From Acidimicrobiales bacterium (GTDB taxonomy: Bacteria; Actinomycetota; Acidimicrobiia; Acidimicrobiales; MedAcidi-G1), in NCBI GenBank assembly GCA_022452145.1, contig JAKURY010000003.1:62001-126000 (forward strand): a stretch of DNA of 64,000 nt. The letters run 5' to 3'. How positions within the stretch are numbered: the first letter of the stretch is position 1; each line of letters starts with the position of its first letter. The notes beneath the pieces were generated by a model, which saw nothing but the letters and a program-made list of their open reading frames with translations, searched no databases and was not told where the DNA came from. A program made the translations under genes and the position numbers. Positions 1 to 64,000 of this stretch are shown here, one piece after another.

Positions 1-45
1 TAGCAGGCCGCCGGTTGGTGCCGGGGTCGAGGGCGAGGCGCAGCC

Positions 46-306
46 TCAGCCTGAGAGGGCGTCGAGGCGCTTCTGGAGCCGAGACTTGCGACGGGCGGCG
101 GTGTTTGGGTGCAGGACCCCGCTGTCACAAGCCCTGTCGATGCGCCTCATGGCGGCAGCGGCTGCCTCGGCGGCGTTCTCGCCGGTCTCGGCAGCCTCGA
201 CGGCGTTCTTGATGCGGGTCTTCAGCTCGGTGCGCACGGCGCGGTTGCGGACGCGACGAACCTCGTTCTGGCGGTTCCGCTTGATCTGGCTCTTGATGTT
301 CGCCAC
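46..306 (-). CDS. rpsT: 30S ribosomal protein S20
   Basis: Small basic protein of 86 residues that binds 16S rRNA early in assembly of the 30S subunit. The product begins with the typical S20 run [20 protein letters not shown], where V is the GTG start, and ends with the usual Arg/Lys-rich helix ([13 protein letters not shown]). The reading frame stays open further upstream to base 375, but S20 proteins start at this ANIKSQ motif, so the GTG at 306 is preferred. It is divergent from lepA, a common arrangement in bacteria. Confidence 0.95.
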
Positions 307-390
307 GGGGGAGCGTCCCTGTTCGTCGGTGGGTACTGGTGCGTCGTTGGCGACGGGGCACGGTCGGATGACCAACCGGCACGAGCAGAG

Positions 391-396
391 ATCCTA
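391..396 (-). promoter_or_regulatory. Candidate -10 box for rpsT
   Basis: TAGGAT on the minus strand, about 85 bases upstream of the rpsT start. It would give an untranslated leader, unlike most genes here. No convincing -35 is visible. Confidence 0.35.
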
Positions 397-488
397 CCGC
401 TGGTGCCACGGGAACGGTTCTCCACGGGGCGTGACGCCTGCCCGTTCCGGGCAGCGCGGGCTGTCGCCGAGGATCCGACGTCCGCCGG

Positions 489-494
489 TACCGT
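489..494 (+). promoter_or_regulatory. Candidate -10 box for lepA
   Basis: TACCGT ending 10 bases before the lepA ATG, consistent with a leaderless or nearly leaderless transcript. No -35 match. Confidence 0.4.
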
Positions 495-504
495 CTGCGG
501 GGAC

Positions 505-2289
505 ATGGACCTCTCGCGGCTGCGCAACACGTCGATCATCGCCCACATCGACCATGGCAAGTCCACCCTCGCCGATCGGATGCTGGAGCTCTGCGGTGCC
601 GTCGACCCCCGGGAGATGCGGGCCCAGTACCTCGACACCATGGACCTGGAGAGGGAGCGGGGCATCACCATCAAGCTCCAGAGCGTGCGCCTGGACTGGA
701 AAGACACGGTCGTCAACCTCATCGACACCCCAGGCCACGTGGACTTCAGCTACGAGGTGAGCCGTTCGCTGGCCGCCTGCGAGGGAGTGATCCTGGTGGT
801 GGATGCGGCCCAGGGGATCGAGGCCCAGACGTTGGCCAACTGCTACCTGGCGCTCGAGAACGACCTTGAGATTGTGGCGGCCCTGAACAAGATCGACCTG
901 CCGGCCGCAGAGCCCGACCGGTATGCAGAGGAGATCGAGCAGGTCCTGGGCATCCCGGCCGAGGAGGTGCTCCACATCAGCGCCAAGACCGGGGAGGGCG
1001 TGGCGGCGCTGCTGGACGCGGTCGTCGGACGCACCCCGCCGCCGGCCGGAGATGCGGACTCCCCGCTGCAGGCCCTCGTCTTCGACAGCCACTTCGACCA
1101 GTACCGGGGCGTGGTGTCCTCGGTCCGGATCGTCAACGGTCGGCTCAGGTCGAACGCGTCGCTGCGGTTCATGCAGGCCGGGGCGGTCCACCAGGTGGAC
1201 GAGATCGGCGTTCGTCGGCCCGAGATGACGTCGGTAGACGAGCTGGGTCCCGGGGAGGTCGGCTACCTGCTGGCAGGGATCAAGGACGTGGGCGAGGCCC
1301 GCTCGGGCGAGACGGTCACCACCAGCCGGGATGGCGCAGAGGTCGCCCTGGAGGGCTACAGGGAGCCGAAGCCCATGGTGTTCTCCGGCCTCTATCCGAT
1401 CGACGGCGACGAGTTCAACGACCTGCGGGACGCCCTCCAGAAGCTCCGCCTCAATGACTCCAGCTTCACCTACGAGCCGGAGACCTCCGGCGCTCTCGGT
1501 TTCGGATTCCGGTGCGGCTTCCTGGGGCTTCTCCACATGGAGATCGTGAGGGAGCGCCTGGAGCGGGAGTTCAGCCTCAGCCTCATCACCACCGCACCGT
1601 CGGTGGAGTACAGGGTGACGAGGACCAGCGGCGAGACCATCGAGATCGACAATCCCTGCGACCTTCCGGCGGCCGGGGAGATCGCAGGCATCGAGGAGCC
1701 GTTCCTGCTGGCCACCCTCCTCACGCCGTCCGACTACACGGGCACCCTCATGGAGCTCTGCCAGGAGCGTCGCGGCGAGCTGGAGAGCATCACCTACCTC
1801 TCCCCGGAACGGGTCGAGTTGAAATACCACCTCCCGTTGGCCGAGGTGGTCATCGACTTCTTCGACCAGATGAAGAGCCGGACCCAGGGGTACGCCAGCC
1901 TCGACTACGAACCGGAGGGATACCGGAGCTCCGATCTGGTGCGGGTGGACGTACTCCTCCAGGGCGAGCCGGTGGATGCCTTCTCCATGGTGATCCACCG
2001 GACGGCCGCCGATGTCTACGGCCGGAAGATGACGGTCAAGCTGAAGGAGCTCATACCGCGTCAGCAGTTCGAGGTGCCGATCCAGGCCGCCATCGGTGGG
2101 CGGGTCATAGCCCGCCAGACGGTGCGTGCCTTCCGCAAGGACGTGACGGCCAAGCTCTACGGCGGCGACATCACCCGCAAGCGGAAGCTGCTGGAGAAGC
2201 AGAAGGAGGGCAAGAAGAAGATGAAGTCCATCGGGCGCGTCGACGTGCCCCAGGAGGCCTTCATCTCAGCCCTCAGGCTGGGCGACTGA
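505..2289 (+). CDS. lepA: Elongation factor 4 (LepA)
   Basis: Translational GTPase that acts on stalled or mistranslocated ribosomes. The 594-residue length matches the family. The G-domain motifs are all visible near the N-terminus: AHIDHGKST (P-loop), DTPGHVDF (G3) and NKIDLP (G4). The C-terminus carries the LepA-specific basic tail ([16 protein letters not shown]). The frame is open far upstream, but homologues begin at [16 protein letters not shown], so the ATG at 505 is chosen. hrcA and dnaJ follow on the same strand, an order seen in many Gram-positive genomes, although hemW, grpE and dnaK are not here. Confidence 0.97.
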
Positions 2290-2296
2290 GAGCCGT

Positions 2297-2314
2297 GGGG
2301 TCGGCTCCGACCCC
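2297..2314 (+). terminator. Hairpin between lepA and hrcA
   Basis: Perfect inverted repeat GGGGTCGG-CT-CCGACCCC just after the lepA stop. There is no following T tract, so it could be a weak terminator, a pause site or an RNA-processing hairpin rather than a classical intrinsic terminator. Confidence 0.4.
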
Positions 2315-2348
2315 GGTCGCCGGATCTGTCCGGCATCTGGCCTGCCGA

Positions 2349-2354
2349 TAGCAT
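2349..2354 (+). promoter_or_regulatory. Candidate -10 box for hrcA
   Basis: TAGCAT ending 7 bases before the GTG start of hrcA; leaderless spacing. No CIRCE inverted repeat (TTAGCACTC/GAGTGCTAA) is visible around it. Confidence 0.4.
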
Positions 2355-2361
2355 CGGAGCC

Positions 2362-3369
2362 GTGTTGGAGGACCGGAAGGCGACGATCCTGAGCGCCGTC
2401 GTGGAGGAGTACATCCGGACGGCCCAGCCCGTCGGGTCGGCACGCGTCGCCGCATCCGACGCCGTTGACGTCTCGTCGGCGACGATTCGCAACGAGCTGG
2501 CCAACCTCGAGGAGCAGGGCTACCTGGAGCAGCCGCACACCTCGGCAGGCCGGGTGCCGACCGAGAAGGGCTACCGCTTCTTCGTTGACCACCTCGAGGG
2601 CCCGACCATGTTGGACACAGCGGACCGCGAGCAGGTCAGGGCCTTCTTCAGCCGGTCGCACCGTGAGATGGAGCAGATGCTCGCCGACACCAGCAGCCTG
2701 CTGGCCGAACTCACCGGGAGTGCGGCGGTGGTCCTGGCCCCGGACCGGGACCACCAGGAGGTGCGATCAGCCCAGGTCGTGGGCCTCACCCCGGGCCTGG
2801 CCCTGCTGGTGATGGTTATGGCCAACGGCACGGTCGAGAAGCACACGCTGGAATTGGCCGGTGATGCCGCGGAGCCGACGGAGGCCACCCTGGCCGTGGC
2901 GGCCGCCCACCTCTCCGGGGCCCTCATAGGCCGTCGTCTGAACGCCGTTCCCAGTGCTCCGATCACCGGGGAACCATCGGTGGACGCCGTGCTGCGCACC
3001 GTCACGAACGTGCTGTCCGAACGTTCGGGCCATGCCGACAAGGCGTGGGTAGGTGGTACAGCCCAGGTAGCGGAGGCGTTCGGCGAGGTCGAGCGGGTCC
3101 GCCGGGTGCTGGACGTCCTGGAGCGGCAGTTCGTCGTGGTCGCCCTGGTGAAGGACGTGATCGATCGGGGACTGAGCGTAGCCATCGGAACGGAGACGGG
3201 GCTGGAGACGCTGTCCGGTTGTTCGCTGGTGGTGGCCCCGTACGAGATCGAGGGGGAACCGGCAGGCTCCATAGGGGTGCTCGGGCCGACGCGCATGGAC
3301 TACTCCCAGGCGTTGGCTACTGTGGCCGTCGTGGGTCGTCGGCTCGGCGACAGCCTCACCGGGGGCTGA
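2362..3369 (+). CDS. hrcA: Heat-inducible transcription repressor HrcA
   Basis: Repressor of class I heat-shock genes that binds CIRCE operators and whose activity depends on GroEL. The 335-residue protein has the N-terminal winged helix (EEYIRTAQPVGSARVA, then SATIRNELANLEEQGYLEQP) followed by the HrcA motif HTSAGRVPTEKGYRFFVD and the GAF-like regulatory domain. The GTG at 2362 is the first start in frame and has a TAnnnT box 7 bases upstream. dnaJ starts 3 bases after its stop, so the two are probably one transcript. I see no CIRCE site in the window, so its targets must lie elsewhere. Confidence 0.93.
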   Translation: MLEDRKATILSAVVEEYIRTAQPVGSARVAASDAVDVSSATIRNELANLEEQGYLEQPHTSAGRVPTEKGYRFFVDHLEGPTMLDTADREQVRAFFSRSHREMEQMLADTSSLLAELTGSAAVVLAPDRDHQEVRSAQVVGLTPGLALLVMVMANGTVEKHTLELAGDAAEPTEATLAVAAAHLSGALIGRRLNAVPSAPITGEPSVDAVLRTVTNVLSERSGHADKAWVGGTAQVAEAFGEVERVRRVLDVLERQFVVVALVKDVIDRGLSVAIGTETGLETLSGCSLVVAPYEIEGEPAGSIGVLGPTRMDYSQALATVAVVGRRLGDSLTGG

Positions 3370-3372
3370 CCG

Positions 3373-4485
3373 GTGCCACGCGACCACTACGGGGTCCTCG
3401 GGCTGGACCGGGATGCGTCGCCCACCGAGGTCAAGGCGGCATACCGGCGCCTGGCCCGCCAACACCATCCGGACGCCAACCAGGGTGACCTGGCGGCAGA
3501 GGCAGAGTTCAAGGCCGTGGCCGCGGCCTACAAGGTCCTGTCCGACCCAGAGGGGCGCCGGCACTACGACCGCTTCGGGCATGAAGGACCCACCGTCGGC
3601 ATGGCCGGCGATCCCTTCGGCGGCATCAACGACATATTCGAGTCGTTCTTCGGCGGCGCCGGAGGATTCGGCGGTGGAGGGCGTGGCAGGTCAGGACCGA
3701 TAACCGGGGAGGACCTCGAGACGACCCTGCTGGTGGACTTCGTCGACGCGGTGTTCGGGTGCGAGGAGGAACTGACCGTCCGGACCGCGGTGGCGTGCAC
3801 CTCCTGTGAGGCGACCGGCTCGACGCCGGGCACCTCGGCGCAGCGTTGCGAGGGCTGCCGGGGGACCGGTCAGGTCCAACGGGTGCGACAGTCGCTGCTG
3901 GGCCAGATGGTGACCAGCGCGGCCTGCCCGACCTGTTTGGGCCGTGGTGAGGTGGTCCCGGATCCGTGTGCGGACTGCCGGGGCGAGGGGAGGCGGGTCG
4001 AGGAGCGCACCTTCACGGTCAATGTCCGTGCCGGGGTCGACGAGGGCACGACGCTGCGCCTCACCGGGCGTGGAGCCGTCGGGCCGCGGGGTGGCCCGGC
4101 CGGAGACCTCTACGTGCACGTCAGGGTCAGGACCCACCCGGTGTTCGAGCGCCATGGCCAGGACCTGGTCCACCGGCTGCACGTGCCGGTGACCCAGGCG
4201 GCCCTCGGTGTCCAGCTGGACTACGAGACGCTGGACGGAACCGAGGAGCTTCGGATCCCGGCCGGCACGCAGACCGGGGAGGTGTTCCGCTTCCGGGGAC
4301 GCGGGGTGCCCCACCTGCAGGGAAGGGGGCGCGGCGACCTGGTCATCGAGGTGGTGGTGGACACCCCGACCGGCCTCAGCGCCGACGGAGAGGATCTCCT
4401 CCGGACCCTGGCCAGCGAGCGCGGCGAGACAGTCGCCGAGCCGGAGGACGGCCTGATCTCCAGGATCCGGTCGGCCTTCCGGTAA
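3373..4485 (+). CDS. dnaJ: Chaperone protein DnaJ
   Basis: Hsp40 co-chaperone that stimulates the DnaK ATPase. At 370 residues it is a full type I DnaJ: J domain with the HPD motif (RQHHPDAN, about residues 34-37), a Gly/Phe linker, a cysteine-rich zinc domain, and two beta-sandwich substrate domains. The four zinc motifs are CTSCEATG, CEGCRGTG, CPTCLGRG and CADCRGEG; the first and last deviate slightly from CxxCxGxG but keep all cysteines. GTG start, 3 bases after hrcA. No dnaK or grpE lies alongside, so this is the hrcA-linked dnaJ copy typical of actinobacteria. Confidence 0.96.
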   Translation: MPRDHYGVLGLDRDASPTEVKAAYRRLARQHHPDANQGDLAAEAEFKAVAAAYKVLSDPEGRRHYDRFGHEGPTVGMAGDPFGGINDIFESFFGGAGGFGGGGRGRSGPITGEDLETTLLVDFVDAVFGCEEELTVRTAVACTSCEATGSTPGTSAQRCEGCRGTGQVQRVRQSLLGQMVTSAACPTCLGRGEVVPDPCADCRGEGRRVEERTFTVNVRAGVDEGTTLRLTGRGAVGPRGGPAGDLYVHVRVRTHPVFERHGQDLVHRLHVPVTQAALGVQLDYETLDGTEELRIPAGTQTGEVFRFRGRGVPHLQGRGRGDLVIEVVVDTPTGLSADGEDLLRTLASERGETVAEPEDGLISRIRSAFR

Positions 4486-4493
4486 GGGTGTCG

Positions 4494-5189
4494 ATGAGCG
4501 GTGGGCTGCCCGACGGCCGGGGCGGCCCCCATGCCTACGTGGAGGACCTGGACGATCCGGTCCTGTCCGCCGAGGATCGCCACCACCTGTCCAGGGTCCT
4601 GCGCCTTCGGGACGGCGACCCCCTCACCGTGTGCGACACCGCGGGTCGCTGGCGGGCCGCCCGCTTCGGCGCCGGGCTGGACCCGTGTGGCGATGTGGTG
4701 GACGTGCCGCCGCCGTCACGGGAGGTGTCGGTGGGCTTCGCCCTCATCAAGTCCGGACGGCCGGAGCTGGTGGTGCAGAAGCTCACCGAGCTTGGGGTCG
4801 ACCGGATCCTGCTGTTGTCGGCCGAGAGGTCGGTGGTCAGATGGAACGCCGACAGGGCGGTGGCCCAGCTGGCCAGGCTCACCCGGGTGGCCAGGGAGTC
4901 CGGCATGCAGTCGCGGCGGGTTCGGCTACCGGTGGTGGAGTCGATGGTGTCGGCGGAGGTGGCGGTGGGCCGCACCGGTGTCGCGATGGCCGAGCCGGGT
5001 GGCGAAGCGCTGGACGACGACGTGGGGCTGCTCCTGGTCGGACCGGAGGGTGGCTGGACCGACGCCGAGTTGGGCGATCGTCGGCGGGTGGGCCTCGGGC
5101 CCACGGTGCTGCGGGCCGAGACGGCGGCCATTGCCGCCGGCACCCTGATGGTGGCCCTGCGCGACGGTCGGTTGTCGGCGGCTTCCTGA
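4494..5189 (+). CDS. rsmE: 16S rRNA m3U1498 methyltransferase RsmE
   Basis: SPOUT-class methyltransferase of about 231 residues that methylates N3 of U1498 in 16S rRNA. The family signature is clear: LTELGVDRILLL in the middle and the knotted SAM-binding C-terminus with VGPEGGWTDAE and LGPTVLRAETA. A GTG at 4488, two codons upstream, is an equally possible start. It follows dnaJ by a few bases and is probably cotranscribed, the usual dnaJ-rsmE pairing. Confidence 0.93.
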   Translation: MSGGLPDGRGGPHAYVEDLDDPVLSAEDRHHLSRVLRLRDGDPLTVCDTAGRWRAARFGAGLDPCGDVVDVPPPSREVSVGFALIKSGRPELVVQKLTELGVDRILLLSAERSVVRWNADRAVAQLARLTRVARESGMQSRRVRLPVVESMVSAEVAVGRTGVAMAEPGGEALDDDVGLLLVGPEGGWTDAELGDRRRVGLGPTVLRAETAAIAAGTLMVALRDGRLSAAS

Positions 5190-5272
5190 CCGAGCGTGCT
5201 CCGACCCGCTCCACAGGGTCATCCTGATCGCTGGTTGTCGACCACGCAGCGCGGTCGGTACGGTCACGTCTT

Positions 5273-5809
5273 GTGGTAGGAGAAGATCGCGCCGGCATCC
5301 ACCGGGACGAGGCCGAGTACAGCAACCGGCTCGGGGAACGCATCCGGCTGATCCGCCGGCAGAAGCGGCTCTCGTTGCAGGACGTCGAGGCCAGGTCGGA
5401 GTCGGAGTTCAAGGCATCGGTCCTCGGGGCCTACGAACGCGGTGAGCGCGCCGTATCCATACCCCGACTGCACCGCCTGGCGTGCTTCTACAGCGTGCCC
5501 GTTGACCAGCTCCTACCGACGGCCCACCGGGACGGTGGCGACGACCCCTCGACGGGGTCGGCATGGAGCCCGGGACAGAAGGTGGTGATCGACCTGGTCG
5601 GGCTGGAGGGCGTCTCGGGACCTGAGGTCGACCTGATCCGCCGCTACCTGGGGATCATCCAGGTCAAGCGGCAGGACTTCAACGGACGGGTCCTCACCAT
5701 ACGCGGCGACGACCTCCAGGCGCTCGCCGCCATTCTGGGAACCGGCGTCGACGACGCGCCGGCCCGGCTGGCCGAGATGGGCCTCCTTCGGCTCCCTGCA
5801 ACCTCCTGA
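5273..5809 (+). CDS. bldD: BldD-like DNA-binding regulator with c-di-GMP signature
   Basis: 178-residue protein matching the architecture of Streptomyces BldD. An N-terminal XRE helix-turn-helix (about residues 18-80, including the characteristic SYERG-like run GAYERGERAVSIPRLHRLA) is followed by a linker and a small C-terminal domain. In Streptomyces that domain dimerises around a cyclic di-GMP tetramer through RxD-x8-RxxD. The same pattern is present here: R133-x-D135, eight residues, R144-x-x-D147 (RQDFNGRVLTIRGDD). It probably represses genes when c-di-GMP is high. GTG start. It lies alone between rsmE and secA; targets are unknown. Confidence 0.88.
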   Translation: MVGEDRAGIHRDEAEYSNRLGERIRLIRRQKRLSLQDVEARSESEFKASVLGAYERGERAVSIPRLHRLACFYSVPVDQLLPTAHRDGGDDPSTGSAWSPGQKVVIDLVGLEGVSGPEVDLIRRYLGIIQVKRQDFNGRVLTIRGDDLQALAAILGTGVDDAPARLAEMGLLRLPATS

Positions 5810-5871
5810 CCGGTCAGCCGGCGGGTCCCACGGTGCTCGCCGGAGCCACCATCGCCAGAACCCCCGGCCGG

Positions 5872-5877
5872 TAGCCT
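5872..5877 (+). promoter_or_regulatory. Candidate -10 box for secA
   Basis: TAGCCT ending 10 bases before the secA ATG. No -35 match. Confidence 0.4.
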
Positions 5878-5887
5878 CGGCCGGACC

Positions 5888-8569
<2,682 letters not shown>

Positions 8570-8570
8570 C

Positions 8571-9680
8571 GTGCAGGACTTCGCCCCAGACCTCGCCGCG
8601 CTCCGGACCCGACTGGCGGAGGCGTTCGGCTACCTGCGGATCACCGAGCTCGACGAGCGCAGGGTGGTGCTGGAGGCCGAGATGGCTGACCCCGACCTCT
8701 GGAACGACCAGGACCGTGGACGGCGTGTCCAGAAGGACCTCTCCAGCGTCGTGGAGGACCTGGACTTCCACGCAGACCTGACGGCACGCCTCGAGGACGC
8801 CGAGACGCTGGCCGAGATGGCGGCCGAGGAGGGCGACGAGAGCTTGGATGGAGAGATCGGCGAGGCGGTGGCTGATCTGGCCACCCGCCTTGACGCCCTG
8901 GAGCTCCGGTCGCTGTTCTCAGGGCAGTACGACGAGGGCGATGCCGTCTGCCACGTGCAGTCCGGGGCCGGCGGGACCGACGCCCAGGACTGGGCCGAGA
9001 TCCTGCTCCGGATGTACGGACGATGGGCCGATCGCCGGGGTTTCGAGCTGGTGGTGGAGTCGATCTCGGAGGGGACCGAGGCCGGCATCAGTTCAGTGGA
9101 GTTCGTGGTGAGGGGCCGGTACGCCTTCGGACTCCTCCAGAGCGAGCGCGGCGTACACCGTCTGGTGCGCATCTCGCCGTTCAACAAGGAGTCCAAGCGG
9201 CAGACGGCCTTCGCCTCGCTCCAAGTGGTGCCCTTCTTCGACGAGGTCGTCGACGAGGTGGAGATTGACGAGACCGACCTGCGGATCGACACCTACCGCT
9301 CCTCGGGAGCCGGGGGGCAGCACGTCAACGTCACCGATTCGGCTGTTCGAATCACCCACCTGCCGACCGGGATCGTGACCTCCTGCCAGAACGAGCGCAG
9401 CCAGCACCAGAACAAGGATCGGGCCATGCAGATGCTGGCGGCCCGCCTGCTCGACCTGGAACGCCAGAAGCGCGACGCTGAGTTGGCCGAGATCGGTGGC
9501 GAGCAGCGGGGCGTGGACTTCGGGAGCCAGATCCGCTCCTACGTCCTGCAGCCGTACCAGATGGTGAAGGACCTCCGTACCGGGCACGAGGTGGGTGACG
9601 TGGCCGGAGTGTTGGACGGCGCCCTGGACGGCTTCATGGAGGCGTACCTGCGGTGGCTCCGCTCCCGGACCGAGGCCTGA
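8571..9680 (+). CDS. prfB: Peptide chain release factor 2
   Basis: Class I release factor that reads UGA and UAA. It has 369 residues, a GTG start one base after the secA stop, the GGQ catalytic motif ([10 protein letters not shown]) that triggers peptide release, and the SPF-type codon-recognition region ([16 protein letters not shown]) that marks RF2 rather than RF1. The frame is continuous, so the autoregulatory +1 frameshift known from many prfB genes is absent, as is common in actinobacteria. ftsE and ftsX follow after a 139-base gap. Confidence 0.96.
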
Positions 9681-9819
9681 GCCTCCGACCGTCCCGGCCC
9701 GGCATCCTGTCCGCCCTGGCCCCCCGGGGCGCCGCGATCCGTGGACGACCCTCTGGTACCGTGCGCGCCGTGCCGTCACGACCCGTTCTAAGCGAGGAGT
9801 CGCGGCCCGGGAGGCCCCG

Positions 9820-10497
9820 GTGATCAAGCTGGAAGGGGTCTCCAAGGTATTCAAGGGCGACGTGGTCGCCCTGAAGAACGCCACCGTCGAGATCCAGAGG
9901 GGCGAGTTCGTGTTCCTCGTCGGCCCGTCGGGGTCGGGGAAGTCGACCTTCATCCGGCTCCTCAACCGGGAGGAGGTGGCCGACGAGGGTCGGATCATGG
10001 TCGCAGGCAAGGACCTGGGCTCCCTGAGTTCCTGGAAGGTGCCGTACCTCCGGCGAAACATCGGCTACATCTTCCAGGACTACAAGCTTCTACCCAAGAA
10101 GACCGTCTACGAGAACGTGGCGTTCGGCCTCGAGGTGATCGGCCGCCCCCGTCAGGTCGTCCGTCAACAGGTCCCGGCGATCCTCGAGCTCGTGGGCCTC
10201 GCCCGGAAGGCCGAGCGGCTACCCGACGAGTTGTCCGGCGGAGAGATGCAGCGGGTCTCGATTGCCCGCGCCTTCGTGAACCGGCCGCTGATCCTGCTAG
10301 CCGACGAGCCCACCGGGAACCTGGACCCCGGGACCTCGGTCGGGATCATGCGCCTGCTGGACCGAATCAACCGCAGCGGCACCACCGTCGTCATGGCCAC
10401 CCACGACCGGGGGGTCGTGGACACGATGCGTCGACGGGTCATCGAGTTGGACCGCGGGGTCATCAGGCGCGACGAGTCCCGCGGGGTCTACGAGTGA
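9820..10497 (+). CDS. ftsE: Cell division ATP-binding protein FtsE
   Basis: ABC-type ATPase of 225 residues that works with FtsX to control peptidoglycan hydrolases at the septum. It carries Walker A (GPSGSGKST), the Q-loop region, the ABC signature (LSGGEMQR), and Walker B ([12 protein letters not shown]). The GTG at 9820 is preferred because a GGGAGG Shine-Dalgarno (9809-9814) precedes it and homologues begin at [18 protein letters not shown] box further upstream (about 9757-9762) could give a short leader. ftsX follows on the same strand. Confidence 0.95.
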
Positions 10498-10527
10498 AGC
10501 CGGTCGAGCCGGGACGGACCACCTGAC

Positions 10528-11424
10528 GTGCTCTACCGGCTCTGGTACTACGTCCGCGAGACGTTCGTCAGCCTCTGGCGCAACCTCAGCCTGACGCTGG
10601 CCGCCATCCTCACGGTGGCCATCTCGCTGTCCCTCGTCGGGGCCTCGCTGCTCATCCGCGAGGGTGCCGCACGGGCCACGGCGCAGTTCCAGGAGGGCGT
10701 GGAGTTCATCGTGTTCATGGTTTCGGACGCCTCGGCGGAGCAGGACGCCGCGATCCGCAACGTGCTCGACTCCAGCCCCGCCGTCTCCGGTTACACGTAC
10801 GTGGACAAGCTTGCGGCCTACGAGGAGTTCCAACGGCTCTTTGCCGACAAGCCCGAGCTCATCGAGAGCGTCACGCCGGACGTCATGCCGCCCTCCTACC
10901 GGATCGTGCCGGCCAACCCGGACGCCGGGAACGTCGCCGAGATGGCCCGCCAGTTCGGGGAGCAACCGGGGGTCAAGGAGGTGGCGACCGCCACCGAGGC
11001 CATCCGCCAGATCGAGGACTTCTCCACGCGGGTCAGCCAGGCCCTGCTGGTGGCCGCCGTCGTGCTGGTGGGCGTGTCCACGCTGCTGATCCTGAACACG
11101 GTGTTCACCGCCATCGGGGCACGCCGCCAGGAGATCGAGGTGATGAAGTTGGTCGGTGCCACCAACTGGTTCATCCGGATCCCCTTCATGCTGGAGGGCA
11201 CCATCCACGGCCTGACCGGTGCCGCGCTTGCCATTCCCGCCCTCTTCGTGGTGGACGCCCAGGTGCTGGCCTACTTCCAGGAATCGGATGCCGTCCCGTT
11301 GTTCCGTGGCTTCGCTGTGCCTGAGGGATTCGTCTGGGACACCAGCATCTGGCTGCTCGTCATCGGAGGACTAGTCGGCATGATCGGTTCAGCGGTGGCG
11401 GTGACCCGATTCACGGACGTCTGA
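10528..11424 (+). CDS. ftsX: Cell division permease-like protein FtsX
   Basis: Membrane partner of FtsE, 298 residues, with the family topology of four transmembrane helices. There is one N-terminal helix (about residues 21-43), a large extracellular loop of roughly 125 residues that in other species contacts peptidoglycan hydrolase partners, then three C-terminal helices. The loop-to-membrane segment ARRQEIEVMKLVGATNWFIR is the typical FtsX/MacB coupling region. GTG start, 30 bases after ftsE. No smpB follows, unlike many genomes. Confidence 0.94.
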   Translation: MLYRLWYYVRETFVSLWRNLSLTLAAILTVAISLSLVGASLLIREGAARATAQFQEGVEFIVFMVSDASAEQDAAIRNVLDSSPAVSGYTYVDKLAAYEEFQRLFADKPELIESVTPDVMPPSYRIVPANPDAGNVAEMARQFGEQPGVKEVATATEAIRQIEDFSTRVSQALLVAAVVLVGVSTLLILNTVFTAIGARRQEIEVMKLVGATNWFIRIPFMLEGTIHGLTGAALAIPALFVVDAQVLAYFQESDAVPLFRGFAVPEGFVWDTSIWLLVIGGLVGMIGSAVAVTRFTDV

Positions 11425-11427
11425 CCC

Positions 11428-11811
11428 GTGGCCGACCGGCCCTCCGGCGGTCCACCCGGTTCCGGTTGGATCCGCCTGGTCGACGATGAGCTTCCAGCCG
11501 GTGGCATCCTCGAGGTGTCCTTCGGCGACGAGGACCTGGTGGTGTGGCGTGGCGAATCTGGAGTCCCGTGCGTCTCCGAGGCCCGCTGCCCACACCAGTG
11601 GTCGCACCTGGCCCATCAGGGAGCCGTCGACGGCGACGAGCTCGTCTGCCTGACCCACTTCTGGCGGTTCGGCGCCGACGGTGCAGGCTGGAAGCAGAAC
11701 GTCAACGGCCGGCGGGACCGCAAGGGTGACTTGGCGGTGCTGCCGTGCGTGGAACACGATGGCGCCATCTGGGTACGGGACCCGGATGAGGACGACTCCT
11801 CCGGGGCATGA
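11428..11811 (+). CDS. Rieske [2Fe-2S] ferredoxin-like protein
   Basis: Soluble 127-residue protein built around one Rieske domain. The cluster ligands are visible as C54-P-H56 and C74-L-T-H77, separated by 17 residues. No catalytic oxygenase domain follows, so it is a small Rieske electron carrier or regulatory subunit. Its stop overlaps the start of the next gene, a methyltransferase, in an ATGA junction, which suggests joint translation. Substrate and redox partner cannot be told from the sequence. Confidence 0.82.
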   Translation: MADRPSGGPPGSGWIRLVDDELPAGGILEVSFGDEDLVVWRGESGVPCVSEARCPHQWSHLAHQGAVDGDELVCLTHFWRFGADGAGWKQNVNGRRDRKGDLAVLPCVEHDGAIWVRDPDEDDSSGA

Positions 11812-12887
11812 CGGAAGGGATAGTGACGGCGATGTCGATAGACCGTGACCTGCTGGGTAGGTACACGCTGACCACCTGGGGGTACAAGCAGGGCGAGATG
11901 GTGGGCCTCATGATCCACCTTGGTGTGCGCCTCGGCATCTACCGGGCGCTGGACGGCGCCGGACCAGTCACCTCCGTTGACCTGGCTGTGGCCACGGGAC
12001 TCCACGAGCGGTGGCTGCGCGAGTGGCTCAGGAGCCAGGCGGCGGCCGAGCTGCTGGTCACCGGTGACGGAGAGACCTTCGAGCTGGAGCCGGAGGCGGC
12101 CCTGGTGCTGGCCCGCGAGGACCAGCCCAGCTATGCCGCCGGCGTGTTCGCCCGCCTGCGCGATCCGAGGGTGGCGGACGGGCTGTTGGAGGCGTTCCGG
12201 ACCGGCCTGGGCCTGACCTACGACGACCAGGGCGAAGGGTCCGAGCAGCACACCGAGGCGATGCTGGCACCGATGGCGCGGGCCCTGCTCGTCCCGACGA
12301 TAATCCCGCTGCTGGACGGCGTGGCCGGTCGCCTCACGGCCGGAGCCAGGGTCGTGGACGTCGGTTGCGGCACCGGACTGGCCCTCGAGTTGCTCGCCGA
12401 GGCCTTCCCCTCCTCCACCTACGAGGGCTACGACGTGTCCGAACGGGCGGTGGCAGCGGCCCGCGAGCGGTTCGCCGATGTCGGAAACGTGACTATCCAC
12501 CTGGCTGGCGGCGAGGACCTCCCGGCCACCGGCGACGTCGACCTCGTGATGACGCTGGACTGCCTGCACGACATGCCTCGTCCGGACCGGGCGATGGCCG
12601 CGATCCGTTCTGCGATCGCCGACGACGGGACCTGGCTGGTCAAGGAGATCAGGTCGTCGGGGGAGTGGGGGAAGAACCTGCGTAACCCGATGCTGGCCCT
12701 GATGTACTCGACCTCGGTGACGACTTGCATGGCATCGGCCATGTCGACGCCGGACGGCATGGGCCTCGGCACGCTGGGGCTGGATCCGGTGACGTTGGAG
12801 GCAATGGTCACCGAAGCCGGCTTCCGGATCTTCACCCGGCACCAGGTGGACGATCCCACGAACCTCTACTACGAGGTCCGCCCCTGA
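11808..12887 (+). CDS. Class I SAM-dependent methyltransferase
   Basis: 359-residue protein in two parts. The N-terminal winged-helix-like region (LMIHLGVRLGIYRAL, then TSVDLAVATGLHERWLREWL) resembles the dimerisation domain of O-methyltransferases. The C-terminal Rossmann domain has SAM motif I VVDVGCGTGLALELL and the later VDLVMTLDCLHDM. Both features match small-molecule methyltransferases whose substrate is unknown. It is translationally coupled to the Rieske gene, so the pair may modify and oxidise or reduce the same compound. That link is inference. Confidence 0.8.
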   Translation: MTEGIVTAMSIDRDLLGRYTLTTWGYKQGEMVGLMIHLGVRLGIYRALDGAGPVTSVDLAVATGLHERWLREWLRSQAAAELLVTGDGETFELEPEAALVLAREDQPSYAAGVFARLRDPRVADGLLEAFRTGLGLTYDDQGEGSEQHTEAMLAPMARALLVPTIIPLLDGVAGRLTAGARVVDVGCGTGLALELLAEAFPSSTYEGYDVSERAVAAARERFADVGNVTIHLAGGEDLPATGDVDLVMTLDCLHDMPRPDRAMAAIRSAIADDGTWLVKEIRSSGEWGKNLRNPMLALMYSTSVTTCMASAMSTPDGMGLGTLGLDPVTLEAMVTEAGFRIFTRHQVDDPTNLYYEVRP

Positions 12888-12934
12888 GGCAGGGCCCTCC
12901 GCCGGTCGGTACCGCGACGCCAGCGGGGGTTCGG

Positions 12935-14692
12935 TCAGTCCAGTGGCAGGGGCTCCGAGATCGGCACCAGGCAACCCTCGGTGGCGCCGAAGCCAGAGCC
13001 GTGCACGCACGGGTACTCGTAGCGCTTGACCTGGGTGGTCAGGTGCCCGTCATAGCTGGTGGCGGGGCGCATGTCGGGTACGTCCACCGAGCCCAGGGCG
13101 GCCAGCGCCACCTGGAATCCAAGTCGGGTCGGGTCGGGTCCCGCGTCGTGCAGGGCCCGGGCGATGGCCCTGACCAGGCTGCAGGCCTCGGTCACCGTCC
13201 GGTAGACGTCGTCGGTCCTGTCGTCGGCGTTGGCCGGCGGTCGTCCACCCGTCTGGGCGTACGAGCGGTTGCACATCTCGTCGAAGGGCCGCGTCTCGAA
13301 CCCATCGAGCCGGTGGCTGCCCGTAGCCGAGGCGTCGATTAGCCACGCTCCGTCGTAGTACCCACCGGCCGGAGAGCCGCCGAACTCGGCAACCTGGGAT
13401 GACACCGCGTCGAGGCCCTGGCCGTCCAGCCCGGACTGGATGAAGGTGGGTCGCGGCATTCCCTGATCCAGCATCTCGAGGATCAGCCACGGCATGGAGG
13501 TCCGGTTCAGGAGTGGGAACACGACGTCCACGCCGCGCCCGGCCATGGCTGCCACCGCCGTGTCCAGGCCCACCCGGCAGGTCGTGGTGCCCTCACATCC
13601 CAGCAGGTGGATGGTGGGCTCGTGACCGAGGTCCTCCAGGGCACCGACGAGTACGTCGGCGACGTCGTCGGAGCGCTGGGGCGCATCGGGTAGGACCAGC
13701 CCGACCGTGGCGTCGGTCAGCAGGCCAGCCTCTTCGGCCATGCGGACCGCCGCCTCCAGGCCGATCCGATCACCCGGCTCCAGGGCGAACAGGAGGCCGC
13801 CGGCCCGGCGTTCGTCCCGGTCGGAGGTGCCCCGGACGGTCAGGAAGGACGTCAGACCCGACACCGTGAGGCACTGGGCGGCGGTCCCCGGGATGGCCTC
13901 CACGCTCAGGACGGCCAGTGCCTCATGGATCTCGAGGGACTCCAGGCATGCCGCCTCCCGGCGCGTGTCTATGTCGTGGCCGCCGCCACCGAGTGCCGAC
14001 ACCTCGACCGTACGGAGGTCCAGTCGTCGACCGTGGATCCCGCCGCACTCCTCGTTCACCAGGCCGACGAAGGCCCGGAGTATGTCGTCGACGTCGCCCA
14101 CAGGCGCCGAGAAGCCGATCTTCTCCAACTCAGCGAGGAGGGTGTGGAGGTGCACGAGGGTGACGGAATCGGCGGTGATGCCAGGCTGGGTGGCAACCGG
14201 CGCTGTGTCTGGAACGGGTGTCGGGAGACAGAAGGCGTCGAGGGCCTGGAAGGGGTGGGTTCGGTCGAAGGTGGACTGAAACTGCTCGTAGGCCTCGCCG
14301 CGCGGGTCGGCGTAGTGGCCGTCAGTGATAGTTCCGTCGGGGATGGCGCTGCCGTCTTCACCGGTACCTCCGTCGGCTTCATCGGCACCTCCGTCCTCGA
14401 CACGCTTCGCGACGGTCGACGCCGTCACCGCCGACGCCGCCTCTGACAACTGCTCGTCCGCTTCACCGATATCACCAACGGTGCCAACTCCTTCTCCACT
14501 GGCACCGCCACCGGTGCCGTCGTCGACACGGTTGGCTATGGACGTCGCCGCTTCCGAAGGCTGAGCGTCTGTTGCGACGGTCGGCCCTGTCTGGTCCTGG
14601 GTGGTGTCTGCGTCGAGGGTGCAGGCGCCGGCGGCCAGGAGGAGGGTTAAGGCCACGGAGAGCGCGGGGGCGAGGTGTCGGGGTCGGAGCAT
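12935..14692 (-). CDS. Substrate-binding lipoprotein, ABC branched-chain amino-acid type
   Basis: 585-residue periplasmic-binding-protein-like product. It starts with a signal peptide (RHLAPALSVALTLLLAAGAC) with a plausible lipid-attachment Cys24, although the lipobox is not textbook. A long Thr/Asp/Gly-rich linker follows, then a type I binding fold resembling Leu/Ile/Val-binding proteins (VTLVHLHTLLAEL, VGLVLPDAPQRSDDVADVL, PTFIQSGLDGQGLDAV). No ABC permease or ATPase is nearby, so it may be an orphan receptor or serve a transporter encoded elsewhere. It is divergent from the membrane protein at 14807, with a TACTGT box in the shared region. Confidence 0.72.
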   Translation of the reverse strand: MLRPRHLAPALSVALTLLLAAGACTLDADTTQDQTGPTVATDAQPSEAATSIANRVDDGTGGGASGEGVGTVGDIGEADEQLSEAASAVTASTVAKRVEDGGADEADGGTGEDGSAIPDGTITDGHYADPRGEAYEQFQSTFDRTHPFQALDAFCLPTPVPDTAPVATQPGITADSVTLVHLHTLLAELEKIGFSAPVGDVDDILRAFVGLVNEECGGIHGRRLDLRTVEVSALGGGGHDIDTRREAACLESLEIHEALAVLSVEAIPGTAAQCLTVSGLTSFLTVRGTSDRDERRAGGLLFALEPGDRIGLEAAVRMAEEAGLLTDATVGLVLPDAPQRSDDVADVLVGALEDLGHEPTIHLLGCEGTTTCRVGLDTAVAAMAGRGVDVVFPLLNRTSMPWLILEMLDQGMPRPTFIQSGLDGQGLDAVSSQVAEFGGSPAGGYYDGAWLIDASATGSHRLDGFETRPFDEMCNRSYAQTGGRPPANADDRTDDVYRTVTEACSLVRAIARALHDAGPDPTRLGFQVALAALGSVDVPDMRPATSYDGHLTTQVKRYEYPCVHGSGFGATEGCLVPISEPLPLD

Positions 14693-14793
14693 GGGGAGGG
14701 ATCGGTCTTCGACGGTTCGATCGGCCGGTGGACAGTATGCGGCACATCGTGTGCTTCCGGCGCGGGTGCCGGGAGTGGAAGCGTCAGGTTGCG

Positions 14794-14799
14794 TAACCT
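14794..14799 (+). promoter_or_regulatory. Candidate -10 box for the gene at 14807
   Basis: TAACCT ending 7 bases before the GTG at 14807, leaderless spacing. This supports GTG 14807 over starts further upstream. Confidence 0.45.
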
Positions 14800-14806
14800 C
14801 GGCGAC

Positions 14807-16096
14807 GTGCCGGCGCCCGACGAACCCATCGACGATGACGTGGCCACCGACCGTGGGGACGAGGTCGAGCCGGCTACCGCCCCCGAACGCAGGTTGGCGG
14901 AACCGGGAACGGAGGTCTCCGACGACCTCAGGGACCGCCGCACGGGCTTCTTCCGCGAGAGCGATTCGACAACCTCTCCGGTTGCCGGCCTCCCGGCACA
15001 GACCGGGGGTCGATGGAGCGAGCTGGAGGCCGACCGGCAGATCCGGGCCTTCCTGGTCGCCCTGTCGGGGGACCGGAAGTTGGTCCACCGCAGCGAGCCG
15101 GTCGAGCTCCTGCGCGAGAACGACCTGCTGCTGCTCTTCGGACCCGAGGAGGAGGAGGCCTTCGCCACCCTGGCCCTGCGGTTTCCGGAGGAGACGGTCA
15201 CCCGCTGGGCCACGCTGCTGAGCGGTGGAGATCGCAGCGAGGCCTTCGGGCCCCGTTCCCGCTCTGAGCGGCGGGACGAGGCCGTCATCGTCCGCTCGTT
15301 GCACGTAGGTCTCAGGAACCGGGTGTTGGGAGCTGTGCTGTTCGTTCTGCTCATCGTCGGTGTGGTGGCCGTGGCTCGAGGCCTGTTGGCCCCCGATTCG
15401 GTCGACCGGTCGGATCGGGCCCTCCGCTTCTCGTCGACGGTCACCGCCTCGGAGGCCGATGGCCCCGCCGGCGCCATCCCCGGGGGAGCGCCGGTAGCGG
15501 AACCGGCGCTGGTGGGTACCGCCGACCGCGTGGTGGCGGTGCTGCGGGGGGACGGAGATCCTGCCGACCGGATCCGCCTCGAGGTCCCCGCGGCGGAACT
15601 TCCGATCCCGGTCGGGGCGTTGGCGGGAACCGTCTTCGAGCATGGGGGTGGCCAAGTGGCGCTCCTGGGTCCAGCTGACTGGTGGGCCGGGGCATGTGTC
15701 CGGGTCGTCGTGGCCACCGAACTCCTCCGTCCGCTGGACGTCGTGATCCACGAGGCGACCGACGGGGCGTGTCCACCGGATCTGGTCGGCAGGACGGCCC
15801 GTGTCACATGCATCGGTCGGCGGGTGCTGATCCTGGCGGTGGACATTCCGCAGGGCGAGGTGCCGCTGATCGAAGGGGGCACAGGCTGGGCCGAGACGAT
15901 CCGGTTCGGGCTAGAGACCGCAACTGGGACGGCGTCTCGCTGGGAGACCCTGGCCGTGAGGGGATCGATCGCCGTGGCGGATGCCGGGGCCTCGGTGGCC
16001 GTGCCCACGTTCGGCGGTGCATCCGGCGACGTCGTCACCGTGGACATGGGAGTGTGGGGGAGCGGATCGTCCCTGGGGGACTGCATCCTGACCTGA
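14807..16096 (+). CDS. Unknown single-pass membrane protein
   Basis: 429-residue protein I do not recognise. An acidic N-terminal cytoplasmic region of about 175 residues (rich in D, E and R, including LLRENDLLLLFGPEEEEAF) is followed by one transmembrane helix (NRVLGAVLFVLLIVGVVAVA, about residues 170-192). An extracytoplasmic beta-rich domain of about 230 residues comes last, with four cysteines (in GACVRVV, GACPPD, RVTCIG and GDCILT) that could form two disulfides. It is divergent from an orphan substrate-binding lipoprotein, which may hint at a shared surface role. Start chosen from the promoter box. Confidence 0.65.
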   Translation: MPAPDEPIDDDVATDRGDEVEPATAPERRLAEPGTEVSDDLRDRRTGFFRESDSTTSPVAGLPAQTGGRWSELEADRQIRAFLVALSGDRKLVHRSEPVELLRENDLLLLFGPEEEEAFATLALRFPEETVTRWATLLSGGDRSEAFGPRSRSERRDEAVIVRSLHVGLRNRVLGAVLFVLLIVGVVAVARGLLAPDSVDRSDRALRFSSTVTASEADGPAGAIPGGAPVAEPALVGTADRVVAVLRGDGDPADRIRLEVPAAELPIPVGALAGTVFEHGGGQVALLGPADWWAGACVRVVVATELLRPLDVVIHEATDGACPPDLVGRTARVTCIGRRVLILAVDIPQGEVPLIEGGTGWAETIRFGLETATGTASRWETLAVRGSIAVADAGASVAVPTFGGASGDVVTVDMGVWGSGSSLGDCILT

Positions 16097-16135
16097 TCGC
16101 ACGGGCCCGCGGCCGAGCCGGGACGACACGGCCGG

Positions 16136-16141
16136 TACGGT
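16136..16141 (+). promoter_or_regulatory. Candidate -10 box for the SRAP gene
   Basis: TACGGT ending 6 bases before the ATG at 16148; leaderless spacing. Confidence 0.45.
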
Positions 16142-16147
16142 GAGGGC

Positions 16148-16879
16148 ATGTGCGGTCGGGTGGTGACGACATCGTCGCCCGAGGAACTCAGCGAGTACGT
16201 GGGTGCGGACGCCATCGTCGATGTCCTGGACGGTCCGGACCACAACGTGCCACCGTCCGGCAGGCTGCCGTTCGTGTGGGTCGACGTGGCCGAGGGTCCG
16301 ACCCGGATGCTCGGAACGGCCCGCTGGGGCTTGGTCCCCCGATGGGCGAAGGATCCGACGATCGGCGATCGGCTGTTCAACGCACGGGCCGAGACGGTGG
16401 CCGAGAAGCCCTCCTTCCGGGCCGCCTTTCGGAAGCAGAGGTGCCTGATCCCCGTGGACGGCTTCTACGAGTGGGGGCCGGGTCCGGGCGGATCCCCGAA
16501 GCAGCCCTGGTTCGTGCACCGGGTGGACGGGGCACCACTGACCATGGCTGGCCTCTGGGAGGGGAGGGTGGGGGACGACGGAGCGTTGCTCCGCACGTGT
16601 ACCGTGATCACCGTGCCGGCCAACGCCGACCTGGCTCCCGTCCACCATCGGATGCCGGCGCTGCTGCCGCCGGGCGACTGGGCCGACTGGCTGGATCCGA
16701 CGACCCCGGACCGCTGCAGGATTGAGGCCCTCCTGGCATCGGCACCCGAGGGGCTGCTGGAGCGCCATCCGGTCGACCGCCGGGTGAACGACGCCCGGCG
16801 AAAGGGCGAAGACCTGATCCAGGCGGTTCACGGGGGTAGGGACTCCGGCCCCCACGAGGACTGGAAGGCCCTTTGGTGA
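16148..16879 (+). CDS. SRAP domain protein (HMCES/YedK family), abasic-site shield
   Basis: 243-residue protein of the family that crosslinks to abasic sites in single-stranded DNA through its N-terminal cysteine. All key features are present: Met-Cys2 at the extreme N-terminus (MCGR), the WGLVP strand, N78 in NARAET, E108 in DGFYEW, and H167 in HHRMP. The Met is removed in known members to expose Cys2. Its stop overlaps the next gene as GTGA. No known SOS operator was recognised upstream. Confidence 0.93.
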   Translation: MCGRVVTTSSPEELSEYVGADAIVDVLDGPDHNVPPSGRLPFVWVDVAEGPTRMLGTARWGLVPRWAKDPTIGDRLFNARAETVAEKPSFRAAFRKQRCLIPVDGFYEWGPGPGGSPKQPWFVHRVDGAPLTMAGLWEGRVGDDGALLRTCTVITVPANADLAPVHHRMPALLPPGDWADWLDPTTPDRCRIEALLASAPEGLLERHPVDRRVNDARRKGEDLIQAVHGGRDSGPHEDWKALW

Positions 16880-18426
16880 AGGCCGTTCCCACCCTCGAGC
16901 GCACCGCCCAGTCGTTGGAGCGGACCGGCGAGACCGTGGTGACAAAGGTGGTCTCGATCAGGCGCCGCCTCGACATCGTCATGCTCCGCTGGCAGGCCCG
17001 CATGGACTCCCGGGCCTGGGATCGCAGCCTGCCGTGGCTCACTGCCGTGGTCCTGGCGACCATCCTGTCACTGCTGGCCCTGGCCCGGAGCCACGACCTG
17101 GGCATCGGCTACCAGGTGGGCCACTACCTCCAGGCGACGGACCTCATGGATCGGGGCTTCGAACCGGTGGTCAGCGACCTGGGGTACAACCTGTTCGCCG
17201 ACCAGGGTGCCTGGGCCTTCTGGCCGATGGCCTGGGCCCTGAGGGCGTTCCCGGTTGCAGGGACCCTCCTGGTTGTCCAGTCGGTGGCCCTGGCGTTGGG
17301 GGTGGTGCCGATCTGGCGGATCGCCCGAGGCCCGGCCAACCTGCGCATCGGAGCAGCTGCGGCCCTGATGACGGCATACGCACTGCATCCGTCGATCCAC
17401 AACCTGAACCTCGCCGGATTCCATCCGGAGGCCATGGCGATACCCGCTCTGATGGCCGCCTACCTCGCTGCCCAGAAGGACCGGTGGCGGCTGGTGGCTG
17501 TGCTGGTCCTGCTGGTGGTCAGCACCCGGTCCGACCTGGGCCTCGCCGTGGTGGCCCTCGGGCTGCTCATGGTCGGTGAGGACAACCGGACCGCCGGATG
17601 GTCGCTCGCCACCTTCGGCCTGACCTGGTTCCTGGTCATGTCGTTCGTGGTGCAGCCCGTGGTCGGCGATGGTGGCTATCCGCACCTCGACGCCTTCGCC
17701 CGCTACGGGACCGGTGTGGTCGGAATCGTCCTCGGCATGCTCAGCGACCCGCTTGGCCTGATCGGCGACCTGTTTGGTCGGGACGGCTTCGACAAGGTGC
17801 TCCTGATGCTGGCGCCGGTGCTGTTCCTGCCCCTGGTGAGGCCCCGCTACCTGGTGCCCGTGCTGCCCCTCCTGGCGTTGTACCTGATCGCAGACGTGCC
17901 CGATGCCGGCTTCGGCAACCCACAGCAGGACGTGCCCGCCCTGGCCTTCGTGTTCATCGCCGCCACCTATGCACTGATGCGGATCGGGACCCCCGGGGTG
18001 AGTCGGATCCTGGTGGACCGCCGGGTGCTGACCGTCCTGGTCCTCACCGCAGTGGTGTTCTTCGTTCGGGACGCCGCCTCGTCGCCCTACGAGGAGCCGT
18101 GGGAGTGGGGTCGGCGCTCGCCTGTCGACGTGGCCAGGGTGTCGGCGTCCATCCTGATCGGAGACGACGCGAGGGTTATCGTTCCCGCCGAGGTCTACCC
18201 GTTGGTGGCCGACCGTGACGATGCCCAGGTGCTGCGTGCAACGCAGGGCTTCCTGCCCGACCTGGACTGGCCGGAACGGTTCGATGCCGTGGTGGTGGAC
18301 GTGGAGTCCATGGGCTGGACGGCTTCGGAGGCACGCATGTTCGAGAGCCGGCTGATCCTGATGGAGTTCCGCAAGCGCCTGGACCGCGACGGCGTACGAC
18401 TCTGGGTGAGGCGGCCGGGCGCCTGA
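16876..18426 (+). CDS. DUF2079 family polytopic membrane protein
   Basis: 516-residue membrane protein with roughly ten hydrophobic helices after a basic N-terminal tail, and a soluble C-terminal stretch of about 90 residues. The segments SDLGYNLFADQGAWAF and NLNLAGFHPEAMAIPALMAA match DUF2079, a GT-C-like family of predicted glycosyltransferases or lipid-linked sugar enzymes. The start is GTG at 16876, overlapping the previous stop (GTGA); a TTG lies one codon upstream. Function unknown beyond the family. Confidence 0.8.
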   Translation: MKAVPTLERTAQSLERTGETVVTKVVSIRRRLDIVMLRWQARMDSRAWDRSLPWLTAVVLATILSLLALARSHDLGIGYQVGHYLQATDLMDRGFEPVVSDLGYNLFADQGAWAFWPMAWALRAFPVAGTLLVVQSVALALGVVPIWRIARGPANLRIGAAAALMTAYALHPSIHNLNLAGFHPEAMAIPALMAAYLAAQKDRWRLVAVLVLLVVSTRSDLGLAVVALGLLMVGEDNRTAGWSLATFGLTWFLVMSFVVQPVVGDGGYPHLDAFARYGTGVVGIVLGMLSDPLGLIGDLFGRDGFDKVLLMLAPVLFLPLVRPRYLVPVLPLLALYLIADVPDAGFGNPQQDVPALAFVFIAATYALMRIGTPGVSRILVDRRVLTVLVLTAVVFFVRDAASSPYEEPWEWGRRSPVDVARVSASILIGDDARVIVPAEVYPLVADRDDAQVLRATQGFLPDLDWPERFDAVVVDVESMGWTASEARMFESRLILMEFRKRLDRDGVRLWVRRPGA

Positions 18427-18449
18427 CGGTCGACACGGCCGGCTGGTGG

Positions 18450-18869
18450 TCAGGTCACCTCGGGGTGGCCGGCGGCCAGGAGCACGGCCCGGAGTTCCTC
18501 GGCCACCGCGTCCAGGTCGCCAGGATCGGCGTCGTCGTCAGCCTGGCCGAAGTCGAGGTGGCCCATGTGGTCGATCGGCACCACGTGGAGGTGCGTGTGG
18601 GGGACCTCGAATCCGGCGATGATGAGGCCGATGCGCTCCGGGGCGAAGGCGGCCATCTGGGCGCGGCCGATGGCGTGGGCCACGCGGGTGCAGTGCGTGG
18701 CGACCTCAGGGGGGAGGTCGGTCCAGCGGTCCACCTCGACGATCGGGATTACCAGGATGTGGCCCCTGTTCAACGGGCGGATGTCGAGCATGGCGATGCA
18801 GGTCGGGTCGCTCCAGATGATCCGGCCGGGAATCTCGCCGGCGATGATGCGGGTGAAAATCGAGGCCAT
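18450..18869 (-). CDS. HIT family nucleotide hydrolase
   Basis: 139-residue histidine-triad protein. The catalytic motif is PHTHLHVVPI near residues 98-107, and the N-terminus MASIFTRIIAGEIPGRIIW is typical of the Hint/PKCI branch, which hydrolyses phosphoramidates of AMP and similar nucleotides. An AGGAG Shine-Dalgarno lies about 8 bases upstream of the ATG. It is divergent from pgsA across about 70 bases. Confidence 0.92.
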   Translation of the reverse strand: MASIFTRIIAGEIPGRIIWSDPTCIAMLDIRPLNRGHILVIPIVEVDRWTDLPPEVATHCTRVAHAIGRAQMAAFAPERIGLIIAGFEVPHTHLHVVPIDHMGHLDFGQADDDADPGDLDAVAEELRAVLLAAGHPEVT

Positions 18870-18925
18870 GGGAGCTCCTAGTGGAATCGTTCCGTGGCCG
18901 GCTGGGGCACGACCGGGACGGATCG

Positions 18926-18931
18926 TAGGCT
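18926..18931 (+). promoter_or_regulatory. Candidate -10 box for pgsA
   Basis: TAGGCT ending 7 bases before the ATG at 18939; leaderless spacing. It lies inside the longer open frame and so favours the ATG start. Confidence 0.45.
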
Positions 18932-18938
18932 GCGCCCG

Positions 18939-19550
18939 ATGGGATCGGATACAGGGGCTGGCTCGGCCTCGTCCAGGACCGGGTGGGACGGCGTGTGGAC
19001 GCTGCCGAATCTGATCACCCTGACGCGACTGGGATGCATTCCATGGTTCCTGTGGGTCCTGTTCGACGCCGGGAACCGGACCGATGCTGCGCTGCTCCTC
19101 GGCGCACTCGGCGCGACCGACTGGGTGGACGGCTGGATCGCCCGGCGATTCGACCAGGTCTCCGAGGTGGGAAAGTTGCTGGATCCGACCGCCGACAGGC
19201 TCCTCCTGGTGGTGGCGCTCGTGGCGATGGTGGTGGACGGTTCGATCCCCACCTGGTTCGCGGCGTTGGTGCTCGTCCGCGAGGTGCTCATCGGCCTGGT
19301 CGCCCTGGTCCTGCTGGCCCTGGGAGCGCGTCGGATAGACGTGACCTGGTGGGGGAAGACCGGCACGTTCGCCCTGCTGTGGGCCGTGCCGTGCTTCCTG
19401 GCGGGGGAGTCCACTGCCTTCGCCCACGAGGCCTTTGCCGTGGCTGCCTGGGTGTTCGGCCTGCCCGGGCTCGTGATTTCCTGGGTGGCAGCCTGGTCGT
19501 ACGTCCCGGAAGCGCGCGTTGCGCTGCGGCAGGGACGATCCGGGCGGTGA
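18939..19550 (+). CDS. pgsA: CDP-alcohol phosphatidyltransferase, probable PgsA
   Basis: 203-residue membrane enzyme that probably makes phosphatidylglycerophosphate from CDP-diacylglycerol and glycerol-3-phosphate. The family signature DxxDGxxARxxxxxxxxGxxxDxxxD is complete, starting at DWVDGWIAR and ending at LLDPTADR. About six hydrophobic helices follow the leading TLPNLITLTRLGCIP segment. The GTG at 18894 could extend the N-terminus by 15 residues, but the -10 box at 18926 argues for ATG 18939. Cardiolipin or inositol-type transferases of the same fold cannot be excluded. Confidence 0.85.
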   Translation: MGSDTGAGSASSRTGWDGVWTLPNLITLTRLGCIPWFLWVLFDAGNRTDAALLLGALGATDWVDGWIARRFDQVSEVGKLLDPTADRLLLVVALVAMVVDGSIPTWFAALVLVREVLIGLVALVLLALGARRIDVTWWGKTGTFALLWAVPCFLAGESTAFAHEAFAVAAWVFGLPGLVISWVAAWSYVPEARVALRQGRSGR

Positions 19551-19598
19551 CCGGAGAGGACGCCGGTTCATTGTGCCACCGGATCGGGTCGGTCCAAG

Positions 19599-19604
19599 TA
19601 GGTT
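19599..19604 (+). promoter_or_regulatory. Candidate -10 box for gcvH
   Basis: TAGGTT ending 6 bases before the gcvH ATG; leaderless spacing. No glycine riboswitch is visible. Confidence 0.45.
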
Positions 19605-19610
19605 CGGGCC

Positions 19611-19991
19611 ATGAACGTTCCGGCTGACCTCCTCTACTCGGCGGACCACGAGTGGGTCCGAGATCGAGGTGACGGCCGGATCCGCATCGGGATCACCGAC
19701 TACGCGCAGGACGCCCTGGGTGACGTGGTCTTCGTGGAGGTGCCGGTCGTCGGCTTCTCGATCGCAGCCGGATCGGTGTTCGGCGAAGTCGAGTCGACGA
19801 AGTCGGTGTCCGAGCTGTTCGCCCCGGTGGACGGCGAGGTGGTGGCCGTCAACGAGGACCTGGAGACGGCCCCGGAAAAGGTGAACGAGGATCCGTACGG
19901 AGACGGTTGGATCTGCGAGATGGACACCGATGGCTCGGTGACCGGCGACCTCCTCGACGCGGCTGCCTACCAGGCCATGATCGGGGGGTGA
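19611..19991 (+). CDS. gcvH: Glycine cleavage system H protein
   Basis: 126-residue lipoyl carrier that shuttles the aminomethyl group between the P, T and L proteins. The lipoylation site is the Lys in GEVESTKSVSELFAP, and the N-terminus YSADHEWVR is diagnostic. It is intact and heads a cluster with an FHA protein and a MerR regulator, the order seen in mycobacteria (gcvH, garA, Rv1828). A damaged gcvT fragment lies 3.4 kb downstream, so a working T protein, if any, must be encoded elsewhere. Confidence 0.96.
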   Translation: MNVPADLLYSADHEWVRDRGDGRIRIGITDYAQDALGDVVFVEVPVVGFSIAAGSVFGEVESTKSVSELFAPVDGEVVAVNEDLETAPEKVNEDPYGDGWICEMDTDGSVTGDLLDAAAYQAMIGG

Positions 19992-19994
19992 GCG

Positions 19995-20456
19995 TTGACC
20001 GTCCAATGTCCGGACTGCGGTCGCCCGGAGCAGGCTGACGCCCGCTTCTGCGGGTCCTGTGGAGCGAGGCTCCGGTCGTCTGTCGATGAGGTGACCGATG
20101 CCTTCGACTCGGTGGAGGAGATACCGCACGAGGAGGATCGGGACCTGTTCCCGGCGGAATGTGGGCTGTTCGTGGTGGAGTCGGGCCCGAAGGCCGGGTC
20201 TCGCTACGGGCTGGAGGCAGCGGTGACCACCATTGGTCGCCACGGTGGAGCCGACATCCTCCTGGACGACGTGACCGTTTCTCGGTGGCACGTGGAGGTA
20301 GAGCGGATCGGCGACCGTTACGTCGTGCGGGACGTCGGATCGCTGAACGGCACCTACCTGAACCGGCGCCGTATCGAGACCTGCGAGCTGGGAGACGGCG
20401 ACGAGTTGCAGATCGGGCGCTTCAAGCTGATGTTCTTCCACGGCACCGGGGACTGA
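19995..20456 (+). CDS. Zinc-ribbon plus FHA domain protein (GarA/OdhI-like position)
   Basis: 153-residue protein with a TTG start 3 bases after gcvH. An N-terminal zinc ribbon (C5-x2-C8 and C19-x2-C22) precedes an acidic linker and a C-terminal FHA domain with the phosphothreonine-binding residues GRH, SRWH and SLNGTYLN. In mycobacteria the gene at this position encodes GarA, which is phosphorylated by PknB/PknG and controls 2-oxoglutarate metabolism. The zinc ribbon is an addition not found in GarA, and the linker shows no clear ETT phosphorylation motif, so the same role is only inferred. Confidence 0.82.
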   Translation: MTVQCPDCGRPEQADARFCGSCGARLRSSVDEVTDAFDSVEEIPHEEDRDLFPAECGLFVVESGPKAGSRYGLEAAVTTIGRHGGADILLDDVTVSRWHVEVERIGDRYVVRDVGSLNGTYLNRRRIETCELGDGDELQIGRFKLMFFHGTGD

Positions 20457-20462
20457 GGGAAG

Positions 20463-21191
20463 GTGGCTGCTGGCGACGCGGACCCCGGGGGTCTTGCGAC
20501 GAGCGGATCCATGAGCATCGGTGAGGTCCTGACCCGGCTGGAGGCGGAGTTCCCCGACGTGACGGTCTCCAAGATCCGCTACCTGGAGTCACGCGGGCTG
20601 CTGGAGCCGGAACGCTCCCCGGCGGGCTACAGGCGGTTCTCCGTCGACGACGTCGCCCGCCTCACATGGATCCTGCGCCAGCAGCGTGAGCACTTCCTGC
20701 CGCTGAAGGTGATCCGGTCCATCCTCCTGGACGGGGTTGACGTGACGGCCGTTGAACTGCCGGAGCCGTCCCGGGTGCAGCCGTTTCGGGAGCGCGCCCG
20801 GTCGGGCGACCTGGGTTCCGTGAGCGTCAGCCTGGACGAGTTGGCCACTACGACCGGCCTCGACGTCGAGGCCGTGGTCGAGTTGGAGAGGCTGGGACTG
20901 CTCGAGGGCCGCGAAGCCGGCCGGACGGTGGTCTACGACGGCGACGCCCTACTGGTGGCCAGGGTCGCGGCCCGTTTCGTGGAGCACGGCTTCGACGTCC
21001 GCCACCTACGCATGTACCTGGTGGCCGCCCAACGCGAGGCGGGAATCCTGGAGCAGGTCCTGCAACCGCTGCAGCGCAAGGGCGACGGCCGATCCCGGAG
21101 CGAGGCCCGACACCTGCTCGACGAGCTGGCCGATGCGGGCGCAGCGCTTCACGACCTGCTGCTACGCCGGTCGCTCGGCCCCTTTGCCTGA
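20463..21191 (+). CDS. MerR family regulator (Rv1828-like)
   Basis: 242-residue regulator. The N-terminal winged helix reads MSIGEVLTRLEAEFPDVTVS, then KIRYLESRGLLEPERSPAGYRRF. It is followed by FLPLKVIRSILLDG and a long C-terminal domain without cysteines or a known effector site. Both the sequence and its place after the FHA gene match the mycobacterial Rv1828 regulator. GTG 20463 is the first start; ATG 20511 would also keep the DNA-binding domain. Its stop overlaps the next start by one base (TGATG). Confidence 0.83.
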   Translation: MAAGDADPGGLATSGSMSIGEVLTRLEAEFPDVTVSKIRYLESRGLLEPERSPAGYRRFSVDDVARLTWILRQQREHFLPLKVIRSILLDGVDVTAVELPEPSRVQPFRERARSGDLGSVSVSLDELATTTGLDVEAVVELERLGLLEGREAGRTVVYDGDALLVARVAARFVEHGFDVRHLRMYLVAAQREAGILEQVLQPLQRKGDGRSRSEARHLLDELADAGAALHDLLLRRSLGPFA

Positions 21192-21769
21192 TGGTCGTGC
21201 CGAAGCCGTACAGGGACGCGTCGGCCATAGCCGACCGGGTGGCCGGTCTGGCCACCGAGCTGGACGAGGTGCTGGAACCCGGAGCGGTCATGGTGGGGGT
21301 GCTGAAGGGCTGCCTGCCGTTCATGGCGGACCTGGTCCGACTGCTGGCCACACCGGTCGTGGTCGACTTCCTCGCCCTCAGTGCGTTCGCCCCCGACAGC
21401 GGCAGGGTACGCCTGACCAGCGACCTGTCGGTCGACGTGGAGGGTCGACAGGTGGTCCTGGTCGAGGGCGTGGTCGACACGGGCTTTCGCCTGGACTACC
21501 TGCGACGGCATGTCAGCGACCACGGGCCGGTCGAACTGCGCGTCTGCACCCTCTTCGACCGTGCGGACCGCCGGGTCCTCCCAGTGGCCATCGACCACAC
21601 CGGCTTCGTCACCGACGCCTCCTACCTGGTGGGGTTCGGCCTGGACCATCGGGGAGACTTCCGCAACCTCCCCGGCGTGGTCGAGGTGGACCTGGCCGAC
21701 CTGGATCGGGCGGATCCGGCGTTCATGGAGGACGTCCGGAGGGCTGGGCGGTCTGGGGCTCGGCACTAG
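21191..21769 (+). CDS. Hypoxanthine phosphoribosyltransferase-like protein with altered active site
   Basis: 192 residues with the overall HPRT plan: GVLKGCLPFMADLV (PPi loop), VDFLALSAF, the PRPP motif and the C-terminal YLVGFGLDHRGDFRNLPGV. Two usually conserved residues differ. The PRPP motif reads VLVEGVVDTG, with Gly93 where an Asp follows the Glu, and the purine-contacting Lys of the TLLDKPERR region is Arg124 (LFDRADRR). The catalytic Asp96 is kept. It may use a different base or be regulatory. It is inserted between the MerR and DUF151 genes, which are adjacent in mycobacteria. Confidence 0.75.
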   Translation: MVVPKPYRDASAIADRVAGLATELDEVLEPGAVMVGVLKGCLPFMADLVRLLATPVVVDFLALSAFAPDSGRVRLTSDLSVDVEGRQVVLVEGVVDTGFRLDYLRRHVSDHGPVELRVCTLFDRADRRVLPVAIDHTGFVTDASYLVGFGLDHRGDFRNLPGVVEVDLADLDRADPAFMEDVRRAGRSGARH

Positions 21770-21810
21770 GGTTTCGGCGTGCGCCATCATCCCAGCATCC
21801 GGGGTAGCCG

Positions 21811-22296
21811 ATGATCGAGATGGAGATCGTGGGGGTCCAGGAGGTCCTGCCGTCCAGCGTGCCGGTGGTCCTCCTCCGTGAGGCGGATGGTGAGCGCCTG
21901 CTGCCGATCTTCATAGGGATGCCGGAGGCGACGGCCATCGGCCTGGCGCTGGCCGGGCAGGATCCACCGCGGCCGATGACCCACGACCTGATGGCCACCC
22001 TGCTGGCCACCTTCTCGGCCACCCTCGAACGTGTGGTGGTCACAGAACTCCGCGACCGGACCTTTTTCGCCGAGATGTATCTGCGTGGCCCGGCCGGCGT
22101 CGAGGTGGTGTCGGCTCGCCCCTCGGATGCGATCGCCCTGGCGGTGCGGACGGGCACATCGGTCTTCGCCGCCGAGGACGTGGTCGACCAAGCGGGCTAC
22201 CTGCCCCCTCCGACCGACGAGCCGGTGCCCGAGGCCCAGGTGGAGGAGTTCCGGGCGTTCCTGGACTCGGTGGAGCCGGAGGACTTCGAGGGTTGA
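21811..22296 (+). CDS. DUF151 / bifunctional nuclease domain protein
   Basis: 161-residue protein of the BFN family. Typical features are the opening MIEMEIVGVQEVLPSSVPVVLL, LPIFIGMPEATAI, the MTHDL segment, and SARPSDAIALAVRTGTSVFAAEDV. A nuclease activity was reported for a plant homologue; in bacteria the function is unclear. The position between two MerR genes matches mycobacterial Rv1829. Confidence 0.85.
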   Translation: MIEMEIVGVQEVLPSSVPVVLLREADGERLLPIFIGMPEATAIGLALAGQDPPRPMTHDLMATLLATFSATLERVVVTELRDRTFFAEMYLRGPAGVEVVSARPSDAIALAVRTGTSVFAAEDVVDQAGYLPPPTDEPVPEAQVEEFRAFLDSVEPEDFEG

Positions 22297-22348
22297 GCCT
22301 TCGGATCGCGCTCAGCGTGTTTGCCTGACCACTCGGGGCGCGAAATCC

Positions 22349-22377
22349 TTGACCAGGGGTGCGCCGGCCCGTACGCT
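22349..22377 (+). promoter_or_regulatory. Sigma70-type promoter for the second MerR gene
   Basis: TTGACC (22349-22354), a 17-base spacer, and TACGCT (22372-22377): one of the few -35/-10 pairs with good spacing in the window. A GGGTCGAAG just downstream forms an imperfect dyad with CTTGACC and could be an operator. The promoter lies inside the longer open frame that reaches 22321 and therefore supports the ATG at 22468. Confidence 0.6.
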
Positions 22378-22467
22378 GAGGGTCGAAGTAACAGGGCTGT
22401 AGTTCCACTCCTGTGGTGCTGGGTCCATGCTCCGGGACCACCGGATCCGAGACGAGGGAGACGTCCC

Positions 22468-22950
22468 ATGGCCACCGAAGCATCCGACCAGGGATATCCG
22501 GGCAAGCGGGCCGCCGAGATCACCGGGATCACCTACCGTCAGCTCGACTACTGGGACCGGACGGATCTCGTGAGGCCGTCACTGGCCCGTGCCACCGGAA
22601 GCGGCAGCAGACGCCGCTACTCCTACCGGGACCTGCTCGAGCTGCGGGCCGTGAAGTCCCTACTGGACGCCGGAATCCGCCTGGAGCTGGTGCGAGAGGT
22701 GTTCACATACCTCACGCAGCACCTGGATGAGGACGTGACCAGGGTCAACCTGGTCATCAGCGGCTCGTCGGTGATGGTGCGCACCGGCGAGGAGGAGATC
22801 GTGGACCTGATCCGCCACGGGCAGGGCGTGCTCAACATCCTCCCCCTGTCCGGGGTCAGGGACCAGGTGGACGCCAGGATCGTGGAGTTGTACCCGGAGG
22901 GCCGGAAGGCCACCGAGACTGTCCCGACGGCCAGGGCCGTCGAGAAGTAG
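22468..22950 (+). CDS. MerR family regulator (Rv1830-like)
   Basis: 160-residue regulator. The DNA-binding domain reads GKRAAEITGITYRQLDYWDR with the wing SRRRYSYRDLLELRAVK, and is followed by a helical region and a short C-terminal domain (VNLVISGSSVMVRTGEEEIVDL). ATG 22468 has a GGGAG Shine-Dalgarno at the right distance and a leader of about 85 bases from the promoter upstream. In mycobacteria the equivalent gene closes the gcvH-garA cluster. Confidence 0.86.
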   Translation: MATEASDQGYPGKRAAEITGITYRQLDYWDRTDLVRPSLARATGSGSRRRYSYRDLLELRAVKSLLDAGIRLELVREVFTYLTQHLDEDVTRVNLVISGSSVMVRTGEEEIVDLIRHGQGVLNILPLSGVRDQVDARIVELYPEGRKATETVPTARAVEK

Positions 22951-22975
22951 CCGTCGGATCGGCCCCATCGACGCC

Positions 22976-23353
22976 ATGGAACGGTCGGGTGGCGGAGAGG
23001 TGACAGACCTGCGACCACGCCGTCCCGATCCGTCGCCCGATCGGCCCGTGTTCTCGCACGAGTCCGAGCACCGGATCGCCGACCTCCTGGACTTCTACGA
23101 CATCGCCTGGGAGTACGAGCCCCGCACGTTCGTGCTGGAGTCCGACCCCGATGGCAGCCCCCGCGTCGCCTTCACCCCGGACTTCTACCTCCCGGACCAC
23201 GACCTGTACCTCGAGGTCACGACGCTGCGCCAGTCCCTGGTGACCCGCAAGAACCGCAAGGTGCGACTGCTGCGCGAGCGACACCCGGGAGTGCGGGTCC
23301 GGATTCTCTACCGGCGGGACCTGGATCGCCTGCTGGTCACCCACGCTGCCTGA
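22976..23353 (+). CDS. Small PD-(D/E)XK-like nuclease candidate
   Basis: 125-residue protein of unknown function. The central part (HRIADLLDFYDIAWEYEPRTF, then FTPDFYLPDHDLYLEVTT, then TRKNRKVRLLRERHP) has the layout of PD-(D/E)XK nucleases: a PD pair, a Glu in a following strand, and lysines nearby, although the exact ExK is replaced by E-V-T. Many DUF559-like and Vsr-like proteins share this form. Start is ATG 22976; GTG 23000 is possible. It lies between the MerR gene and the broken gcvT. Confidence 0.6.
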   Translation: MERSGGGEVTDLRPRRPDPSPDRPVFSHESEHRIADLLDFYDIAWEYEPRTFVLESDPDGSPRVAFTPDFYLPDHDLYLEVTTLRQSLVTRKNRKVRLLRERHPGVRVRILYRRDLDRLLVTHAA

Positions 23354-23360
23354 CCGCCGT

Positions 23361-23366
23361 TACCTT
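23361..23366 (+). promoter_or_regulatory. Candidate -10 box ahead of the gcvT remnant
   Basis: TACCTT ending 7 bases before ATG 23374, the same spacing as for intact genes, so the promoter of the broken gene seems to have survived. Confidence 0.35.
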
Positions 23367-23373
23367 CGGCTCC

Positions 23374-23790
23374 ATGGCTGATGGGCCCTCCTCACATCCT
23401 CGCTGGACCCGGTCCACCGAACCCTGGGTGACCGCATGGTGCCGTTTGGTGGCTGGACATGTCGGTCAGATATCCGGGAGGCACCCTGGCGGAGCACGCG
23501 GCGTGTCGTGGGACCTCCGCCCTGTTCGACGTGAGCCACCTAGGGAGCCTCGAGCTCGGGGGTCAGAGGCGCTCGGCGTGCCCCAGGCCGCTTTCAGCAA
23601 CGACCTGCGGCGGCTCGCCCCAGGACGGGCCCAGTACACCCACCTGTTGGACGACGCCGACGGTTCGGTGGTCGACAACATCATCGTCTGGTGGCTAGCC
23701 GAGGAACGGTTCTGGGTCCTGCCGAACGCATCCAACAACGAGGCCGTGGTTGCCGCCACCGTGGTGGCTCTGCCCTTCGTCAGGGGCTGA
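23374..23790 (+). pseudogene. gcvT: gcvT remnant (aminomethyltransferase), frameshifted and truncated
   Basis: Fragments of the N-terminal third of glycine cleavage T protein appear in three frames in the right order: SSLDPVHRTLGDRMVPFGGW (about 23394-23453), then MSVRYPGGTLAEHAACRG and SALFDVSHLGSLELGG (23459-23566), then QAAFSNDLRRLAPGRAQYTH to WVLPNASNNEAV (about 23581-23750). Each step is a shift equivalent to losing one base; for example TGGACATG stands where TGG GAC ATG is expected. The three shifts restore the first frame, which ends at 23790 after about 140 codons, whereas GcvT usually has about 360-370. The remaining two thirds are missing before the next gene. Confidence 0.88.
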
Positions 23791-23807
23791 CCCCGACCTT
23801 CCGGAGG

Positions 23808-24602
23808 TCAGTCCAGCAGGTCGGGCTGGTCCCGCAGGACCTGGTCGAACATGGGCTGGGCGCTGAACCAGCTGGCGAAGTCGCCAGCAATCTGGCGGTG
23901 GGTCATCGCAGCGGTCTCGTCGTCCATGAGCACCGGCTCACCGGCGGCCTCGGCCAGCAACTGGGCCTGGCAGGACCGCTCCATGGTGACGAAGAGCCAT
24001 GTGGCGGCATCCACGCTGGCGCCGACGGTGAGGAGGCCGTGGTTCCGCAGGATCGCGGCACTCCTGTCGCCCAGGGCGTAGGCGACCCGCTTCCCTTCCT
24101 CGGGATCGTTGACCACGCCCGTGTAGTCGTCGAACAGCACGTGGTCGCCGTAGAAGATGCAACTGTCCTGGGTGATCGGATCCAGTAACCGTCCCAACGA
24201 CGACCAGGCCTTGCCGTACAGGGAGTGGGAGTGGGCGGCGGCGATCACGTCGGGTCGGGCCATGTGGAGCCCGGAGTGGATTGCGAAGGCGGCCTGGTTG
24301 ACGGCGTATTCGCCGTGGACGATCTCACCGGTGTGGCTGACCAGCAAGAGGTCGGAGGCCCGGATGTGGCTGAACGGGGTCCCGAAGGGGTTCACCCAGA
24401 AGCAGTCGGTGTGCTCGGGGTCGCGCACCGTGATGTGGCCGGCCACCCCCTCGCTGAACCCGAAGCGTCCGAAGATCCGGAAGGCGGCGGCCAGGCGTTC
24501 CTTGCGGTGTCGTCGTTCGGACTCGAGGTCGTCGAAGGTCGGGATGTCGTACGGAATGGGCTTGTCGGAGCGGATCGCCGGGTTGTTCTCTGGTTGAGTC
24601 AC
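23808..24602 (-). CDS. Class II aldolase/adducin family protein
   Basis: 264-residue protein of the fuculose-aldolase/adducin fold. Zinc-binding histidines are visible in AAAHSHSLYGKAW and a third in LRNHGLLTVG; GFSEGVAGHITVRDP is the conserved N-terminal loop. Members without a partner pathway often act on small hydroxy-acid or sugar phosphates; the substrate is unknown here. GTG start with a GGAGG Shine-Dalgarno 7 bases upstream and a TACACT box about 35 bases upstream. It converges on the gcvT remnant. Confidence 0.84.
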   Translation of the reverse strand: MTQPENNPAIRSDKPIPYDIPTFDDLESERRHRKERLAAAFRIFGRFGFSEGVAGHITVRDPEHTDCFWVNPFGTPFSHIRASDLLLVSHTGEIVHGEYAVNQAAFAIHSGLHMARPDVIAAAHSHSLYGKAWSSLGRLLDPITQDSCIFYGDHVLFDDYTGVVNDPEEGKRVAYALGDRSAAILRNHGLLTVGASVDAATWLFVTMERSCQAQLLAEAAGEPVLMDDETAAMTHRQIAGDFASWFSAQPMFDQVLRDQPDLLD

Positions 24603-24681
24603 TTGTGCCTCCGGATTACCGGTGCGTCGATGGGGGCAGTGTAGGGGGCGGCAACGGGCCGGGCCGAGGTGGAGGTCGCCC

Positions 24682-25770
24682 TCAGCGGTCGAGGACGTCG
24701 ACGGCCTGCTGGCGCAACCAGTGATCTGCCAGGGTCACGAGCGCCATGGCCTCCACCATGGGCACGGCACGCGGCAGGACGCACGGATCGTGGCGGCCCC
24801 TCGCCTCCAGGACCACCGCCTCGTTCTCAGTGGTCACGGTGTCCTGGGCCGACGAGACGGTGGCGGTGGGCTTGAAGGCCACCCGGAAGTGGACGTCGGC
24901 GCCGTTGGAGATGCCTCCCTGGACGCCACCGGAGCGGTTCGAGGTGGTGCGGGGGCCGTTGGGGCCGGGTACGAACGGATCGTTGTGCTCCCTGCCGGTC
25001 ATGGCGACGGCATCGAAGCCACTGCCGACGTCGAAGCCCTTGGCGGCGGGCAGCGAGAGCATCCCCTTGGCCAGGTCGGCCTCCAGGCGGTCGAATACCG
25101 GGACGCCCAGTCCCGCCGGCATGCCGCGTGCAACACAGGTCACGATCCCACCCAGGGAGTCGCCGTCCCTGCGGGCCGCCTCGATGGCCGTCGTCATGGC
25201 CGCGGCGGCGACCGGGTCGGGACACCGGGTGGGGTCAGCCTCCACGTCGCCGGGCGTCACGGCGTCGGGAGCCACGTCGGCGGTGATGTTGTGCACGCGC
25301 GACACCCAGGCCAGGACCTGGATCCCGGCGACCTCGGTCAGGAGCCGGCGGGCTATGGCGCCGGCGGCCACCCGACCGATGGTCTCCCGGGCGCTGGAGC
25401 GTCCGCCACCCCGCCAGTCCCTGTGTCCGTACTTTGCCTCGTAGGTGAAGTCTGCGTGGGAGGGCCGGTAGAGGTCGCGCAGGTGGTCGTAGGCGCCCGG
25501 ACGGGCGTCGTCGTTGCGGACCAGTACGGCGATGGGTCCGCCGGTCGTCAGGCCCTCGAAGACACCGGACAGGATCTCTGCCCTGTCGGCTTCGTCGCGC
25601 TGCGTGGTGAGGCGGCTCTGACCCGGGCGACGGCGGTCCAGGTCGGCCTGCAGGTCGTCGGCGGTGAGGGGAAGGCGCGGTGGACAGCCGTCCACCACGA
25701 CGCCGATCCCCGCGCCGTGGCTCTCGCCCCACGTGGTGAGGCGGAAGGTCTGTCCGAAGGTGTTGCCCAC
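24682..25770 (-). CDS. aroC: Chorismate synthase
   Basis: FMN-dependent enzyme of 362 residues that converts EPSP to chorismate, the last step of the shikimate pathway. The N-terminus [18 protein letters not shown], the [20 protein letters not shown] region and [10 protein letters not shown] are family signatures. The open frame runs further upstream, but the GTG at 25770 matches homologues and has TATGCT 8 bases upstream. No other aro genes are nearby, so it is isolated from the rest of its pathway. Confidence 0.97.
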
Positions 25771-25778
25771 GTCGGTCG

Positions 25779-25784
25779 AGCATA
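25779..25784 (-). promoter_or_regulatory. Candidate -10 box for aroC
   Basis: TATGCT on the minus strand, 8 bases before the GTG start. Confidence 0.4.
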
Positions 25785-25856
25785 GGGCTGCTCCGGGTCC
25801 CGACCCGTGGAGGTTCCTCCCGGGAAGCCGATGGGAGGCACAGCCGGCGGGATCGG

Positions 25857-25862
25857 TACCAT
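25857..25862 (+). promoter_or_regulatory. Candidate -10 box for the acyl-CoA synthetase gene
   Basis: TACCAT ending 8 bases before the GTG at 25871; it supports that start over the much longer open frame. Confidence 0.4.
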
Positions 25863-25870
25863 CGCCGCCC

Positions 25871-27502
25871 GTGGGCGGCATCGACGGGCTACTCAACCTG
25901 GCCACCGCATGGGAAGCGGTTTCCGACGAGGTCGGCGACCGTCCGGCGATCTCGGCGGCCGGCAGGCGCCTGTCGTGGTCCGAGTTCGACGACCGGGCGG
26001 CTCGCCTGGCGACGACGATGGTCGCGCACGGCCTGGGTCCTGGTTCCAAGGTGGCGCTGTACCTGTACAACGGGCACGAGTACCCCGAGGCCCAGTACGC
26101 GGCCTTCAAGGTCCGGGGTGTCCCGGCCAACGTGAACTACCGCTATACGGGCGACGAGCTGGCATACATCCTGGACAACTCGGACGCCGAGGCGGTCTTC
26201 TTCGACCACACCCTGGCCGACCAGGTGGCGGCGGTCCGGGAGCGGTGTCCGGCACTGCGCCTCGCCGTACAGGTGGGTGGCGACCAGTTGCCCGACTGGG
26301 CGGTCGGCCACGAGGTGGCCGCGTCGGCCGACCCCATGCCACGTATCGGGCGTTCGGGGTCAGACCTCTGGTTCCTCTACACAGGTGGGACGACCGGAAT
26401 GCCCAAGGCCGTCATGTGGGACCACACCAACCTCCTCGGGACCATGGAGGCCACCTTCAGGCCCTTCGGCGTGCCGGTGCCGTCCACTCCCGCCGAGGTG
26501 GCGGCGACGGCCCGACGCATCGCCGATGCCGGATCGGAGATCCGGCAACTCTGCGCCGCTCCGTTGATGCACGGCACCTCCGGGCTACCCGGCCTGGCCA
26601 CGCTCAGCCACGGTGGGATGCTCTCCACCCTGGAGTCCCGTACGTTCGACGCCGACGAACTGTGGCGGATCGTTGAGGCCGACCGGATCACGATGGTCAC
26701 CATGGTCGGGGACGCCTTCGGACGGCCGATGGTGGAGTCGCTGGACCGGGCCGCAGCCGAGGGTCGGCTGCCCGACCTCTCCTCGCTGCGGCTGCTCCTC
26801 TCCTCCGGCGTGATGTTCAGCGCTGCCACGAAGGAGGCGATGCTGGACCACCATGCGTGCACCATCGTCGACTCGCTGGGGTCCAGTGAGGGAATCGGCA
26901 TGGCCAAGCAGGTCATTTCCCGTGGGCGTAGGGATACGACGACGGCCCGGTTCGCCCTCGGGGAACACACGCGGGTCCTCACCGAGGAGGGCTGCGACGT
27001 GGAGCCCGGTTCCGGCGAGCGGGGCAGGATCGCCTTGGGCTGGCCGTTGCCCCTCGGCTATTTCAAGGATCCCGCCAGGACCGAGGAGTCGTTCCCGATG
27101 GTGGACGGTCGAAGGTGGTCGGTTCCCGGGGACTGGGCCACCGTCGACGCGGAAGGGACCATCACCCTGCTGGGTCGGGGATCGGCGTGCATCAACACCG
27201 GCGGGGAGAAGGTGTTCCCCGAGGAGGTCGAGGAGGCCCTCAAGGAATTGGAGGCGGTGGCCGACTGCAACGTGGTGGGTCTCGACGACGATCGGTGGGG
27301 ACAGGCGGTCACAGCGGTGGTGCAACTGGCGGCGCCGGGAGCTGCCGATGCCGACGAGCTTCGTGCCGGTGTGAGGGAACGTCTCGCCGGCTACAAGGTG
27401 CCGAAGCGGATAGTCCTGGTGGAGCATCTGGTGCGCAGCCCGAGCGGCAAGTCCGACTATCGCTGGGCGCGGTCGGTCGTCGAGGCCTCACTGTCCGAGT
27501 GA
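25871..27502 (+). CDS. Acyl-CoA synthetase (AMP-dependent, FadD-like)
   Basis: 543-residue adenylate-forming enzyme that activates a carboxylic acid to its CoA thioester. The P-loop-like motif [15 protein letters not shown] (A3), the [10 protein letters not shown] region (A5), [35 protein letters not shown] (A7-A8, split here) and the catalytic Lys in [10 protein letters not shown] (A10) are present. The substrate cannot be read from the sequence; medium-chain, branched or steroid side-chain acids are plausible from the beta-oxidation genes that follow. It is divergent from aroC. Confidence 0.9.
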
Positions 27503-27575
27503 CCGGCCTCCGGCCGATGACAGGACGGTCGGTCGGGTGGTTCCCGGCGGCGTTCTACGGTCCAGGAGCGACGGT

Positions 27576-28442
27576 TCAGTCCAGGAGCGACAGCCCGATG
27601 CCCTGCTCCTGGGACGGGTTTCGGCGGCTCCGTATCTCATCATGGCGCCGTTCGATCGGCTCGAGGTGGTCGGGATCGGTGAAGACCCAGAACGTCTGGT
27701 CCCGAACGGCATCGTGCACCATGTCGGCCACCTCGGCCGGGTCCCTGGCGTTCTGGGCCATCCACTCCTGGACCATCTTCCGCCGTGCCAGATCCTCTTC
27801 GGACGGAGGTTCCGCCAGGGCGTCCACGAGGTGCTCCGGCCGGTTGCGATCGGAGTCGAAGATGCCGGTGGCCACGAAGCCCGGGCAGAGCGAGGTGACG
27901 CCGACCTTCGAGCCTGCGGCTGCCAATTCGTTGTGGAGGGTCTCGGCGATCGAGGACACGGCGTGCTTGGAGGCGTTGTAGGGCCCGATTTCCGGAAAGG
28001 ACGTGTGTCCCGCCACCGATGCGGTGATGACAACGTGGCCGTCGTCCTGTTCCAACAGGCCGCCGAGGTAGACGTCCAGGCCGTGGATCACGCCCCAGAG
28101 GTTGACGCCCAGGACCCACTGCCAGTCAGCGAGCGTCCGCTCGACCATCAGCCCGCTACCGGCCACCCCTGCGTTCAGGCATATCAGGTGGGCAGCACCG
28201 AATTCGGCGTCCACTTCTGCGGCGAAGGCCCTGAAGGACCCGATGTCGGACACGTCACACCGGCCACCGAAGACCTCTGCTCCAGCCGCCCTGAGCTCGG
28301 AAACAGCCCTGTCCAGGGCGGCCTCCTCTATGTCGCCGATGGCCACCTTCATGCCCGCTGCGGCGAACCGGTGGGCGAAGGCCAGGCCCATGCCCGAGGC
28401 GCCTCCGGTGATGACGGCGAGCTTGCCGTCCAGGTCTCTCAT
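27576..28442 (-). CDS. Short-chain dehydrogenase/reductase
   Basis: 288-residue SDR. It has the cofactor motif TGGASGMG at about residues 12-19, LNAGV in place of NNAG, the catalytic Tyr-Lys in YNASKHAV, and a C-terminal extension of about 60 residues. An AGGAG Shine-Dalgarno precedes the ATG. It is the last gene of the minus-strand operon after mycothione reductase and three acyl-CoA dehydrogenases, so it probably oxidises a hydroxyacyl or alcohol intermediate; that is inference. Confidence 0.88.
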   Translation of the reverse strand: MRDLDGKLAVITGGASGMGLAFAHRFAAAGMKVAIGDIEEAALDRAVSELRAAGAEVFGGRCDVSDIGSFRAFAAEVDAEFGAAHLICLNAGVAGSGLMVERTLADWQWVLGVNLWGVIHGLDVYLGGLLEQDDGHVVITASVAGHTSFPEIGPYNASKHAVSSIAETLHNELAAAGSKVGVTSLCPGFVATGIFDSDRNRPEHLVDALAEPPSEEDLARRKMVQEWMAQNARDPAEVADMVHDAVRDQTFWVFTDPDHLEPIERRHDEIRSRRNPSQEQGIGLSLLD

Positions 28443-28464
28443 GTGGGTGCTCCTGTTGTCGGGC

Positions 28465-29811
28465 TCAGAGGTCTAGCAGTGCCTGCTCGACCAGTTCGGG
28501 CATGGCGGGATGGATGTAGAGCTGGTCGTGGGCCATACGGTCCACGGTCAGCCCGGCAGCCATGCCCTGGATGAGTTGTTGAATCAGCGTCGGTGCCTGC
28601 GGTCCCACGATGTGCGCGCCCAGGAGGAGGCGGGTGTCGGGGTCGGCGAGCACCTTGGCGAAACCGGTGGTGTCCTCCATGGCCCATCCGTAGGCGGTGT
28701 CCGAGTAGTGACGGGTCGCCACGAGGTAGGGGCGGCTGGCATCCACGAGCTGCTGCTCGGTGTAGCCCACGCTTCCGATCTGGGGATGGCCGAAGACTGC
28801 ATGTGGGGTGAACCGCCGGTCCACTCTCCGGAGGTCATCCGGGTCGGTGAGGTTGTGGGCCACGATCCGGGCCTCGGCGTTGGCGGTGTGCTTGAGCTGT
28901 CGGGGGTTGGTGACGTCGCCCAGGGCCCATACGCCCTCGGCTGTCGTGCGAAGGTGGGAGTCGGTGGTGACGTAGCCCCGTTCGTCGACGGCGATGCCGG
29001 CCCGGTCGACCTCGAGCAGGTCCCCGTTGGGCCGTCGGCCGGTTGCAACCAGCAGCTGGTCGGCCCGCAGGGTCGACCCGTCGGAGAGGAGGATCTCGTA
29101 GGTGCCGTCGTGGGCCAGTTCGGTGATCGTGGTTCCCAGGCGTACGTCCATCCGGTCGACGTAGGTGTCCGTCAGGCAACGCCTCACATCCGCGTCGGCG
29201 CCCCTCAGGAGCATGTCGCCGCGGTGCACGATGCTCACTCGGCTTCCGAGGCCGTCGAACACGTGGGCCATCTCGGCTGCTATGAAACCGCCCCCGAGGA
29301 TTACGAGTCGCTCCGGCAGGTCCTCCAGGCGCATCACGTCGTCCGAGGTGCGGAACGGGGTACCGGCCAGGCCGGGTACGTCGGGCACTACGGTGCGGGC
29401 CCCTGCAGCCACCACGATTCGCTCAGCTGTGACCTCCCGGCCGGCCAGCTCCACCGTGCGCTCGCCGGTGAAGCGAGCGCTGTGCTCGTAGACGGTGACG
29501 TTGGCAAGCGAGTGGCGGTACTCGAGGCCGGCGGCGGCGATGGGGTCGATGCGTCCGAAGATCCGGTTCCGGATGGCATGCCAGTCGGCCCGCTGGAAGG
29601 TGGTGTGCACACCCAGGGCTGGCGCCCGGCGAGCCGATAGCGCCAGGTCGGCGGCATGGACGAGCATCTTGGACGGGATGCACCCGCGGTTCATGCAGGT
29701 TCCGCCGAAGGACCAGGGCTCCGCGATCGCCACGTCCCAGTCGTCGTGCTCAGGGCCGATGATCGAGTTGCCGGACCCGGCACCGATTATCAGGAGGTCG
29801 TGGTGGGCCAT
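28465..29811 (-). CDS. mtr: Mycothione reductase
   Basis: FAD-dependent disulfide reductase of 448 residues that keeps mycothiol reduced in actinobacteria. Visible parts are the FAD motif LIIGAGSGNSI, the redox-active pair in GGTCMNRGCIPSKM, the NAD(P)-binding ERLVILGGGFIAAEMA, and the C-terminal His-Glu region IHPAMPELVEQALL. Related enzymes (glutathione or lipoamide reductases) share the fold; the SGNSI start and actinobacterial context favour mycothione. It sits between acyl-CoA dehydrogenase and SDR genes, 16 bases after the former, so it is probably in their operon. Confidence 0.85.
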   Translation of the reverse strand: MAHHDLLIIGAGSGNSIIGPEHDDWDVAIAEPWSFGGTCMNRGCIPSKMLVHAADLALSARRAPALGVHTTFQRADWHAIRNRIFGRIDPIAAAGLEYRHSLANVTVYEHSARFTGERTVELAGREVTAERIVVAAGARTVVPDVPGLAGTPFRTSDDVMRLEDLPERLVILGGGFIAAEMAHVFDGLGSRVSIVHRGDMLLRGADADVRRCLTDTYVDRMDVRLGTTITELAHDGTYEILLSDGSTLRADQLLVATGRRPNGDLLEVDRAGIAVDERGYVTTDSHLRTTAEGVWALGDVTNPRQLKHTANAEARIVAHNLTDPDDLRRVDRRFTPHAVFGHPQIGSVGYTEQQLVDASRPYLVATRHYSDTAYGWAMEDTTGFAKVLADPDTRLLLGAHIVGPQAPTLIQQLIQGMAAGLTVDRMAHDQLYIHPAMPELVEQALLDL

Positions 29812-29827
29812 GTGGGGCTCCGGGTCG

Positions 29828-30904
29828 TCAGCGGGCCAGGAGGGCGCCGAGGTCGCGCAGGCTCTGGGTTCCGGCCCCGAGCGAGGTGGCGAGGTGCTTG
29901 TTCCAGAGGGTGTAGCGGTGGAGGGGATAGTCGGTGGCCACACCCATACCGCCGTGGCAGTGCTGCGTGGCGTGGGCCACGTCGGTGGCCCGTTCCGAGG
30001 CCCACCACTTGGCCACCAGCAGGTCCTCGGCTGCATCCACCCCGTTGGCAAGGCGCCATGCCGCGGACAGGGTGGCCAGCCGGATCCCGCCCACGTTCAC
30101 GAACTGGTCGGCCAGGCGCTGTCCCACTGCCTGGAAGGTGGCGATGGGGCGACCGAACTGCTGTCGAGTGGAGGTGTATTCGGCGGTGATGGTGAGTGCC
30201 CTTTCGGTCACGCCCAGCTGGGTGGCGCAGACGCCGAGCCTGAGGTGGTCCAGGAGGGCGTCCACGGTCGTCCCGCCACCGAGCAGCTCGGCCGGCGTTC
30301 CGTCGAAGGAGACTTCCCATACAGGTTGTCGACGGGTGGAGGTTCCCTTGAGGAGGCCTATTCCCGATCCGGCGAGGTCCACGAGGACGCAGCGGGGGCC
30401 GTCCGGCGTCGATGTCGTGACCAGTGCCAGCGAGGCTGCGTCGAGATGCTCGACCACCACCTTGGTACCCCGGAGCGTCCCGCCGTCGAAGGCTGTGGAC
30501 GGTTCGGCGAGCCGGTCGTTCAGGAACTCCTGGACGGCGACAGTCAGGACGGTGCGACCGGTGGCCACGTCGGGCAGCAGACGGCTGCGCTGCTCCTCTG
30601 AGCCGTGCCGGTCCACCATGAGGGCCGCCACCGAGGATGGGAGCAGTGGTAGGGGGGCGACGTGCTCCCCCTGGGTCCGTAGCAGCACTGTCAGGGCGAC
30701 CGCGTCCAGGCCACCCCCGCCCACGTCGGTCCCGAGGGCGATGCCGAGGAGGCCGGCCTCGGCAAGGTCCTCCCAGAGGTCCCGGTCGAACCAGTCCCCG
30801 GCCGCCTCGACGGAGGCGTGGCGCTCCATGTCCAGGTGGTCGCCCATGATGCGGTCGGCCAGGTCTGCAACCGCCTGCTGGGCCTCCGTGGGGGTGAAGT
30901 CCAT
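29828..30904 (-). CDS. Acyl-CoA dehydrogenase, third of three in the operon
   Basis: 358-residue flavoprotein of the acyl-CoA dehydrogenase fold. The N-terminal helical region begins MDFTPTEAQQAVADLADRIM. The C-terminal helical domain contains YTSTRQQFGRPIATFQAVGQ, the typical FAD/dimer loop, and the end-of-domain CHGGMGVATDYPLHRY. A canonical catalytic Glu in the FadE position is not obvious, as in many actinobacterial heterodimeric enzymes that pair a catalytic and a non-catalytic subunit with the neighbouring gene. The upstream dehydrogenase gene ends 5 bases before it. Confidence 0.88.
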   Translation of the reverse strand: MDFTPTEAQQAVADLADRIMGDHLDMERHASVEAAGDWFDRDLWEDLAEAGLLGIALGTDVGGGGLDAVALTVLLRTQGEHVAPLPLLPSSVAALMVDRHGSEEQRSRLLPDVATGRTVLTVAVQEFLNDRLAEPSTAFDGGTLRGTKVVVEHLDAASLALVTTSTPDGPRCVLVDLAGSGIGLLKGTSTRRQPVWEVSFDGTPAELLGGGTTVDALLDHLRLGVCATQLGVTERALTITAEYTSTRQQFGRPIATFQAVGQRLADQFVNVGGIRLATLSAAWRLANGVDAAEDLLVAKWWASERATDVAHATQHCHGGMGVATDYPLHRYTLWNKHLATSLGAGTQSLRDLGALLAR

Positions 30905-30909
30905 TGCGG

Positions 30910-32106
30910 CTACCCCCCGTCCGTCCGGCGGCGCTGCTGGCGTGGGAGGCCCAGGCCGGCCATGCCGATGATGTCGCGCTGTACTTCGTTGGTGCCGCCG
31001 CCGAAGGTCAGCACCCAGACGCTGCGGTAGGAGGCTTCCACGGTGTTCAGGATCGACGTGCCCGGCGAACCCTCCTTCAGGTGGCCGGTGGCCCCGATCA
31101 CCTCGGTGATGAGCGTGTAGACCCTGTGCATCGACTCCGAACCGTGGACCTTCACCGCTGAGGAGTCCGCGGGGCCCATGCGGCCGTGGGTGTTCTCGGC
31201 GGCCACATACCAGTTGAGGAGGTCGAGGTGGCGGGCCAGGGCACGGCATTCGGCCAGCTTCACCCGGACCCATTCGTGGTCGATGACTCGTAGGCCGTCG
31301 GCGGCGGTCGTGTCCCTTGCCCAGGACACGGCGTCGTCGGTGATCCTGACCAGGCGTGCCCCGGGAAAGAGGGAGACCCGCTCGTGGTTGAGCTGGTCGG
31401 TGATGAGGCCCCAGCCGGCGTTGACCTCGCCGACCCGCATGGCATCCGGTACCCGGACGTCGTCGTAGAAGGTGGCGGTGGTGTGCGTCTGGCCGAAGGT
31501 CTCGAAGGGCTGGATGGAGAACCCCGGGTCGGTTGTGTCGACGAGGAACATGGTGATGCCCTTATGTGCGGGAGCGTCTGGATCGGTCCGGGCGGCGAGC
31601 CACACGTAGTCGGCGTTGTAGGCGAGGCTGGTGAACAGCTTCTGTCCGTTAACCACCCAGCTGTCGCCGTCCCGGAGCGCTCGGGTTCGCAGCGCGGCCA
31701 GGTCGGTGCCGGCATCGGGTTCCGAGTAGCCGATCGAGAAGTGCATCTCGCCGGCCAGGATCCGCCTCAGAAAGAAGTCCTTCTGCTCGTCGGTGCCGAA
31801 CCTCCGGATGGTCGGCCCGACGGTGTTGGTGGTCAGGAACGGGATGGGACAGCCGGCAGCCTGGGACTCGTCGAAGAAGATGTACTGCTCGATGGGGGTG
31901 AAGCCCCTGCCGCCGTACTCGACCGGCCATCCGACCCCCAGCCAGCCGTCGGACCCGACCTGTCGGATGAGGGCCTTGTAGTCGTGGTTCTCGGCAAACT
32001 CCGCGCTGGAGACACGGCCCTTCACCTCGGGCGTCATCAGGTCGCCGAAATATGCCCTGAGCTCAACCTGCAGGGCCTTCTGGTCGTCGGTGAGGTCGAT
32101 GAACAC
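30910..32106 (-). CDS. Acyl-CoA dehydrogenase, second of three in the operon
   Basis: 398-residue acyl-CoA dehydrogenase. The middle domain carries GYSEPDAGTDLAAL (substrate/FAD loop) and WVVNGQKLFTS. The C-terminal domain has TFGGGTNEVQRDIIGMAGLGLPR, the usual FAD-binding end motif. It starts at a GTG (32106). The length and adjacent shorter paralogue at 29828 suggest an alpha2beta2 FadE-type complex of the kind used on steroid side chains or bulky acyl groups. Confidence 0.9.
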   Translation of the reverse strand: MFIDLTDDQKALQVELRAYFGDLMTPEVKGRVSSAEFAENHDYKALIRQVGSDGWLGVGWPVEYGGRGFTPIEQYIFFDESQAAGCPIPFLTTNTVGPTIRRFGTDEQKDFFLRRILAGEMHFSIGYSEPDAGTDLAALRTRALRDGDSWVVNGQKLFTSLAYNADYVWLAARTDPDAPAHKGITMFLVDTTDPGFSIQPFETFGQTHTTATFYDDVRVPDAMRVGEVNAGWGLITDQLNHERVSLFPGARLVRITDDAVSWARDTTAADGLRVIDHEWVRVKLAECRALARHLDLLNWYVAAENTHGRMGPADSSAVKVHGSESMHRVYTLITEVIGATGHLKEGSPGTSILNTVEASYRSVWVLTFGGGTNEVQRDIIGMAGLGLPRQQRRRTDGG

Positions 32107-32128
32107 TTGTCCGGGGCGCCGTCGGTGG

Positions 32129-33382
32129 TCAGTTCCGGGGGATGTCCTGCCAGGCGGCACCCTTGAACGGGTCTGGCTCCCTGGGGAGCCCAAGGACCCG
32201 TTCCCCGATGATGTTGCGCTGCACCTCGTCGGTCCCACCGGCGATGCTCACCCCGGCGGCGCTGATGCAGAAGGCGGACCAGCGTGCCGACGCCGCCGAA
32301 GCCGGATCCCCATCCCCCCAGGCCTGGCCGGCCGTGCCGACGATGGCCATGGCCAGGTCCCGCGAGCGGCGGGCCAGGATGGCCCCGCTGAGCTTGGCTA
32401 TGGAACCCTCAGGGCCCGGTACTCCTCCGGCAGCGACCGTGGCCCGTATGCGCTGGCCGATGTAGTCCTTGATCTCCTCGTGGACGTACAGGTCGGCCAG
32501 GCCCTGGCGGATTACCGGATCGTGGGACCGGCCGAGTTCCCGGGCCAGCATGGTGAGCTCCGGGCATCGCTTCGCGTTCAGGGCGCCACCGCCGGCGCCG
32601 ATCGAGACACGCTCGAACATGAGCATCGAGACCGCCAGGTTCCAGCCCTGGTTCACCTCCCCGAGGAGGTTCCCGGCCGGGATCCGCACGCCGGTGAAGA
32701 AGACCTCGTTGAAGCCACGCGCTCCGGAGATCTGCACGAGCGGTCGGATCTCGACTCCGGACGATCGCAGATCCACGATGAACATGGAGAGGCCCTGGTG
32801 CTTGGGCAGGGTCGGATCGGTCCTGGCCACCACGATCCCGAAGTCGCAGTAGTGGGCTCCCGAGGTCCACACCTTCTGACCGTCCAAGATCCACTCCTCG
32901 CCGTCCCGGACGGCACGGGTGGAGAGCCCGGCCACGTCGGACCCGGCACCCGGTTCGGAGAACATCTGGCACCAGATGGCATCGCCGCGGATGTTGTCCG
33001 CGAGGTAGACGGCCTTCTGCTCCTCGGTGCCGAACTGGGCGAGCATGGGCAGGCACATGCCGTGCGAGATGGACAGGGGAGCGTTCGGTAGCCGGTATCC
33101 GGCCGACACCCTGTCGAACACCTCCTGGTGGCGGCGGGTGAGGCCCGCTCCGCCGAAGATGGCCGGGTATGTCAGGCCGGCCAGGCCGGCATCTGCCAGG
33201 GATCCCTGGAAGGCCCGGGTCCGGAGGAGTGCATCCGCCTCGCCACCCTGGCCGTCACCGTCCTCGCCGGTGGGATCGCTGATCCTCCGGCAGTGTGCGT
33301 CGAGGAACTCCTCAACTCGTGTCGGGAACTCGTCGTCACCGGCGAGCTCGAGGTCTGCACTGTCTCCGGAGACCTGTGCCAT
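32129..33382 (-). CDS. Acyl-CoA dehydrogenase, first of three in the operon
   Basis: 417-residue acyl-CoA dehydrogenase. Motifs are MFSEPGAGSDVAGL, WILDGQKVWTSGA and SIAGGTDEVQRNIIGERVLGLPR. The longer open frame starts at 33436, but a TACCGT box at 33405-33410 and an AGGA close to the ATG at 33382 favour the shorter protein, MAQVSGDSADLEL. It heads the minus-strand operon with two further dehydrogenases, mycothione reductase and an SDR, and is divergent from a truncated SDR. Confidence 0.9.
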   Translation of the reverse strand: MAQVSGDSADLELAGDDEFPTRVEEFLDAHCRRISDPTGEDGDGQGGEADALLRTRAFQGSLADAGLAGLTYPAIFGGAGLTRRHQEVFDRVSAGYRLPNAPLSISHGMCLPMLAQFGTEEQKAVYLADNIRGDAIWCQMFSEPGAGSDVAGLSTRAVRDGEEWILDGQKVWTSGAHYCDFGIVVARTDPTLPKHQGLSMFIVDLRSSGVEIRPLVQISGARGFNEVFFTGVRIPAGNLLGEVNQGWNLAVSMLMFERVSIGAGGGALNAKRCPELTMLARELGRSHDPVIRQGLADLYVHEEIKDYIGQRIRATVAAGGVPGPEGSIAKLSGAILARRSRDLAMAIVGTAGQAWGDGDPASAASARWSAFCISAAGVSIAGGTDEVQRNIIGERVLGLPREPDPFKGAAWQDIPRN

Positions 33383-33404
33383 ATCCTGTCCGCCCACAAC
33401 GGCG

Positions 33405-33410
33405 ACGGTA
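33405..33410 (-). promoter_or_regulatory. Candidate -10 box for the acyl-CoA dehydrogenase operon
   Basis: TACCGT on the minus strand, 22 bases before the ATG at 33382, followed by an AGGA Shine-Dalgarno. It likely drives the five-gene operon down to 27576. Confidence 0.45.
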
Positions 33411-33517
33411 CCGGTCGCCGATCGCGGGCTCGTCATCCGGCCCGGGCATCGCTGGGGCCGCGGGGCGGCTCCGATGACTCACGTCACAAGCTGGCGATGT
33501 CAGGTCGGTGATCCGAC

Positions 33518-33523
33518 TACCGT
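33518..33523 (+). promoter_or_regulatory. Candidate -10 box ahead of the SDR fragment
   Basis: TACCGT ending 7 bases before ATG 33531. Confidence 0.35.
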
Positions 33524-33530
33524 CGGTCCG

Positions 33531-33743
33531 ATGACCCTGGTTGCAGGCAAGGTGGTGATGGTCACGGGAGCGGGGAGTGGCATCGGCCGTGCCGCATCGC
33601 TCCTCTACTCGGCCGAGGGCGCCTCCCATGTGGCCATCGTGGACCGCGACGGGGCGGGGGCCGATGCGACCTTCGATCTGTTGAGGTCGTCGGGCGGCTC
33701 GGGCGTCGTGTACGAGGTCGACGGTGGGGGGATCCTCCGCTGA
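33531..33743 (+). pseudogene. Truncated short-chain dehydrogenase, N-terminal fragment
   Basis: 70 codons that begin exactly like an SDR: VVMVTGAGSGIGRAAS at residues 8-23, then HVAIVDRDGAGADAT, then the frame stops shortly after YEVDGGG, where an intact SDR would continue for about 180 residues through the NNAG and YxxxK motifs. None of those are found downstream before the DUF35 gene. The leader box is retained. It is best read as the 5' remnant of a deleted gene; a functional microprotein is less likely. Confidence 0.72.
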
Positions 33744-33752
33744 GTGGGCTGG

Positions 33753-33803
33753 TGGGCTCCGGATCCCGCTGGGGAACATCGGGCTCCGGGCCCCGCTGGG
33801 AAC
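33753..33803. repeat. Imperfect tandem repeat after the SDR fragment
   Basis: Two near-identical copies of about 24 bases, GGGCTCCGGATCCCGCTGGG and GGGCTCCGGGCCCCGCTGGG, each followed by (G)AAC, at 33753 and 33781 (period 28). They lie directly behind the truncation point and may mark the deletion junction. Confidence 0.75.
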
Positions 33804-33885
33804 CGACGGCTACCACGGCCATAGGATCGGGCGTCACCGGACAGGATCCAGCGACCTGTCCTGGAAGAGGATCCCCGGAGCGTCC

Positions 33886-34341
33886 ATGACAGTGACCACC
33901 AAGCAGCGGGTGCCCGCCATCGAGGGGTTCTTCACGCTCGGCGAAGAACCACACCTGATAGGTGGTCGTATGGTCGATTCCGGCGGCTACTGCTTTCCAC
34001 TCCACCTCGGCGGCGCAGATCCCCACCATCCGGCAGCCGCGGTCGATGAGGTGCTGCTCAGCCGGGTCGGCCGCATCTGGTCCTTCACCAACAGCGCCTA
34101 TCCGCCACCCCCACCGTTCATCCTCACAGAGCCCTACGTGCCGGTGGTGGTGGCCGCCGTCGAGCTGGAGGTGGAGCGGATGGTGGTGCTCGGCCAGGTG
34201 GCCCCCGGATGGACCGTCGAGGACCTGGAGGTGGACATGGAGGTCGAGTTGGTCCTCGGGGTGCTCTACGAGGACGATGAACGCGAGTACCTGACCTGGC
34301 AGTGGCGACCCGTCGGACTGTCGGCCGACGGCCGGGTCTGA
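33886..34341 (+). CDS. DUF35 OB-fold protein, partner of the thiolase-like protein
   Basis: 151-residue protein of the DUF35 (OB-fold acyl-CoA-associated) family, recognised from GFFTLGEEPHLIGGR and the beta-rich PYVPVVVAAVELEVERMVVLGQV. Many members carry a zinc ribbon of four cysteines in the N-terminal part; only one Cys (GGYCFPLH) is present here. DUF35 proteins form complexes with thiolase-fold enzymes and are needed for their activity in steroid side-chain aldolysis. The gene starts 142 bases after the SDR fragment and is followed by its thiolase-like partner at 15 bases. Confidence 0.82.
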   Translation: MTVTTKQRVPAIEGFFTLGEEPHLIGGRMVDSGGYCFPLHLGGADPHHPAAAVDEVLLSRVGRIWSFTNSAYPPPPPFILTEPYVPVVVAAVELEVERMVVLGQVAPGWTVEDLEVDMEVELVLGVLYEDDEREYLTWQWRPVGLSADGRV

Positions 34342-34356
34342 ACGGAGGCGACGCCG

Positions 34357-35544
34357 ATGGATGAGATCGCCGTCCTCGGGGTGGGGATGCACCCGTGGGG
34401 CAAGTGGGGCCGCAACTTCGCGGAATACGGGGTTCACGCCGCCCGCGAGGCCCTGGCCGACGCTGGGGTGGACTGGCGGGACGTGGGCTTCGTGTCCGGT
34501 GCGATCACCGTGCGGTGCGGCTATCCCGGCTATGTCGCCGGCTCAACGTTCGCTAGGGCGCTCGGCTTCACCGGAGCCCAGGTGGCCAGCTCCTATGCGG
34601 CGTGTGCCTCGGGCGCGACCGCTCTGTCGGTCGCCAGGGGCCAGATCCTCTCCGGTGCCTGTGACGTAGCGCTCGTCGTGGGCGCCGACACCACCCCGAA
34701 GGGCTTCCTGGCTCCTGCGGAGGGCGACCGACCGGACGACACGGACTGGCTCCGGTTCCACATGGTGGGGGCCACCAACCCCGTCTACTTCGCGCTCCAC
34801 GCCCGCCGTCGCATGGCCCTCCACGGGGCCACTCCGGAGGACTTCGCCCTGGTGAAGGCCAAGAACAGCCGACACGGCGTCCACAATCCCAACGCCCGCT
34901 ACCCCAAGGAGTACGGGGTCGAGGATGTGGCCAACTCGCCGGTCGTCTCCGACCCGCTGCGCCTGCTGGAGATCTGCGCCACCAGCGACGGCGGCGCGGC
35001 CCTGGTGGTCAGCTCGATGGACTACGCCCGCTCCCGTGGAGCGGGCGACCCGGTGAGGGTGGCGGGGCTGTCGACGGTCACGCCGACCTATCCCGACACC
35101 GTCATCGACCTGCCGTACCTGGCCACCGACTCGGCCGCCGGATCAGAGGCCGCGGAGTTGGGCTTCAAGGAGTCGATCGGCGCCAGGGTCTACGAGGAGG
35201 CCGGCCTGGGTCCGGTGGACGTGGACGTCGCCGAGGTGTACGACCTGTCCTCGGCCCTCGAGCTGGACTGGTACGAGCAGCTCGGGCTCTGTGAGGTGGG
35301 CGGGGCCGAGTCGCTGCTGCGCTCGGGCGCCACGAGCATCGGTGGACGGATTCCCGTGAACCCGAGCGGCGGCTTGGGGGCGTTCGGCGAGGCGGTTCCG
35401 GCCCAGGCCATCGCACAGGTCTGCGAGCTGACCTGGCAGTTGCGGGGACAGGCCGGCCATCGCCAGGTGGAGGGGGCACGGGTGGGCGTGACGGCCAACC
35501 AGGGCCTGTTCGGCCACGGCTCGTCGGTGCTTGTACGCCGCTAG
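34357..35544 (+). CDS. Thiolase-superfamily lipid-transfer protein, probable aldolase or non-canonical thiolase
   Basis: 395-residue thiolase-fold protein. The first half has a Cys in SYAACASGATALS at the position of the nucleophile. The usual GHPxGxxG histidine motif is replaced by NPSGGLGAFGEAVPAQA, and the C-terminal CxGGG motif by TANQGLFGHGSS. This pattern resembles the Ltp/SCP2-thiolase branch, in which DUF35-bound members are retro-aldolases of steroid side chains. The DUF35 gene directly upstream fits such a complex. Whether this protein condenses, cleaves or only binds acyl-CoA is not settled by sequence. Confidence 0.82.
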   Translation: MDEIAVLGVGMHPWGKWGRNFAEYGVHAAREALADAGVDWRDVGFVSGAITVRCGYPGYVAGSTFARALGFTGAQVASSYAACASGATALSVARGQILSGACDVALVVGADTTPKGFLAPAEGDRPDDTDWLRFHMVGATNPVYFALHARRRMALHGATPEDFALVKAKNSRHGVHNPNARYPKEYGVEDVANSPVVSDPLRLLEICATSDGGAALVVSSMDYARSRGAGDPVRVAGLSTVTPTYPDTVIDLPYLATDSAAGSEAAELGFKESIGARVYEEAGLGPVDVDVAEVYDLSSALELDWYEQLGLCEVGGAESLLRSGATSIGGRIPVNPSGGLGAFGEAVPAQAIAQVCELTWQLRGQAGHRQVEGARVGVTANQGLFGHGSSVLVRR

Positions 35545-35560
35545 GAGGACGGAGCGACCC

Positions 35561-36325
35561 ATGGCCCTGCACGAGACGATCGACGATGGCGTGGCGACCA
35601 TCGTCATGGACAATCCGCCTGTGAACGCCCTGGGCATCGCCGACACCTACGCCCTGGCGGATCTCCTGGATGGATACCGGCGTCGCGACGACGTCCGGGC
35701 GGTCGTCCTGACAGCCGAGGGCCGGGGCTTCTGTGCAGGGGTGGACATCGGGGAGATCCAGGCAATGGATGGCCACGAGGGCCTGGTGGAGGCCAACCGT
35801 TCCTGCTTCGAGGCCTTCCGGGCCGTCTACGAGTGTGCGGCTCCGGTGGTGGTGGCCGTGAACGGCTTCTGCCTCGGGAGCGGGATCGGGCTAGCCGGCA
35901 ACGCTGACGTGGTCGTGGCCGTCGAGGGTGCCGGGTTCGGCCTCCCGGAGGTCGACAACGGTGCCCTGGGTGCCGCCACCCACCTGATGCGGCTCGTCCC
36001 CGCCCACCGCGCACGCTGGATGCTCTACAGCTGTGAGCCGGCCACGGCCGAGGAACTCCACGCCTACGGCTCGGTGCTCCGGGTGGTTCCGGAGGACGAC
36101 CTCCGGGATGTGGCCATGGAGCTGGCCGGGGTGATCGCAGCCAAGGATCCGATGGTGGTCCGGGCAGCCAAGGCCTCCCTGAACGGGATCGACCCGGTGG
36201 ACGTCCGTCGCAGCTACCGGTACGAACAGGGCTTCACCTTCGAGCTGAACCTGCTAGGCGCCGGCGACGCTGCACGCGAGGCGTTCCTGCGCGGCGACCG
36301 GGACCGCAGGGCCGCGGCCGACTGA
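35561..36325 (+). CDS. Enoyl-CoA hydratase/isomerase family protein
   Basis: 254-residue crotonase-fold protein. The oxyanion-hole segments are GRGFCAGVDIGEI and NGFCLGSGIGLAGNADVV; EVDNGALGAATHLMRLVP replaces the usual ExxxG(L/I)xP region and places Asp/Asn near where the two catalytic glutamates often lie. An AGGAGG overlaps the stop of the thiolase-like gene and lies 12 bases before the ATG. It likely hydrates or isomerises an intermediate passed between the neighbouring enzymes. Confidence 0.88.
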   Translation: MALHETIDDGVATIVMDNPPVNALGIADTYALADLLDGYRRRDDVRAVVLTAEGRGFCAGVDIGEIQAMDGHEGLVEANRSCFEAFRAVYECAAPVVVAVNGFCLGSGIGLAGNADVVVAVEGAGFGLPEVDNGALGAATHLMRLVPAHRARWMLYSCEPATAEELHAYGSVLRVVPEDDLRDVAMELAGVIAAKDPMVVRAAKASLNGIDPVDVRRSYRYEQGFTFELNLLGAGDAAREAFLRGDRDRRAAAD

Positions 36326-36337
36326 GCAGGCTGAAGC

Positions 36338-37168
36338 GTGTCCGACGCGGCTCTGGTGGTTATGGCCGGCGGCCTCGGGACCCGCTTCGGCGGGGTCAAG
36401 CAGCTGGCCGAGGTGGGCCGGGCCGGCGAGGCGATCCTGGACTTCACGATCCGGGACGCTCTGGCGGCAGGTGTGGTCCGGATCGTGGTCATCGCCCGTT
36501 CCGACATAGACGAGGACCTGAGGCGCCACCTCCGGACCCAGCACGGCAGTGGCCTGGATCTGGAGGTCGTACACCAGGATGCCTTCGGGCCTCCCCGGGC
36601 CCGGCCCTGGGGCACGGGGCACGCTGTGGCTGGAGCGGCCTCGCTGCTGGACGGCCCCGCTGTGATCGTCAACGCGGACGACTACTACGGGGCGACCGGC
36701 GTGGTCCGTGTGGCGGAGGCCGTCGCCTCTACCGGGAGCCGGGCGGTGATGCTGGGTTTTCCCCTGGCAGGAACCTTGCCCGACTCGGGGCGGGTGTCCC
36801 GCGGGGTGTGTCGCCTGGGGGCCGACGGCCTGCTCGAGGGGCTGGTCGAGACGCATGGCATCGGATGGGAAGGCGCCACGATCACCGCGTTGGATCCGTT
36901 CGGCGACCTGGATCCGACGACGCCGGTGTCGATGAACATATGGGGCCTGCCCTTGCATGCCGTGGAGCGCCTCGTCGGGCAGTGGGACGAGTTCCACGCC
37001 GTGAACTCCGCGGACCCCACAGTGGAGTTCCTCCTCCCCGAGGCGTTGGCCGGCCAGCACCGGGAGGGCTCCTTGGACATAGCGGTACTGTCCACCGACG
37101 AGGAGTGGATCGGGTTGACCAACCGCGAGGACCTCGAGGTGGTCCGCGCCGCCTTCGCAGACCTATGA
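36338..37168 (+). CDS. NDP-sugar-type nucleotidyltransferase
   Basis: 276-residue protein with the nucleotidyltransferase signature MAGGLGTRFGGVKQL at the N-terminus and a metal-binding NADDYYG, as in sugar-1-phosphate nucleotidyltransferases. GTG start. Its presence inside a fatty-acid-type operon, between an enoyl-CoA hydratase and an LLM oxidoreductase, is unexpected. It may belong to a cofactor or sugar pathway carried along with the operon. Substrate unknown. Confidence 0.8.
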   Translation: MSDAALVVMAGGLGTRFGGVKQLAEVGRAGEAILDFTIRDALAAGVVRIVVIARSDIDEDLRRHLRTQHGSGLDLEVVHQDAFGPPRARPWGTGHAVAGAASLLDGPAVIVNADDYYGATGVVRVAEAVASTGSRAVMLGFPLAGTLPDSGRVSRGVCRLGADGLLEGLVETHGIGWEGATITALDPFGDLDPTTPVSMNIWGLPLHAVERLVGQWDEFHAVNSADPTVEFLLPEALAGQHREGSLDIAVLSTDEEWIGLTNREDLEVVRAAFADL

Positions 37169-37214
37169 CCGGCGCGGCCCTCCGTTCCTCGAGCCGACTA
37201 CCGGGAGGCCCGGG

Positions 37215-38189
37215 GTGTTCTTGCTCCGCTTCGACCTGAGGATCCCACCCTTCGTGGAGGGCCTCACCCCGGTCGCCCAGTACGGGGAGATGCTGGAGAT
37301 GGTCCGATGGGCCGACGATCGGGGCTTCGCCGGGGTGGTCCTGTCAGAGCACCACGGCTGCGAGGACGGTTTCATTAACGCGCCGCTGGCTGTCGCCGGA
37401 GCGGTGCTGGGTGCGACGAGGAACCTGTTCTGCTCGGTGTCGGCCCTCCTGCTGCCGCTCCACGACCCGCTCCGGGTTGCCGAGGACATCGCCGCTCTGG
37501 ACCTCCTGGCACCCGGGCGCCTCAACGTGGTGGTCGGCATCGGTTACCGGGAGGCAGAGTTCGAGATGTTCGGAAGGGACAGGAGCCGTCGGGGGGCCGA
37601 TGCCGAGGCCGGCATCCGGACCATGCTCCGGGCGTGGGAGGGGGAGCCGTTCGAGCTGGACGGCCGTACGGCTTGGGTGACCCCTAAGCCGGCGTCGGAT
37701 CCCCGCTCCCTGCTGGCCGTCGGGGGCTCGGTGGTGGCATCGGCTCGACGCGCCGCCCGGTTGCACCTCCCCTTCATCCCGGCCGTAGAGGACCGGGAAC
37801 TCCTCGACGCCTACCTCCTGGAATCTGAGGCCTGCGGGCACGGCTCGCCGTTCTGCATGATGCCGAGCGGGGCCGGGCTGGTCATGGTCACGCGGGACCC
37901 CGATGCCCTGTGGGACCGGATAGGCCCCAACCTCCTGTACGACGCCCTTTCCTATGCCTCGTGGCAGTATCCGGACCAGCGGACGAGTTGGAAGGTGGAG
38001 GCCGACGACGTGGAGCAACTTCGGGCGGGCGGCCAGCACCTCATCGTGACTCCGGAGGAGTGTGTGGACCTGGTGTGTGCCGGAGGCGCCGTCGTCCTCC
38101 ACCCGTTGTGCGGTGGCATAGATCCGGCCGTCGGATGGGAGTCCCTGCACCTGGTGGTCGACGAGGTCATGCCGGCGTTGGCCGGATGA
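37215..38189 (+). CDS. LLM class flavin- or F420-dependent oxidoreductase
   Basis: 324-residue luciferase-like TIM-barrel protein. Family features are [16 protein letters not shown], the [19 protein letters not shown] helix, and [29 protein letters not shown] start with GGGAGG about 8 bases upstream. It could use F420 or FMN; no F420 biosynthesis genes are in the window. Its stop overlaps the next open frame (ATGA), although the better Shine-Dalgarno for the next gene lies slightly further on. Confidence 0.87.
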
Positions 38190-38212
38190 CCACCGGTTCT
38201 CAAGGAGGAACG

Positions 38213-39013
38213 GTGCCTGACCTGCTGATGGAGAGAGAAGGACCGGTCGTCACCCTGACCATGAACCGGCCGGAGAGGCGCAATGCCATGACGCTGGCCA
38301 TGTTCGCCCGCCTGGCTGATGCCTGGGACGAGATCGATGCCGATCCCGACGTCAGGGTCTGCATCCTGACCGGAGCCGGTGACCACTTCTCAGCCGGCAT
38401 GGACCTGCGAGCCATGGCCGGCGACGCCGGCGACAGCGACGACTACGACGTGAAGGGCCGGATGGAACGGGACGGATCGGACTGGATCTACGACGGCCTG
38501 CTCAAGACGCGTCATCCCCGGGTGCCGGTGATCGCAGCGGTGGAGGGCAACGCCATCGCCGGGGGTACGGAGATCCTGCAGGGGACCGAGATCCGGGTGG
38601 CTGGAGAGAGCGCCACCTTCGGGGTGTCCGAGGTCCGCTGGTCGCTCTATCCGGGCGGCGGATCGGCTGTACGGCTGGCCAGGCAGATCCCCTTCACCGA
38701 GGCCGCTGACATCCTCCTGACCGGGAAGCACGTGACGGCAACCGAGGCGCGGGCCCTCGGCCTCATCGGCCACGTGGTACCGGACGGGACGGCGCTGGAG
38801 CGCGCACGCGAGATCGCGGTGACGGTGGCGGCCAACGGCCCGCTGGCAGTGGAGGCGGTTCTGCGCACCCTCAGGGAGACGTCGGGGATGACCGAGGAGG
38901 AGGCCTTCGCCTTCGAGCTCCCGCTCATCCGGTCGGTCTTCTCCTCCGAGGATGCCGGCGAGGGCCCGCTGGCCTTCACCCAGAAGCGGGCGCCCGACTA
39001 CAGGCGGCGCTGA
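38213..39013 (+). CDS. Enoyl-CoA hydratase/isomerase family protein
   Basis: 266-residue crotonase-fold protein, second in the cluster. It has [11 protein letters not shown] at the N-terminus, [15 protein letters not shown] and [22 protein letters not shown] (oxyanion hole), and [20 protein letters not shown], in which the usual ExxxG(L/I) is changed to [11 protein letters not shown]. The start is GTG 38213, preceded by AAGGAGG (38202-38208); ATG 38186, overlapping the previous stop, is the alternative and adds 9 residues. It ends the plus-strand operon. Confidence 0.88.
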
Positions 39014-39029
39014 CTGGCAGGCCGGATCC

Positions 39030-39665
39030 TCAACGGTCGAAGCGTCCTGCGCCCCGCTCCATGCCGGGAAGGGACGTCTGGAACTCGAAGCCCGCCGTTG
39101 CGGCGTCCCGGAGCACCATCTGCTCGCACTCCGTCCAGTCCAGGGCCCGGGTTCCGGGCACCCCCTGGTTGTAGGGGGCGTCGAACAGGATCACCCGGTT
39201 GCCGGTCTCCCGGAGGGCCTCGACGTTGTGTGGGGCGTCGTCGACGTACAGGTCCGCCCCCACCTCGGGCTTGTCGCCCATGAAGCAGATGTCCCGGTAC
39301 GGGATGCGTACCCGGTCCAGCCATTCGACGGTGTCGGCGATGGCCGTGGCGTGTCCCCAGTTGACGTAGAGGCGATGGGTGATGACCCGGATCCGGACCC
39401 CGGCGTCGGACAACCTCCAGAGGGACTCGGCTGCGCCGGCGATGACCGGCATCCAGCGCAGCATGCGGTGCTCGGTGACGGCGAGGTGGTGGAGGCGTTC
39501 GAACTCATCGGCCGAGAGCCCCCATTCGGCGAAGTCCCATGAGCGCTCCAGGGGCAGCGAGGCTTCGTCGACGCCGAGCTCGGAGGCGACCACCGAGCGG
39601 AAGGCGGCGGTGTAGTCGCCGCACACCCCGTCCAGGTCGACGCCGAGCACGTACGTGCGATCCAT
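39030..39665 (-). CDS. HAD-superfamily 5'-nucleotidase-like phosphatase (NT5C type)
   Basis: 211-residue HAD hydrolase with motif I at the N-terminus (LGVDLDGVCGDY, nucleophile Asp10 and acid Asp12), motif II VITHR, and motif III/IV in PEVGADLYVDDAPHN. The cap-less layout and the WDFAEWGLSADEF segment match the 5'(3')-deoxyribonucleotidase branch. It is probably a small-molecule phosphatase; substrate unknown. TACCGT 7 bases upstream of the ATG suggests its own leaderless promoter. Confidence 0.82.
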   Translation of the reverse strand: MDRTYVLGVDLDGVCGDYTAAFRSVVASELGVDEASLPLERSWDFAEWGLSADEFERLHHLAVTEHRMLRWMPVIAGAAESLWRLSDAGVRIRVITHRLYVNWGHATAIADTVEWLDRVRIPYRDICFMGDKPEVGADLYVDDAPHNVEALRETGNRVILFDAPYNQGVPGTRALDWTECEQMVLRDAATAGFEFQTSLPGMERGAGRFDR

Positions 39666-39672
39666 AGCCGAG

Positions 39673-39678
39673 ACGGTA
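39673..39678 (-). promoter_or_regulatory. Candidate -10 box for the HAD gene
   Basis: TACCGT on the minus strand, 7 bases before the ATG at 39665. Confidence 0.42.
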
Positions 39679-39704
39679 GTTCGAACAGGTCGCGCAGGGC
39701 CCGG

Positions 39705-40457
39705 TCAGCCGGCGGTGAGGCCTCCGTCCACCGGGATGATGGCGCCGTGGATGCGGCTTGCCTCGTCGGAGGCCACGAAGGCGATGACATTGGCCAACTC
39801 TGCCGGGTCGGCCATGTCCCTGAAGCCGATGTAGGGCTGCATCAGGGAGAAGTCGAGGTCCTTCGGCATGGAGTAGTTGCGGGTCATGGCCGTGTCCACG
39901 CCCCCGGGGGCGATGGCGTTGATCCGGATCGGCTGCTTGATGAACTCCATGGCCAGGGCGCGGGTCATGTTGACCACCGCTCCCTTGGTCGCCGAGTAGG
40001 TGACCGTGTAGGCCTGTCCCATCAGGCCGGCGTTCGACGCGATGTTGACGATGTTGCCGTGGGTCTCGAGCAGGTGGGGGATGGCGGCCTGACAGCACCA
40101 GAACACCCCGGACACGTTGACGCCCAGCATCCGGTTCCAGGTCTCCTCGGTAGCGTCGGCGACGTGCTCGCTCCAGGCCACCCCCGCGATGTTGGCCAAT
40201 ACGTCGAGCCGCCCGTGGGAGGACACGGCCTCGTCGACGGCGGTCCTGCAGCACCCCCGGTCCGACACGTCACCTACCGTCGTGGTCATGTTCCCGCCGG
40301 CGTCGGCCACCTCGGCGGCTACGGCGGCCAGACCGTCGCCGTCGCGGTCGAAGCCTGCGATGGCGGCCCCGTCGGCGGCCATGAGGAGTGCCGTTGCCCT
40401 GCCGATCCCCGAGGCCGCACCGGTGAGCAGGGCCACCCTTCCGTCGAATCGACCCAT
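39705..40457 (-). CDS. Short-chain dehydrogenase/reductase
   Basis: 250-residue classical SDR: TGAASGIG near residues 12-19, the active-site region with SNAGL and YSATKGAVVNMT (catalytic Tyr-Lys), and the C-terminal GAIIPVDGGLTAG common to FabG-like enzymes. A GGGAG lies about 10 bases before the ATG and a TACGGT box about 45 bases upstream. It probably oxidises a 3-hydroxyacyl or steroid/alcohol substrate; the exact reaction is unknown. Confidence 0.9.
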   Translation of the reverse strand: MGRFDGRVALLTGAASGIGRATALLMAADGAAIAGFDRDGDGLAAVAAEVADAGGNMTTTVGDVSDRGCCRTAVDEAVSSHGRLDVLANIAGVAWSEHVADATEETWNRMLGVNVSGVFWCCQAAIPHLLETHGNIVNIASNAGLMGQAYTVTYSATKGAVVNMTRALAMEFIKQPIRINAIAPGGVDTAMTRNYSMPKDLDFSLMQPYIGFRDMADPAELANVIAFVASDEASRIHGAIIPVDGGLTAG

Positions 40458-40530
40458 GGCGTCTGCTCCCTGTTCTCCCCGGCGGCGTCTCGTTCCGTGA
40501 CGGGGACCGTAGCGGTCGGGATCCGCCCGT

Positions 40531-41178
40531 TCAGAGGCGGGAAGCTTCCAGCCTCCGGCCCGTCGGGCTGTCTACGACGGCTGGATCGAACTCCCGTCCC
40601 CGTGGGCAGCGGAAGGCGACGCTGACCCGGGCCGGGGCATGGGATGCCTTGGGTACGGAGTGCTCGAAGCGGTGCTGGGTCGGACCACCCATCACGAGCA
40701 GGTCGCCCGAGACGAGGTTCCATGCGTGCGATGGCCCACCTCCGCGGGGCCGGACCCGGAACGTACGCGGGCCTCCCAGGGAGACGAGTGCCACAGTCTC
40801 GTGCTCGGCACCGGGGCGGAAGCGGTCACCGTGCCAGGCCACGCTGTCGTTGCCGTCACGGTAGAGGTTCGCCCAGCTGGCCGTGAACGCCTGATCGTAG
40901 TGGTGGGCCAATCGGGCGGCCATCCGGCACAGCGGGGCAGATGGCCTGGCGATCCCCGTGCTGAGCCTCGGCTCGATCACCTCGCGGTCCACGATCCAGC
41001 GGCTGTGTGAACGCCAGTCCAGGGTCCCCAGCAACTCCAGGTGGAGGTCGTCGGCACCGGCAGCCCACCTGTCGACGTGGTCGATCCAGCAGTCGCCGTC
41101 GAGCATCGTCCTCCGGACCCGGTCGGTGATCTCGGCGAGGGCGAAGGGCAGGGTGCCGAAGAGGGTGGCCTGCATCAC
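40531..41178 (-). CDS. alkB: AlkB-like Fe(II)/2-oxoglutarate dioxygenase
   Basis: 215-residue alkylation-damage dioxygenase. The iron ligands are H116-x-D118 (AWHGDRF) and H173 (RFEHSVPK), and the 2-oxoglutarate-binding strand is RVSVAFR, a variant of the usual RxNxTFR. The N-terminal nucleotide-recognition lid is short. GTG start followed directly by ATG, with TAGGCT 7 bases upstream. Repair of 1-methyladenine and 3-methylcytosine is the usual role; substrate preference is not visible. Confidence 0.88.
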   Translation of the reverse strand: MMQATLFGTLPFALAEITDRVRRTMLDGDCWIDHVDRWAAGADDLHLELLGTLDWRSHSRWIVDREVIEPRLSTGIARPSAPLCRMAARLAHHYDQAFTASWANLYRDGNDSVAWHGDRFRPGAEHETVALVSLGGPRTFRVRPRGGGPSHAWNLVSGDLLVMGGPTQHRFEHSVPKASHAPARVSVAFRCPRGREFDPAVVDSPTGRRLEASRL

Positions 41179-41185
41179 GGAGACG

Positions 41186-41191
41186 AGCCTA
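41186..41191 (-). promoter_or_regulatory. Candidate -10 box for alkB
   Basis: TAGGCT on the minus strand, 7 bases before the GTG start. Confidence 0.42.
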
Positions 41192-41295
41192 GTCGGGGCC
41201 GAACAAGTGTTCGACTACGGTTCTTGATCTGAGATCTGGTGGAAAGCGACCTCCAGACCCGGGACCTGCAGGCAAGCGAGCTCCATCCCTGGTGG

Positions 41296-41339
41296 AAAAC
41301 GACGAGGGCCCCGCCGCCCGGAGGCGACGGGGCCCTCGT
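41296..41339 (-). terminator. Rho-independent terminator
   Basis: Inverted repeat of 12 perfect base pairs (ACGAGGGCCCCG and CGGGGCCCTCGT at 41302-41313 and 41328-41339) with a possible inner CGCC/GGCG extension. On the minus strand it is followed by a TTTT at 41299-41296. It begins 11 bases beyond the stop of the small membrane protein gene at 41351 and is the clearest intrinsic terminator in the window. Confidence 0.88.
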
Positions 41340-41350
41340 TCAGGCTTGGG

Positions 41351-41671
41351 TCAGCGAGCCAGACCCCTGCCGAGAGCGGAGACCGCAGCGTCCTTCACCG
41401 GTATGAAGGCGCAGATCGCCAGCGCGGTCCCGACGTCGGAACCGAAGTCGCCCATGCCGAGGATCTCGGTCGAAGCCCCGTAGCCGAAGCCACCCACCTC
41501 GCTGACCACGACGAACAGATACGCCCAGATCAGGTTCAGGTTGGATCCCACGACCGGAAGACCGCTCAGCATCGAGCCGACACCGACGGTGTCGAGGATG
41601 CTGTTGAGCACGGCCAGAACACCCTGGAAGATCATCGCCAGGACGATCAGGGTGAGAATTGTTGACATCAT
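41351..41671 (-). CDS. Small hydrophobic membrane protein of unknown function
   Basis: 106-residue protein, mostly hydrophobic, with two to three predicted membrane segments (ILTLIVLAMIFQGVLAVL near the N-terminus and LIWAYLFVVVSEVGGFGYG in the middle) and a short C-terminal amphipathic part. No conserved motif recognised. AAAGGGG lies about 11 bases upstream. It is monocistronic: its own terminator follows and an unusually AT-rich 164-base region precedes it, which suggests a gene with separate and possibly strong control. Confidence 0.72.
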   Translation of the reverse strand: MMSTILTLIVLAMIFQGVLAVLNSILDTVGVGSMLSGLPVVGSNLNLIWAYLFVVVSEVGGFGYGASTEILGMGDFGSDVGTALAICAFIPVKDAAVSALGRGLAR

Positions 41672-41835
41672 TGGATGGGTACCCCTTTGGTTGAGAGACG
41701 GACCCTGCCTCCGGAGTTCCGGACCGGGCCGTTGAACAGAACGCTAAATGAAATGCCACGGTACATCGCGGCAATCCGTAACCTATTCGCAACATCCACT
41801 GAGCGAAAGGCCTATCGCACTATTCTTCCCGCCCG
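41672..41835. promoter_or_regulatory. AT-rich divergent promoter region
   Basis: Region between the small membrane protein gene (minus) and the SGNH gene (plus), visibly richer in A and T than the rest of the window (for example GAACGCTAAATGAAATGCC and AACCTATTCGCAACATCC). TATTCT at 41821-41826 lies 9 bases before the SGNH ATG, and TAGCGT and TACCGT are candidates for the minus strand. No clear operator was found. Confidence 0.5.
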
Positions 41836-43011
41836 ATGACCGGCCCGGCCCGAAGCCCCCGCCGGAGCGCCGCCCGCCTTCTCTGGACGGCGGTCACGGT
41901 CCTGGTCCTGGCCAGCCTCCTGGCACCCGATGTCGCCGACCGGTGGGCTGACACGCAACCCGAGGGCTGGCGGCGCGACGTGGCCGGTGGGTGGGCTACG
42001 CCGGCGGGTCGGATCTCACGGGCCCTGGCACTGGACGAGCCGCTCGAACGGGTGCAGGGAGTATTCGATGGGACCAAACCCACGGTGACCTTTGCCCCAG
42101 CGATCAGGGAGTTGGATGCCGCCACGCCATCGTCGATTCTCCGACCTGCGGAGGCAAACGGGCAGGTGGAGGTTCCGGACCTGGAGGTGCCACCGGAACC
42201 CGGCGTGACGACCACCGACCAGTCGGGTAGTGCCGCGCCGGCTGGGAGCGTCGACCAGTCGGGTAGTGCCGCGCCGGCTGGGAGCGTCGACCAGTCGGGT
42301 AGTGCCGCGCCGGAAGAGCCTGCCGGACCGTCGGACACCGTCGCCCCGCGCAGGGCCTCGGCAGGGGATCCCCTCCGGATCCTGGCGGTGGGCGACTCTC
42401 TGATGCTCGACCTGCAGTGGGGCATGGAGCGGAATTTTGACCGGCGACCCGACGTGCTCGTGGAGGGGCGTGGCGCGCTCGGCTTCGGGTTCACCGTGCC
42501 CCACTGGGACTGGGACGACGGCGTGCTGGTCGACTACGCCGTGCTGGTGGCCGAGGTCCGACCCGACGTGGTCGTCGTGATGATCGGTGCCAACGAATTC
42601 GAGGGGTACGTGCTCGATGGCGAGGGGCTGGTGCCCGGGTCGGAGCGCTGGGCCAGCGTCCTGGCTGAACGGGCAGACGAGGCCATGGCCCGATGGCGGG
42701 CCGACGGCGCCCACGTCTACTGGTGGACCACCCCCCGGATGCGGGACCCGAGGTTCCTCACCGACTCCCTGAACGCGATCTGGGCGTCGACGACAGCGGC
42801 CTGGGGATCCGGGGCCACCGACCTGGACTCGATGGACGTCCTGGGTGACGAGACAGGCGCCTACCGGGACCAGATGGTCGACGAGGACGGTCGGACGGTC
42901 GCGCTCCGCAAGGACCACGGGGTGCACTTCCACGAGGTCGGCGCCGACCTGCTGGCCCGCCAACTGGAGGACCGACTGGTGGGCGATGGTTGGTTGATGG
43001 CGGGGGGCTGA
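41836..43011 (+). CDS. SGNH/GDSL hydrolase-type membrane-anchored protein with repeat linker
   Basis: 391-residue protein. A basic N-terminus and one hydrophobic segment (LLWTAVTVLVLASLLAP) form a signal anchor. A low-complexity linker contains three copies of DQSGSAAPAGSV (residues 128-159). The C-terminal domain has the SGNH blocks: GDS at 186-188 in AVGDSLMLDL, GANEFEG, and a C-terminal RKDHGVHFHEVG carrying the Asp and His of the triad. Secreted esterases of this type often remove acyl groups from polysaccharides. A second SGNH gene lies at 45500. Confidence 0.83.
   Translation: MTGPARSPRRSAARLLWTAVTVLVLASLLAPDVADRWADTQPEGWRRDVAGGWATPAGRISRALALDEPLERVQGVFDGTKPTVTFAPAIRELDAATPSSILRPAEANGQVEVPDLEVPPEPGVTTTDQSGSAAPAGSVDQSGSAAPAGSVDQSGSAAPEEPAGPSDTVAPRRASAGDPLRILAVGDSLMLDLQWGMERNFDRRPDVLVEGRGALGFGFTVPHWDWDDGVLVDYAVLVAEVRPDVVVVMIGANEFEGYVLDGEGLVPGSERWASVLAERADEAMARWRADGAHVYWWTTPRMRDPRFLTDSLNAIWASTTAAWGSGATDLDSMDVLGDETGAYRDQMVDEDGRTVALRKDHGVHFHEVGADLLARQLEDRLVGDGWLMAGG
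42217..42313 (+). repeat. 36-base in-frame tandem repeat in the SGNH gene
   Basis: Two identical 36-base units (42217-42252 and 42253-42288) followed by a 25-base partial unit to 42313. They encode DQSGSAAPAGSV repeats. The copies are identical at the DNA level, so the array is recent or kept homogeneous and could change length without breaking the frame. Confidence 0.9.
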
Positions 43012-43035
43012 CCGACGGCCTCAGCCCGACGTCCG

Positions 43036-43377
43036 CTAGTCGCCGTAATCCGACCCCTTCAGCAGGGCGAGTTCCTCGGCCAGGGCCCGGATCCGCTTCT
43101 CCATCCGGGACAGCTCGTAGGAGAAGTGCATGGTGAGGAGCAGCAGGAAGCCGATGGCCAGCAGCAGGAAGAGGGTGGGTTGGTACCAGATTCCGAGTTG
43201 GTCGGCCGCCCTGTCGAGGAGGGTGGGAACCGAGGCGGTGACGGCCAGAACCAGGCCGACCGTCAGCCAGAGCACGGTGTACTTGGCCTTCAGGACCTGA
43301 CGCCTGACGAGGCGCACGATGACCACCACGGCGATGACGGTGAGGCCCGCCAGCAGGGCGTGGGTCTGCACGGTCAC
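43036..43377 (-). CDS. DUF2304 small membrane protein
   Basis: 113-residue membrane protein with three hydrophobic segments and a charged C-terminal coiled tail (SRMEKRIRALAEELALLKG). DUF2304 proteins usually accompany a dolichyl-phosphate-mannose-synthase-like GT2, as here: its GTG overlaps the stop of the GT2 gene in a GTGA junction. It probably helps anchor or assist that glycosyltransferase. Confidence 0.85.
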   Translation of the reverse strand: MTVQTHALLAGLTVIAVVVIVRLVRRQVLKAKYTVLWLTVGLVLAVTASVPTLLDRAADQLGIWYQPTLFLLLAIGFLLLLTMHFSYELSRMEKRIRALAEELALLKGSDYGD

Positions 43378-44084
43378 GACGCGAGCCTCCGGACACGTCC
43401 GCGGTCAGTCCCGCCGGCGACGAGGACGATCAGGAGCCGGACGAAGTGGTAGGCCAGCCGGAGGTTGCGGTTCGACGCCCTCCCGCCAGCCCGGTCGTGC
43501 ATCACGACCGGCACCTCCCGGACGGTGAACCCCCGTCGGACGGCCAGGACGAGGGCCTCGACCGACTCCATGTACTCGGCCGGGTACTCGGTCGCGAAGA
43601 GCTCCAGGACGGGACGTCGGAACGCCCGGAAGCCCGATGAGGTGTCCGTGAAGTTCTGCCGGCAGATCCATGTGACGAGACGGCGTAGTAGGGCCATGGC
43701 CATGCCACGGCTCCGGCCCACCCGGTAGCCCCGTTCGCCGATGAACCTGCTGCCGATGACCATGTCGGCATCCGCCAGGCCAGCCAGCAGCACCCCGACC
43801 TGTGTGGCGTCGTGCTGGCCGTCGGCGTCGAACTGGTAGGCCTGGTCGTAGTCCTGCTCCACGGCATACCGGAATCCGAGCCGCAGGGCGCCGCCGATGC
43901 CGAGGTTGAAGGGCAGGCGGAGGCAGGTAGCGCCCGCCGCCCTGGCGACGACAGCCGTGTCGTCCGTGGACCCGTCGTCGACCACCACGAGGTCGTGGTC
44001 CGGATTGTGTCCGGCCAGCTCGGCCAGAACCTCGGGGAGGGCGTCGGCCTCGTTGAAGGCGGGAATGATCACCGCGGTGCGCAC
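43374..44084 (-). CDS. GT2 glycosyltransferase (polyprenyl-phosphate sugar synthase type)
   Basis: 236-residue glycosyltransferase of family 2. The N-terminus VIIPAFNEADALPEVLAELA, the nucleotide site VVVDDGSTDDTAV, and DxD-like QFDADGQHD are clear. The short length without a C-terminal membrane domain resembles Ppm1-like enzymes that move a sugar onto polyprenyl phosphate, with the neighbouring DUF2304 protein as membrane partner. GTG start with TACCGT 6 bases upstream. Confidence 0.9.
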   Translation of the reverse strand: MRTAVIIPAFNEADALPEVLAELAGHNPDHDLVVVDDGSTDDTAVVARAAGATCLRLPFNLGIGGALRLGFRYAVEQDYDQAYQFDADGQHDATQVGVLLAGLADADMVIGSRFIGERGYRVGRSRGMAMALLRRLVTWICRQNFTDTSSGFRAFRRPVLELFATEYPAEYMESVEALVLAVRRGFTVREVPVVMHDRAGGRASNRNLRLAYHFVRLLIVLVAGGTDRGRVRRLAS

Positions 44085-44090
44085 CCCGCC

Positions 44091-44096
44091 ACGGTA
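44091..44096 (-). promoter_or_regulatory. Candidate -10 box for the GT2 gene
   Basis: TACCGT on the minus strand, 6 bases before the GTG at 44084. Confidence 0.4.
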
Positions 44097-44142
44097 CCGC
44101 CCACTCCGGGCGGCTGATCCAGGCGACCCGTCGGTCGGCGGA

Positions 44143-45072
44143 TCAGTAGGCGTCGAAGTCCAGGAACTCGAACGATGTGAGCAAGATGCCGGCGTCGCCG
44201 ATCGGGGAGCCCCCGTCGTCGGTGAAGCGGTGCAGTATCAGCTCCAGCGGGCTGGGCTGGAGGCGCCGCGGAATGCGCGGGCCGGTGAAGTGGACGCCGT
44301 GGTTGGCTCCCCAGTGGAGAACGAACGGAGTCCGGTGGTGGGCGGCCAGCGCTGCGGCCAGCGGCCCGGACGGTAGCGGGCCCGTCGCCGGCCGACGGAG
44401 GAGCACCTTGAGCAGGACGGCGACCCGGACCGGACCGGCCCGGGCGGTTGTGCTGACCAGGAGGACGTCCCGGCCGATGTGGAGGACGTAGTCGGCACCG
44501 GGCCGGGCGAGGCGCCAACGCAGGAGCTCGGCGTTCCAGACGGTGGCGTGGCCGGTCGACGGGGAGCCGGTGGGCGCCGGAAGGAGCTCATCGAGGCGAT
44601 CGCCGGCAAGCAGGCCGTCGTCCACCCCGAGGTGGGTGAACTGCTCGCTGCCGGGCCGGGGAAGCAGGAGTCGTGCCGGCAGCTGGGCCAGCTCCTGCCA
44701 TCCCATGGTCTTCACCATACGGGGGGCTGACTCGGTGTTAGCCACCCCGAGGATGCCGTCCAGCCCGGCGGCGGCCCCGGCCCGGTAGCTGGCCTCCACC
44801 GTCCGGCGGTAGGTCCCGGTTCCGCGGGCATCGGGATGCACGCAGAGGTCCACGCCGAGGCCGAGGCGGAGCGTCCGGCCATCGGCCGCCAGTAGGCGGA
44901 TGGGGATCAGGGCATAATTTCCCACCTGCCTGTCGTCGGCGTCGACCCGACCCACGGCCGCCTCGCCCTCCGGGTTGGCCTGGTAGTACCACTCGAGGTG
45001 GTGGCGGCCGATCGGCGGATCGAAGCCGAACACGTCGTTGAGCAGCGTGACGGTGGCCCGTAGGTCCTCCAC
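44143..45072 (-). CDS. GNAT-type N-acyltransferase
   Basis: 309-residue protein. The first half has a GNAT fold with the acetyl-CoA motif LCVHPDARGTGTYRRTVEA (about residues 76-94). The second half may be a second, degenerate acyltransferase unit or a FemX-like lobe. GTG start, 7 bases after the small membrane protein gene at 45080, so the two form an operon. In this setting it probably modifies a sugar or peptide precursor of the cell surface; that is inference. Confidence 0.75.
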   Translation of the reverse strand: MEDLRATVTLLNDVFGFDPPIGRHHLEWYYQANPEGEAAVGRVDADDRQVGNYALIPIRLLAADGRTLRLGLGVDLCVHPDARGTGTYRRTVEASYRAGAAAGLDGILGVANTESAPRMVKTMGWQELAQLPARLLLPRPGSEQFTHLGVDDGLLAGDRLDELLPAPTGSPSTGHATVWNAELLRWRLARPGADYVLHIGRDVLLVSTTARAGPVRVAVLLKVLLRRPATGPLPSGPLAAALAAHHRTPFVLHWGANHGVHFTGPRIPRRLQPSPLELILHRFTDDGGSPIGDAGILLTSFEFLDFDAY

Positions 45073-45079
45073 TGCGACC

Positions 45080-45436
45080 TCAGCGCCCGCGACGCCGGTC
45101 CATGACGTGGAGGCCGATCGCCACGATTACGAGGGTGGTGCCCAGCATGAGACGGAACGCGGCCCGGCCCCCACAGTCCACGGTGGTGGGGGCCATCGGG
45201 TCGTCGGCCTGCGGGCGGGGCGTCGAGTAGGCGTCGGCGGTGGGACGGTCCTCGACGAAGGCGCCCACCAGCGGAGTACGGCAACCCAGCTCGGGGGTGG
45301 ACTCGAACGAGAAGGGAGCGCCACCTGGAAGCGGTCGGGTGAACGGGGCCACGGCGATCCAGAGGCCGAGTACCAGTAGGGTCAGGGCGGTCCACCGGCG
45401 TCGGGAGGACCTTCGTCGGGTGGGGGACCGGTACAT
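45080..45436 (-). CDS. Small membrane protein of unknown function
   Basis: 118 residues. A basic N-terminus and helix LTLLVLGLWIAVAPFT are followed by an external loop with two cysteines (ELGCRTP and TVDCGG), then a second helix (LMLGTTLVIVAIGLHVM) and a basic tail. The two loop cysteines could form a disulfide. No family recognised. TAGGCT 9 bases before the ATG. It heads a pair with the GNAT gene. Confidence 0.7.
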   Translation of the reverse strand: MYRSPTRRRSSRRRWTALTLLVLGLWIAVAPFTRPLPGGAPFSFESTPELGCRTPLVGAFVEDRPTADAYSTPRPQADDPMAPTTVDCGGRAAFRLMLGTTLVIVAIGLHVMDRRRGR

Positions 45437-45445
45437 GGGGTGCCG

Positions 45446-45451
45446 AGCCTA
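45446..45451 (-). promoter_or_regulatory. Candidate -10 box for the gene at 45436
   Basis: TAGGCT on the minus strand, 9 bases before the ATG. Confidence 0.38.
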
Positions 45452-45485
45452 CCGGGGGCCTCCGGACCGGTCGTCGGCGCACCGG

Positions 45486-45491
45486 TACCCT
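45486..45491 (+). promoter_or_regulatory. Candidate -10 box for the SGNH gene at 45500
   Basis: TACCCT ending 8 bases before the ATG; it supports ATG 45500 as the start. Confidence 0.42.
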
Positions 45492-45499
45492 CGGTCTCC

Positions 45500-46324
45500 A
45501 TGTTCTCGGGCCGCAACGTCGACGATCCCGCCGCAGGGCCAGGGGTGGGTCGTTCCGTCCTCCGGAGGTGGTTCCCCATGGTCGTCCTCCTGCTGGCGAT
45601 CCTCCTCTCCCTGTTAGTCGCGACCACCGGTGGCGCCGATCGCCTGCGGGTGGTCACCATCGGGGACAGCGTGGCGTTCGATGGCGATCCGGGGATCCGT
45701 GCGGCCCTGGAGGCCACAGGCGCCGCCCGGGTCGACACCAGGTCGTTCGGTGGGGTGGGCCTGCTGCGACCCGGGTTCGACGACTACCTCGACGACATCC
45801 TGGACGGCGGACCGGAGGTCGTGGTCGTCATGTTGGGAGGATGGGACCTGGACGGGCTCGTCGCCGACCCCGCCGCCTATGGACGGCGTCTGGACGACGT
45901 GGCCGACCGAATGGCCGGGCGAGGGGCCACCGTGCTCTGGCTGGGAATGCCACCCGCTCCTCCGCGCGAGGGAATCGAAGCGGCGCGCCGGGTCGCCAAC
46001 GGACAGTTCGCTGCACTGGCCGGGCGTCGTTCCGACGTCCGCTACCTGGACACCGGGCTGGCTCTGGGAGGCCCGGGCGGTGGCTTCGCCCGGTTCCGGG
46101 TAGGCCTGGGAGGAACGGTGGTCCAGGTGCGCAAGGTCCGTGGCGGATGGGACGACGGCCACCTCTGTCCGGGGGGAGCGGCCCTGCTGGGCGACCTGGT
46201 GCTCGGCGCCCTTCGGGCCGACCACGACATCGGCGATCCGTCGGAGCGGTGGTGGGAGGACGCCTGGACCAGCGATGCCCGCTACGACGATCCGCCCGGG
46301 GGCTGCGACGCGTCTGTCGACTGA
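45500..46324 (+). CDS. SGNH/GDSL hydrolase-type protein
   Basis: 274-residue membrane-anchored protein with one N-terminal helix (PMVVLLLAILLSLLVATTG). GDS at 55-57 (TIGDSVAFDG), MLGGWD as the third block, and a C-terminal DDGHLCPGG with the triad Asp/His follow. It is related in plan to the SGNH protein at 41836 but has no repeat linker. Its 3' end overlaps by 43 bases that of the GT39-like gene on the other strand, a tail-to-tail overlap. Confidence 0.8.
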   Translation: MFSGRNVDDPAAGPGVGRSVLRRWFPMVVLLLAILLSLLVATTGGADRLRVVTIGDSVAFDGDPGIRAALEATGAARVDTRSFGGVGLLRPGFDDYLDDILDGGPEVVVVMLGGWDLDGLVADPAAYGRRLDDVADRMAGRGATVLWLGMPPAPPREGIEAARRVANGQFAALAGRRSDVRYLDTGLALGGPGGGFARFRVGLGGTVVQVRKVRGGWDDGHLCPGGAALLGDLVLGALRADHDIGDPSERWWEDAWTSDARYDDPPGGCDASVD

Positions 46325-47679
46325 AGCGGTTGTACCGGCTCCGGCTGGCGCAGGTCCACCAGGGCGTCGACGGCGACGGCGGCAAGGATAACGAGGGACG
46401 TCTCGGCGGCCGTCCGGTACCTGGTGGTGCCGAAGGCCGTGGCGGCCGTGAACGTGGCGATCGGAATCCAGGCGGCTAGCACAAGCAGGGGTCCTCGCCG
46501 TCGGCGGACCAACTCCATGCCGGCAACTGCCAGCGGCACCAGGACGACGAACTGGGCCAAGCCCAGGAGCGACACGGCCATGGACCTGCGATCCACGTGC
46601 ACGTCCCGCCGGAGCTGGCCGATGGGTTCGTAGACGCCCCACATCCGGCCGATCCGGACCGGGACCACGACGCTGAGCAGGCGTGAACGGTTGGCGGCGA
46701 TGTAGGCGGAGGCCCGCTCCCGTACGACCATGTCGCGCTCGTACTCGCCCAGGACCTGACCCTCCGGACCGTACGGCGGTGGGTTCCCGCACGAGATCTG
46801 CCAGTACCCGAGGTCCGGTCCGTAGTACGTCTGATCGCAATTGGCCTGGACCAGCACGGTGCCGATCCCATTGGAGAATAGGACCGGGGCGTCGTAGGTG
46901 GTGATGTTGCGTATGAACCAGGGCGCGCAGAGGAGCAGTGAGGCGGCCCCGCAGAGGGTGTAGCGCACCACCTTCTCCCGCCATCCGAGCTGCGACCGCA
47001 GGAGGATCACGGCGGCGACCACCGGGAGGAAGAGTGCCAGCTCGGCACGGGTGAGGGCCGCCAGGCCGCCCACCAGGCCCAGCAGCAGAGCGGCGCATCG
47101 GGTGGGTTCCCGCCAGAAGCGGACACCGACCAGCATGGTCGCCGCGGCCATGGCGATGGCCGCCGTCTCGGCCATGAGCAGGCCGTCGTTGACCCAGATG
47201 AAGGCGTACCCGGCGGTGGCGGTCGCCGCCAGCAGGCCAACCCGTTCGGACCGGACCTCGCGACCCAGCAGGCCCATCAGGACGATGGCGGGGGTGCCCA
47301 GGGCGACCGACACCACCTGTTGCTGGAAGACCGTGGTGAACCCGAGGAAGGAGAAGGCACCCAGCAGCATTGTCCAGACGGGTGGATGCCCGGCGGTCGG
47401 CTCGAGGTGGCCGATCGGCGTCTCCACCACGATCTCTCCCGAGTCCAGGGGGACGACGTCGACGGCACCGAAGTAGTGGCGGAAGGGTTCGGGGAAGCCC
47501 AGGCCGTCGCTAAAGAGGTTGGATGCCAGGTGGTAGCCGGCAGCGTCACCGCTGAGGGGGTTGTCGGCGGCGATCAGGAACAGGTGGGCGAGGCGGACGA
47601 GGAGGCCCAGGACGGTGAGGGCGGCCAGTCGTCCGCCGAAGGTGGTGGGGAGCCGGAACGTGCTCCGCCGGGAACTCAC
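46282..47679 (-). CDS. GT39/ArnT-like polytopic glycosyltransferase
   Basis: 465-residue integral membrane protein with about nine hydrophobic helices. The first external loop DNPLSGDAAGYHLASNLFSD contains the acidic residues used by GT-C enzymes, and TAGHPPVW is the typical lipid-linked sugar motif. The GTG overlaps the stop of the deacetylase gene (GTGA). It is a clear paralogue of the protein at 48560, sharing QANCDQTYYG and GRMWGVYEPIGQLRRD. Probably moves a sugar from a polyprenyl carrier. Confidence 0.84.
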   Translation of the reverse strand: MSSRRSTFRLPTTFGGRLAALTVLGLLVRLAHLFLIAADNPLSGDAAGYHLASNLFSDGLGFPEPFRHYFGAVDVVPLDSGEIVVETPIGHLEPTAGHPPVWTMLLGAFSFLGFTTVFQQQVVSVALGTPAIVLMGLLGREVRSERVGLLAATATAGYAFIWVNDGLLMAETAAIAMAAATMLVGVRFWREPTRCAALLLGLVGGLAALTRAELALFLPVVAAVILLRSQLGWREKVVRYTLCGAASLLLCAPWFIRNITTYDAPVLFSNGIGTVLVQANCDQTYYGPDLGYWQISCGNPPPYGPEGQVLGEYERDMVVRERASAYIAANRSRLLSVVVPVRIGRMWGVYEPIGQLRRDVHVDRRSMAVSLLGLAQFVVLVPLAVAGMELVRRRRGPLLVLAAWIPIATFTAATAFGTTRYRTAAETSLVILAAVAVDALVDLRQPEPVQPLQSTDASQPPGGSS

Positions 47680-48560
47680 CGTCCGCGGAGCCGGCCGTTG
47701 GCCCAACGGGCGACCGGTCCGAGCTGAGGTGTCCGGGTCGGATCCACCTCCGGAAGGTCCCGACCGGCGAGGGCCGCCGCCACCTCGCAGAGTGGGGGAG
47801 CCACCGGCTCCTCGAGGAGGCGACGAACCTTGCTCTCCATGCGTGACCGTCGCAGCCACGCGATCCGGCTGGCCAGCATGCCGATGTGGTCGTGCAGGTG
47901 GAACGCCTCGTCGGAGTCGAACTCCCAGGGATGGCAGTAGGCCCACAACGCCTCCTCCGGAGCTGCCCGCCGGAGGCCGATCCGACGGACTGCCGCCGGT
48001 AGCAGGCGGAGGTACGTGCCCCCCAGGTAGGGGATGTCCAGGCCGCCGAAGCCCACCATCGGGCACGGGAGCTCCAGCGGGCCGCCCGACCACCGGAACG
48101 GGCGTCGGGGCAGGCCGGCCCAGCCGTAGAGGGGGCTGGGTCCAGGCAGCACGCTGGATGAGTAGGTGAAACCGGCCTCGGCGATGAGGGGAACAGCCCA
48201 GGCCGACGCCGGGACCAGCGACATCATCGGGGCCCGGTAGCCGGAGACCTCCTGTCCGGAAAGGTCCTGGAGCAGGTTACGGCCCCGCCTGATGGCGGCG
48301 AGGAACTCCGCCGGTCGCTGCGTGGGAATCGGGACGTGGGACCAGGAGTGGAGTCCGATCTCGTGGCCTTCGCCGGCGGCCCGCCTGACCATCCCCGGCC
48401 GCCGCTCCGCCAGGTCGCCGACCACGTAGACCGATGCCCGGACATCGGCGGCGGCCAGCAGGTCGAGGACCTGGTGGGTCATGGTGACCACGCGTTCCGG
48501 GAGGTCGGGGGTGGGCCGGAGGTCCTCGACGTCCATGGTGATGGTGACGGCGGGGGGCAT
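47676..48560 (-). CDS. NodB-type polysaccharide deacetylase
   Basis: 294-residue deacetylase. The metal- and substrate-binding motifs are TMDVEDLRP near the N-terminus, EIGLHSWSHVPI (His pair) and SGYRAPMMS, with AYCHPWEFD late. This form is like the exopolysaccharide deacetylases that N-deacetylate amino sugars. No signal peptide, so it may act on lipid-linked precursors in the cytoplasm. It sits between two paralogous GT39-like genes, overlapping both, in one minus-strand operon. Confidence 0.9.
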   Translation of the reverse strand: MPPAVTITMDVEDLRPTPDLPERVVTMTHQVLDLLAAADVRASVYVVGDLAERRPGMVRRAAGEGHEIGLHSWSHVPIPTQRPAEFLAAIRRGRNLLQDLSGQEVSGYRAPMMSLVPASAWAVPLIAEAGFTYSSSVLPGPSPLYGWAGLPRRPFRWSGGPLELPCPMVGFGGLDIPYLGGTYLRLLPAAVRRIGLRRAAPEEALWAYCHPWEFDSDEAFHLHDHIGMLASRIAWLRRSRMESKVRRLLEEPVAPPLCEVAAALAGRDLPEVDPTRTPQLGPVARWANGRLRGR

Positions 48561-49948
48561 CAGGCGAGCCTATGTACAGCGGTCCGGCGGTCCCGGAAGC
48601 GGCGGATCGCCACCGCGGCCAGCAGCACGAGGACCACGTCCGTGGGGACCCTGTAGCGGGTCGCCCCGAGCGTGAGGGCGGCGACCAGGGTGCCGACCAG
48701 CGGGATGGCCAGGAGCGGTAGGAGTCCCTGGCCCCGTCGCCACAGCCACGCGGCGCCAGCCGCGGCGAGGGGAACCGAGGCGTAGAACTGCGCCAGGCCC
48801 AGGACCGAGAGCCGGAACTCCCGACCTTCCACGAGGATGTCGGCGCGCAACTGCTGGATCGGGGCGTAGACGCCCCAGAACCGTCCTACCCGCTTCGGGA
48901 CCACGTGGGTGACGAGGCGGCCCGGATGGTCGGTCAGGTAGTCGAGGCCCCGCTGCCGGTACACGAGGTCGCGTTCGGATTCGTCTCCCGGCGTGCCGTC
49001 GCTGCGGAGTGGCTGGGGGAGGCCGCACTCGAATTCCCAGGAGCCCTGCTTGTCCCCGTAGTAGGTGGCGTCGCAGTTGGTCTGGGCCAACAGGATCCCG
49101 GTGCCGTTGGTGAGCAGCACGGGCTCCTCGAAGGTCCTCATGTTTCGGACCACCCACGGTGCCAGGACCGCTCCGGCTATCAGCCCGATGGTCGCGTAAT
49201 GCATCAGCCGGCGTCGGTGGTCGATCCCGGGTGACCGCAGGACCGGCCACGCCAACACGGGCAGGGCGAGCAGCACCTCGGCGCGGACCAGGGCCGTCAG
49301 GCCGCCGACCAGGCCCAGCAGGAGGAGCCACCGTCGGTCGGGCGACCGCTGGACCAGGACGGCGCATCCCACCAGGAGGGCGGTTCCGGAGACCACCAGG
49401 CTCTCCGACATGACCAGGCCGTCGTTCAGCCAGAGGCATGCGTGGACGGCGGCCAGCGCTGCGGCGACCAGCCCGGTCCGGGGTCCGTCCAGCATCCGGC
49501 CGGCCCAGCCGACGGCGGCGATCCCGGCTGCCCCGACAATGGCCCCGAGCATCTGGTGGGCGGTCACGCCGGTGAAGCCCAGCATCGAGGCGAACCCGAG
49601 CACCACCACCCACAACGGAGGGTGGCCGGCGGTCGGTTCGACGTGACCGACGGGCAGCGCCGTGTTGGCCGTGGTCCCGATGGTCGAGGGATCGGCTGCG
49701 AACAGGTACTCCTGGGCGCCACCGTGGAGGTACCGGTAGGGCTCGGTGAAGCCCAGGCCGTCGGCGAGGAGGTTCGCAGCCTGGTGGTAGTAGACGCCGT
49801 CCCCGGACAGCGGGTCGCCCCGCTCGACCAGCAGGACGTAGGCCACCCGCAGGATGAGCCCCAGCGTGACGATGATCGAGAGCCTGCGGGCGAAGTCCCG
49901 GTCGCGTCTGGCCACCGCCTCGCCGGGGTGGGTGGAGGGGAGCGACAC
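48560..49948 (-). CDS. GT39/ArnT-like polytopic glycosyltransferase, paralogue
   Basis: 462-residue membrane protein, paralogous to the product at 46282 along its length: ERGDPLSGDGVYYHQAANLL, VEPTAGHPPLW, QTNCDATYYG and GRFWGVYAPIQQLRAD. GTG start 2 bases after the UDP-galactopyranose-mutase-like gene; stop overlaps the deacetylase start by one base. Two diverged copies around a deacetylase suggest that they add different sugars or act on successive steps of one glycan. Confidence 0.85.
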   Translation of the reverse strand: MSLPSTHPGEAVARRDRDFARRLSIIVTLGLILRVAYVLLVERGDPLSGDGVYYHQAANLLADGLGFTEPYRYLHGGAQEYLFAADPSTIGTTANTALPVGHVEPTAGHPPLWVVVLGFASMLGFTGVTAHQMLGAIVGAAGIAAVGWAGRMLDGPRTGLVAAALAAVHACLWLNDGLVMSESLVVSGTALLVGCAVLVQRSPDRRWLLLLGLVGGLTALVRAEVLLALPVLAWPVLRSPGIDHRRRLMHYATIGLIAGAVLAPWVVRNMRTFEEPVLLTNGTGILLAQTNCDATYYGDKQGSWEFECGLPQPLRSDGTPGDESERDLVYRQRGLDYLTDHPGRLVTHVVPKRVGRFWGVYAPIQQLRADILVEGREFRLSVLGLAQFYASVPLAAAGAAWLWRRGQGLLPLLAIPLVGTLVAALTLGATRYRVPTDVVLVLLAAVAIRRFRDRRTAVHRLA

Positions 49949-49950
49949 GG

Positions 49951-51420
49951 TCAGCTTCCGACAGCGTCGGTCGGCCGGAGCTCCTCGTGGTAGTCCTCCT
50001 CCACGTTCACCTGCCAGATGTCGTGCGAGGCTCCGAGCAGGTTCTCGACGGTCAGCATGGCGGTGTACATGGAGTGGTCCTGGTTGTTGTACCGGTGCAT
50101 GCCGTTGCGACCCACCGGGTGGACGTTGCGCGCATGGGCTTCCAGCCAGTCCCGGAGAACCGCCACGTTGGCCTGGTAGTTGGCGTCGTACATCGGATAC
50201 GCCTTCGCCATCCGGACCACGTAGCCGGCCTCGACACGGTCCGGGTCCAGGAGGCCGAGTCGCTCCATCTCTACCTTCCCACGCGACACCAGGTCCTCGT
50301 CGGTGGCCGTCCAGAGGTCGTCGCCCTCGTCGACGAAGTACTCCAGGCCCAGGCAGGTCCTTCCCTCCTTGACGAGGTGGGGCGACCAGCGGCCGAAGTT
50401 CTGGACCCGTCCGACCCGTACCTCCGGGGAGTGGATGTATATCCAGTTGTCCTCGAAGCCGTCCTCGTCGGGTATCACCAGCGCCACGGTGAGGAAGTCG
50501 CGGTAGCCGATGCCGTCAGCCGCCAGGCGCACGTGGTTGGGTATCGGCGGGTCCATGGCCAGGAGGAGGTGGGGGAGGGGCATCGAGGAGATGACGTGGC
50601 TGGCCGGGAACACGGCCGGGCCGTCGGGCCCGTCCGCCTCCACCTGGTGGGCCAGGCCGTCGGCGTGTCGAATGCGGCGGACCGGGTGCTCGAGGAGCAC
50701 CTCGGATCCCTGGCCTACGACCAGCTCGTGGCACCGCTCCCACATCATCCCCGGTCCGTACCTCGGGTACTCGAATTCCTCGATAAGGCTGGTGATGTCC
50801 TTCTGGTTCCGGCGGGGCATCAGGGAGTTCAGGACGGCGCTGAACAGGGAGAGGTTCTTGATCCTCTGGGCGGCCCAGTCGGCCTGGATCTCGTCGGCGG
50901 GCACCCCCCAGACCTTCTCGGTGTAGGTCTTGAAGAAGGTGCGGTACAGGCGCCATCCGAAGCGGCTGGCGGTCCACCCCTCGAAGGAGGTGAGGTCGCG
51001 GGGCGGGCGGATCCGGACCCAGACGTAGGAGAGCACGCAGCGGACGGCCTCGAGAACACCCAGGTTGCGGAGGGCGTTCATGGCCCGCAGCGGGTAGTCG
51101 TAGAATTTGCCCTTGTAGAAGATCCGGCTCATGCGGGGTCGGACCAGGAAGTCGTCGGGCTCCAGGATCTCGTGCCAGAGGTCCGACACGGCACGGACCT
51201 TGGTGAAGAACCGGTGGCCCCCGATGTCGAAGCGCCAGCCGTCGCGTACGGCTGTTCGGCTGATGCCGCCTACGACCGTGTCGGCCTCCAGCACGGTGGC
51301 CAGGACGCCTGCCTTCCCGAGTTGGTAGGCGGCGGTCAGCCCTGCCGGCCCGGCGCCGACGATTACCGGCTGCAGGTGGTCGGGTGACGGTTCGCGGCGG
51401 GTGTACGGGGGCGTGCTCAT
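49951..51420 (-). CDS. FAD-dependent oxidoreductase, UDP-galactopyranose mutase-like
   Basis: 489-residue flavoprotein. The Rossmann motif is VIVGAGPAGLTAAYQLGKAG, with GGISRTAVRDGWRFDIGGHRFF next to it and a long C-terminal half that ends RNGMHRYNNQDHSMYTAML. This matches the amine-oxidase/UDP-galactopyranose-mutase-like branch often found with cell-surface glycosyltransferases. It heads the four-gene operon. A sugar-ring contraction role is likely but not proven by sequence. Confidence 0.85.
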   Translation of the reverse strand: MSTPPYTRREPSPDHLQPVIVGAGPAGLTAAYQLGKAGVLATVLEADTVVGGISRTAVRDGWRFDIGGHRFFTKVRAVSDLWHEILEPDDFLVRPRMSRIFYKGKFYDYPLRAMNALRNLGVLEAVRCVLSYVWVRIRPPRDLTSFEGWTASRFGWRLYRTFFKTYTEKVWGVPADEIQADWAAQRIKNLSLFSAVLNSLMPRRNQKDITSLIEEFEYPRYGPGMMWERCHELVVGQGSEVLLEHPVRRIRHADGLAHQVEADGPDGPAVFPASHVISSMPLPHLLLAMDPPIPNHVRLAADGIGYRDFLTVALVIPDEDGFEDNWIYIHSPEVRVGRVQNFGRWSPHLVKEGRTCLGLEYFVDEGDDLWTATDEDLVSRGKVEMERLGLLDPDRVEAGYVVRMAKAYPMYDANYQANVAVLRDWLEAHARNVHPVGRNGMHRYNNQDHSMYTAMLTVENLLGASHDIWQVNVEEDYHEELRPTDAVGS

Positions 51421-51500
51421 CTGTGGGAGGGAGAGTCCGGACCGGCCTGGCGACGATCGGGCACGGACCGAGCGTACCGGACTCCTCCCGGGACCGAAGG

Positions 51501-51506
51501 TACGCT
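51501..51506 (+). promoter_or_regulatory. Candidate -10 box for the gene at 51515
   Basis: TACGCT ending 8 bases before the GTG start; on the other strand TACGCT about 50 bases before 51420 may serve the divergent operon. Confidence 0.42.
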
Positions 51507-51514
51507 CCTGCGCC

Positions 51515-53032
51515 GTGGAGGAGGCCGCTCGGACCCGCTGGATCGTTGCCATGGTGGCCGTCGCCGTGGTCGGCGGGCTGGTGCTTCGCTTCCTTCCGGC
51601 GTCTCCCATGTGGCTGGACGAGGCGATCTCGGCCTCCCTGGCCGAGGAGGCCCGTCGTGGCTGGTCGCCCCTTGTGGAGGCCCTCCGACACGACGGACAC
51701 CCGCCGCTCTACTACGTCCTTCTGGCCATCTGGACCACCGTGTTGGGCGACGGGGATGTGGCGGTCAGGTCCTTCTCCGGCGTCCTCGGCGTGGTCTCGC
51801 TGCCGCTGGTGTGGATGGTGGCCCGTCGCCACCTCGACCGTACGGGCGCCCTGCTCGCCCTTGGGGTGATGGCATCCAGCCCGTTCGCCATCCGGTACGC
51901 GACCGAGGCCCGGATGTACCTGCTGCTCCTGGTCCTACTACTGGCGGGACACCTCGTCGTCGTCCGTGCGTGGGCGTCACCGTCGACCGGCCGCCTCGCT
52001 GGGGTCGCGGCGGTCGCCGCAGCGCTGCTGCTCACGCACTACTGGTCGCTCTTCCTGATGGCGGTGGTCGGGGTCGGCCTCCTGTTGGTCGGACGTCGCA
52101 GGGACAGGGAGCGGGCATTCCGGTTGGCCGGAGCCCTTGCCGCCGGCGGCGTGGCCTTCCTGCCCTGGCTGCCGGTCTTCCTCGACCAGCTGGCCCACAC
52201 CGGTACGCCGTGGTCGCCTGCGCCCCGCCCCACGGTGGTGGCAGCCCTCACCCTCGAGGCCTACGGGGGTGGTCGGGGCTCGGAGGCGCTGCTGGTCGCA
52301 GTCGTCCTGTCCGTCCTCGTCGTCCTCGGTGTCGGAACCCGTAGTGGCGCCTCCGGCGCACTGGTCGGCTGGACGGACCGGGGTTGGCTCCGGGTGGCCG
52401 TCGGCATCGGGCTGGCGACCATGCTGCTGGGAGCTGCCGTAAGCCTGGCCACCGACACCGCCTTTCAGGGGCGCTACGGGGTCTTTGCCCTGGTGCCGGT
52501 GGTCCTTGCTGCTGCAGTGGGCCTGCGGCACCTACCCGGTACCGGATCCGTGTTCGTCCTGGCGCTCCTGGTCCTCCTCTCCGGAGTCTCAGTGGCCCGC
52601 GAGCTTGGCCGGGACCGGACCCAGGTGGGGGTGGCTGCCCAGGCGATCCTGGACGATGGCGCTGCCACCGACGTGGTCGTGTTCTGCCCGGACCAGTTGG
52701 CGCCGGCAGGACACCGCCTGTTGGCCGATCGCTTCGTGACCCTCTCCCACCCGATGCTGGACGACGGTCGACGGGTCGACTGGGCGAACTACGCCAGGCG
52801 GAATGCGTCGGTCGACGTCGCCTCGGTGGCCGACGGGATCGTGCTCCGGGCAGGACATGGTGCCACGGTTTGGCTGGTCTGGATGGACGGGTACGAGACC
52901 ATGGGTGGACAGTGCGGGGATCTCCGCCAGGCCTTGGTGGAACGCCTGGGTCGGCCCACGAAGGTGGTCCGTGCCGATGGCGATGCCTTCGACGATGCGG
53001 CCAACCTCTCGCGCTTCCCAGGTCGTCCGTGA
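51515..53032 (+). CDS. GT-C-type (ArnT/GT39-like) membrane glycosyltransferase
   Basis: 505-residue membrane protein with about ten helices. The first external loop has MWLDEAISASLAEEA and the following HDGHPPLYYVLLAIW, both hallmark segments of ArnT-like lipid-linked sugar transferases. A soluble C-terminal region of about 130 residues follows the last helix. GTG start and a GTGA overlap with the next gene. It is divergent from the UGM-like operon, so this is a second transcript in the same glycan region. Confidence 0.84.
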   Translation: MEEAARTRWIVAMVAVAVVGGLVLRFLPASPMWLDEAISASLAEEARRGWSPLVEALRHDGHPPLYYVLLAIWTTVLGDGDVAVRSFSGVLGVVSLPLVWMVARRHLDRTGALLALGVMASSPFAIRYATEARMYLLLLVLLLAGHLVVVRAWASPSTGRLAGVAAVAAALLLTHYWSLFLMAVVGVGLLLVGRRRDRERAFRLAGALAAGGVAFLPWLPVFLDQLAHTGTPWSPAPRPTVVAALTLEAYGGGRGSEALLVAVVLSVLVVLGVGTRSGASGALVGWTDRGWLRVAVGIGLATMLLGAAVSLATDTAFQGRYGVFALVPVVLAAAVGLRHLPGTGSVFVLALLVLLSGVSVARELGRDRTQVGVAAQAILDDGAATDVVVFCPDQLAPAGHRLLADRFVTLSHPMLDDGRRVDWANYARRNASVDVASVADGIVLRAGHGATVWLVWMDGYETMGGQCGDLRQALVERLGRPTKVVRADGDAFDDAANLSRFPGRP

Positions 53033-54132
53033 CCGGAGGTCGAGTCCGGCGGGCGAAAGACGACCTCCTTGTCGTCCTGCCCGCGTGGACGACGGCTCGG
53101 CTGCTGATCGCCGCGGCGTGGATCGCCGTCCACCTGGCGGGTGCCCGGGCGGACGGCGGTCCCCGACCGTCGACCCGCGGCCTCCTGGCATGGGATGGCG
53201 ACTGGTACCAGTCGCTCCTCGTCCACGGCTACGACGGCGTGCCGACCGAGGGAGTGCGGTTCTTCCCTGGATACGTCCTGCTGGGACGCCTCGCCGACGC
53301 TCTCCTTCCCGGCGGGCCGGCAGTGGCCCTCATCGTGGTGGCGAACCTCTCGGCGCTACTGGCAACGCTGCTGCTGCATCGCCTTGTGATGGCCGAGACG
53401 GGTGACAGGGCCACGGCGCGTCTGGCGGTCTGGGCGCTCTCGCTGTTCCCGTCGGCATTCGTCCTTGCCTGGGCCTACGGGGAGGGCCTCTTCCTGGCTC
53501 TGGCGGTCGGCGTGCTCCTGTCGGCCCGACGGGAGAGGTGGTGGTTGGTGGCCCTCCTGGCGCTGGCTGCCGGGCTGGTCCGCCCCACGGGGGCCCTGTT
53601 GGCCGTGCCGGTCCTGGCAGCGGTGTGGCGCCCGTCCACGGGGTCCGGTCGGCTCCCTGAACGGATTGCCGCCGTGGCCGGCGGACCCATCGGTGTTGGC
53701 GTCTTCGTGTGGTGGGCCTCGGCGCACTTCGACCGGGCATTCATTCCGCTGAACGTGCAGCGAGAGCTCCGCGGCGACCCGGTGAACCCGTTCCGTCGGC
53801 TGCTGGACGGGGTCGGTGACCTGTTCGGGAGCGAGACGATGGGCGATGGACTGCACGTCCTTGCCGTAGCCGCCCTGCTGGTCCTCTTGGTCGCGCTGGT
53901 GCGGTCGTGGCCGCGACGCTACGGCGCCTTCGCCGCGGCGTGCCTCCTGGTGGCGTTGGCAGCCGACAACCTCAACAGCATCGAGCGCTATGCCCTGAAC
54001 GGGGTGCCGTTCGTACTCGGGGTGGCCACCCTGGCCGCACGTCCCCGCCTGGGCCCGCCTGTCATGGTCGTCTCGGCGATGGCGATGGTGTCGCTGGCGG
54101 CCATGGCCTGGTGGGGGTCCTACGTCCCGTGA
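53029..54132 (+). CDS. PIG-V-like membrane mannosyltransferase
   Basis: 367-residue membrane protein. LLAWDGDWYQSLLVHGYDG and RFFPGYVLLGRLADALL are typical of bacterial proteins related to the GPI mannosyltransferase PIG-V, which transfer mannose from polyprenyl phosphate. About eight helices. GTG start overlapping the previous stop. Translational coupling to the ArnT-like gene suggests sequential steps. The GT2/DUF2304 pair could supply the polyprenyl-phosphate sugar; that is inference. Confidence 0.82.
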   Translation: MTGGRVRRAKDDLLVVLPAWTTARLLIAAAWIAVHLAGARADGGPRPSTRGLLAWDGDWYQSLLVHGYDGVPTEGVRFFPGYVLLGRLADALLPGGPAVALIVVANLSALLATLLLHRLVMAETGDRATARLAVWALSLFPSAFVLAWAYGEGLFLALAVGVLLSARRERWWLVALLALAAGLVRPTGALLAVPVLAAVWRPSTGSGRLPERIAAVAGGPIGVGVFVWWASAHFDRAFIPLNVQRELRGDPVNPFRRLLDGVGDLFGSETMGDGLHVLAVAALLVLLVALVRSWPRRYGAFAAACLLVALAADNLNSIERYALNGVPFVLGVATLAARPRLGPPVMVVSAMAMVSLAAMAWWGSYVP

Positions 54133-54933
54133 TGCCACAGCTGGGACCGGACCACGGGCCGGCGGAAGCCGTACGAAAACGCGAAAGTGGCCCCGAGTAG
54201 CCTCCCGGCGAACCGGTCAACTCCTCGGAGCCACCTCGTCGTCTCACGTCCACCTGCCGAACCGTCCCGTCAGACGATCCGGACCCGGAGCCCAACCCCG
54301 AAGGGTCTGGCTCTGACCCGGAACCGGAACATCCGTCAACGCTCCGTTCCCGAACCCGACTCGACCACCGGTTCCCGACGGAACCCTGGTCAACCGTGCC
54401 ACCCCTTCGCCCGACGGCTATGGAGCGACCCGATCGACTCGGCACCCCGATCCCAGCTCCACCATCGATCCACCCCGTCGCCCGTCGGCGGCGGAGTGAC
54501 CGGCAGTGGTCCGGTTCCGGTCGGGGCCTCGTCCGGGTGGCCCGACGGTTCGCCCGAAGGCTCCTCGTCGTCCCGCCCGGCCTCGACACCCGTGTGCCGG
54601 TGGCCGAACCGCTGGTCCCTCTCGGGGCCAGCGTGGTTGCGGTCCTCCCCGAACACGTCTCGGGGGCTTCCCCAGGTTCTCGACCCTCCTCCCTCGACCG
54701 GAGCCTGAGCTCCTACCTCGGTCGGCTGGTCGGTTCTCCGGTTCCGGATCCCCTCGCCGTGTTCGGCGTGCACGCATGGTGGTCGTGTCCGGGCATCCGG
54801 ATCAAGCGGATTCGGGGTATTCCCCAGTTCCGTGGCGGATTTCCCCAGAGGTTAGGTCCGGCGTCCACAGGACCGTCCACAGGAGGCCCCGAATTGGTGA
54901 CTGAGTCCGGCGCCAGGTGGCCGGATGGGTGGG
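54133..54933. other. 801-base stretch with no convincing gene
   Basis: Between two convergent genes. The open frames here have low-complexity, arginine/proline/glycine-rich translations, as expected from shadow frames of GC-rich DNA, and no family motif. GGTTC/GAACC words recur, including the perfect hairpin GGTTCC-CGAC-GGAACC at 54370-54385. The last 250 bases hold three TTCCCCAG (54668, 54820, 54841) and two CGTCCACAGGA (54862 and 54874). No tRNA, tmRNA, RNase P or SRP RNA was recognised. Confidence 0.6.
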
Positions 54934-55332
54934 TCAGGTGACCAGGACCGCGCCCGCGAAGAGCGCCCCGAGAGCGGCCAGACCGCCCAGGGCCCCGGTG
55001 GCACCGCGCAGGGCGACGCTCCGGGTAGTGGCGTGGACGGCGGCCGCCACGCCGGAGAGTCCCACTAGCAGGAGCTTCACCAAAAGGGCGGTGAGATACC
55101 CGGTGTCCTTGTCGCCGATTTCGACGGCGAAGAGGCTCCAGATCCCGGTCACGACCGCCAACCCGAAGCAGGGCCATGCAACCCTGGCGAAGCGGACGGC
55201 AGCGATGCGTGGAACGTCGGGTCCGAGGGAGCGGAGCAAGGGCAGGAGGCCGACCATGACAATCTGGCCTCCGACCCACCCGGCCACGCCCAGGAGGTGG
55301 AGGAACACGCGGATGCTGTCGAGGTCGGCCAT
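54934..55332 (-). CDS. CopD-like four-helix membrane protein
   Basis: 132-residue protein with four hydrophobic segments. The N-terminal FLHLLGVAGWVGGQIVMV resembles the first helix of CopD and related proteins, which have HxxxxxxWxGG with a heme- or copper-binding His. Copper or redox function is possible but the protein is much shorter than CopD; many small actinobacterial members have no known function. Confidence 0.7.
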   Translation of the reverse strand: MADLDSIRVFLHLLGVAGWVGGQIVMVGLLPLLRSLGPDVPRIAAVRFARVAWPCFGLAVVTGIWSLFAVEIGDKDTGYLTALLVKLLLVGLSGVAAAVHATTRSVALRGATGALGGLAALGALFAGAVLVT

Positions 55333-55368
55333 GGCGGCAGTCTGCCTGCTGTCGGGACATCGTCCAGC

Positions 55369-56136
55369 TCAGGTCGCCCAGTCCTCCCGTTCCACCAGGA
55401 CGGACCGGAGCACGCTCGGCCGGTCGGTCATGATGCCGTCCACACCAAGGTCCAGGAGCCGGTGCATCTCGTCGGCGTCGTCGATGGTCCACACGTGGAC
55501 CTGCAGGCCCTGGCCGTGGGCGTGGCGGACCAACCGGCGGTCGACGAGGGGGACGCCGGCCTGGCGTACCGGAACCTGGAGGCAGTCGGCGACCGGGCGC
55601 CCCGTGGGTATCCCCAGGCTGGCCAAGCGGACCCGGCCCACAGCCAGGGGCCCGGCCGACGTGCAGAGCCCCGGGCCGAGGAGGGCGCGGCATCGTGCGA
55701 GACGCCGATCCGAGAATGAACCCAAGCAGACGCGCCCGAGGGCGTCGTGGTCCCGCAGGACGGCGACGAGCGGATCGACCACCCGGTCATCCTTGGGGTC
55801 GATGTTGATCCGCACCCCGGGGAATTCGGAGAGCAGGTCAGCCAGGCGTGGGATCGGCTCCCTGCCGTCGATCCGGGCGTTGACGACCTCGGCCCAAGGC
55901 AGGTCAACGACGCGCCCCGACCGGTCGGTGACGCGGTCCAGGGCCTCGTCGTGGAAGGCGAGGACCACGCCGTCGGCCGTGGCGTGGACGTCGGTCTCGA
56001 GGTACCGGTAGCCGAGGCCCACAGCGTGCCGGAAGGCCGCCAGGCTGTTCTCGGGGTGCTGTTCGGTGCCGCCGCGATGGGCGAAGGCCAACGTCCCCGG
56101 ATGGTCCAGGTACGGGTGGAGGTCCGGCTTGGGCAT
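55369..56136 (-). CDS. Glycerophosphodiester phosphodiesterase
   Basis: 255-residue GDPD of TIM-barrel fold. The catalytic site is AHRGGTEQHPENS (His-Arg and Glu-Asn), ETDVHATADGVVLAFHDEA and a late INIDPKD; these are the metal and general acid residues of the family. The ATG at 56136 with TACCGT 7 bases upstream is preferred to the upstream in-frame ATGs. No signal peptide, so it is probably a cytoplasmic enzyme that releases glycerol-3-phosphate from lipid turnover. Confidence 0.92.
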   Translation of the reverse strand: MPKPDLHPYLDHPGTLAFAHRGGTEQHPENSLAAFRHAVGLGYRYLETDVHATADGVVLAFHDEALDRVTDRSGRVVDLPWAEVVNARIDGREPIPRLADLLSEFPGVRINIDPKDDRVVDPLVAVLRDHDALGRVCLGSFSDRRLARCRALLGPGLCTSAGPLAVGRVRLASLGIPTGRPVADCLQVPVRQAGVPLVDRRLVRHAHGQGLQVHVWTIDDADEMHRLLDLGVDGIMTDRPSVLRSVLVEREDWAT

Positions 56137-56143
56137 CGCCCCG

Positions 56144-56149
56144 ACGGTA
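56144..56149 (-). promoter_or_regulatory. Candidate -10 box for the GDPD gene
   Basis: TACCGT on the minus strand, 7 bases before the ATG at 56136. Confidence 0.42.
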
Positions 56150-56220
56150 GTGCGAGGCTCGACAGCTCCCATAGCCACGCCAGGGGATCACGTCCCGGGG
56201 GCGCCACGCGGGCAGGTCGG

Positions 56221-56226
56221 TATGGT
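56221..56226 (+). promoter_or_regulatory. Candidate -10 box for pyruvate kinase
   Basis: TATGGT ending 6 bases before the ATG at 56233; supports this start over the very long open frame upstream. Confidence 0.45.
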
Positions 56227-56232
56227 GGGTCG

Positions 56233-57669
56233 ATGGCCCGCCGGACCAAGATCATCGCAACCATCGGACCAGCCTCCGAGGACGAGGCGACCCTGCGCAG
56301 GCTGGTTCGGGCCGGCATGGACGTGGCGCGACTCGGCCTGGCACACAACACGATCGACGAGGCAGCGGCCAGGATGGCGGACATCCGGCGTATCGCCGCA
56401 CTGGAGGGTCGTTACGTCGGCATCCTCGTGGACCTTCCCGGGCCCAAGGTACGGGCGGCATCCTTCGGCACCGAGCCGGTAGTCCTGGTGGAGGACTCCC
56501 GCCTGGAACTCCGGGTGGGCAACCAGCGGAGCGATGCCTCGAACATCGAGGTGGACTACGAGGGCCTGCTTTCCGACGTGGGACCCGGCGACCGCCTGAG
56601 CATGGGCGACGGTCGGGTGATACTGGAGATACTGGACCACGGCGGCGAGTTCCTGACCGCCCGGGTGGCCCACGGAGGCGTCCTGAACGGCAGGCCGGGC
56701 CTGCACATTCCGTCGGACCGCCTGTCCATGCGGGCGCCGACCGCCGACGACCTCCTGGCCGTCGAGCGGTTCGTGGAGCTCGACGTGGACATGATCGCCC
56801 TCTCGTTCGTACGTTCGGCCGAGGACCTGGCACGGCTTCCGGTGGATCCACACCCGGCCGGCCCGATCATCGTGGCCAAGATCGAGACCCAGGCGGCCAT
56901 CGACGACCTGCCTGCCATCATCGAGGCGTCCGGGGCCGTGATGGTGGCCCGGGGCGACCTGGGTAGCGAGTGCAGCATCGAGGAGCTGCCGATCCTCCAG
57001 AAGGAGATCATCCGACAGTGCATCGCCCTCGGGCGGCCTGCCATCACCGCCACACAGATGCTGGAGACCATGGTCACCAACCCTGAGCCGACCAGGGCCG
57101 AGGTGTCCGACGTGGCCAACGCGGTGTGGGACGGGTCCAGCGCTCTGATGCTCTCGGGGGAGACGGCCATAGGCGTGGATCCGGTGAACGTGGTCGCCAC
57201 CATGTCGCGCATCGCGGAGCGGGCCGACCGGGCCTTCGACCACCGGGCCTGGATGTCCGAGCTGTCCGAGCTGCGGATGGCCGACACCGACGACCCGAAC
57301 ACCTCCATCACCGATGCGATGACCCAGGCCACGGCCAGGGCCGTCGACGTGCTGGGCATCGGCACCATCCTGTGCATCTCCGGAAGTGGCTTCACGATCC
57401 GCTCGATGGCACGGTTCCGCCCGTCGGCACGGATCCTGGGTCTCAGCGCCAATGAGCGCACCGTCCGCCAGCTGACACTCAGCTGGGGCACCGAGCCGCT
57501 CCACCTGCCCGAACAGGGAGACATCGCACTCCGGGTGGCTGCCGCACTGGAGGCCGCCCGAGACCGTGGTGACGTGGCGGTAGGCGAGTTGGTGGGCGTC
57601 CTGGCCGGCACCGACGTCCGGTCCCGCTCCACCAACGTCCTACGGATCGAACGGGTACCCGCGCGCTGA
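56233..57669 (+). CDS. pyk: Pyruvate kinase, divergent form
   Basis: 478-residue protein with the full pyruvate-kinase plan: RRTKIIATIGPAS at the N-terminus, VMVARGDLGSE (catalytic Lys in the preceding IIVAKIETQ), PAITATQMLETM and the EVSDVANAVWDGSSALML helix, and an allosteric C-terminal domain. Some active-site positions differ. The segment that usually reads RxNxSHG is RLGLAHN (residues 33-39), so the Asn and Ser that bind K+ and PEP-Mg are Gly and Ala. The GDxx(E/D) and Lys are retained. It may be active but with altered metal or substrate needs. Confidence 0.85.
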   Translation: MARRTKIIATIGPASEDEATLRRLVRAGMDVARLGLAHNTIDEAAARMADIRRIAALEGRYVGILVDLPGPKVRAASFGTEPVVLVEDSRLELRVGNQRSDASNIEVDYEGLLSDVGPGDRLSMGDGRVILEILDHGGEFLTARVAHGGVLNGRPGLHIPSDRLSMRAPTADDLLAVERFVELDVDMIALSFVRSAEDLARLPVDPHPAGPIIVAKIETQAAIDDLPAIIEASGAVMVARGDLGSECSIEELPILQKEIIRQCIALGRPAITATQMLETMVTNPEPTRAEVSDVANAVWDGSSALMLSGETAIGVDPVNVVATMSRIAERADRAFDHRAWMSELSELRMADTDDPNTSITDAMTQATARAVDVLGIGTILCISGSGFTIRSMARFRPSARILGLSANERTVRQLTLSWGTEPLHLPEQGDIALRVAAALEAARDRGDVAVGELVGVLAGTDVRSRSTNVLRIERVPAR

Positions 57670-57682
57670 TCCGATCCGCCGG

Positions 57683-57997
57683 TCAGGCGGCTGTGCAGTT
57701 GGGGTTCAGGTTGGCGGGGACCTTGACGGGTTGCCCGAAGACGGCGCAGGAGCAGTCGGCCGCGCAGTCCGCCAGGTTGACCCGTTGTTCCCAGAGTCCG
57801 ATGGAGAGGGCCGCCAGGAGCACCACGACGAGGGCCCTGACGACGAGGCGTCGGATGATCCGGGCGGCCAGCACGAGGCCGATTACGGAAAGGACGATGG
57901 CCACACCGGTGGCCGCCCGCATCGCTTGGGGATCGGCCCATGCGGGAAGCTGGACGAGTTCGGGCAAGTCGATGCGGTCTAGGAACTCGGTGGGCAC
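57683..57997 (-). CDS. Small membrane protein with cysteine-rich tail
   Basis: 104 residues. The N-terminal part contains LPELVQLPAWADPQAM, followed by two membrane segments (GVAIVLSVIGLVLAARII and ALVVVLLAALSIGLW). The C-terminal tail has four cysteines, CAADCSC and later NPNC. No family recognised; the tail could bind metal or form disulfides outside the membrane. The GTG at 57997 has TACCCT 6 bases upstream; a longer frame would collide with the divergent gene at 58053. Ends at a short inverted repeat shared with pyk (CCGCC-GGTCA-GGCGG, 57676-57690). Confidence 0.68.
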   Translation of the reverse strand: MPTEFLDRIDLPELVQLPAWADPQAMRAATGVAIVLSVIGLVLAARIIRRLVVRALVVVLLAALSIGLWEQRVNLADCAADCSCAVFGQPVKVPANLNPNCTAA

Positions 57998-58003
57998 CGA
58001 CCG

Positions 58004-58009
58004 AGGGTA
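58004..58009 (-). promoter_or_regulatory. Candidate -10 box for the gene at 57997
   Basis: TACCCT on the minus strand, 6 bases before the GTG. Confidence 0.4.
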
Positions 58010-58038
58010 GCGGTCCGGGGCCGGCGGACCGGGTCGGG

Positions 58039-58044
58039 TAGCCT
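58039..58044 (+). promoter_or_regulatory. Candidate -10 box for the DUF3151 gene
   Basis: TAGCCT ending 8 bases before the ATG at 58053. Confidence 0.42.
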
Positions 58045-58052
58045 CGCCGGCC

Positions 58053-58514
58053 ATGACGATGGACAGGCCGATCGGCCTCTCTGGGACTGGCCCGCCGGAG
58101 ACGATCCTGGGGCCCGAGCCTGCCGATGCCGACGATCGCCTGAGTGCCGCCGGAGAGGCCCCCGTGGCCGATCGACGGGCAGCGGTGGCTGGCGTCGTCG
58201 CTCAATGGCCGCGCCACCTCGAGGCATGGGCACGGTTGGGCGACCTCGGCCGAGACCCGGTGGAGTCCTACGCCTCCTACCGCGTGGCCTACCACCGGGG
58301 CCTGGACCGGCTCAGGCAGAGCGGCTGGCGCGGATCGGGCTACGTCCGGTGGACGCATCCGACGAACCGTGGGTTCCTGCGTGCTTTGGCAGGGTTGGCC
58401 CGGACGGCCCGTGAGATCGGCGAGACGGACGAGGAGGAACGCTGTGAGCTGTTCCTGCGACAGCTCGACCCCGCATGGCCCGCGGTGGACCCCCCGTTCG
58501 ACGGACCGGCCTGA
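58053..58514 (+). CDS. DUF3151 protein
   Basis: 153-residue actinobacterial protein of unknown function. The DUF3151 signature is SYRVAYHRGLDRLRQSGWRG, followed by GYVRWTHPTNRGFLRALAGL and DEEERCELFLRQLDP. Soluble, mostly helical; no catalytic motif. It leads the plus-strand run DUF3151, MobA-like, rhodanese, RNase D. Confidence 0.88.
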   Translation: MTMDRPIGLSGTGPPETILGPEPADADDRLSAAGEAPVADRRAAVAGVVAQWPRHLEAWARLGDLGRDPVESYASYRVAYHRGLDRLRQSGWRGSGYVRWTHPTNRGFLRALAGLARTAREIGETDEEERCELFLRQLDPAWPAVDPPFDGPA

Positions 58515-58523
58515 GCCGACCAC

Positions 58524-59117
58524 GTGGCAGGACCGTCGCGCACCGCTGTAGGTGGGGCGGTCCTGGCCGGTGGATCCAGCAGGCGGATGGGCCGCGACAA
58601 GGCGTTCCTGGAGGTGCGGGGGCACCCCATGGTGGCAGCGATCGTACGGGTGCTGGAGGCCGTGGTGGGCCCGGGGGTCGTGGTGGTGGGCGGCGATGAA
58701 CCGCGGATACGGGACCTCGGGCTCCTCCGGATTCCCGACCTCCACCCGGGGGCCGGCCCGCTCGGCGGCATCCTCACGGCCCTGGGCCACTTCCGGGAGC
58801 TGTGCGACCACGTCGTGGTCCTCTCCTGTGACCTCCCGGGGGCGTCGGCGTCGAGCGTGAGGACCCTGGCCGACGCGGCCGGGCAGGCACCGGGAATCCT
58901 CGTGCCGGTGCTCGAGGGTCGACGGCAGTGGATGCACGCCTGTTGGCCGGTGGCCGCCCTACCGGCGTTGGAGGCGGCATTCGCCACTGGGGAGAGGGCA
59001 CCGCGCCGGGCCCTCGGCGGCCTGTCCGTGGTCGAGGTCGTTGGGCTGGACCCGGCCTCCCTACGGGACGCGGACCGACCAGGAGACCTCGACGAGTCGG
59101 GACGACAGGACCGGTAG
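58524..59117 (+). CDS. MobA-like nucleotidyltransferase
   Basis: 197-residue protein with the molybdenum-cofactor guanylyltransferase plan: GAVLAGGSSRRMGRDKAFLEV (nucleotide loop with the conserved Lys), the metal Asp in VVLSCDLPGAS, and GPLGGILTAL. The usual role is attaching GMP to molybdopterin. No other mo-cofactor genes are here, and related folds transfer other nucleotides, so MobA is likely but not certain. GTG start. Confidence 0.8.
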   Translation: MAGPSRTAVGGAVLAGGSSRRMGRDKAFLEVRGHPMVAAIVRVLEAVVGPGVVVVGGDEPRIRDLGLLRIPDLHPGAGPLGGILTALGHFRELCDHVVVLSCDLPGASASSVRTLADAAGQAPGILVPVLEGRRQWMHACWPVAALPALEAAFATGERAPRRALGGLSVVEVVGLDPASLRDADRPGDLDESGRQDR

Positions 59118-59162
59118 GGTGCCCGACGGCGCGGGTAGGGCGCCCGACCTGGGAGTGGATTC

Positions 59163-59483
59163 ATGGACGTGCCGGAGATCGGAGTCGAGGAGTTGGAGCG
59201 CCGCCTCGCAGCGGGAGCGACGCTCATCGACGTACGGGAGCCCGACGAGTACGCACAGGTCCGGGTGCCGGGCGGGATCCTTGTTCCCCTGCAGACCGTT
59301 CCCGATCGTCTCGCCGACGTACCGACCGATGGGACGTTCTACGTAATCTGTGCCAAGGGCGGTCGGAGCCGGGAAGCGGCGGAATTCCTCATCACCGAGG
59401 GGCGCGATGCCGTCAACGTCACCGGTGGCACCACGGCGTGGGTCGAGGCCGACCTCCCCACCGACGCGGGGAGCCCGGCCTGA
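59163..59483 (+). CDS. Single-domain rhodanese
   Basis: 106-residue rhodanese with the active-site loop C63-A-K-G-G-R-S and the N-terminal IDVREPDEYAQVRVPGGILVP. It can carry a sulfane sulfur on Cys63 and serve as a sulfur donor, possibly to the molybdenum-cofactor pathway given the MobA-like gene upstream. A GGGAG Shine-Dalgarno precedes the ATG. Its stop overlaps the next gene. Confidence 0.9.
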   Translation: MDVPEIGVEELERRLAAGATLIDVREPDEYAQVRVPGGILVPLQTVPDRLADVPTDGTFYVICAKGGRSREAAEFLITEGRDAVNVTGGTTAWVEADLPTDAGSPA

Positions 59484-60643
59484 ACCGGCAACCCGATCCG
59501 GCTCTCCGCCTGCTGACGAACCAGGCGGAGTTCGACGACCTGATCGCGACCCTCGCGGGCAGGGCACGCATAGCGGTTGACACCGAGTTCCACCGTGAGA
59601 AGACCTACTTCCCCAGGGTCGCCCTGATTCAGGTGGCCTGGGAGGGCGGCCTCGCCCTCATCGATCCCCTTGAACTGGACCTGGCGCCCCTCGCCGGGTT
59701 GGTGGAGTCGGATCTGCTCGTCGTGATGCACGCTGCTGGCCAGGACCTCGAGGTCTTCGACCGGGTGTGTGGGGCCGTGCCCCGACACCTCTTCGACACC
59801 CAGCTGGCGGCCGGCTTCATGGGCATGTCCTCACCCTCGCTGGCATCTCTCCACGAACGCGAACTCGGTCTCCGACTGCCCAAGGGGGATCGGCTGACCG
59901 ACTGGTTGGCCCGGCCGCTGAGCCGGTCGCAACTGGAGTACGCGGCATCCGACGTGGCGCACCTGCTGGAGATCCACGATCGGCAGATCCGGAGGCTGAC
60001 CGATGACGGCCGGCTTGCGTGGGCGGAGCAGGAGTGCCGCGACATGCTTGAACGGGAGCGTGGACGGCGTGTGCCGGAGGACGCCTGGCAGCGGATCAAG
60101 GAGGCCAGGCAGTTGAGGGGCAACGCCCGGGACGTGGTCCGGTCGGTGGCCGCCTGGCGCGAGCGGCGCGCGGCCGAGATCGACATACCGGTCCGCCATG
60201 TCCTTCCCGACCTAGGGGTGGTGGCCGTTGCGCAACGGGCGCCGAAGGGGGTCGGGGATCTGAAGGGGGTGCGGGGCCTCGACGGCCGGCACCACAAGGG
60301 TGTGGTAGCCGAGGGGATAGTCGCCGCCGTCGCAGAAGCACGGAACCTTCCGCCGCTGGTGGTCGACCCACGGCGGGCTGGTGGTGGCCGTGACTTCCGC
60401 GCTGGCGTCACCCTGGTCTCTGCGTGGGTGGCGCAGTTGTCCCGTGACCTCGACCTGGATCCGACGCTGGTCGGTACCCGTGGCGACATCGAGGCGCTGG
60501 TACGTGGGGATGAGGGTTGCCGGATGGCCACCGGATGGCGCCATGAGATCGTGGGCGGACCGGTCGACGACCTCCTGAGTGGACGGGCGTCTCTAGCGTT
60601 CGACGGTAAGGGCGGACTGCTGCTGGAGCCAAGGGGGCCCTGA
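59480..60643 (+). CDS. rnd: Ribonuclease D
   Basis: 387-residue 3'-5' exonuclease for tRNA maturation. The DEDDy residues are D34-x-E36 (VDTEFHREKTY), Asp in MHAAGQDLEVFD, and Tyr/Asp in EYAASDVAHLLEIH; a helical HRDC-like region follows. No ATG, GTG or TTG exists at the expected start. CTG at 59480 overlaps the rhodanese stop (CTGA) and has GGGGAG six bases upstream, so a CTG start is proposed; GTG 59438 is the alternative, overlapping rhodanese by 46 bases. Confidence 0.85.
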   Translation: MNRQPDPALRLLTNQAEFDDLIATLAGRARIAVDTEFHREKTYFPRVALIQVAWEGGLALIDPLELDLAPLAGLVESDLLVVMHAAGQDLEVFDRVCGAVPRHLFDTQLAAGFMGMSSPSLASLHERELGLRLPKGDRLTDWLARPLSRSQLEYAASDVAHLLEIHDRQIRRLTDDGRLAWAEQECRDMLERERGRRVPEDAWQRIKEARQLRGNARDVVRSVAAWRERRAAEIDIPVRHVLPDLGVVAVAQRAPKGVGDLKGVRGLDGRHHKGVVAEGIVAAVAEARNLPPLVVDPRRAGGGRDFRAGVTLVSAWVAQLSRDLDLDPTLVGTRGDIEALVRGDEGCRMATGWRHEIVGGPVDDLLSGRASLAFDGKGGLLLEPRGP

Positions 60644-60745
60644 CCCGTCGTTAGGTCGGCCCGCCGCCCGCGTCCCGTGTTCGGCGGTCTCCGTCGGTAG
60701 GCTGCGGGATCGATCGCTGACGACATCCGACCTGGAGGGTCCACG

Positions 60746-60946
60746 GTGAAAAAGGGCCGACACCGCCGCTACGAGGAAGCAAGGGCGTTGAAGCAGAATC
60801 AGGACCTGGACCTGGATTCGATCTTCGACAGCCTCGAGATCGGGGACCGGGAGGTCGACGGGGATTCCACGGACTTCGACAAGTGGGCCGACGAGAACGA
60901 AGACGGCGCCGACGAGGCGCTGGAGGAGTCCAGCGAGACCGCCTGA
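60746..60946 (+). CDS. Small acidic protein of unknown function
   Basis: 66-residue protein. A basic N-terminus (MKKGRHRRYEEARALKQ) is followed by a strongly acidic Asp/Glu-rich rest (DLDLDSIFDSLEIGDREVDG, then DENEDGADEALEESSE). GTG start with GGAGGG about 7 bases upstream and a TAGGCT box about 40 bases upstream. Likely a real small gene from its own signals and good spacing; function unknown. The charge split suggests a nucleic-acid or protein-binding role. Confidence 0.65.
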   Translation: MKKGRHRRYEEARALKQNQDLDLDSIFDSLEIGDREVDGDSTDFDKWADENEDGADEALEESSETA

Positions 60947-60971
60947 CGTCCGGTCTCAGGAGGCCAGGCGA

Positions 60972-62720
60972 TCAGCCGCCCGTCTCCTCCAGGATCTCGT
61001 CCAACTTGAGTATGTCGTCGGCCGAGAGCATGCCGATGAAGGCACCCTCGACGTCGGTGACGGCCAGCACGTCCACGTCGGCCTTTTCCATCGCCACGAT
61101 GGCGTCGCGCAGTGACCACGAGGGTCTGGCTGCCGGTTGGTCGCCGGCGAGGATGGAGCCCACGGTCGTGTCGTCCCACTCCGAGCGTTCGATATTCGAC
61201 ACCTCGGTGAGGCTGATCATCCCCAGGTAGTCGACGCCGTCGACGACGGCAACCGATCGCTCCCGTCGACCTAGGACGTGCAGGTACATGAACTCGGCGA
61301 CCGTGGCGTCGGGAGGCACCGTCAGGACGTCGGTGTCCAGCGCCGATGTGACTGGCAGGGTGAAGCGTCGCTCCAGGTGGCCGAGGCGCACGCTGTGCTG
61401 GTGCTCGGCGACCGAGGACTTCCCGGCCACCAGCTGGCTGACCGCGGCGGCCACGAGCGCCGGGACCACGAAGGAGCCTCCGGTCGACTCGGCCACGAAC
61501 ATCACGGCTGAGATCGGGGCGCGGTAGCCAGCTCCCAGGAAGGCGGCCAGACCGAGCGTCGGGTAGAGGCCCGGCCGGTCGGACTCCAGGAGCTGGCCGG
61601 TGAACTGCCCCAGGATTACGCCCTGAACGGCGAGAGGGATGAACAGCCCACCCACGCCACCGGCCGCCAGGGTGACGATGGTGGCTGCCAGGCGGAGTCC
61701 GAACAGGAGGGCGATCAGGCCGAGGCCGTTGGACGGGTTGACCACCCAGTCCATGGCCTCGAAGCCGGGGCCGATGGTCAGGGGGGCATCGAAGGCCAGG
61801 TCGGCAGCGAAGGCCAGCCCGGAGAGGGCGGCGCCGCCGAGCAGGACGCGTGCTACGAAGTTCTCGGTCCTGGACTGCGCCTTGGCCCAGCGCACCAGCC
61901 ATGCCATGGAGCGTCCACCGAGGCCAGCGAAGATGCCCAGCAGCAGGGCCCCGAACACGTCATTTACCTCCACCGCGGTGAACAGCGATGCGAGGTCGTC
62001 CGCCTCGAACCACACGATCCTCTCGGAGGAGGCGACGGCGAGTTCCTTTATGTTCAGCCCGATCCGGTTCACGGGATCGGTCAGGAACGGGATCACCGCT
62101 TCGTGGCCGATGAGGTTGATGTAGACGACGTAGCTGGTGGCCGCCGCCAGCAGGGACGGGAGTAGGGCCCTGCGGTTGACGTCGTCGCGGTAGGGGGCCT
62201 CGAGGGCGAAGAGGACCCCGGTCGCCGGTGCCTTGAAGACGGCAGCCACGCCGGCGGCGGCTCCGGCAGTGAGGAGGATCTTGACGTCCTCGCGCCGGAG
62301 CCAGCGGCGGAAGCGGTTACGGGCGGCCAAGCCCAGCGAGGATCCGGCGTAGATCGACGGGCCCTCAAGGCCCAGGGAGCCACCCAGGCCGATGGTGGTC
62401 ACCCCGGCTAGGAGCTTCAGCGGAAGGTCCCGCAGGGGTAGGCGGGGTGTCCGGTCATGGAACGCCCGGTTGAACTCGTCCGACGTGGCCGGAGTCAGGC
62501 CGCGTCCCGCATAGTGGAGGATCAGGGTGGCCAGGATGAGCCCCACGGCGGGGGCCAGGGCGATCTGCCAGAGCGGGCGTTGCAGTACCCGGTCCAGCAG
62601 GAGGGTGGCCGAGACGTACTCGAAGCCAGCGATGAGTACGGCGACCACGCCGCCGGTGGCGATGGAGAGAGCCAGCACCGGGGTGTCGCCACGTGTGGCG
62701 ATGCTGCGGAGCCGATTCAC
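60972..62720 (-). CDS. ClC-type chloride channel/transporter with CBS domains
   Basis: 582-residue membrane protein. The ClC core shows GGSLGLEGPSIYAGSSLG (residues 113-130), with the gating Glu119 in GLEGP, and FKAPATGVLFALEA. The usual GSGIP filter segment with its Ser is not recognisable near the N-terminus (GRGLTPATSDEF occupies this position). Two C-terminal CBS domains follow (DVLTVPPDATVAEFMYLHV and RDAIVAMEKADVDVLAV). Acts as a Cl- channel or H+/Cl- exchanger, probably regulated by adenine nucleotides. Confidence 0.9.
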   Translation of the reverse strand: MNRLRSIATRGDTPVLALSIATGGVVAVLIAGFEYVSATLLLDRVLQRPLWQIALAPAVGLILATLILHYAGRGLTPATSDEFNRAFHDRTPRLPLRDLPLKLLAGVTTIGLGGSLGLEGPSIYAGSSLGLAARNRFRRWLRREDVKILLTAGAAAGVAAVFKAPATGVLFALEAPYRDDVNRRALLPSLLAAATSYVVYINLIGHEAVIPFLTDPVNRIGLNIKELAVASSERIVWFEADDLASLFTAVEVNDVFGALLLGIFAGLGGRSMAWLVRWAKAQSRTENFVARVLLGGAALSGLAFAADLAFDAPLTIGPGFEAMDWVVNPSNGLGLIALLFGLRLAATIVTLAAGGVGGLFIPLAVQGVILGQFTGQLLESDRPGLYPTLGLAAFLGAGYRAPISAVMFVAESTGGSFVVPALVAAAVSQLVAGKSSVAEHQHSVRLGHLERRFTLPVTSALDTDVLTVPPDATVAEFMYLHVLGRRERSVAVVDGVDYLGMISLTEVSNIERSEWDDTTVGSILAGDQPAARPSWSLRDAIVAMEKADVDVLAVTDVEGAFIGMLSADDILKLDEILEETGG

Positions 62721-62819
62721 GGGGTTCTTCCTACACCCTCGGGAGAATGGATCCTCGGACGCTACGGGTCGAACCTGCCGGGTGTCCCGCCCGTGGTCCT
62801 CGAGGGGCAGACTGCTCCC

Positions 62820-64000
62820 ATGCGCAGGCCGTGGAGACGATCACCGGATCCACTGGTACGCGAGTTGGTCGACGCCCTGGACCGGGACCGGGTCCAGGTA
62901 GGCGAGGTGGCCAGGCGCTTGTACAGCCGGGACGCGTCGGTGATTCGGGGCGGGCGGGCCGGGGTGATCTGCTTTCCCGAATCCACCCGGGAGGTCTCGG
63001 CGTGTGTGGTGGCGGCGGTCGCCCACGGACGGGCATTCGTGGCCCGCGGCGCCGGTACCGGGCTGACCGGGGGCGCGGTGCCGTGCGACGAGCCGGTCAT
63101 GGTGGTCATGACCAGGATGAACCGGATCCTGGAGGTCGACGCGCAGCGACGCCTGGCCTGGGTGGAGCCGGGGGTGGTGAACCTGGACCTGAGTCGGCAC
63201 CTGGCGGGCACCGGGCTGCACTTCGCCCCCGATCCGTCCAGCCAGCAGTCCTGCACGATCGGCGGAAACGTGGCCAACAATTCGGGTGGTCCGCACTGCC
63301 TGCTCTACGGCGTGACCAGCGCCCACGTACTGGCCGTGGAGGTGGTGCTCCCTGACGGCGAGGTTGTGGTTCTGGGCGACGAGGACGGCGATGCCGCGGG
63401 CTACGACCTCCGTGGTGCCTTCGTAGGCGGCGAGGGCACCCTCGGAATCGCCACACGGATCTGTGTCCGACTCACCGAGGACCCGCCCGAGGTGGCGACC
63501 CTGCTCCTCGACTTCACTGACGTTGGAGCGGCAGCGGAGACGGTCAGTGCCATAATCGCAGAGGGGATCGTGCCGGCGGCGCTCGAGATGATGGACCAAC
63601 GGGTGGTCGAGGCCGTCGAGCCGTTCGTGAGGGCGGGTTACCCGATGGACGCCGCGGCTGTGCTCATCGTGGAGTTGGACGGGCAACCGGCCGGCGTGGC
63701 CGACGAGATCCGCCGGATCAACGGCCTTGCCCATACCTATGGTGCCCGGTCGGTGCGGGTGGCTGCCGATGAGGATGAGCGGGAACGGATCTGGAAGGGC
63801 CGCAAGAGTGCCTTCGGCGCTATCGCCGTCATCAAGCCGGACTACTACCTCAACGACACGGTCATCCCCAGGACGAAGCTGGCGGAGGTAATCGCCCGCA
63901 TCTACGAGATCGTTGACGAGCAGGACCTGATGGTGATGAACGTCTTCCATGCGGGAGACGGGAACCTGCATCCCCTTATCGTCTTCGATGCCAGGGAGGA
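62820..64000 (+). CDS. FAD-linked oxidase, GlcD/D-lactate dehydrogenase-like (cut by window end)
   Basis: Open to the window end (393 codons visible) from ATG 62820, MRRPWRRSPDPLVRELVDAL. The PCMH-type FAD domain shows GRAFVARGAGTGLTGGAV, CTIGGNVANNSGGPHCLLYGVT (flavin-binding Gly-rich loop) and FVGGEGTLGIATRICVRL, typical of glycolate oxidase subunit GlcD and D-lactate dehydrogenases. The C-terminal substrate region is reached (NVFHAGDGNLHPLIVFDARE) and the rest lies beyond. Iron-sulfur partner GlcF is expected further downstream. Confidence 0.88.
   Translation, partial: MRRPWRRSPDPLVRELVDALDRDRVQVGEVARRLYSRDASVIRGGRAGVICFPESTREVSACVVAAVAHGRAFVARGAGTGLTGGAVPCDEPVMVVMTRMNRILEVDAQRRLAWVEPGVVNLDLSRHLAGTGLHFAPDPSSQQSCTIGGNVANNSGGPHCLLYGVTSAHVLAVEVVLPDGEVVVLGDEDGDAAGYDLRGAFVGGEGTLGIATRICVRLTEDPPEVATLLLDFTDVGAAAETVSAIIAEGIVPAALEMMDQRVVEAVEPFVRAGYPMDAAAVLIVELDGQPAGVADEIRRINGLAHTYGARSVRVAADEDERERIWKGRKSAFGAIAVIKPDYYLNDTVIPRTKLAEVIARIYEIVDEQDLMVMNVFHAGDGNLHPLIVFDARE

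Follow-up and report, generated by a model that had tools for sequence, protein, structure and literature searches.

A conserved DUF35/thiolase-fold pair of the PRK06059 family as a candidate carbon-carbon lyase of late steroid catabolism

The window analyzed here is a 64,000-nucleotide stretch of DNA from an Acidimicrobiales bacterium. Two adjacent open reading frames on its forward strand, separated by 15 bp, encode a small DUF35 protein and a thiolase-like protein, as an earlier note had reported for positions 33886-35544. The genes and codons that bear on the analysis are as follows.

29828..30907, - strand: acyl-CoA dehydrogenase FadE_c, a partner-type subunit (PDB search: Tcur3481 and 4x28_D, 261 and 176 bits)
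30910..32106, - strand: acyl-CoA dehydrogenase FadE_b (PDB search: steroid ACAD subunits 4x28_A and Tcur3483, 435 and 382 bits)
32129..33436, - strand: acyl-CoA dehydrogenase FadE_a, oriented divergently to the pair, start codon uncertain (Pfam Acyl-CoA_dh domains)
33886..34341, + strand: DUF35 / OB-fold partner, 151 aa, without the zinc-ribbon cysteines (Pfam OB_ChsH2_C, 28.5 bits)
34357..35544, + strand: candidate thiolase-fold C-C lyase of the PRK06059 family, 395 aa (NF004715/PRK06059, 676.8 bits)
34603..34605, + strand: codon of Cys83, the thiolase nucleophile position, Gly in Ltp2 (invariant in 73 sequences; motif panel)
35239..35247, + strand: codons of Tyr295-Asp296-Leu297, HDC in SCP2 thiolases and Y294-D-H in TcLtp2 (alignments and panel)
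35386..35394, + strand: codons of Gly344-Glu345-Ala346, GHP in thiolases and GEA in TcLtp2 (invariant in 73 sequences; panel)
35561..36325, + strand: EchA20-type crotonase, ring D hydrolase family (NF005925/PRK07938, 352 bits, cut-off 260)

The DUF35 protein passed the Pfam cut-off of 27.1 bits for OB_ChsH2_C, and the thiolase-like protein matched Thiolase_C_1 (107 bits) and Thiolase_N (28.6 bits, cut-off 26.4). In NCBIfam, the latter was assigned to PRK06059, a family named 'lipid-transfer protein', well above the equivalog cut-off of 424 bits. It fell below the cut-off for all other Ltp-type NCBIfam models, those of the Ltp3/Ltp4 type included. Membership in Ltp2 was rejected on the alignment, the motif panel and the score against the Ltp2 model PRK07855, which at 137.6 bits is under the cut-off of 469. 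The genome of the window carries on another contig (C28) a separate PRK08313 and PRK07937 pair with two DUF35 genes, and for this reason the identity Ltp3, which annotation and neighbors might suggest, was rejected as well. We take PRK08313 and PRK07937 to be Ltp3 and Ltp4. A weak Thiolase_C_1 match was also seen on contig C4 of the same genome. In a phylogenetic tree of 47 rows, from which one fragment and one contig-cut duplicate were omitted, Ltp2 (98/92) and PRK08313 (100/100) each formed a clade and PRK06059 a further one (98/99), which was not joined to Ltp2; this supports the suspicion in the earlier note that the pair may be a separate class. The pairing itself is conserved, as a DUF35 gene lies directly upstream of the thiolase-like gene in the window and in 78 of 80 named PRK06059 loci (absent in L093 and L095). 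A single scan of viral contigs with one protein found no relative.

The active-site positions were examined in an alignment of 73 PRK06059 sequences spanning at least four phyla, from which 8 near-duplicate loci of the 80 were omitted. Cys83, Y295, D296, L297, E345 and H387 were invariant in 73/73. Relative to the motifs of SCP2-type thiolases, Cys83 is present, but HDC is replaced by YDL and GHP by GEA in every sequence; the sequence NQGLFGHGS lies close to the C-terminus. Since this unusual set of residues is invariant in 73 sequences from at least four phyla, it is not due to chance. Tyr295 (in YDLS) aligns with Tyr294, the catalytic base of TcLtp2 (in YDHF), and Tyr302 of CtSal has been equated with the same TcLtp2 residue (PMC12329534). 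Val347, which follows the shared GEA, aligns in the sequence alignment with the catalytic acid Tyr344 of TcLtp2. In Sal, the catalytic residues are Tyr302 and Cys304 of the motif YDCY, and Gly occupies the position of Cys83 (PMC12329534). Judged against this published motif rather than an aligned Sal sequence, the PRK06059 protein does not match YDCY, as it has Y295-D-L297-S with Leu297 at the site of Cys304. As read from the alignments, the set C83/Y295/D296/L297/E345 is unlike that of Ltp2, PRK08313 or the thiolases. These observations agree with the earlier note that a cysteine is kept in the first half while the GHP histidine is gone, and that the pair has the build of Ltp2 and its DUF35 partner with non-thiolase residues at two catalytic positions. 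Its further statement that the motif is unlike that of Ltp2 holds for Cys83, for L297 in place of His296 and for V347 in place of Tyr344, but not for the GEA of GEAVPA, which is common to TcLtp2 (GEA-Y344).

The DUF35 partner has a single cysteine, C36, and no zinc ribbon, as had been noticed before. Among 63 aligned DUF35 proteins (the window and 62 of the 78 partners, 16 being omitted), all four cysteines of the zinc-ribbon columns were present in 27, one in 4 and none in 32, the window included; the zinc site was apparently lost more than once. The AF2 model of the window protein had a pLDDT of 90.1, and its best PDB matches were BbsA (E 9e-8), the DUF35 protein of 6esq and the ChsH2-DUF35 of 6ok1. 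For the thiolase-like protein, modeled as a single chain (pLDDT 87.5, pTM 0.91), fold comparison gave Z scores of 51.6 for BbsAB, 50.4 for an SCP2 thiolase, 45.8 for 6ok1 and 42.7 for CtSal. The nearest folds to the predicted structure are therefore thiolases, ahead of Ltp2 and Sal.

The genes around the pair point to steroid catabolism, as the earlier note had proposed from the neighbors. The EchA20-type protein of the window is 66% identical to the product of a gene that lies beside IpdA/IpdB/IpdC-type genes in another locus (L102), and from this synteny PRK07938 would correspond to EchA20. IpdA/B/C-type genes of the window's own genome are found on contig C1. In raw counts over the 80 loci, neighboring genes of the IpdA type were found in 22, IpdB type in 22, IpdC type in 23, FadA6 type in 16 and EchA20 type in 34. 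At least one ring-C/D gene (IpdA/B/C, FadA6 or a HIP-cluster FadE) was near the pair in 30/80 loci, distributed over Actinomycetota, Pseudomonadota, Myxococcota and Acidobacteriota; none of these was found within the available flank in the other 50. Dehydrogenases resembling side-chain ACADs occur near the pair in the window and in two Spongiibacter loci.

Co-occurrence was analyzed in two samples. Of 149 Actinomycetota genomes, 15 had both PRK06059 and IpdA, and all the others had neither. A separate Ltp2 was present in 13 of these 15, an over-cut-off Ltp2 being missing in G000 and G121; the same search gave one below-cut-off match of 349.6 bits in G192, a genome with neither PRK06059 nor IpdA. 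In 41 relatives, where an ortholog was defined as a match of at least 69% identity (26 genomes; some match at 1e-30 in 35), both genes were present in 25, neither in 11, and 5 were discordant. IpdA was found without PRK06059 in 4 of 29 relatives (G001, G013, G028 and G032) and in 3 of 5 Gammaproteobacteria, and PRK06059 without IpdA in one relative, G018. The sampled genomes are related to one another, and the comparison covers IpdA and Ltp2 rather than ring-A/B genes, so PRK06059 might follow steroid degradation in general. Taken with the linkage, the results indicate that this conserved pair travels with genes for the last two steroid rings.

We looked for a counterpart in mycobacteria. In a mycobacterial-type genome, the gene order read by eye from the translations is PdtaR-like, Ltp, DUF35, polA, and the Ltp is 69% identical to the window protein. 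This is presumably the arrangement around M. tuberculosis Rv1627c-Rv1628c, with Rv1629 taken to be polA. On synteny and the 69% identity to the protein of the mycobacterial-type genome, the thiolase-like protein of the window is a putative ortholog of Rv1627c. An excerpt of one report places Rv1626/pdtaR and Rv1627c as neighbors of Rv1625c (PMC8856561), and excerpted literature predicts the likely M. tuberculosis counterpart to be required for growth on cholesterol. In expression data, as excerpted, Rv1627c was among the genes altered in a VapC12 study (PMC7771538) and was raised in intraphagosomal bacilli (PMC6254974). No enzymatic function for Rv1627c/Rv1628c was found in the literature surveyed, in part as excerpts; an assignment may exist elsewhere, for example in subscription journals. 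In the portions consulted, the edc cluster for estrogen includes a lipid-transfer protein, known here by description only, whose gene is accompanied by chsH2-like genes and early genes of the estrogen pathway (PMC7793797), and a 'lipid-transfer protein' stands in a C/D-ring table row whose column alignment is uncertain (PMC12507874). A search for literature on hopanoid degraders ('Hopanoidivorans') found none.

KstR operators are associated with genes for the side chain and rings A/B, not with those for ring C/D. A match to the KstR core within 150 bp upstream of DUF35 was found in 8 of 77 loci, including 4/4 Nocardia and 2/2 Nocardioides; L101, whose DUF35 is cut by a contig end, L093 and L095 were omitted from this count. 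None of the mycobacterial-type loci L145-L148 matched in the strict scan (at least 12/14). With the threshold lowered to 10/14, the published box appeared in L145, a match of 11 in L147, a single weak and dissimilar match in L148 and nothing in L146. The Rv1628c/Rv1629 box, as given in an excerpt of PMC1995591, is present in a mycobacterial-type locus over the first 19 of its 20 bases. Within positions 33300-34400 of the window, nothing reached 10 or higher against the KstR core.

The analysis shows that the thiolase-like protein belongs to PRK06059, that it is paired with DUF35, that its active-site residues form a distinct set, and that ring-C/D genes are tightly linked to the pair and co-occur with it. 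We propose, with a probability of roughly 45%, that the pair is a PRK06059-type DUF35/thiolase-fold enzyme that cuts a carbon-carbon bond of a CoA thioester in late steroid catabolism. The two proteins would associate in the manner of Ltp2-ChsH2(DUF35), Sal-Shy(DUF35) and BbsAB and would act at or after the opening of rings D and C. Tyr295, at the site of the catalytic tyrosine of Ltp2 and Sal, may serve as general base on a beta-hydroxyacyl-CoA in a retro-aldol type of cleavage, and Cys83 or Glu345 may replace Tyr344 of TcLtp2. The substrate might be a small acyl-CoA of the HIP pathway, most likely hydrated delta2-MOODA-CoA; the fate of delta2-MOODA-CoA is termed 'unclear' in the part of Crowe et al. 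consulted (PMC5380842). The retro-aldolase idea of the earlier note gains from Tyr295, but a simple copy of the mechanism is argued against by the invariant Cys83, which is absent from Ltp2 and Sal: a pure acid-base aldolase, with Gly at this position, would not need it. Also speaking against the proposal are Val347 at the site of Tyr344, Leu297 at that of Cys304 in Sal, thiolases as the nearest folds, a tree in which PRK06059 stands apart from Ltp2, the KstR type of the operator, the side-chain-like dehydrogenases near some pairs, the 50 loci with none of the ring-C/D genes and the genomes that have IpdA but lack PRK06059.

Thiolysis is a serious rival, though a less probable one. The enzyme would then be a Cys83-dependent thiolase, or retro-Claisen enzyme, in which an alpha-methyl-branched beta-ketoacyl-CoA passes its acyl group on to Cys83 and Tyr295 and Glu345 replace the His and Cys of thiolases, as in a conversion of 2-methyl-beta-ketoadipyl-CoA to succinyl-CoA and propionyl-CoA. 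The invariance of Cys83 in 73 sequences, the nearest folds being BbsAB and SCP2 thiolases, and the best DUF35 match being BbsA are consistent with such a reaction, and a cleavage of this kind is proposed by analogy, with no enzyme named, in the consulted part of Crowe et al. (PMC5380842). The changes of GHP to GEA and HDC to YDL in 73/73 sequences argue against it, and the FadA6-type thiolase beside the pair in 16/80 loci could perform the step.

The earlier note had considered a propionyl-releasing aldolase of the Ltp2 kind, acting on side chains. Such an enzyme, cleaving the sterol C17 side chain like Ltp2 or Sal and substituting for Ltp2 in the source genus, would account for the KstR-type boxes, the resemblance of FadE_b and FadE_c to steroid side-chain ACADs, the Tyr base position and GEA shared with Ltp2, and the lack of an Ltp2 match at E <= 1e-100 in the window's own genome. 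We regard it as improbable, since 13 of the 15 genomes with PRK06059 in the 149-genome sample also have Ltp2, the linked genes are of the IpdA/B/C, EchA20 and FadA6 types, IpdA tracks PRK06059 without exception in that sample, and Tyr344 is a valine here. A similar 'lipid-transfer protein' annotation and the presence of DUF35 partners might suggest an enzyme of the Ltp3/Ltp4 type, acting on sterol side chains branched at C24; PRK08313, however, is a separate clade that lacks the cysteine and carries YVPF/SNP motifs, which leaves this identity very improbable. Equally hard to credit is an inert scaffold or a non-enzymatic lipid carrier, as the family name would have it: several thiolase catalytic residues are indeed lost, but elsewhere in the active site the residues do not vary between phyla.

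Because it occurs in the same 15 of 149 genomes as IpdA and its likely mycobacterial counterpart is predicted to be needed for growth on cholesterol, the pair is a concrete candidate for the last carbon-carbon cuts of actinobacterial steroid breakdown, which are without an assigned enzyme according to the part of PMC5380842 consulted. Going beyond the proposed cleavage, we suggest more tentatively that PRK06059 may differ in mechanism from the other C-C lyases that depend on DUF35 and make up a third class of them. Its Cys-Tyr-Glu site would not be that of thiolases, Ltp2 or Sal, and it would carry out the cleavage after MOODA-CoA in the breakdown of steroid rings C/D in several phyla, M. tuberculosis with Rv1627c-Rv1628c among them. 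If so, the thiolase active site would have been rebuilt in a third way around one DUF35 partner, whose zinc site would be dispensable.

Among known systems, the putative Rv1627c-Rv1628c type is alike in family score, in the DUF35-Ltp pair and in the residues at catalytic positions of the mycobacterial-type locus; the window differs in a DUF35 without zinc cysteines and in adjoining an EchA20-type gene rather than PdtaR and polA. Ltp2-ChsH2(DUF35) of T. curvata (PDB 6ok1) shares the fold, the DUF35 partner, Tyr at the site of the HDC histidine and GEA for GHP, but has Gly for Cys83, His296 for Leu297 and the acid Tyr344 for Val347, and belongs to a separate clade. The bile-acid aldolase Sal-Shy(DUF35) of C. 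testosteroni (PDB 9myr) shares the fold, the DUF35 partner and the Tyr-Asp motif, and differs in Cys304 of YDCY against Leu297 and Gly against Cys83, the residues of Sal being those of PMC12329534 rather than of the sequence panel. The Ltp3/Ltp4-type pair (PRK08313, PRK07937) is of the same superfamily, with DUF35 partners and a steroid setting, but has another clade, other motifs and separate copies in the window's own genome. SCP2/SCP-x thiolases (PDB 6hrv) share the fold and the position of the nucleophilic cysteine but not HDC and GHP. The benzoylsuccinyl-CoA thiolase BbsAB (PDB 7pyt) likewise has a DUF35 partner and offers the closest fold for both proteins, but identity is just 30% over the aligned part, and the thiolase-like protein scored 177.5 bits against the BbsB model, below its cut-off of 750.

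The thiolase-fold gene begins 15 bp downstream of the DUF35 gene on the same strand, and the two products were placed in their superfamilies by Pfam and NCBIfam.

33886-34341, + strand: DUF35/OB-fold protein, 151 residues
34357-35544, + strand: thiolase-fold protein, 395 residues

By score, the latter is a member of NF004715/PRK06059 (676.8 bits; NCBIfam cut-off 424). It fell below the cut-offs of PRK07855 (137.6/469 bits), PRK08256 (252.3/436 bits), PRK08313 (134.3/514 bits) and PRK07937 (35.1/419 bits). We treat PRK07855 as the model for Ltp2, the steroid side-chain aldolase, because 6ok1 (T. curvata Ltp2, TcLtp2) is the best PDB match of one of its members; PRK08313 and PRK07937 represent the Ltp3/Ltp4 type. 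PRK06059 is already catalogued, and the available portion of the literature found on it gives no function. The genome (2.08 Mb, 95% complete) has Acidimicrobiales/Acidimicrobiaceae MAGs as its closest named relatives.

The active-site comparison covered 49 rows: 38 members of the superfamily, drawn from 13 genomes, ten additional PRK06059 rows, and TcLtp2. Sal and TbSLP were outside both this panel and the tree. PRK06059 rows carry C83, Y295-D-L, GEA(V or I)P and a C-terminal GHGS or near variant, and C83, Y295, D296, L297, E345 and H387 are invariant in 73 sequences of the family. Thiolase-like rows show C, HDC (some HDA or HDF) and GHP, with Ser replacing Cys in one row. Ltp2 rows show G, YDH and GEAY, the exception being a divergent Spongiibacter protein (YDA, SEVY), while PRK08313-type rows lack the Cys and have YVPF and SNP. 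In a 47-row tree, where some branches are long and the deep branching order lacks resolution, PRK06059 formed a single clade (98/99) separate from Ltp2 (98/92), PRK08313 (100/100) and a QD/GEP clade (100/100). The earlier note had reported a retained Cys without the usual thiolase motifs and had raised the idea of a separate class. Both points held up: Cys83 is kept with YDL and GEA in place of the HDC and GHP of thiolases, and, as judged from these alignments, the predicted active-site residue set of this clade is distinct from those of all DUF35-linked classes compared here. The QD/GEP clade (C, QD(T,S), GEP; 100/100), found at L156, L171, L172, L173 and L033, is also devoid of the thiolase histidines.

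A DUF35 gene lies immediately upstream of the PRK06059 gene in 78 of 80 named loci, which cover Actinomycetota, Pseudomonadota, Myxococcota and Acidobacteriota. Only L093 and L095 have other genes in its place; both show a SnoaL-like gene downstream (judged by eye) and IpdA/B-type genes close by. Among 63 aligned DUF35 proteins, all four ribbon Cys were present in 27, none in 32 and a single one in 4. Within the window's own family (f1), DUF35 was found in 18 of 20 loci and the zinc site was missing in 18/18. The zinc label switches at least three times on the partner-protein tree, at least two of these being forced by well-supported branches; repeated loss is the simplest reading, though the number of changes does not distinguish losses from gains. 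Since 32 of 63 lack the ribbon Cys, the single Cys noted earlier in the window DUF35, although correctly described, reflects an absence common to many conserved pairs rather than a peculiarity of this genome. The confident AlphaFold2 model of the DUF35 protein (pLDDT 90.1, pTM 0.82) resembles BbsA, the archaeal-complex DUF35 and ChsH2-DUF35. As these are subunits of complexes with thiolase-fold proteins, the two proteins likely form a putative complex. The thiolase-fold model, likewise confident (pLDDT 87.5, pTM 0.91), gave Z scores of 51.6 with BbsB, 50.9 with the thiolase from the archaeal HMG-CoA synthase complex and 50.4 with SCP2 thiolase; for the aldolases Ltp2 and CtSal (the C. testosteroni bile-acid aldolase) the values were 45.8 and 42.7.

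The gene immediately downstream of the pair encodes an EchA20-type crotonase, which scored 352 bits on PRK07938 (cut-off 260) and has 66% identity to its counterpart at L102. At L102, the DUF35-Ltp pair shares a gene row with EchA20-, IpdA- (CoA_trans), IpdB- and IpdC-type (FabK/NMO-like) genes; the row further encodes a CoA ligase, a FadA6-type thiolase and two acyl-CoA dehydrogenases. IpdB-type genes were named from position alone, and the other Ipd and Fad names from family matches, from gene order and from the genes tabulated by Crowe et al. (PMC5380842, available in part). Across the 80 loci, with flanks of up to 8 kb, identity thresholds set by us and no control gene, the counts were IpdA-type 22, IpdB-type 22, IpdC-type 23, EchA20-type 34, FadA6-type 16 and HIP-cluster FadE 19; 30 loci had one or more of IpdA/B/C, FadA6 and HIP-cluster FadE. 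In the window's own genome, the IpdA/B/C-type genes are on a different contig (C1) from the pair. Counter to a ring-C/D linkage, two window acyl-CoA dehydrogenases, FadE_b and FadE_c, matched 4x28 and Tcur3481/3483 in a PDB search. Structure 4x28 is FadE26-FadE27, and the dehydrogenases thus matched act on the steroid side chain. The side-chain-type linkage was also seen in two Spongiibacter loci.

Three further genes surround the pair.

33531-33743, + strand: short-chain dehydrogenase, truncated: a normal SDR N-terminus of about 64 residues runs into a short tail and a stop
36338-37168, + strand: nucleotidyltransferase-like protein adjoining the EchA20-type gene, GGLGTRFGG near its start (by eye)
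37215-38189, + strand: luciferase-like (LLM) flavin oxidoreductase

Similar SDR-like stretches precede the pair at L050 and L052 as well (48-49% over 61-64 residues), and none was matched at the corresponding place of the near relative L046. The nucleotidyltransferase-like protein had no Pfam match at 1e-10 and has matches in 13/80 loci; the flavin oxidoreductase has matches in 11/80, and Rv3520c beside the Ltp4/Ltp3 genes is a parallel. A DUF35-Ltp-EchA20-type set is present in Candidatus Hopanoidivorans cymbastelae (L075, 7414-10481). Because this name suggests hopanoid degradation, the substrate range may be wider than sterols.

In 149 Actinomycetota genomes of at least 90% completeness, PRK06059 (E <= 1e-100) and IpdA (E <= 1e-60) occurred in the identical 15 genomes of 10 genera and in no others (Fisher p 7e-21, genomes counted as independent despite relatedness). 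Ltp2 exceeded its cut-off in 13 of the 149, every one within these 15. The two without it were G121 and the window's own genome, the latter having no Ltp2 match at E <= 1e-100; G192 had one additional match below cut-off. These counts cover IpdA and Ltp2, with ring-A/B genes left out. Contig C28 of the window's genome (L039, L042, L151) carries separate PRK08313 and PRK07937 (Ltp3/Ltp4-like) genes and two DUF35 genes. Among 41 relatives, 25 had both PRK06059 and IpdA, 11 neither, 4 IpdA only and 1 PRK06059 only; with the other 16 families represented by one genome apiece, the figures were both 6, IpdA only 2 and neither 8 (p 0.007). In 274 Gammaproteobacteria, IpdA was found in 5 and PRK06059 in 2 of these same 5, which suggests that some bacteria handle rings C/D without PRK06059.

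KstR cores (at least 12 of 14 of TAGAACNNGTTCTA, within 150 bp upstream of DUF35) were present in 8 of 77 loci: 4/4 Nocardia, 2/2 Nocardioides, L059 and L104. All these loci together gave 31 matches in 1.12 Mb, these eight included, which corresponds to an expectation of about 0.3 in the tested stretches. By this excess, the cores connect the actinobacterial pair with cholesterol regulation; none was found near the pair in the window. PRK06059 was detected at E <= 1e-100 in 7/61 genomes from the order of Nocardia alba. Translations read by eye gave the order PdtaR-like regulator, Ltp (-), DUF35 (-) and polA (+) at L145, from a 5.1-Mb mycobacterial-type genome, and polA-like and PdtaR-like genes likewise flank the pair on either side at L146. 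Identity between the window thiolase-fold protein and its L145 counterpart is 69%. In M. tuberculosis, Rv1629 is polA. The L145 intergenic region contains ACTGAAACGTGTTGCAGTT, identical to bases 1-19 of the 20-base published Rv1628c/Rv1629 KstR motif, which Kendall et al. tabulate with EMSA 'not determined' (PMC1995591, available in part). The neighbours of Rv1625c include Rv1626/pdtaR and Rv1627c in the accessible part of PMC8856561. Synteny and the KstR box of L145 suggest that PRK06059 corresponds to Rv1627c.

We propose that the pair would catalyze retro-aldol-type C-C cleavage with Tyr295 as the base, and we put the pathway and this chemistry jointly at a tentative 0.45 or so. We are far more confident that the pair belongs to steroid catabolism and accompanies the ring-C/D genes than we are of the chemistry. 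A C-C lyase tracking IpdA would fit a gap in the HIP pathway; the HIP enoyl-CoA hydratase of RHA1 is listed as unknown in the accessible part of a review (PMC8399759). The main rival, a serious one to which we give a somewhat lower probability, is Cys83-based thiolytic cleavage of a branched beta-keto acid; the invariant Cys83 would serve it, and the replacement of the HDC and GHP of thiolases in this family speaks against it. The retro-aldolase proposed in the earlier note stands in part: the steroid setting, the DUF35 partner and the aldolase Tyr favor it, and the lack of the second catalytic residue of Ltp2 and Sal weighs against it. TcLtp2 uses Tyr294 as catalytic base and Tyr344 as acid, and the catalytic pair of CtSal is Tyr302 and Cys304 (PMC12329534, available in part), and the TcLtp2 chain numbering agrees, with Y294 within YDHF and Y344 within GEAY. 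In comparison, the pair retains the Tyr of both aldolases and shares GEA with Ltp2 but has the second catalytic residue of neither; unlike either of them, it has kept the thiolase nucleophile position.
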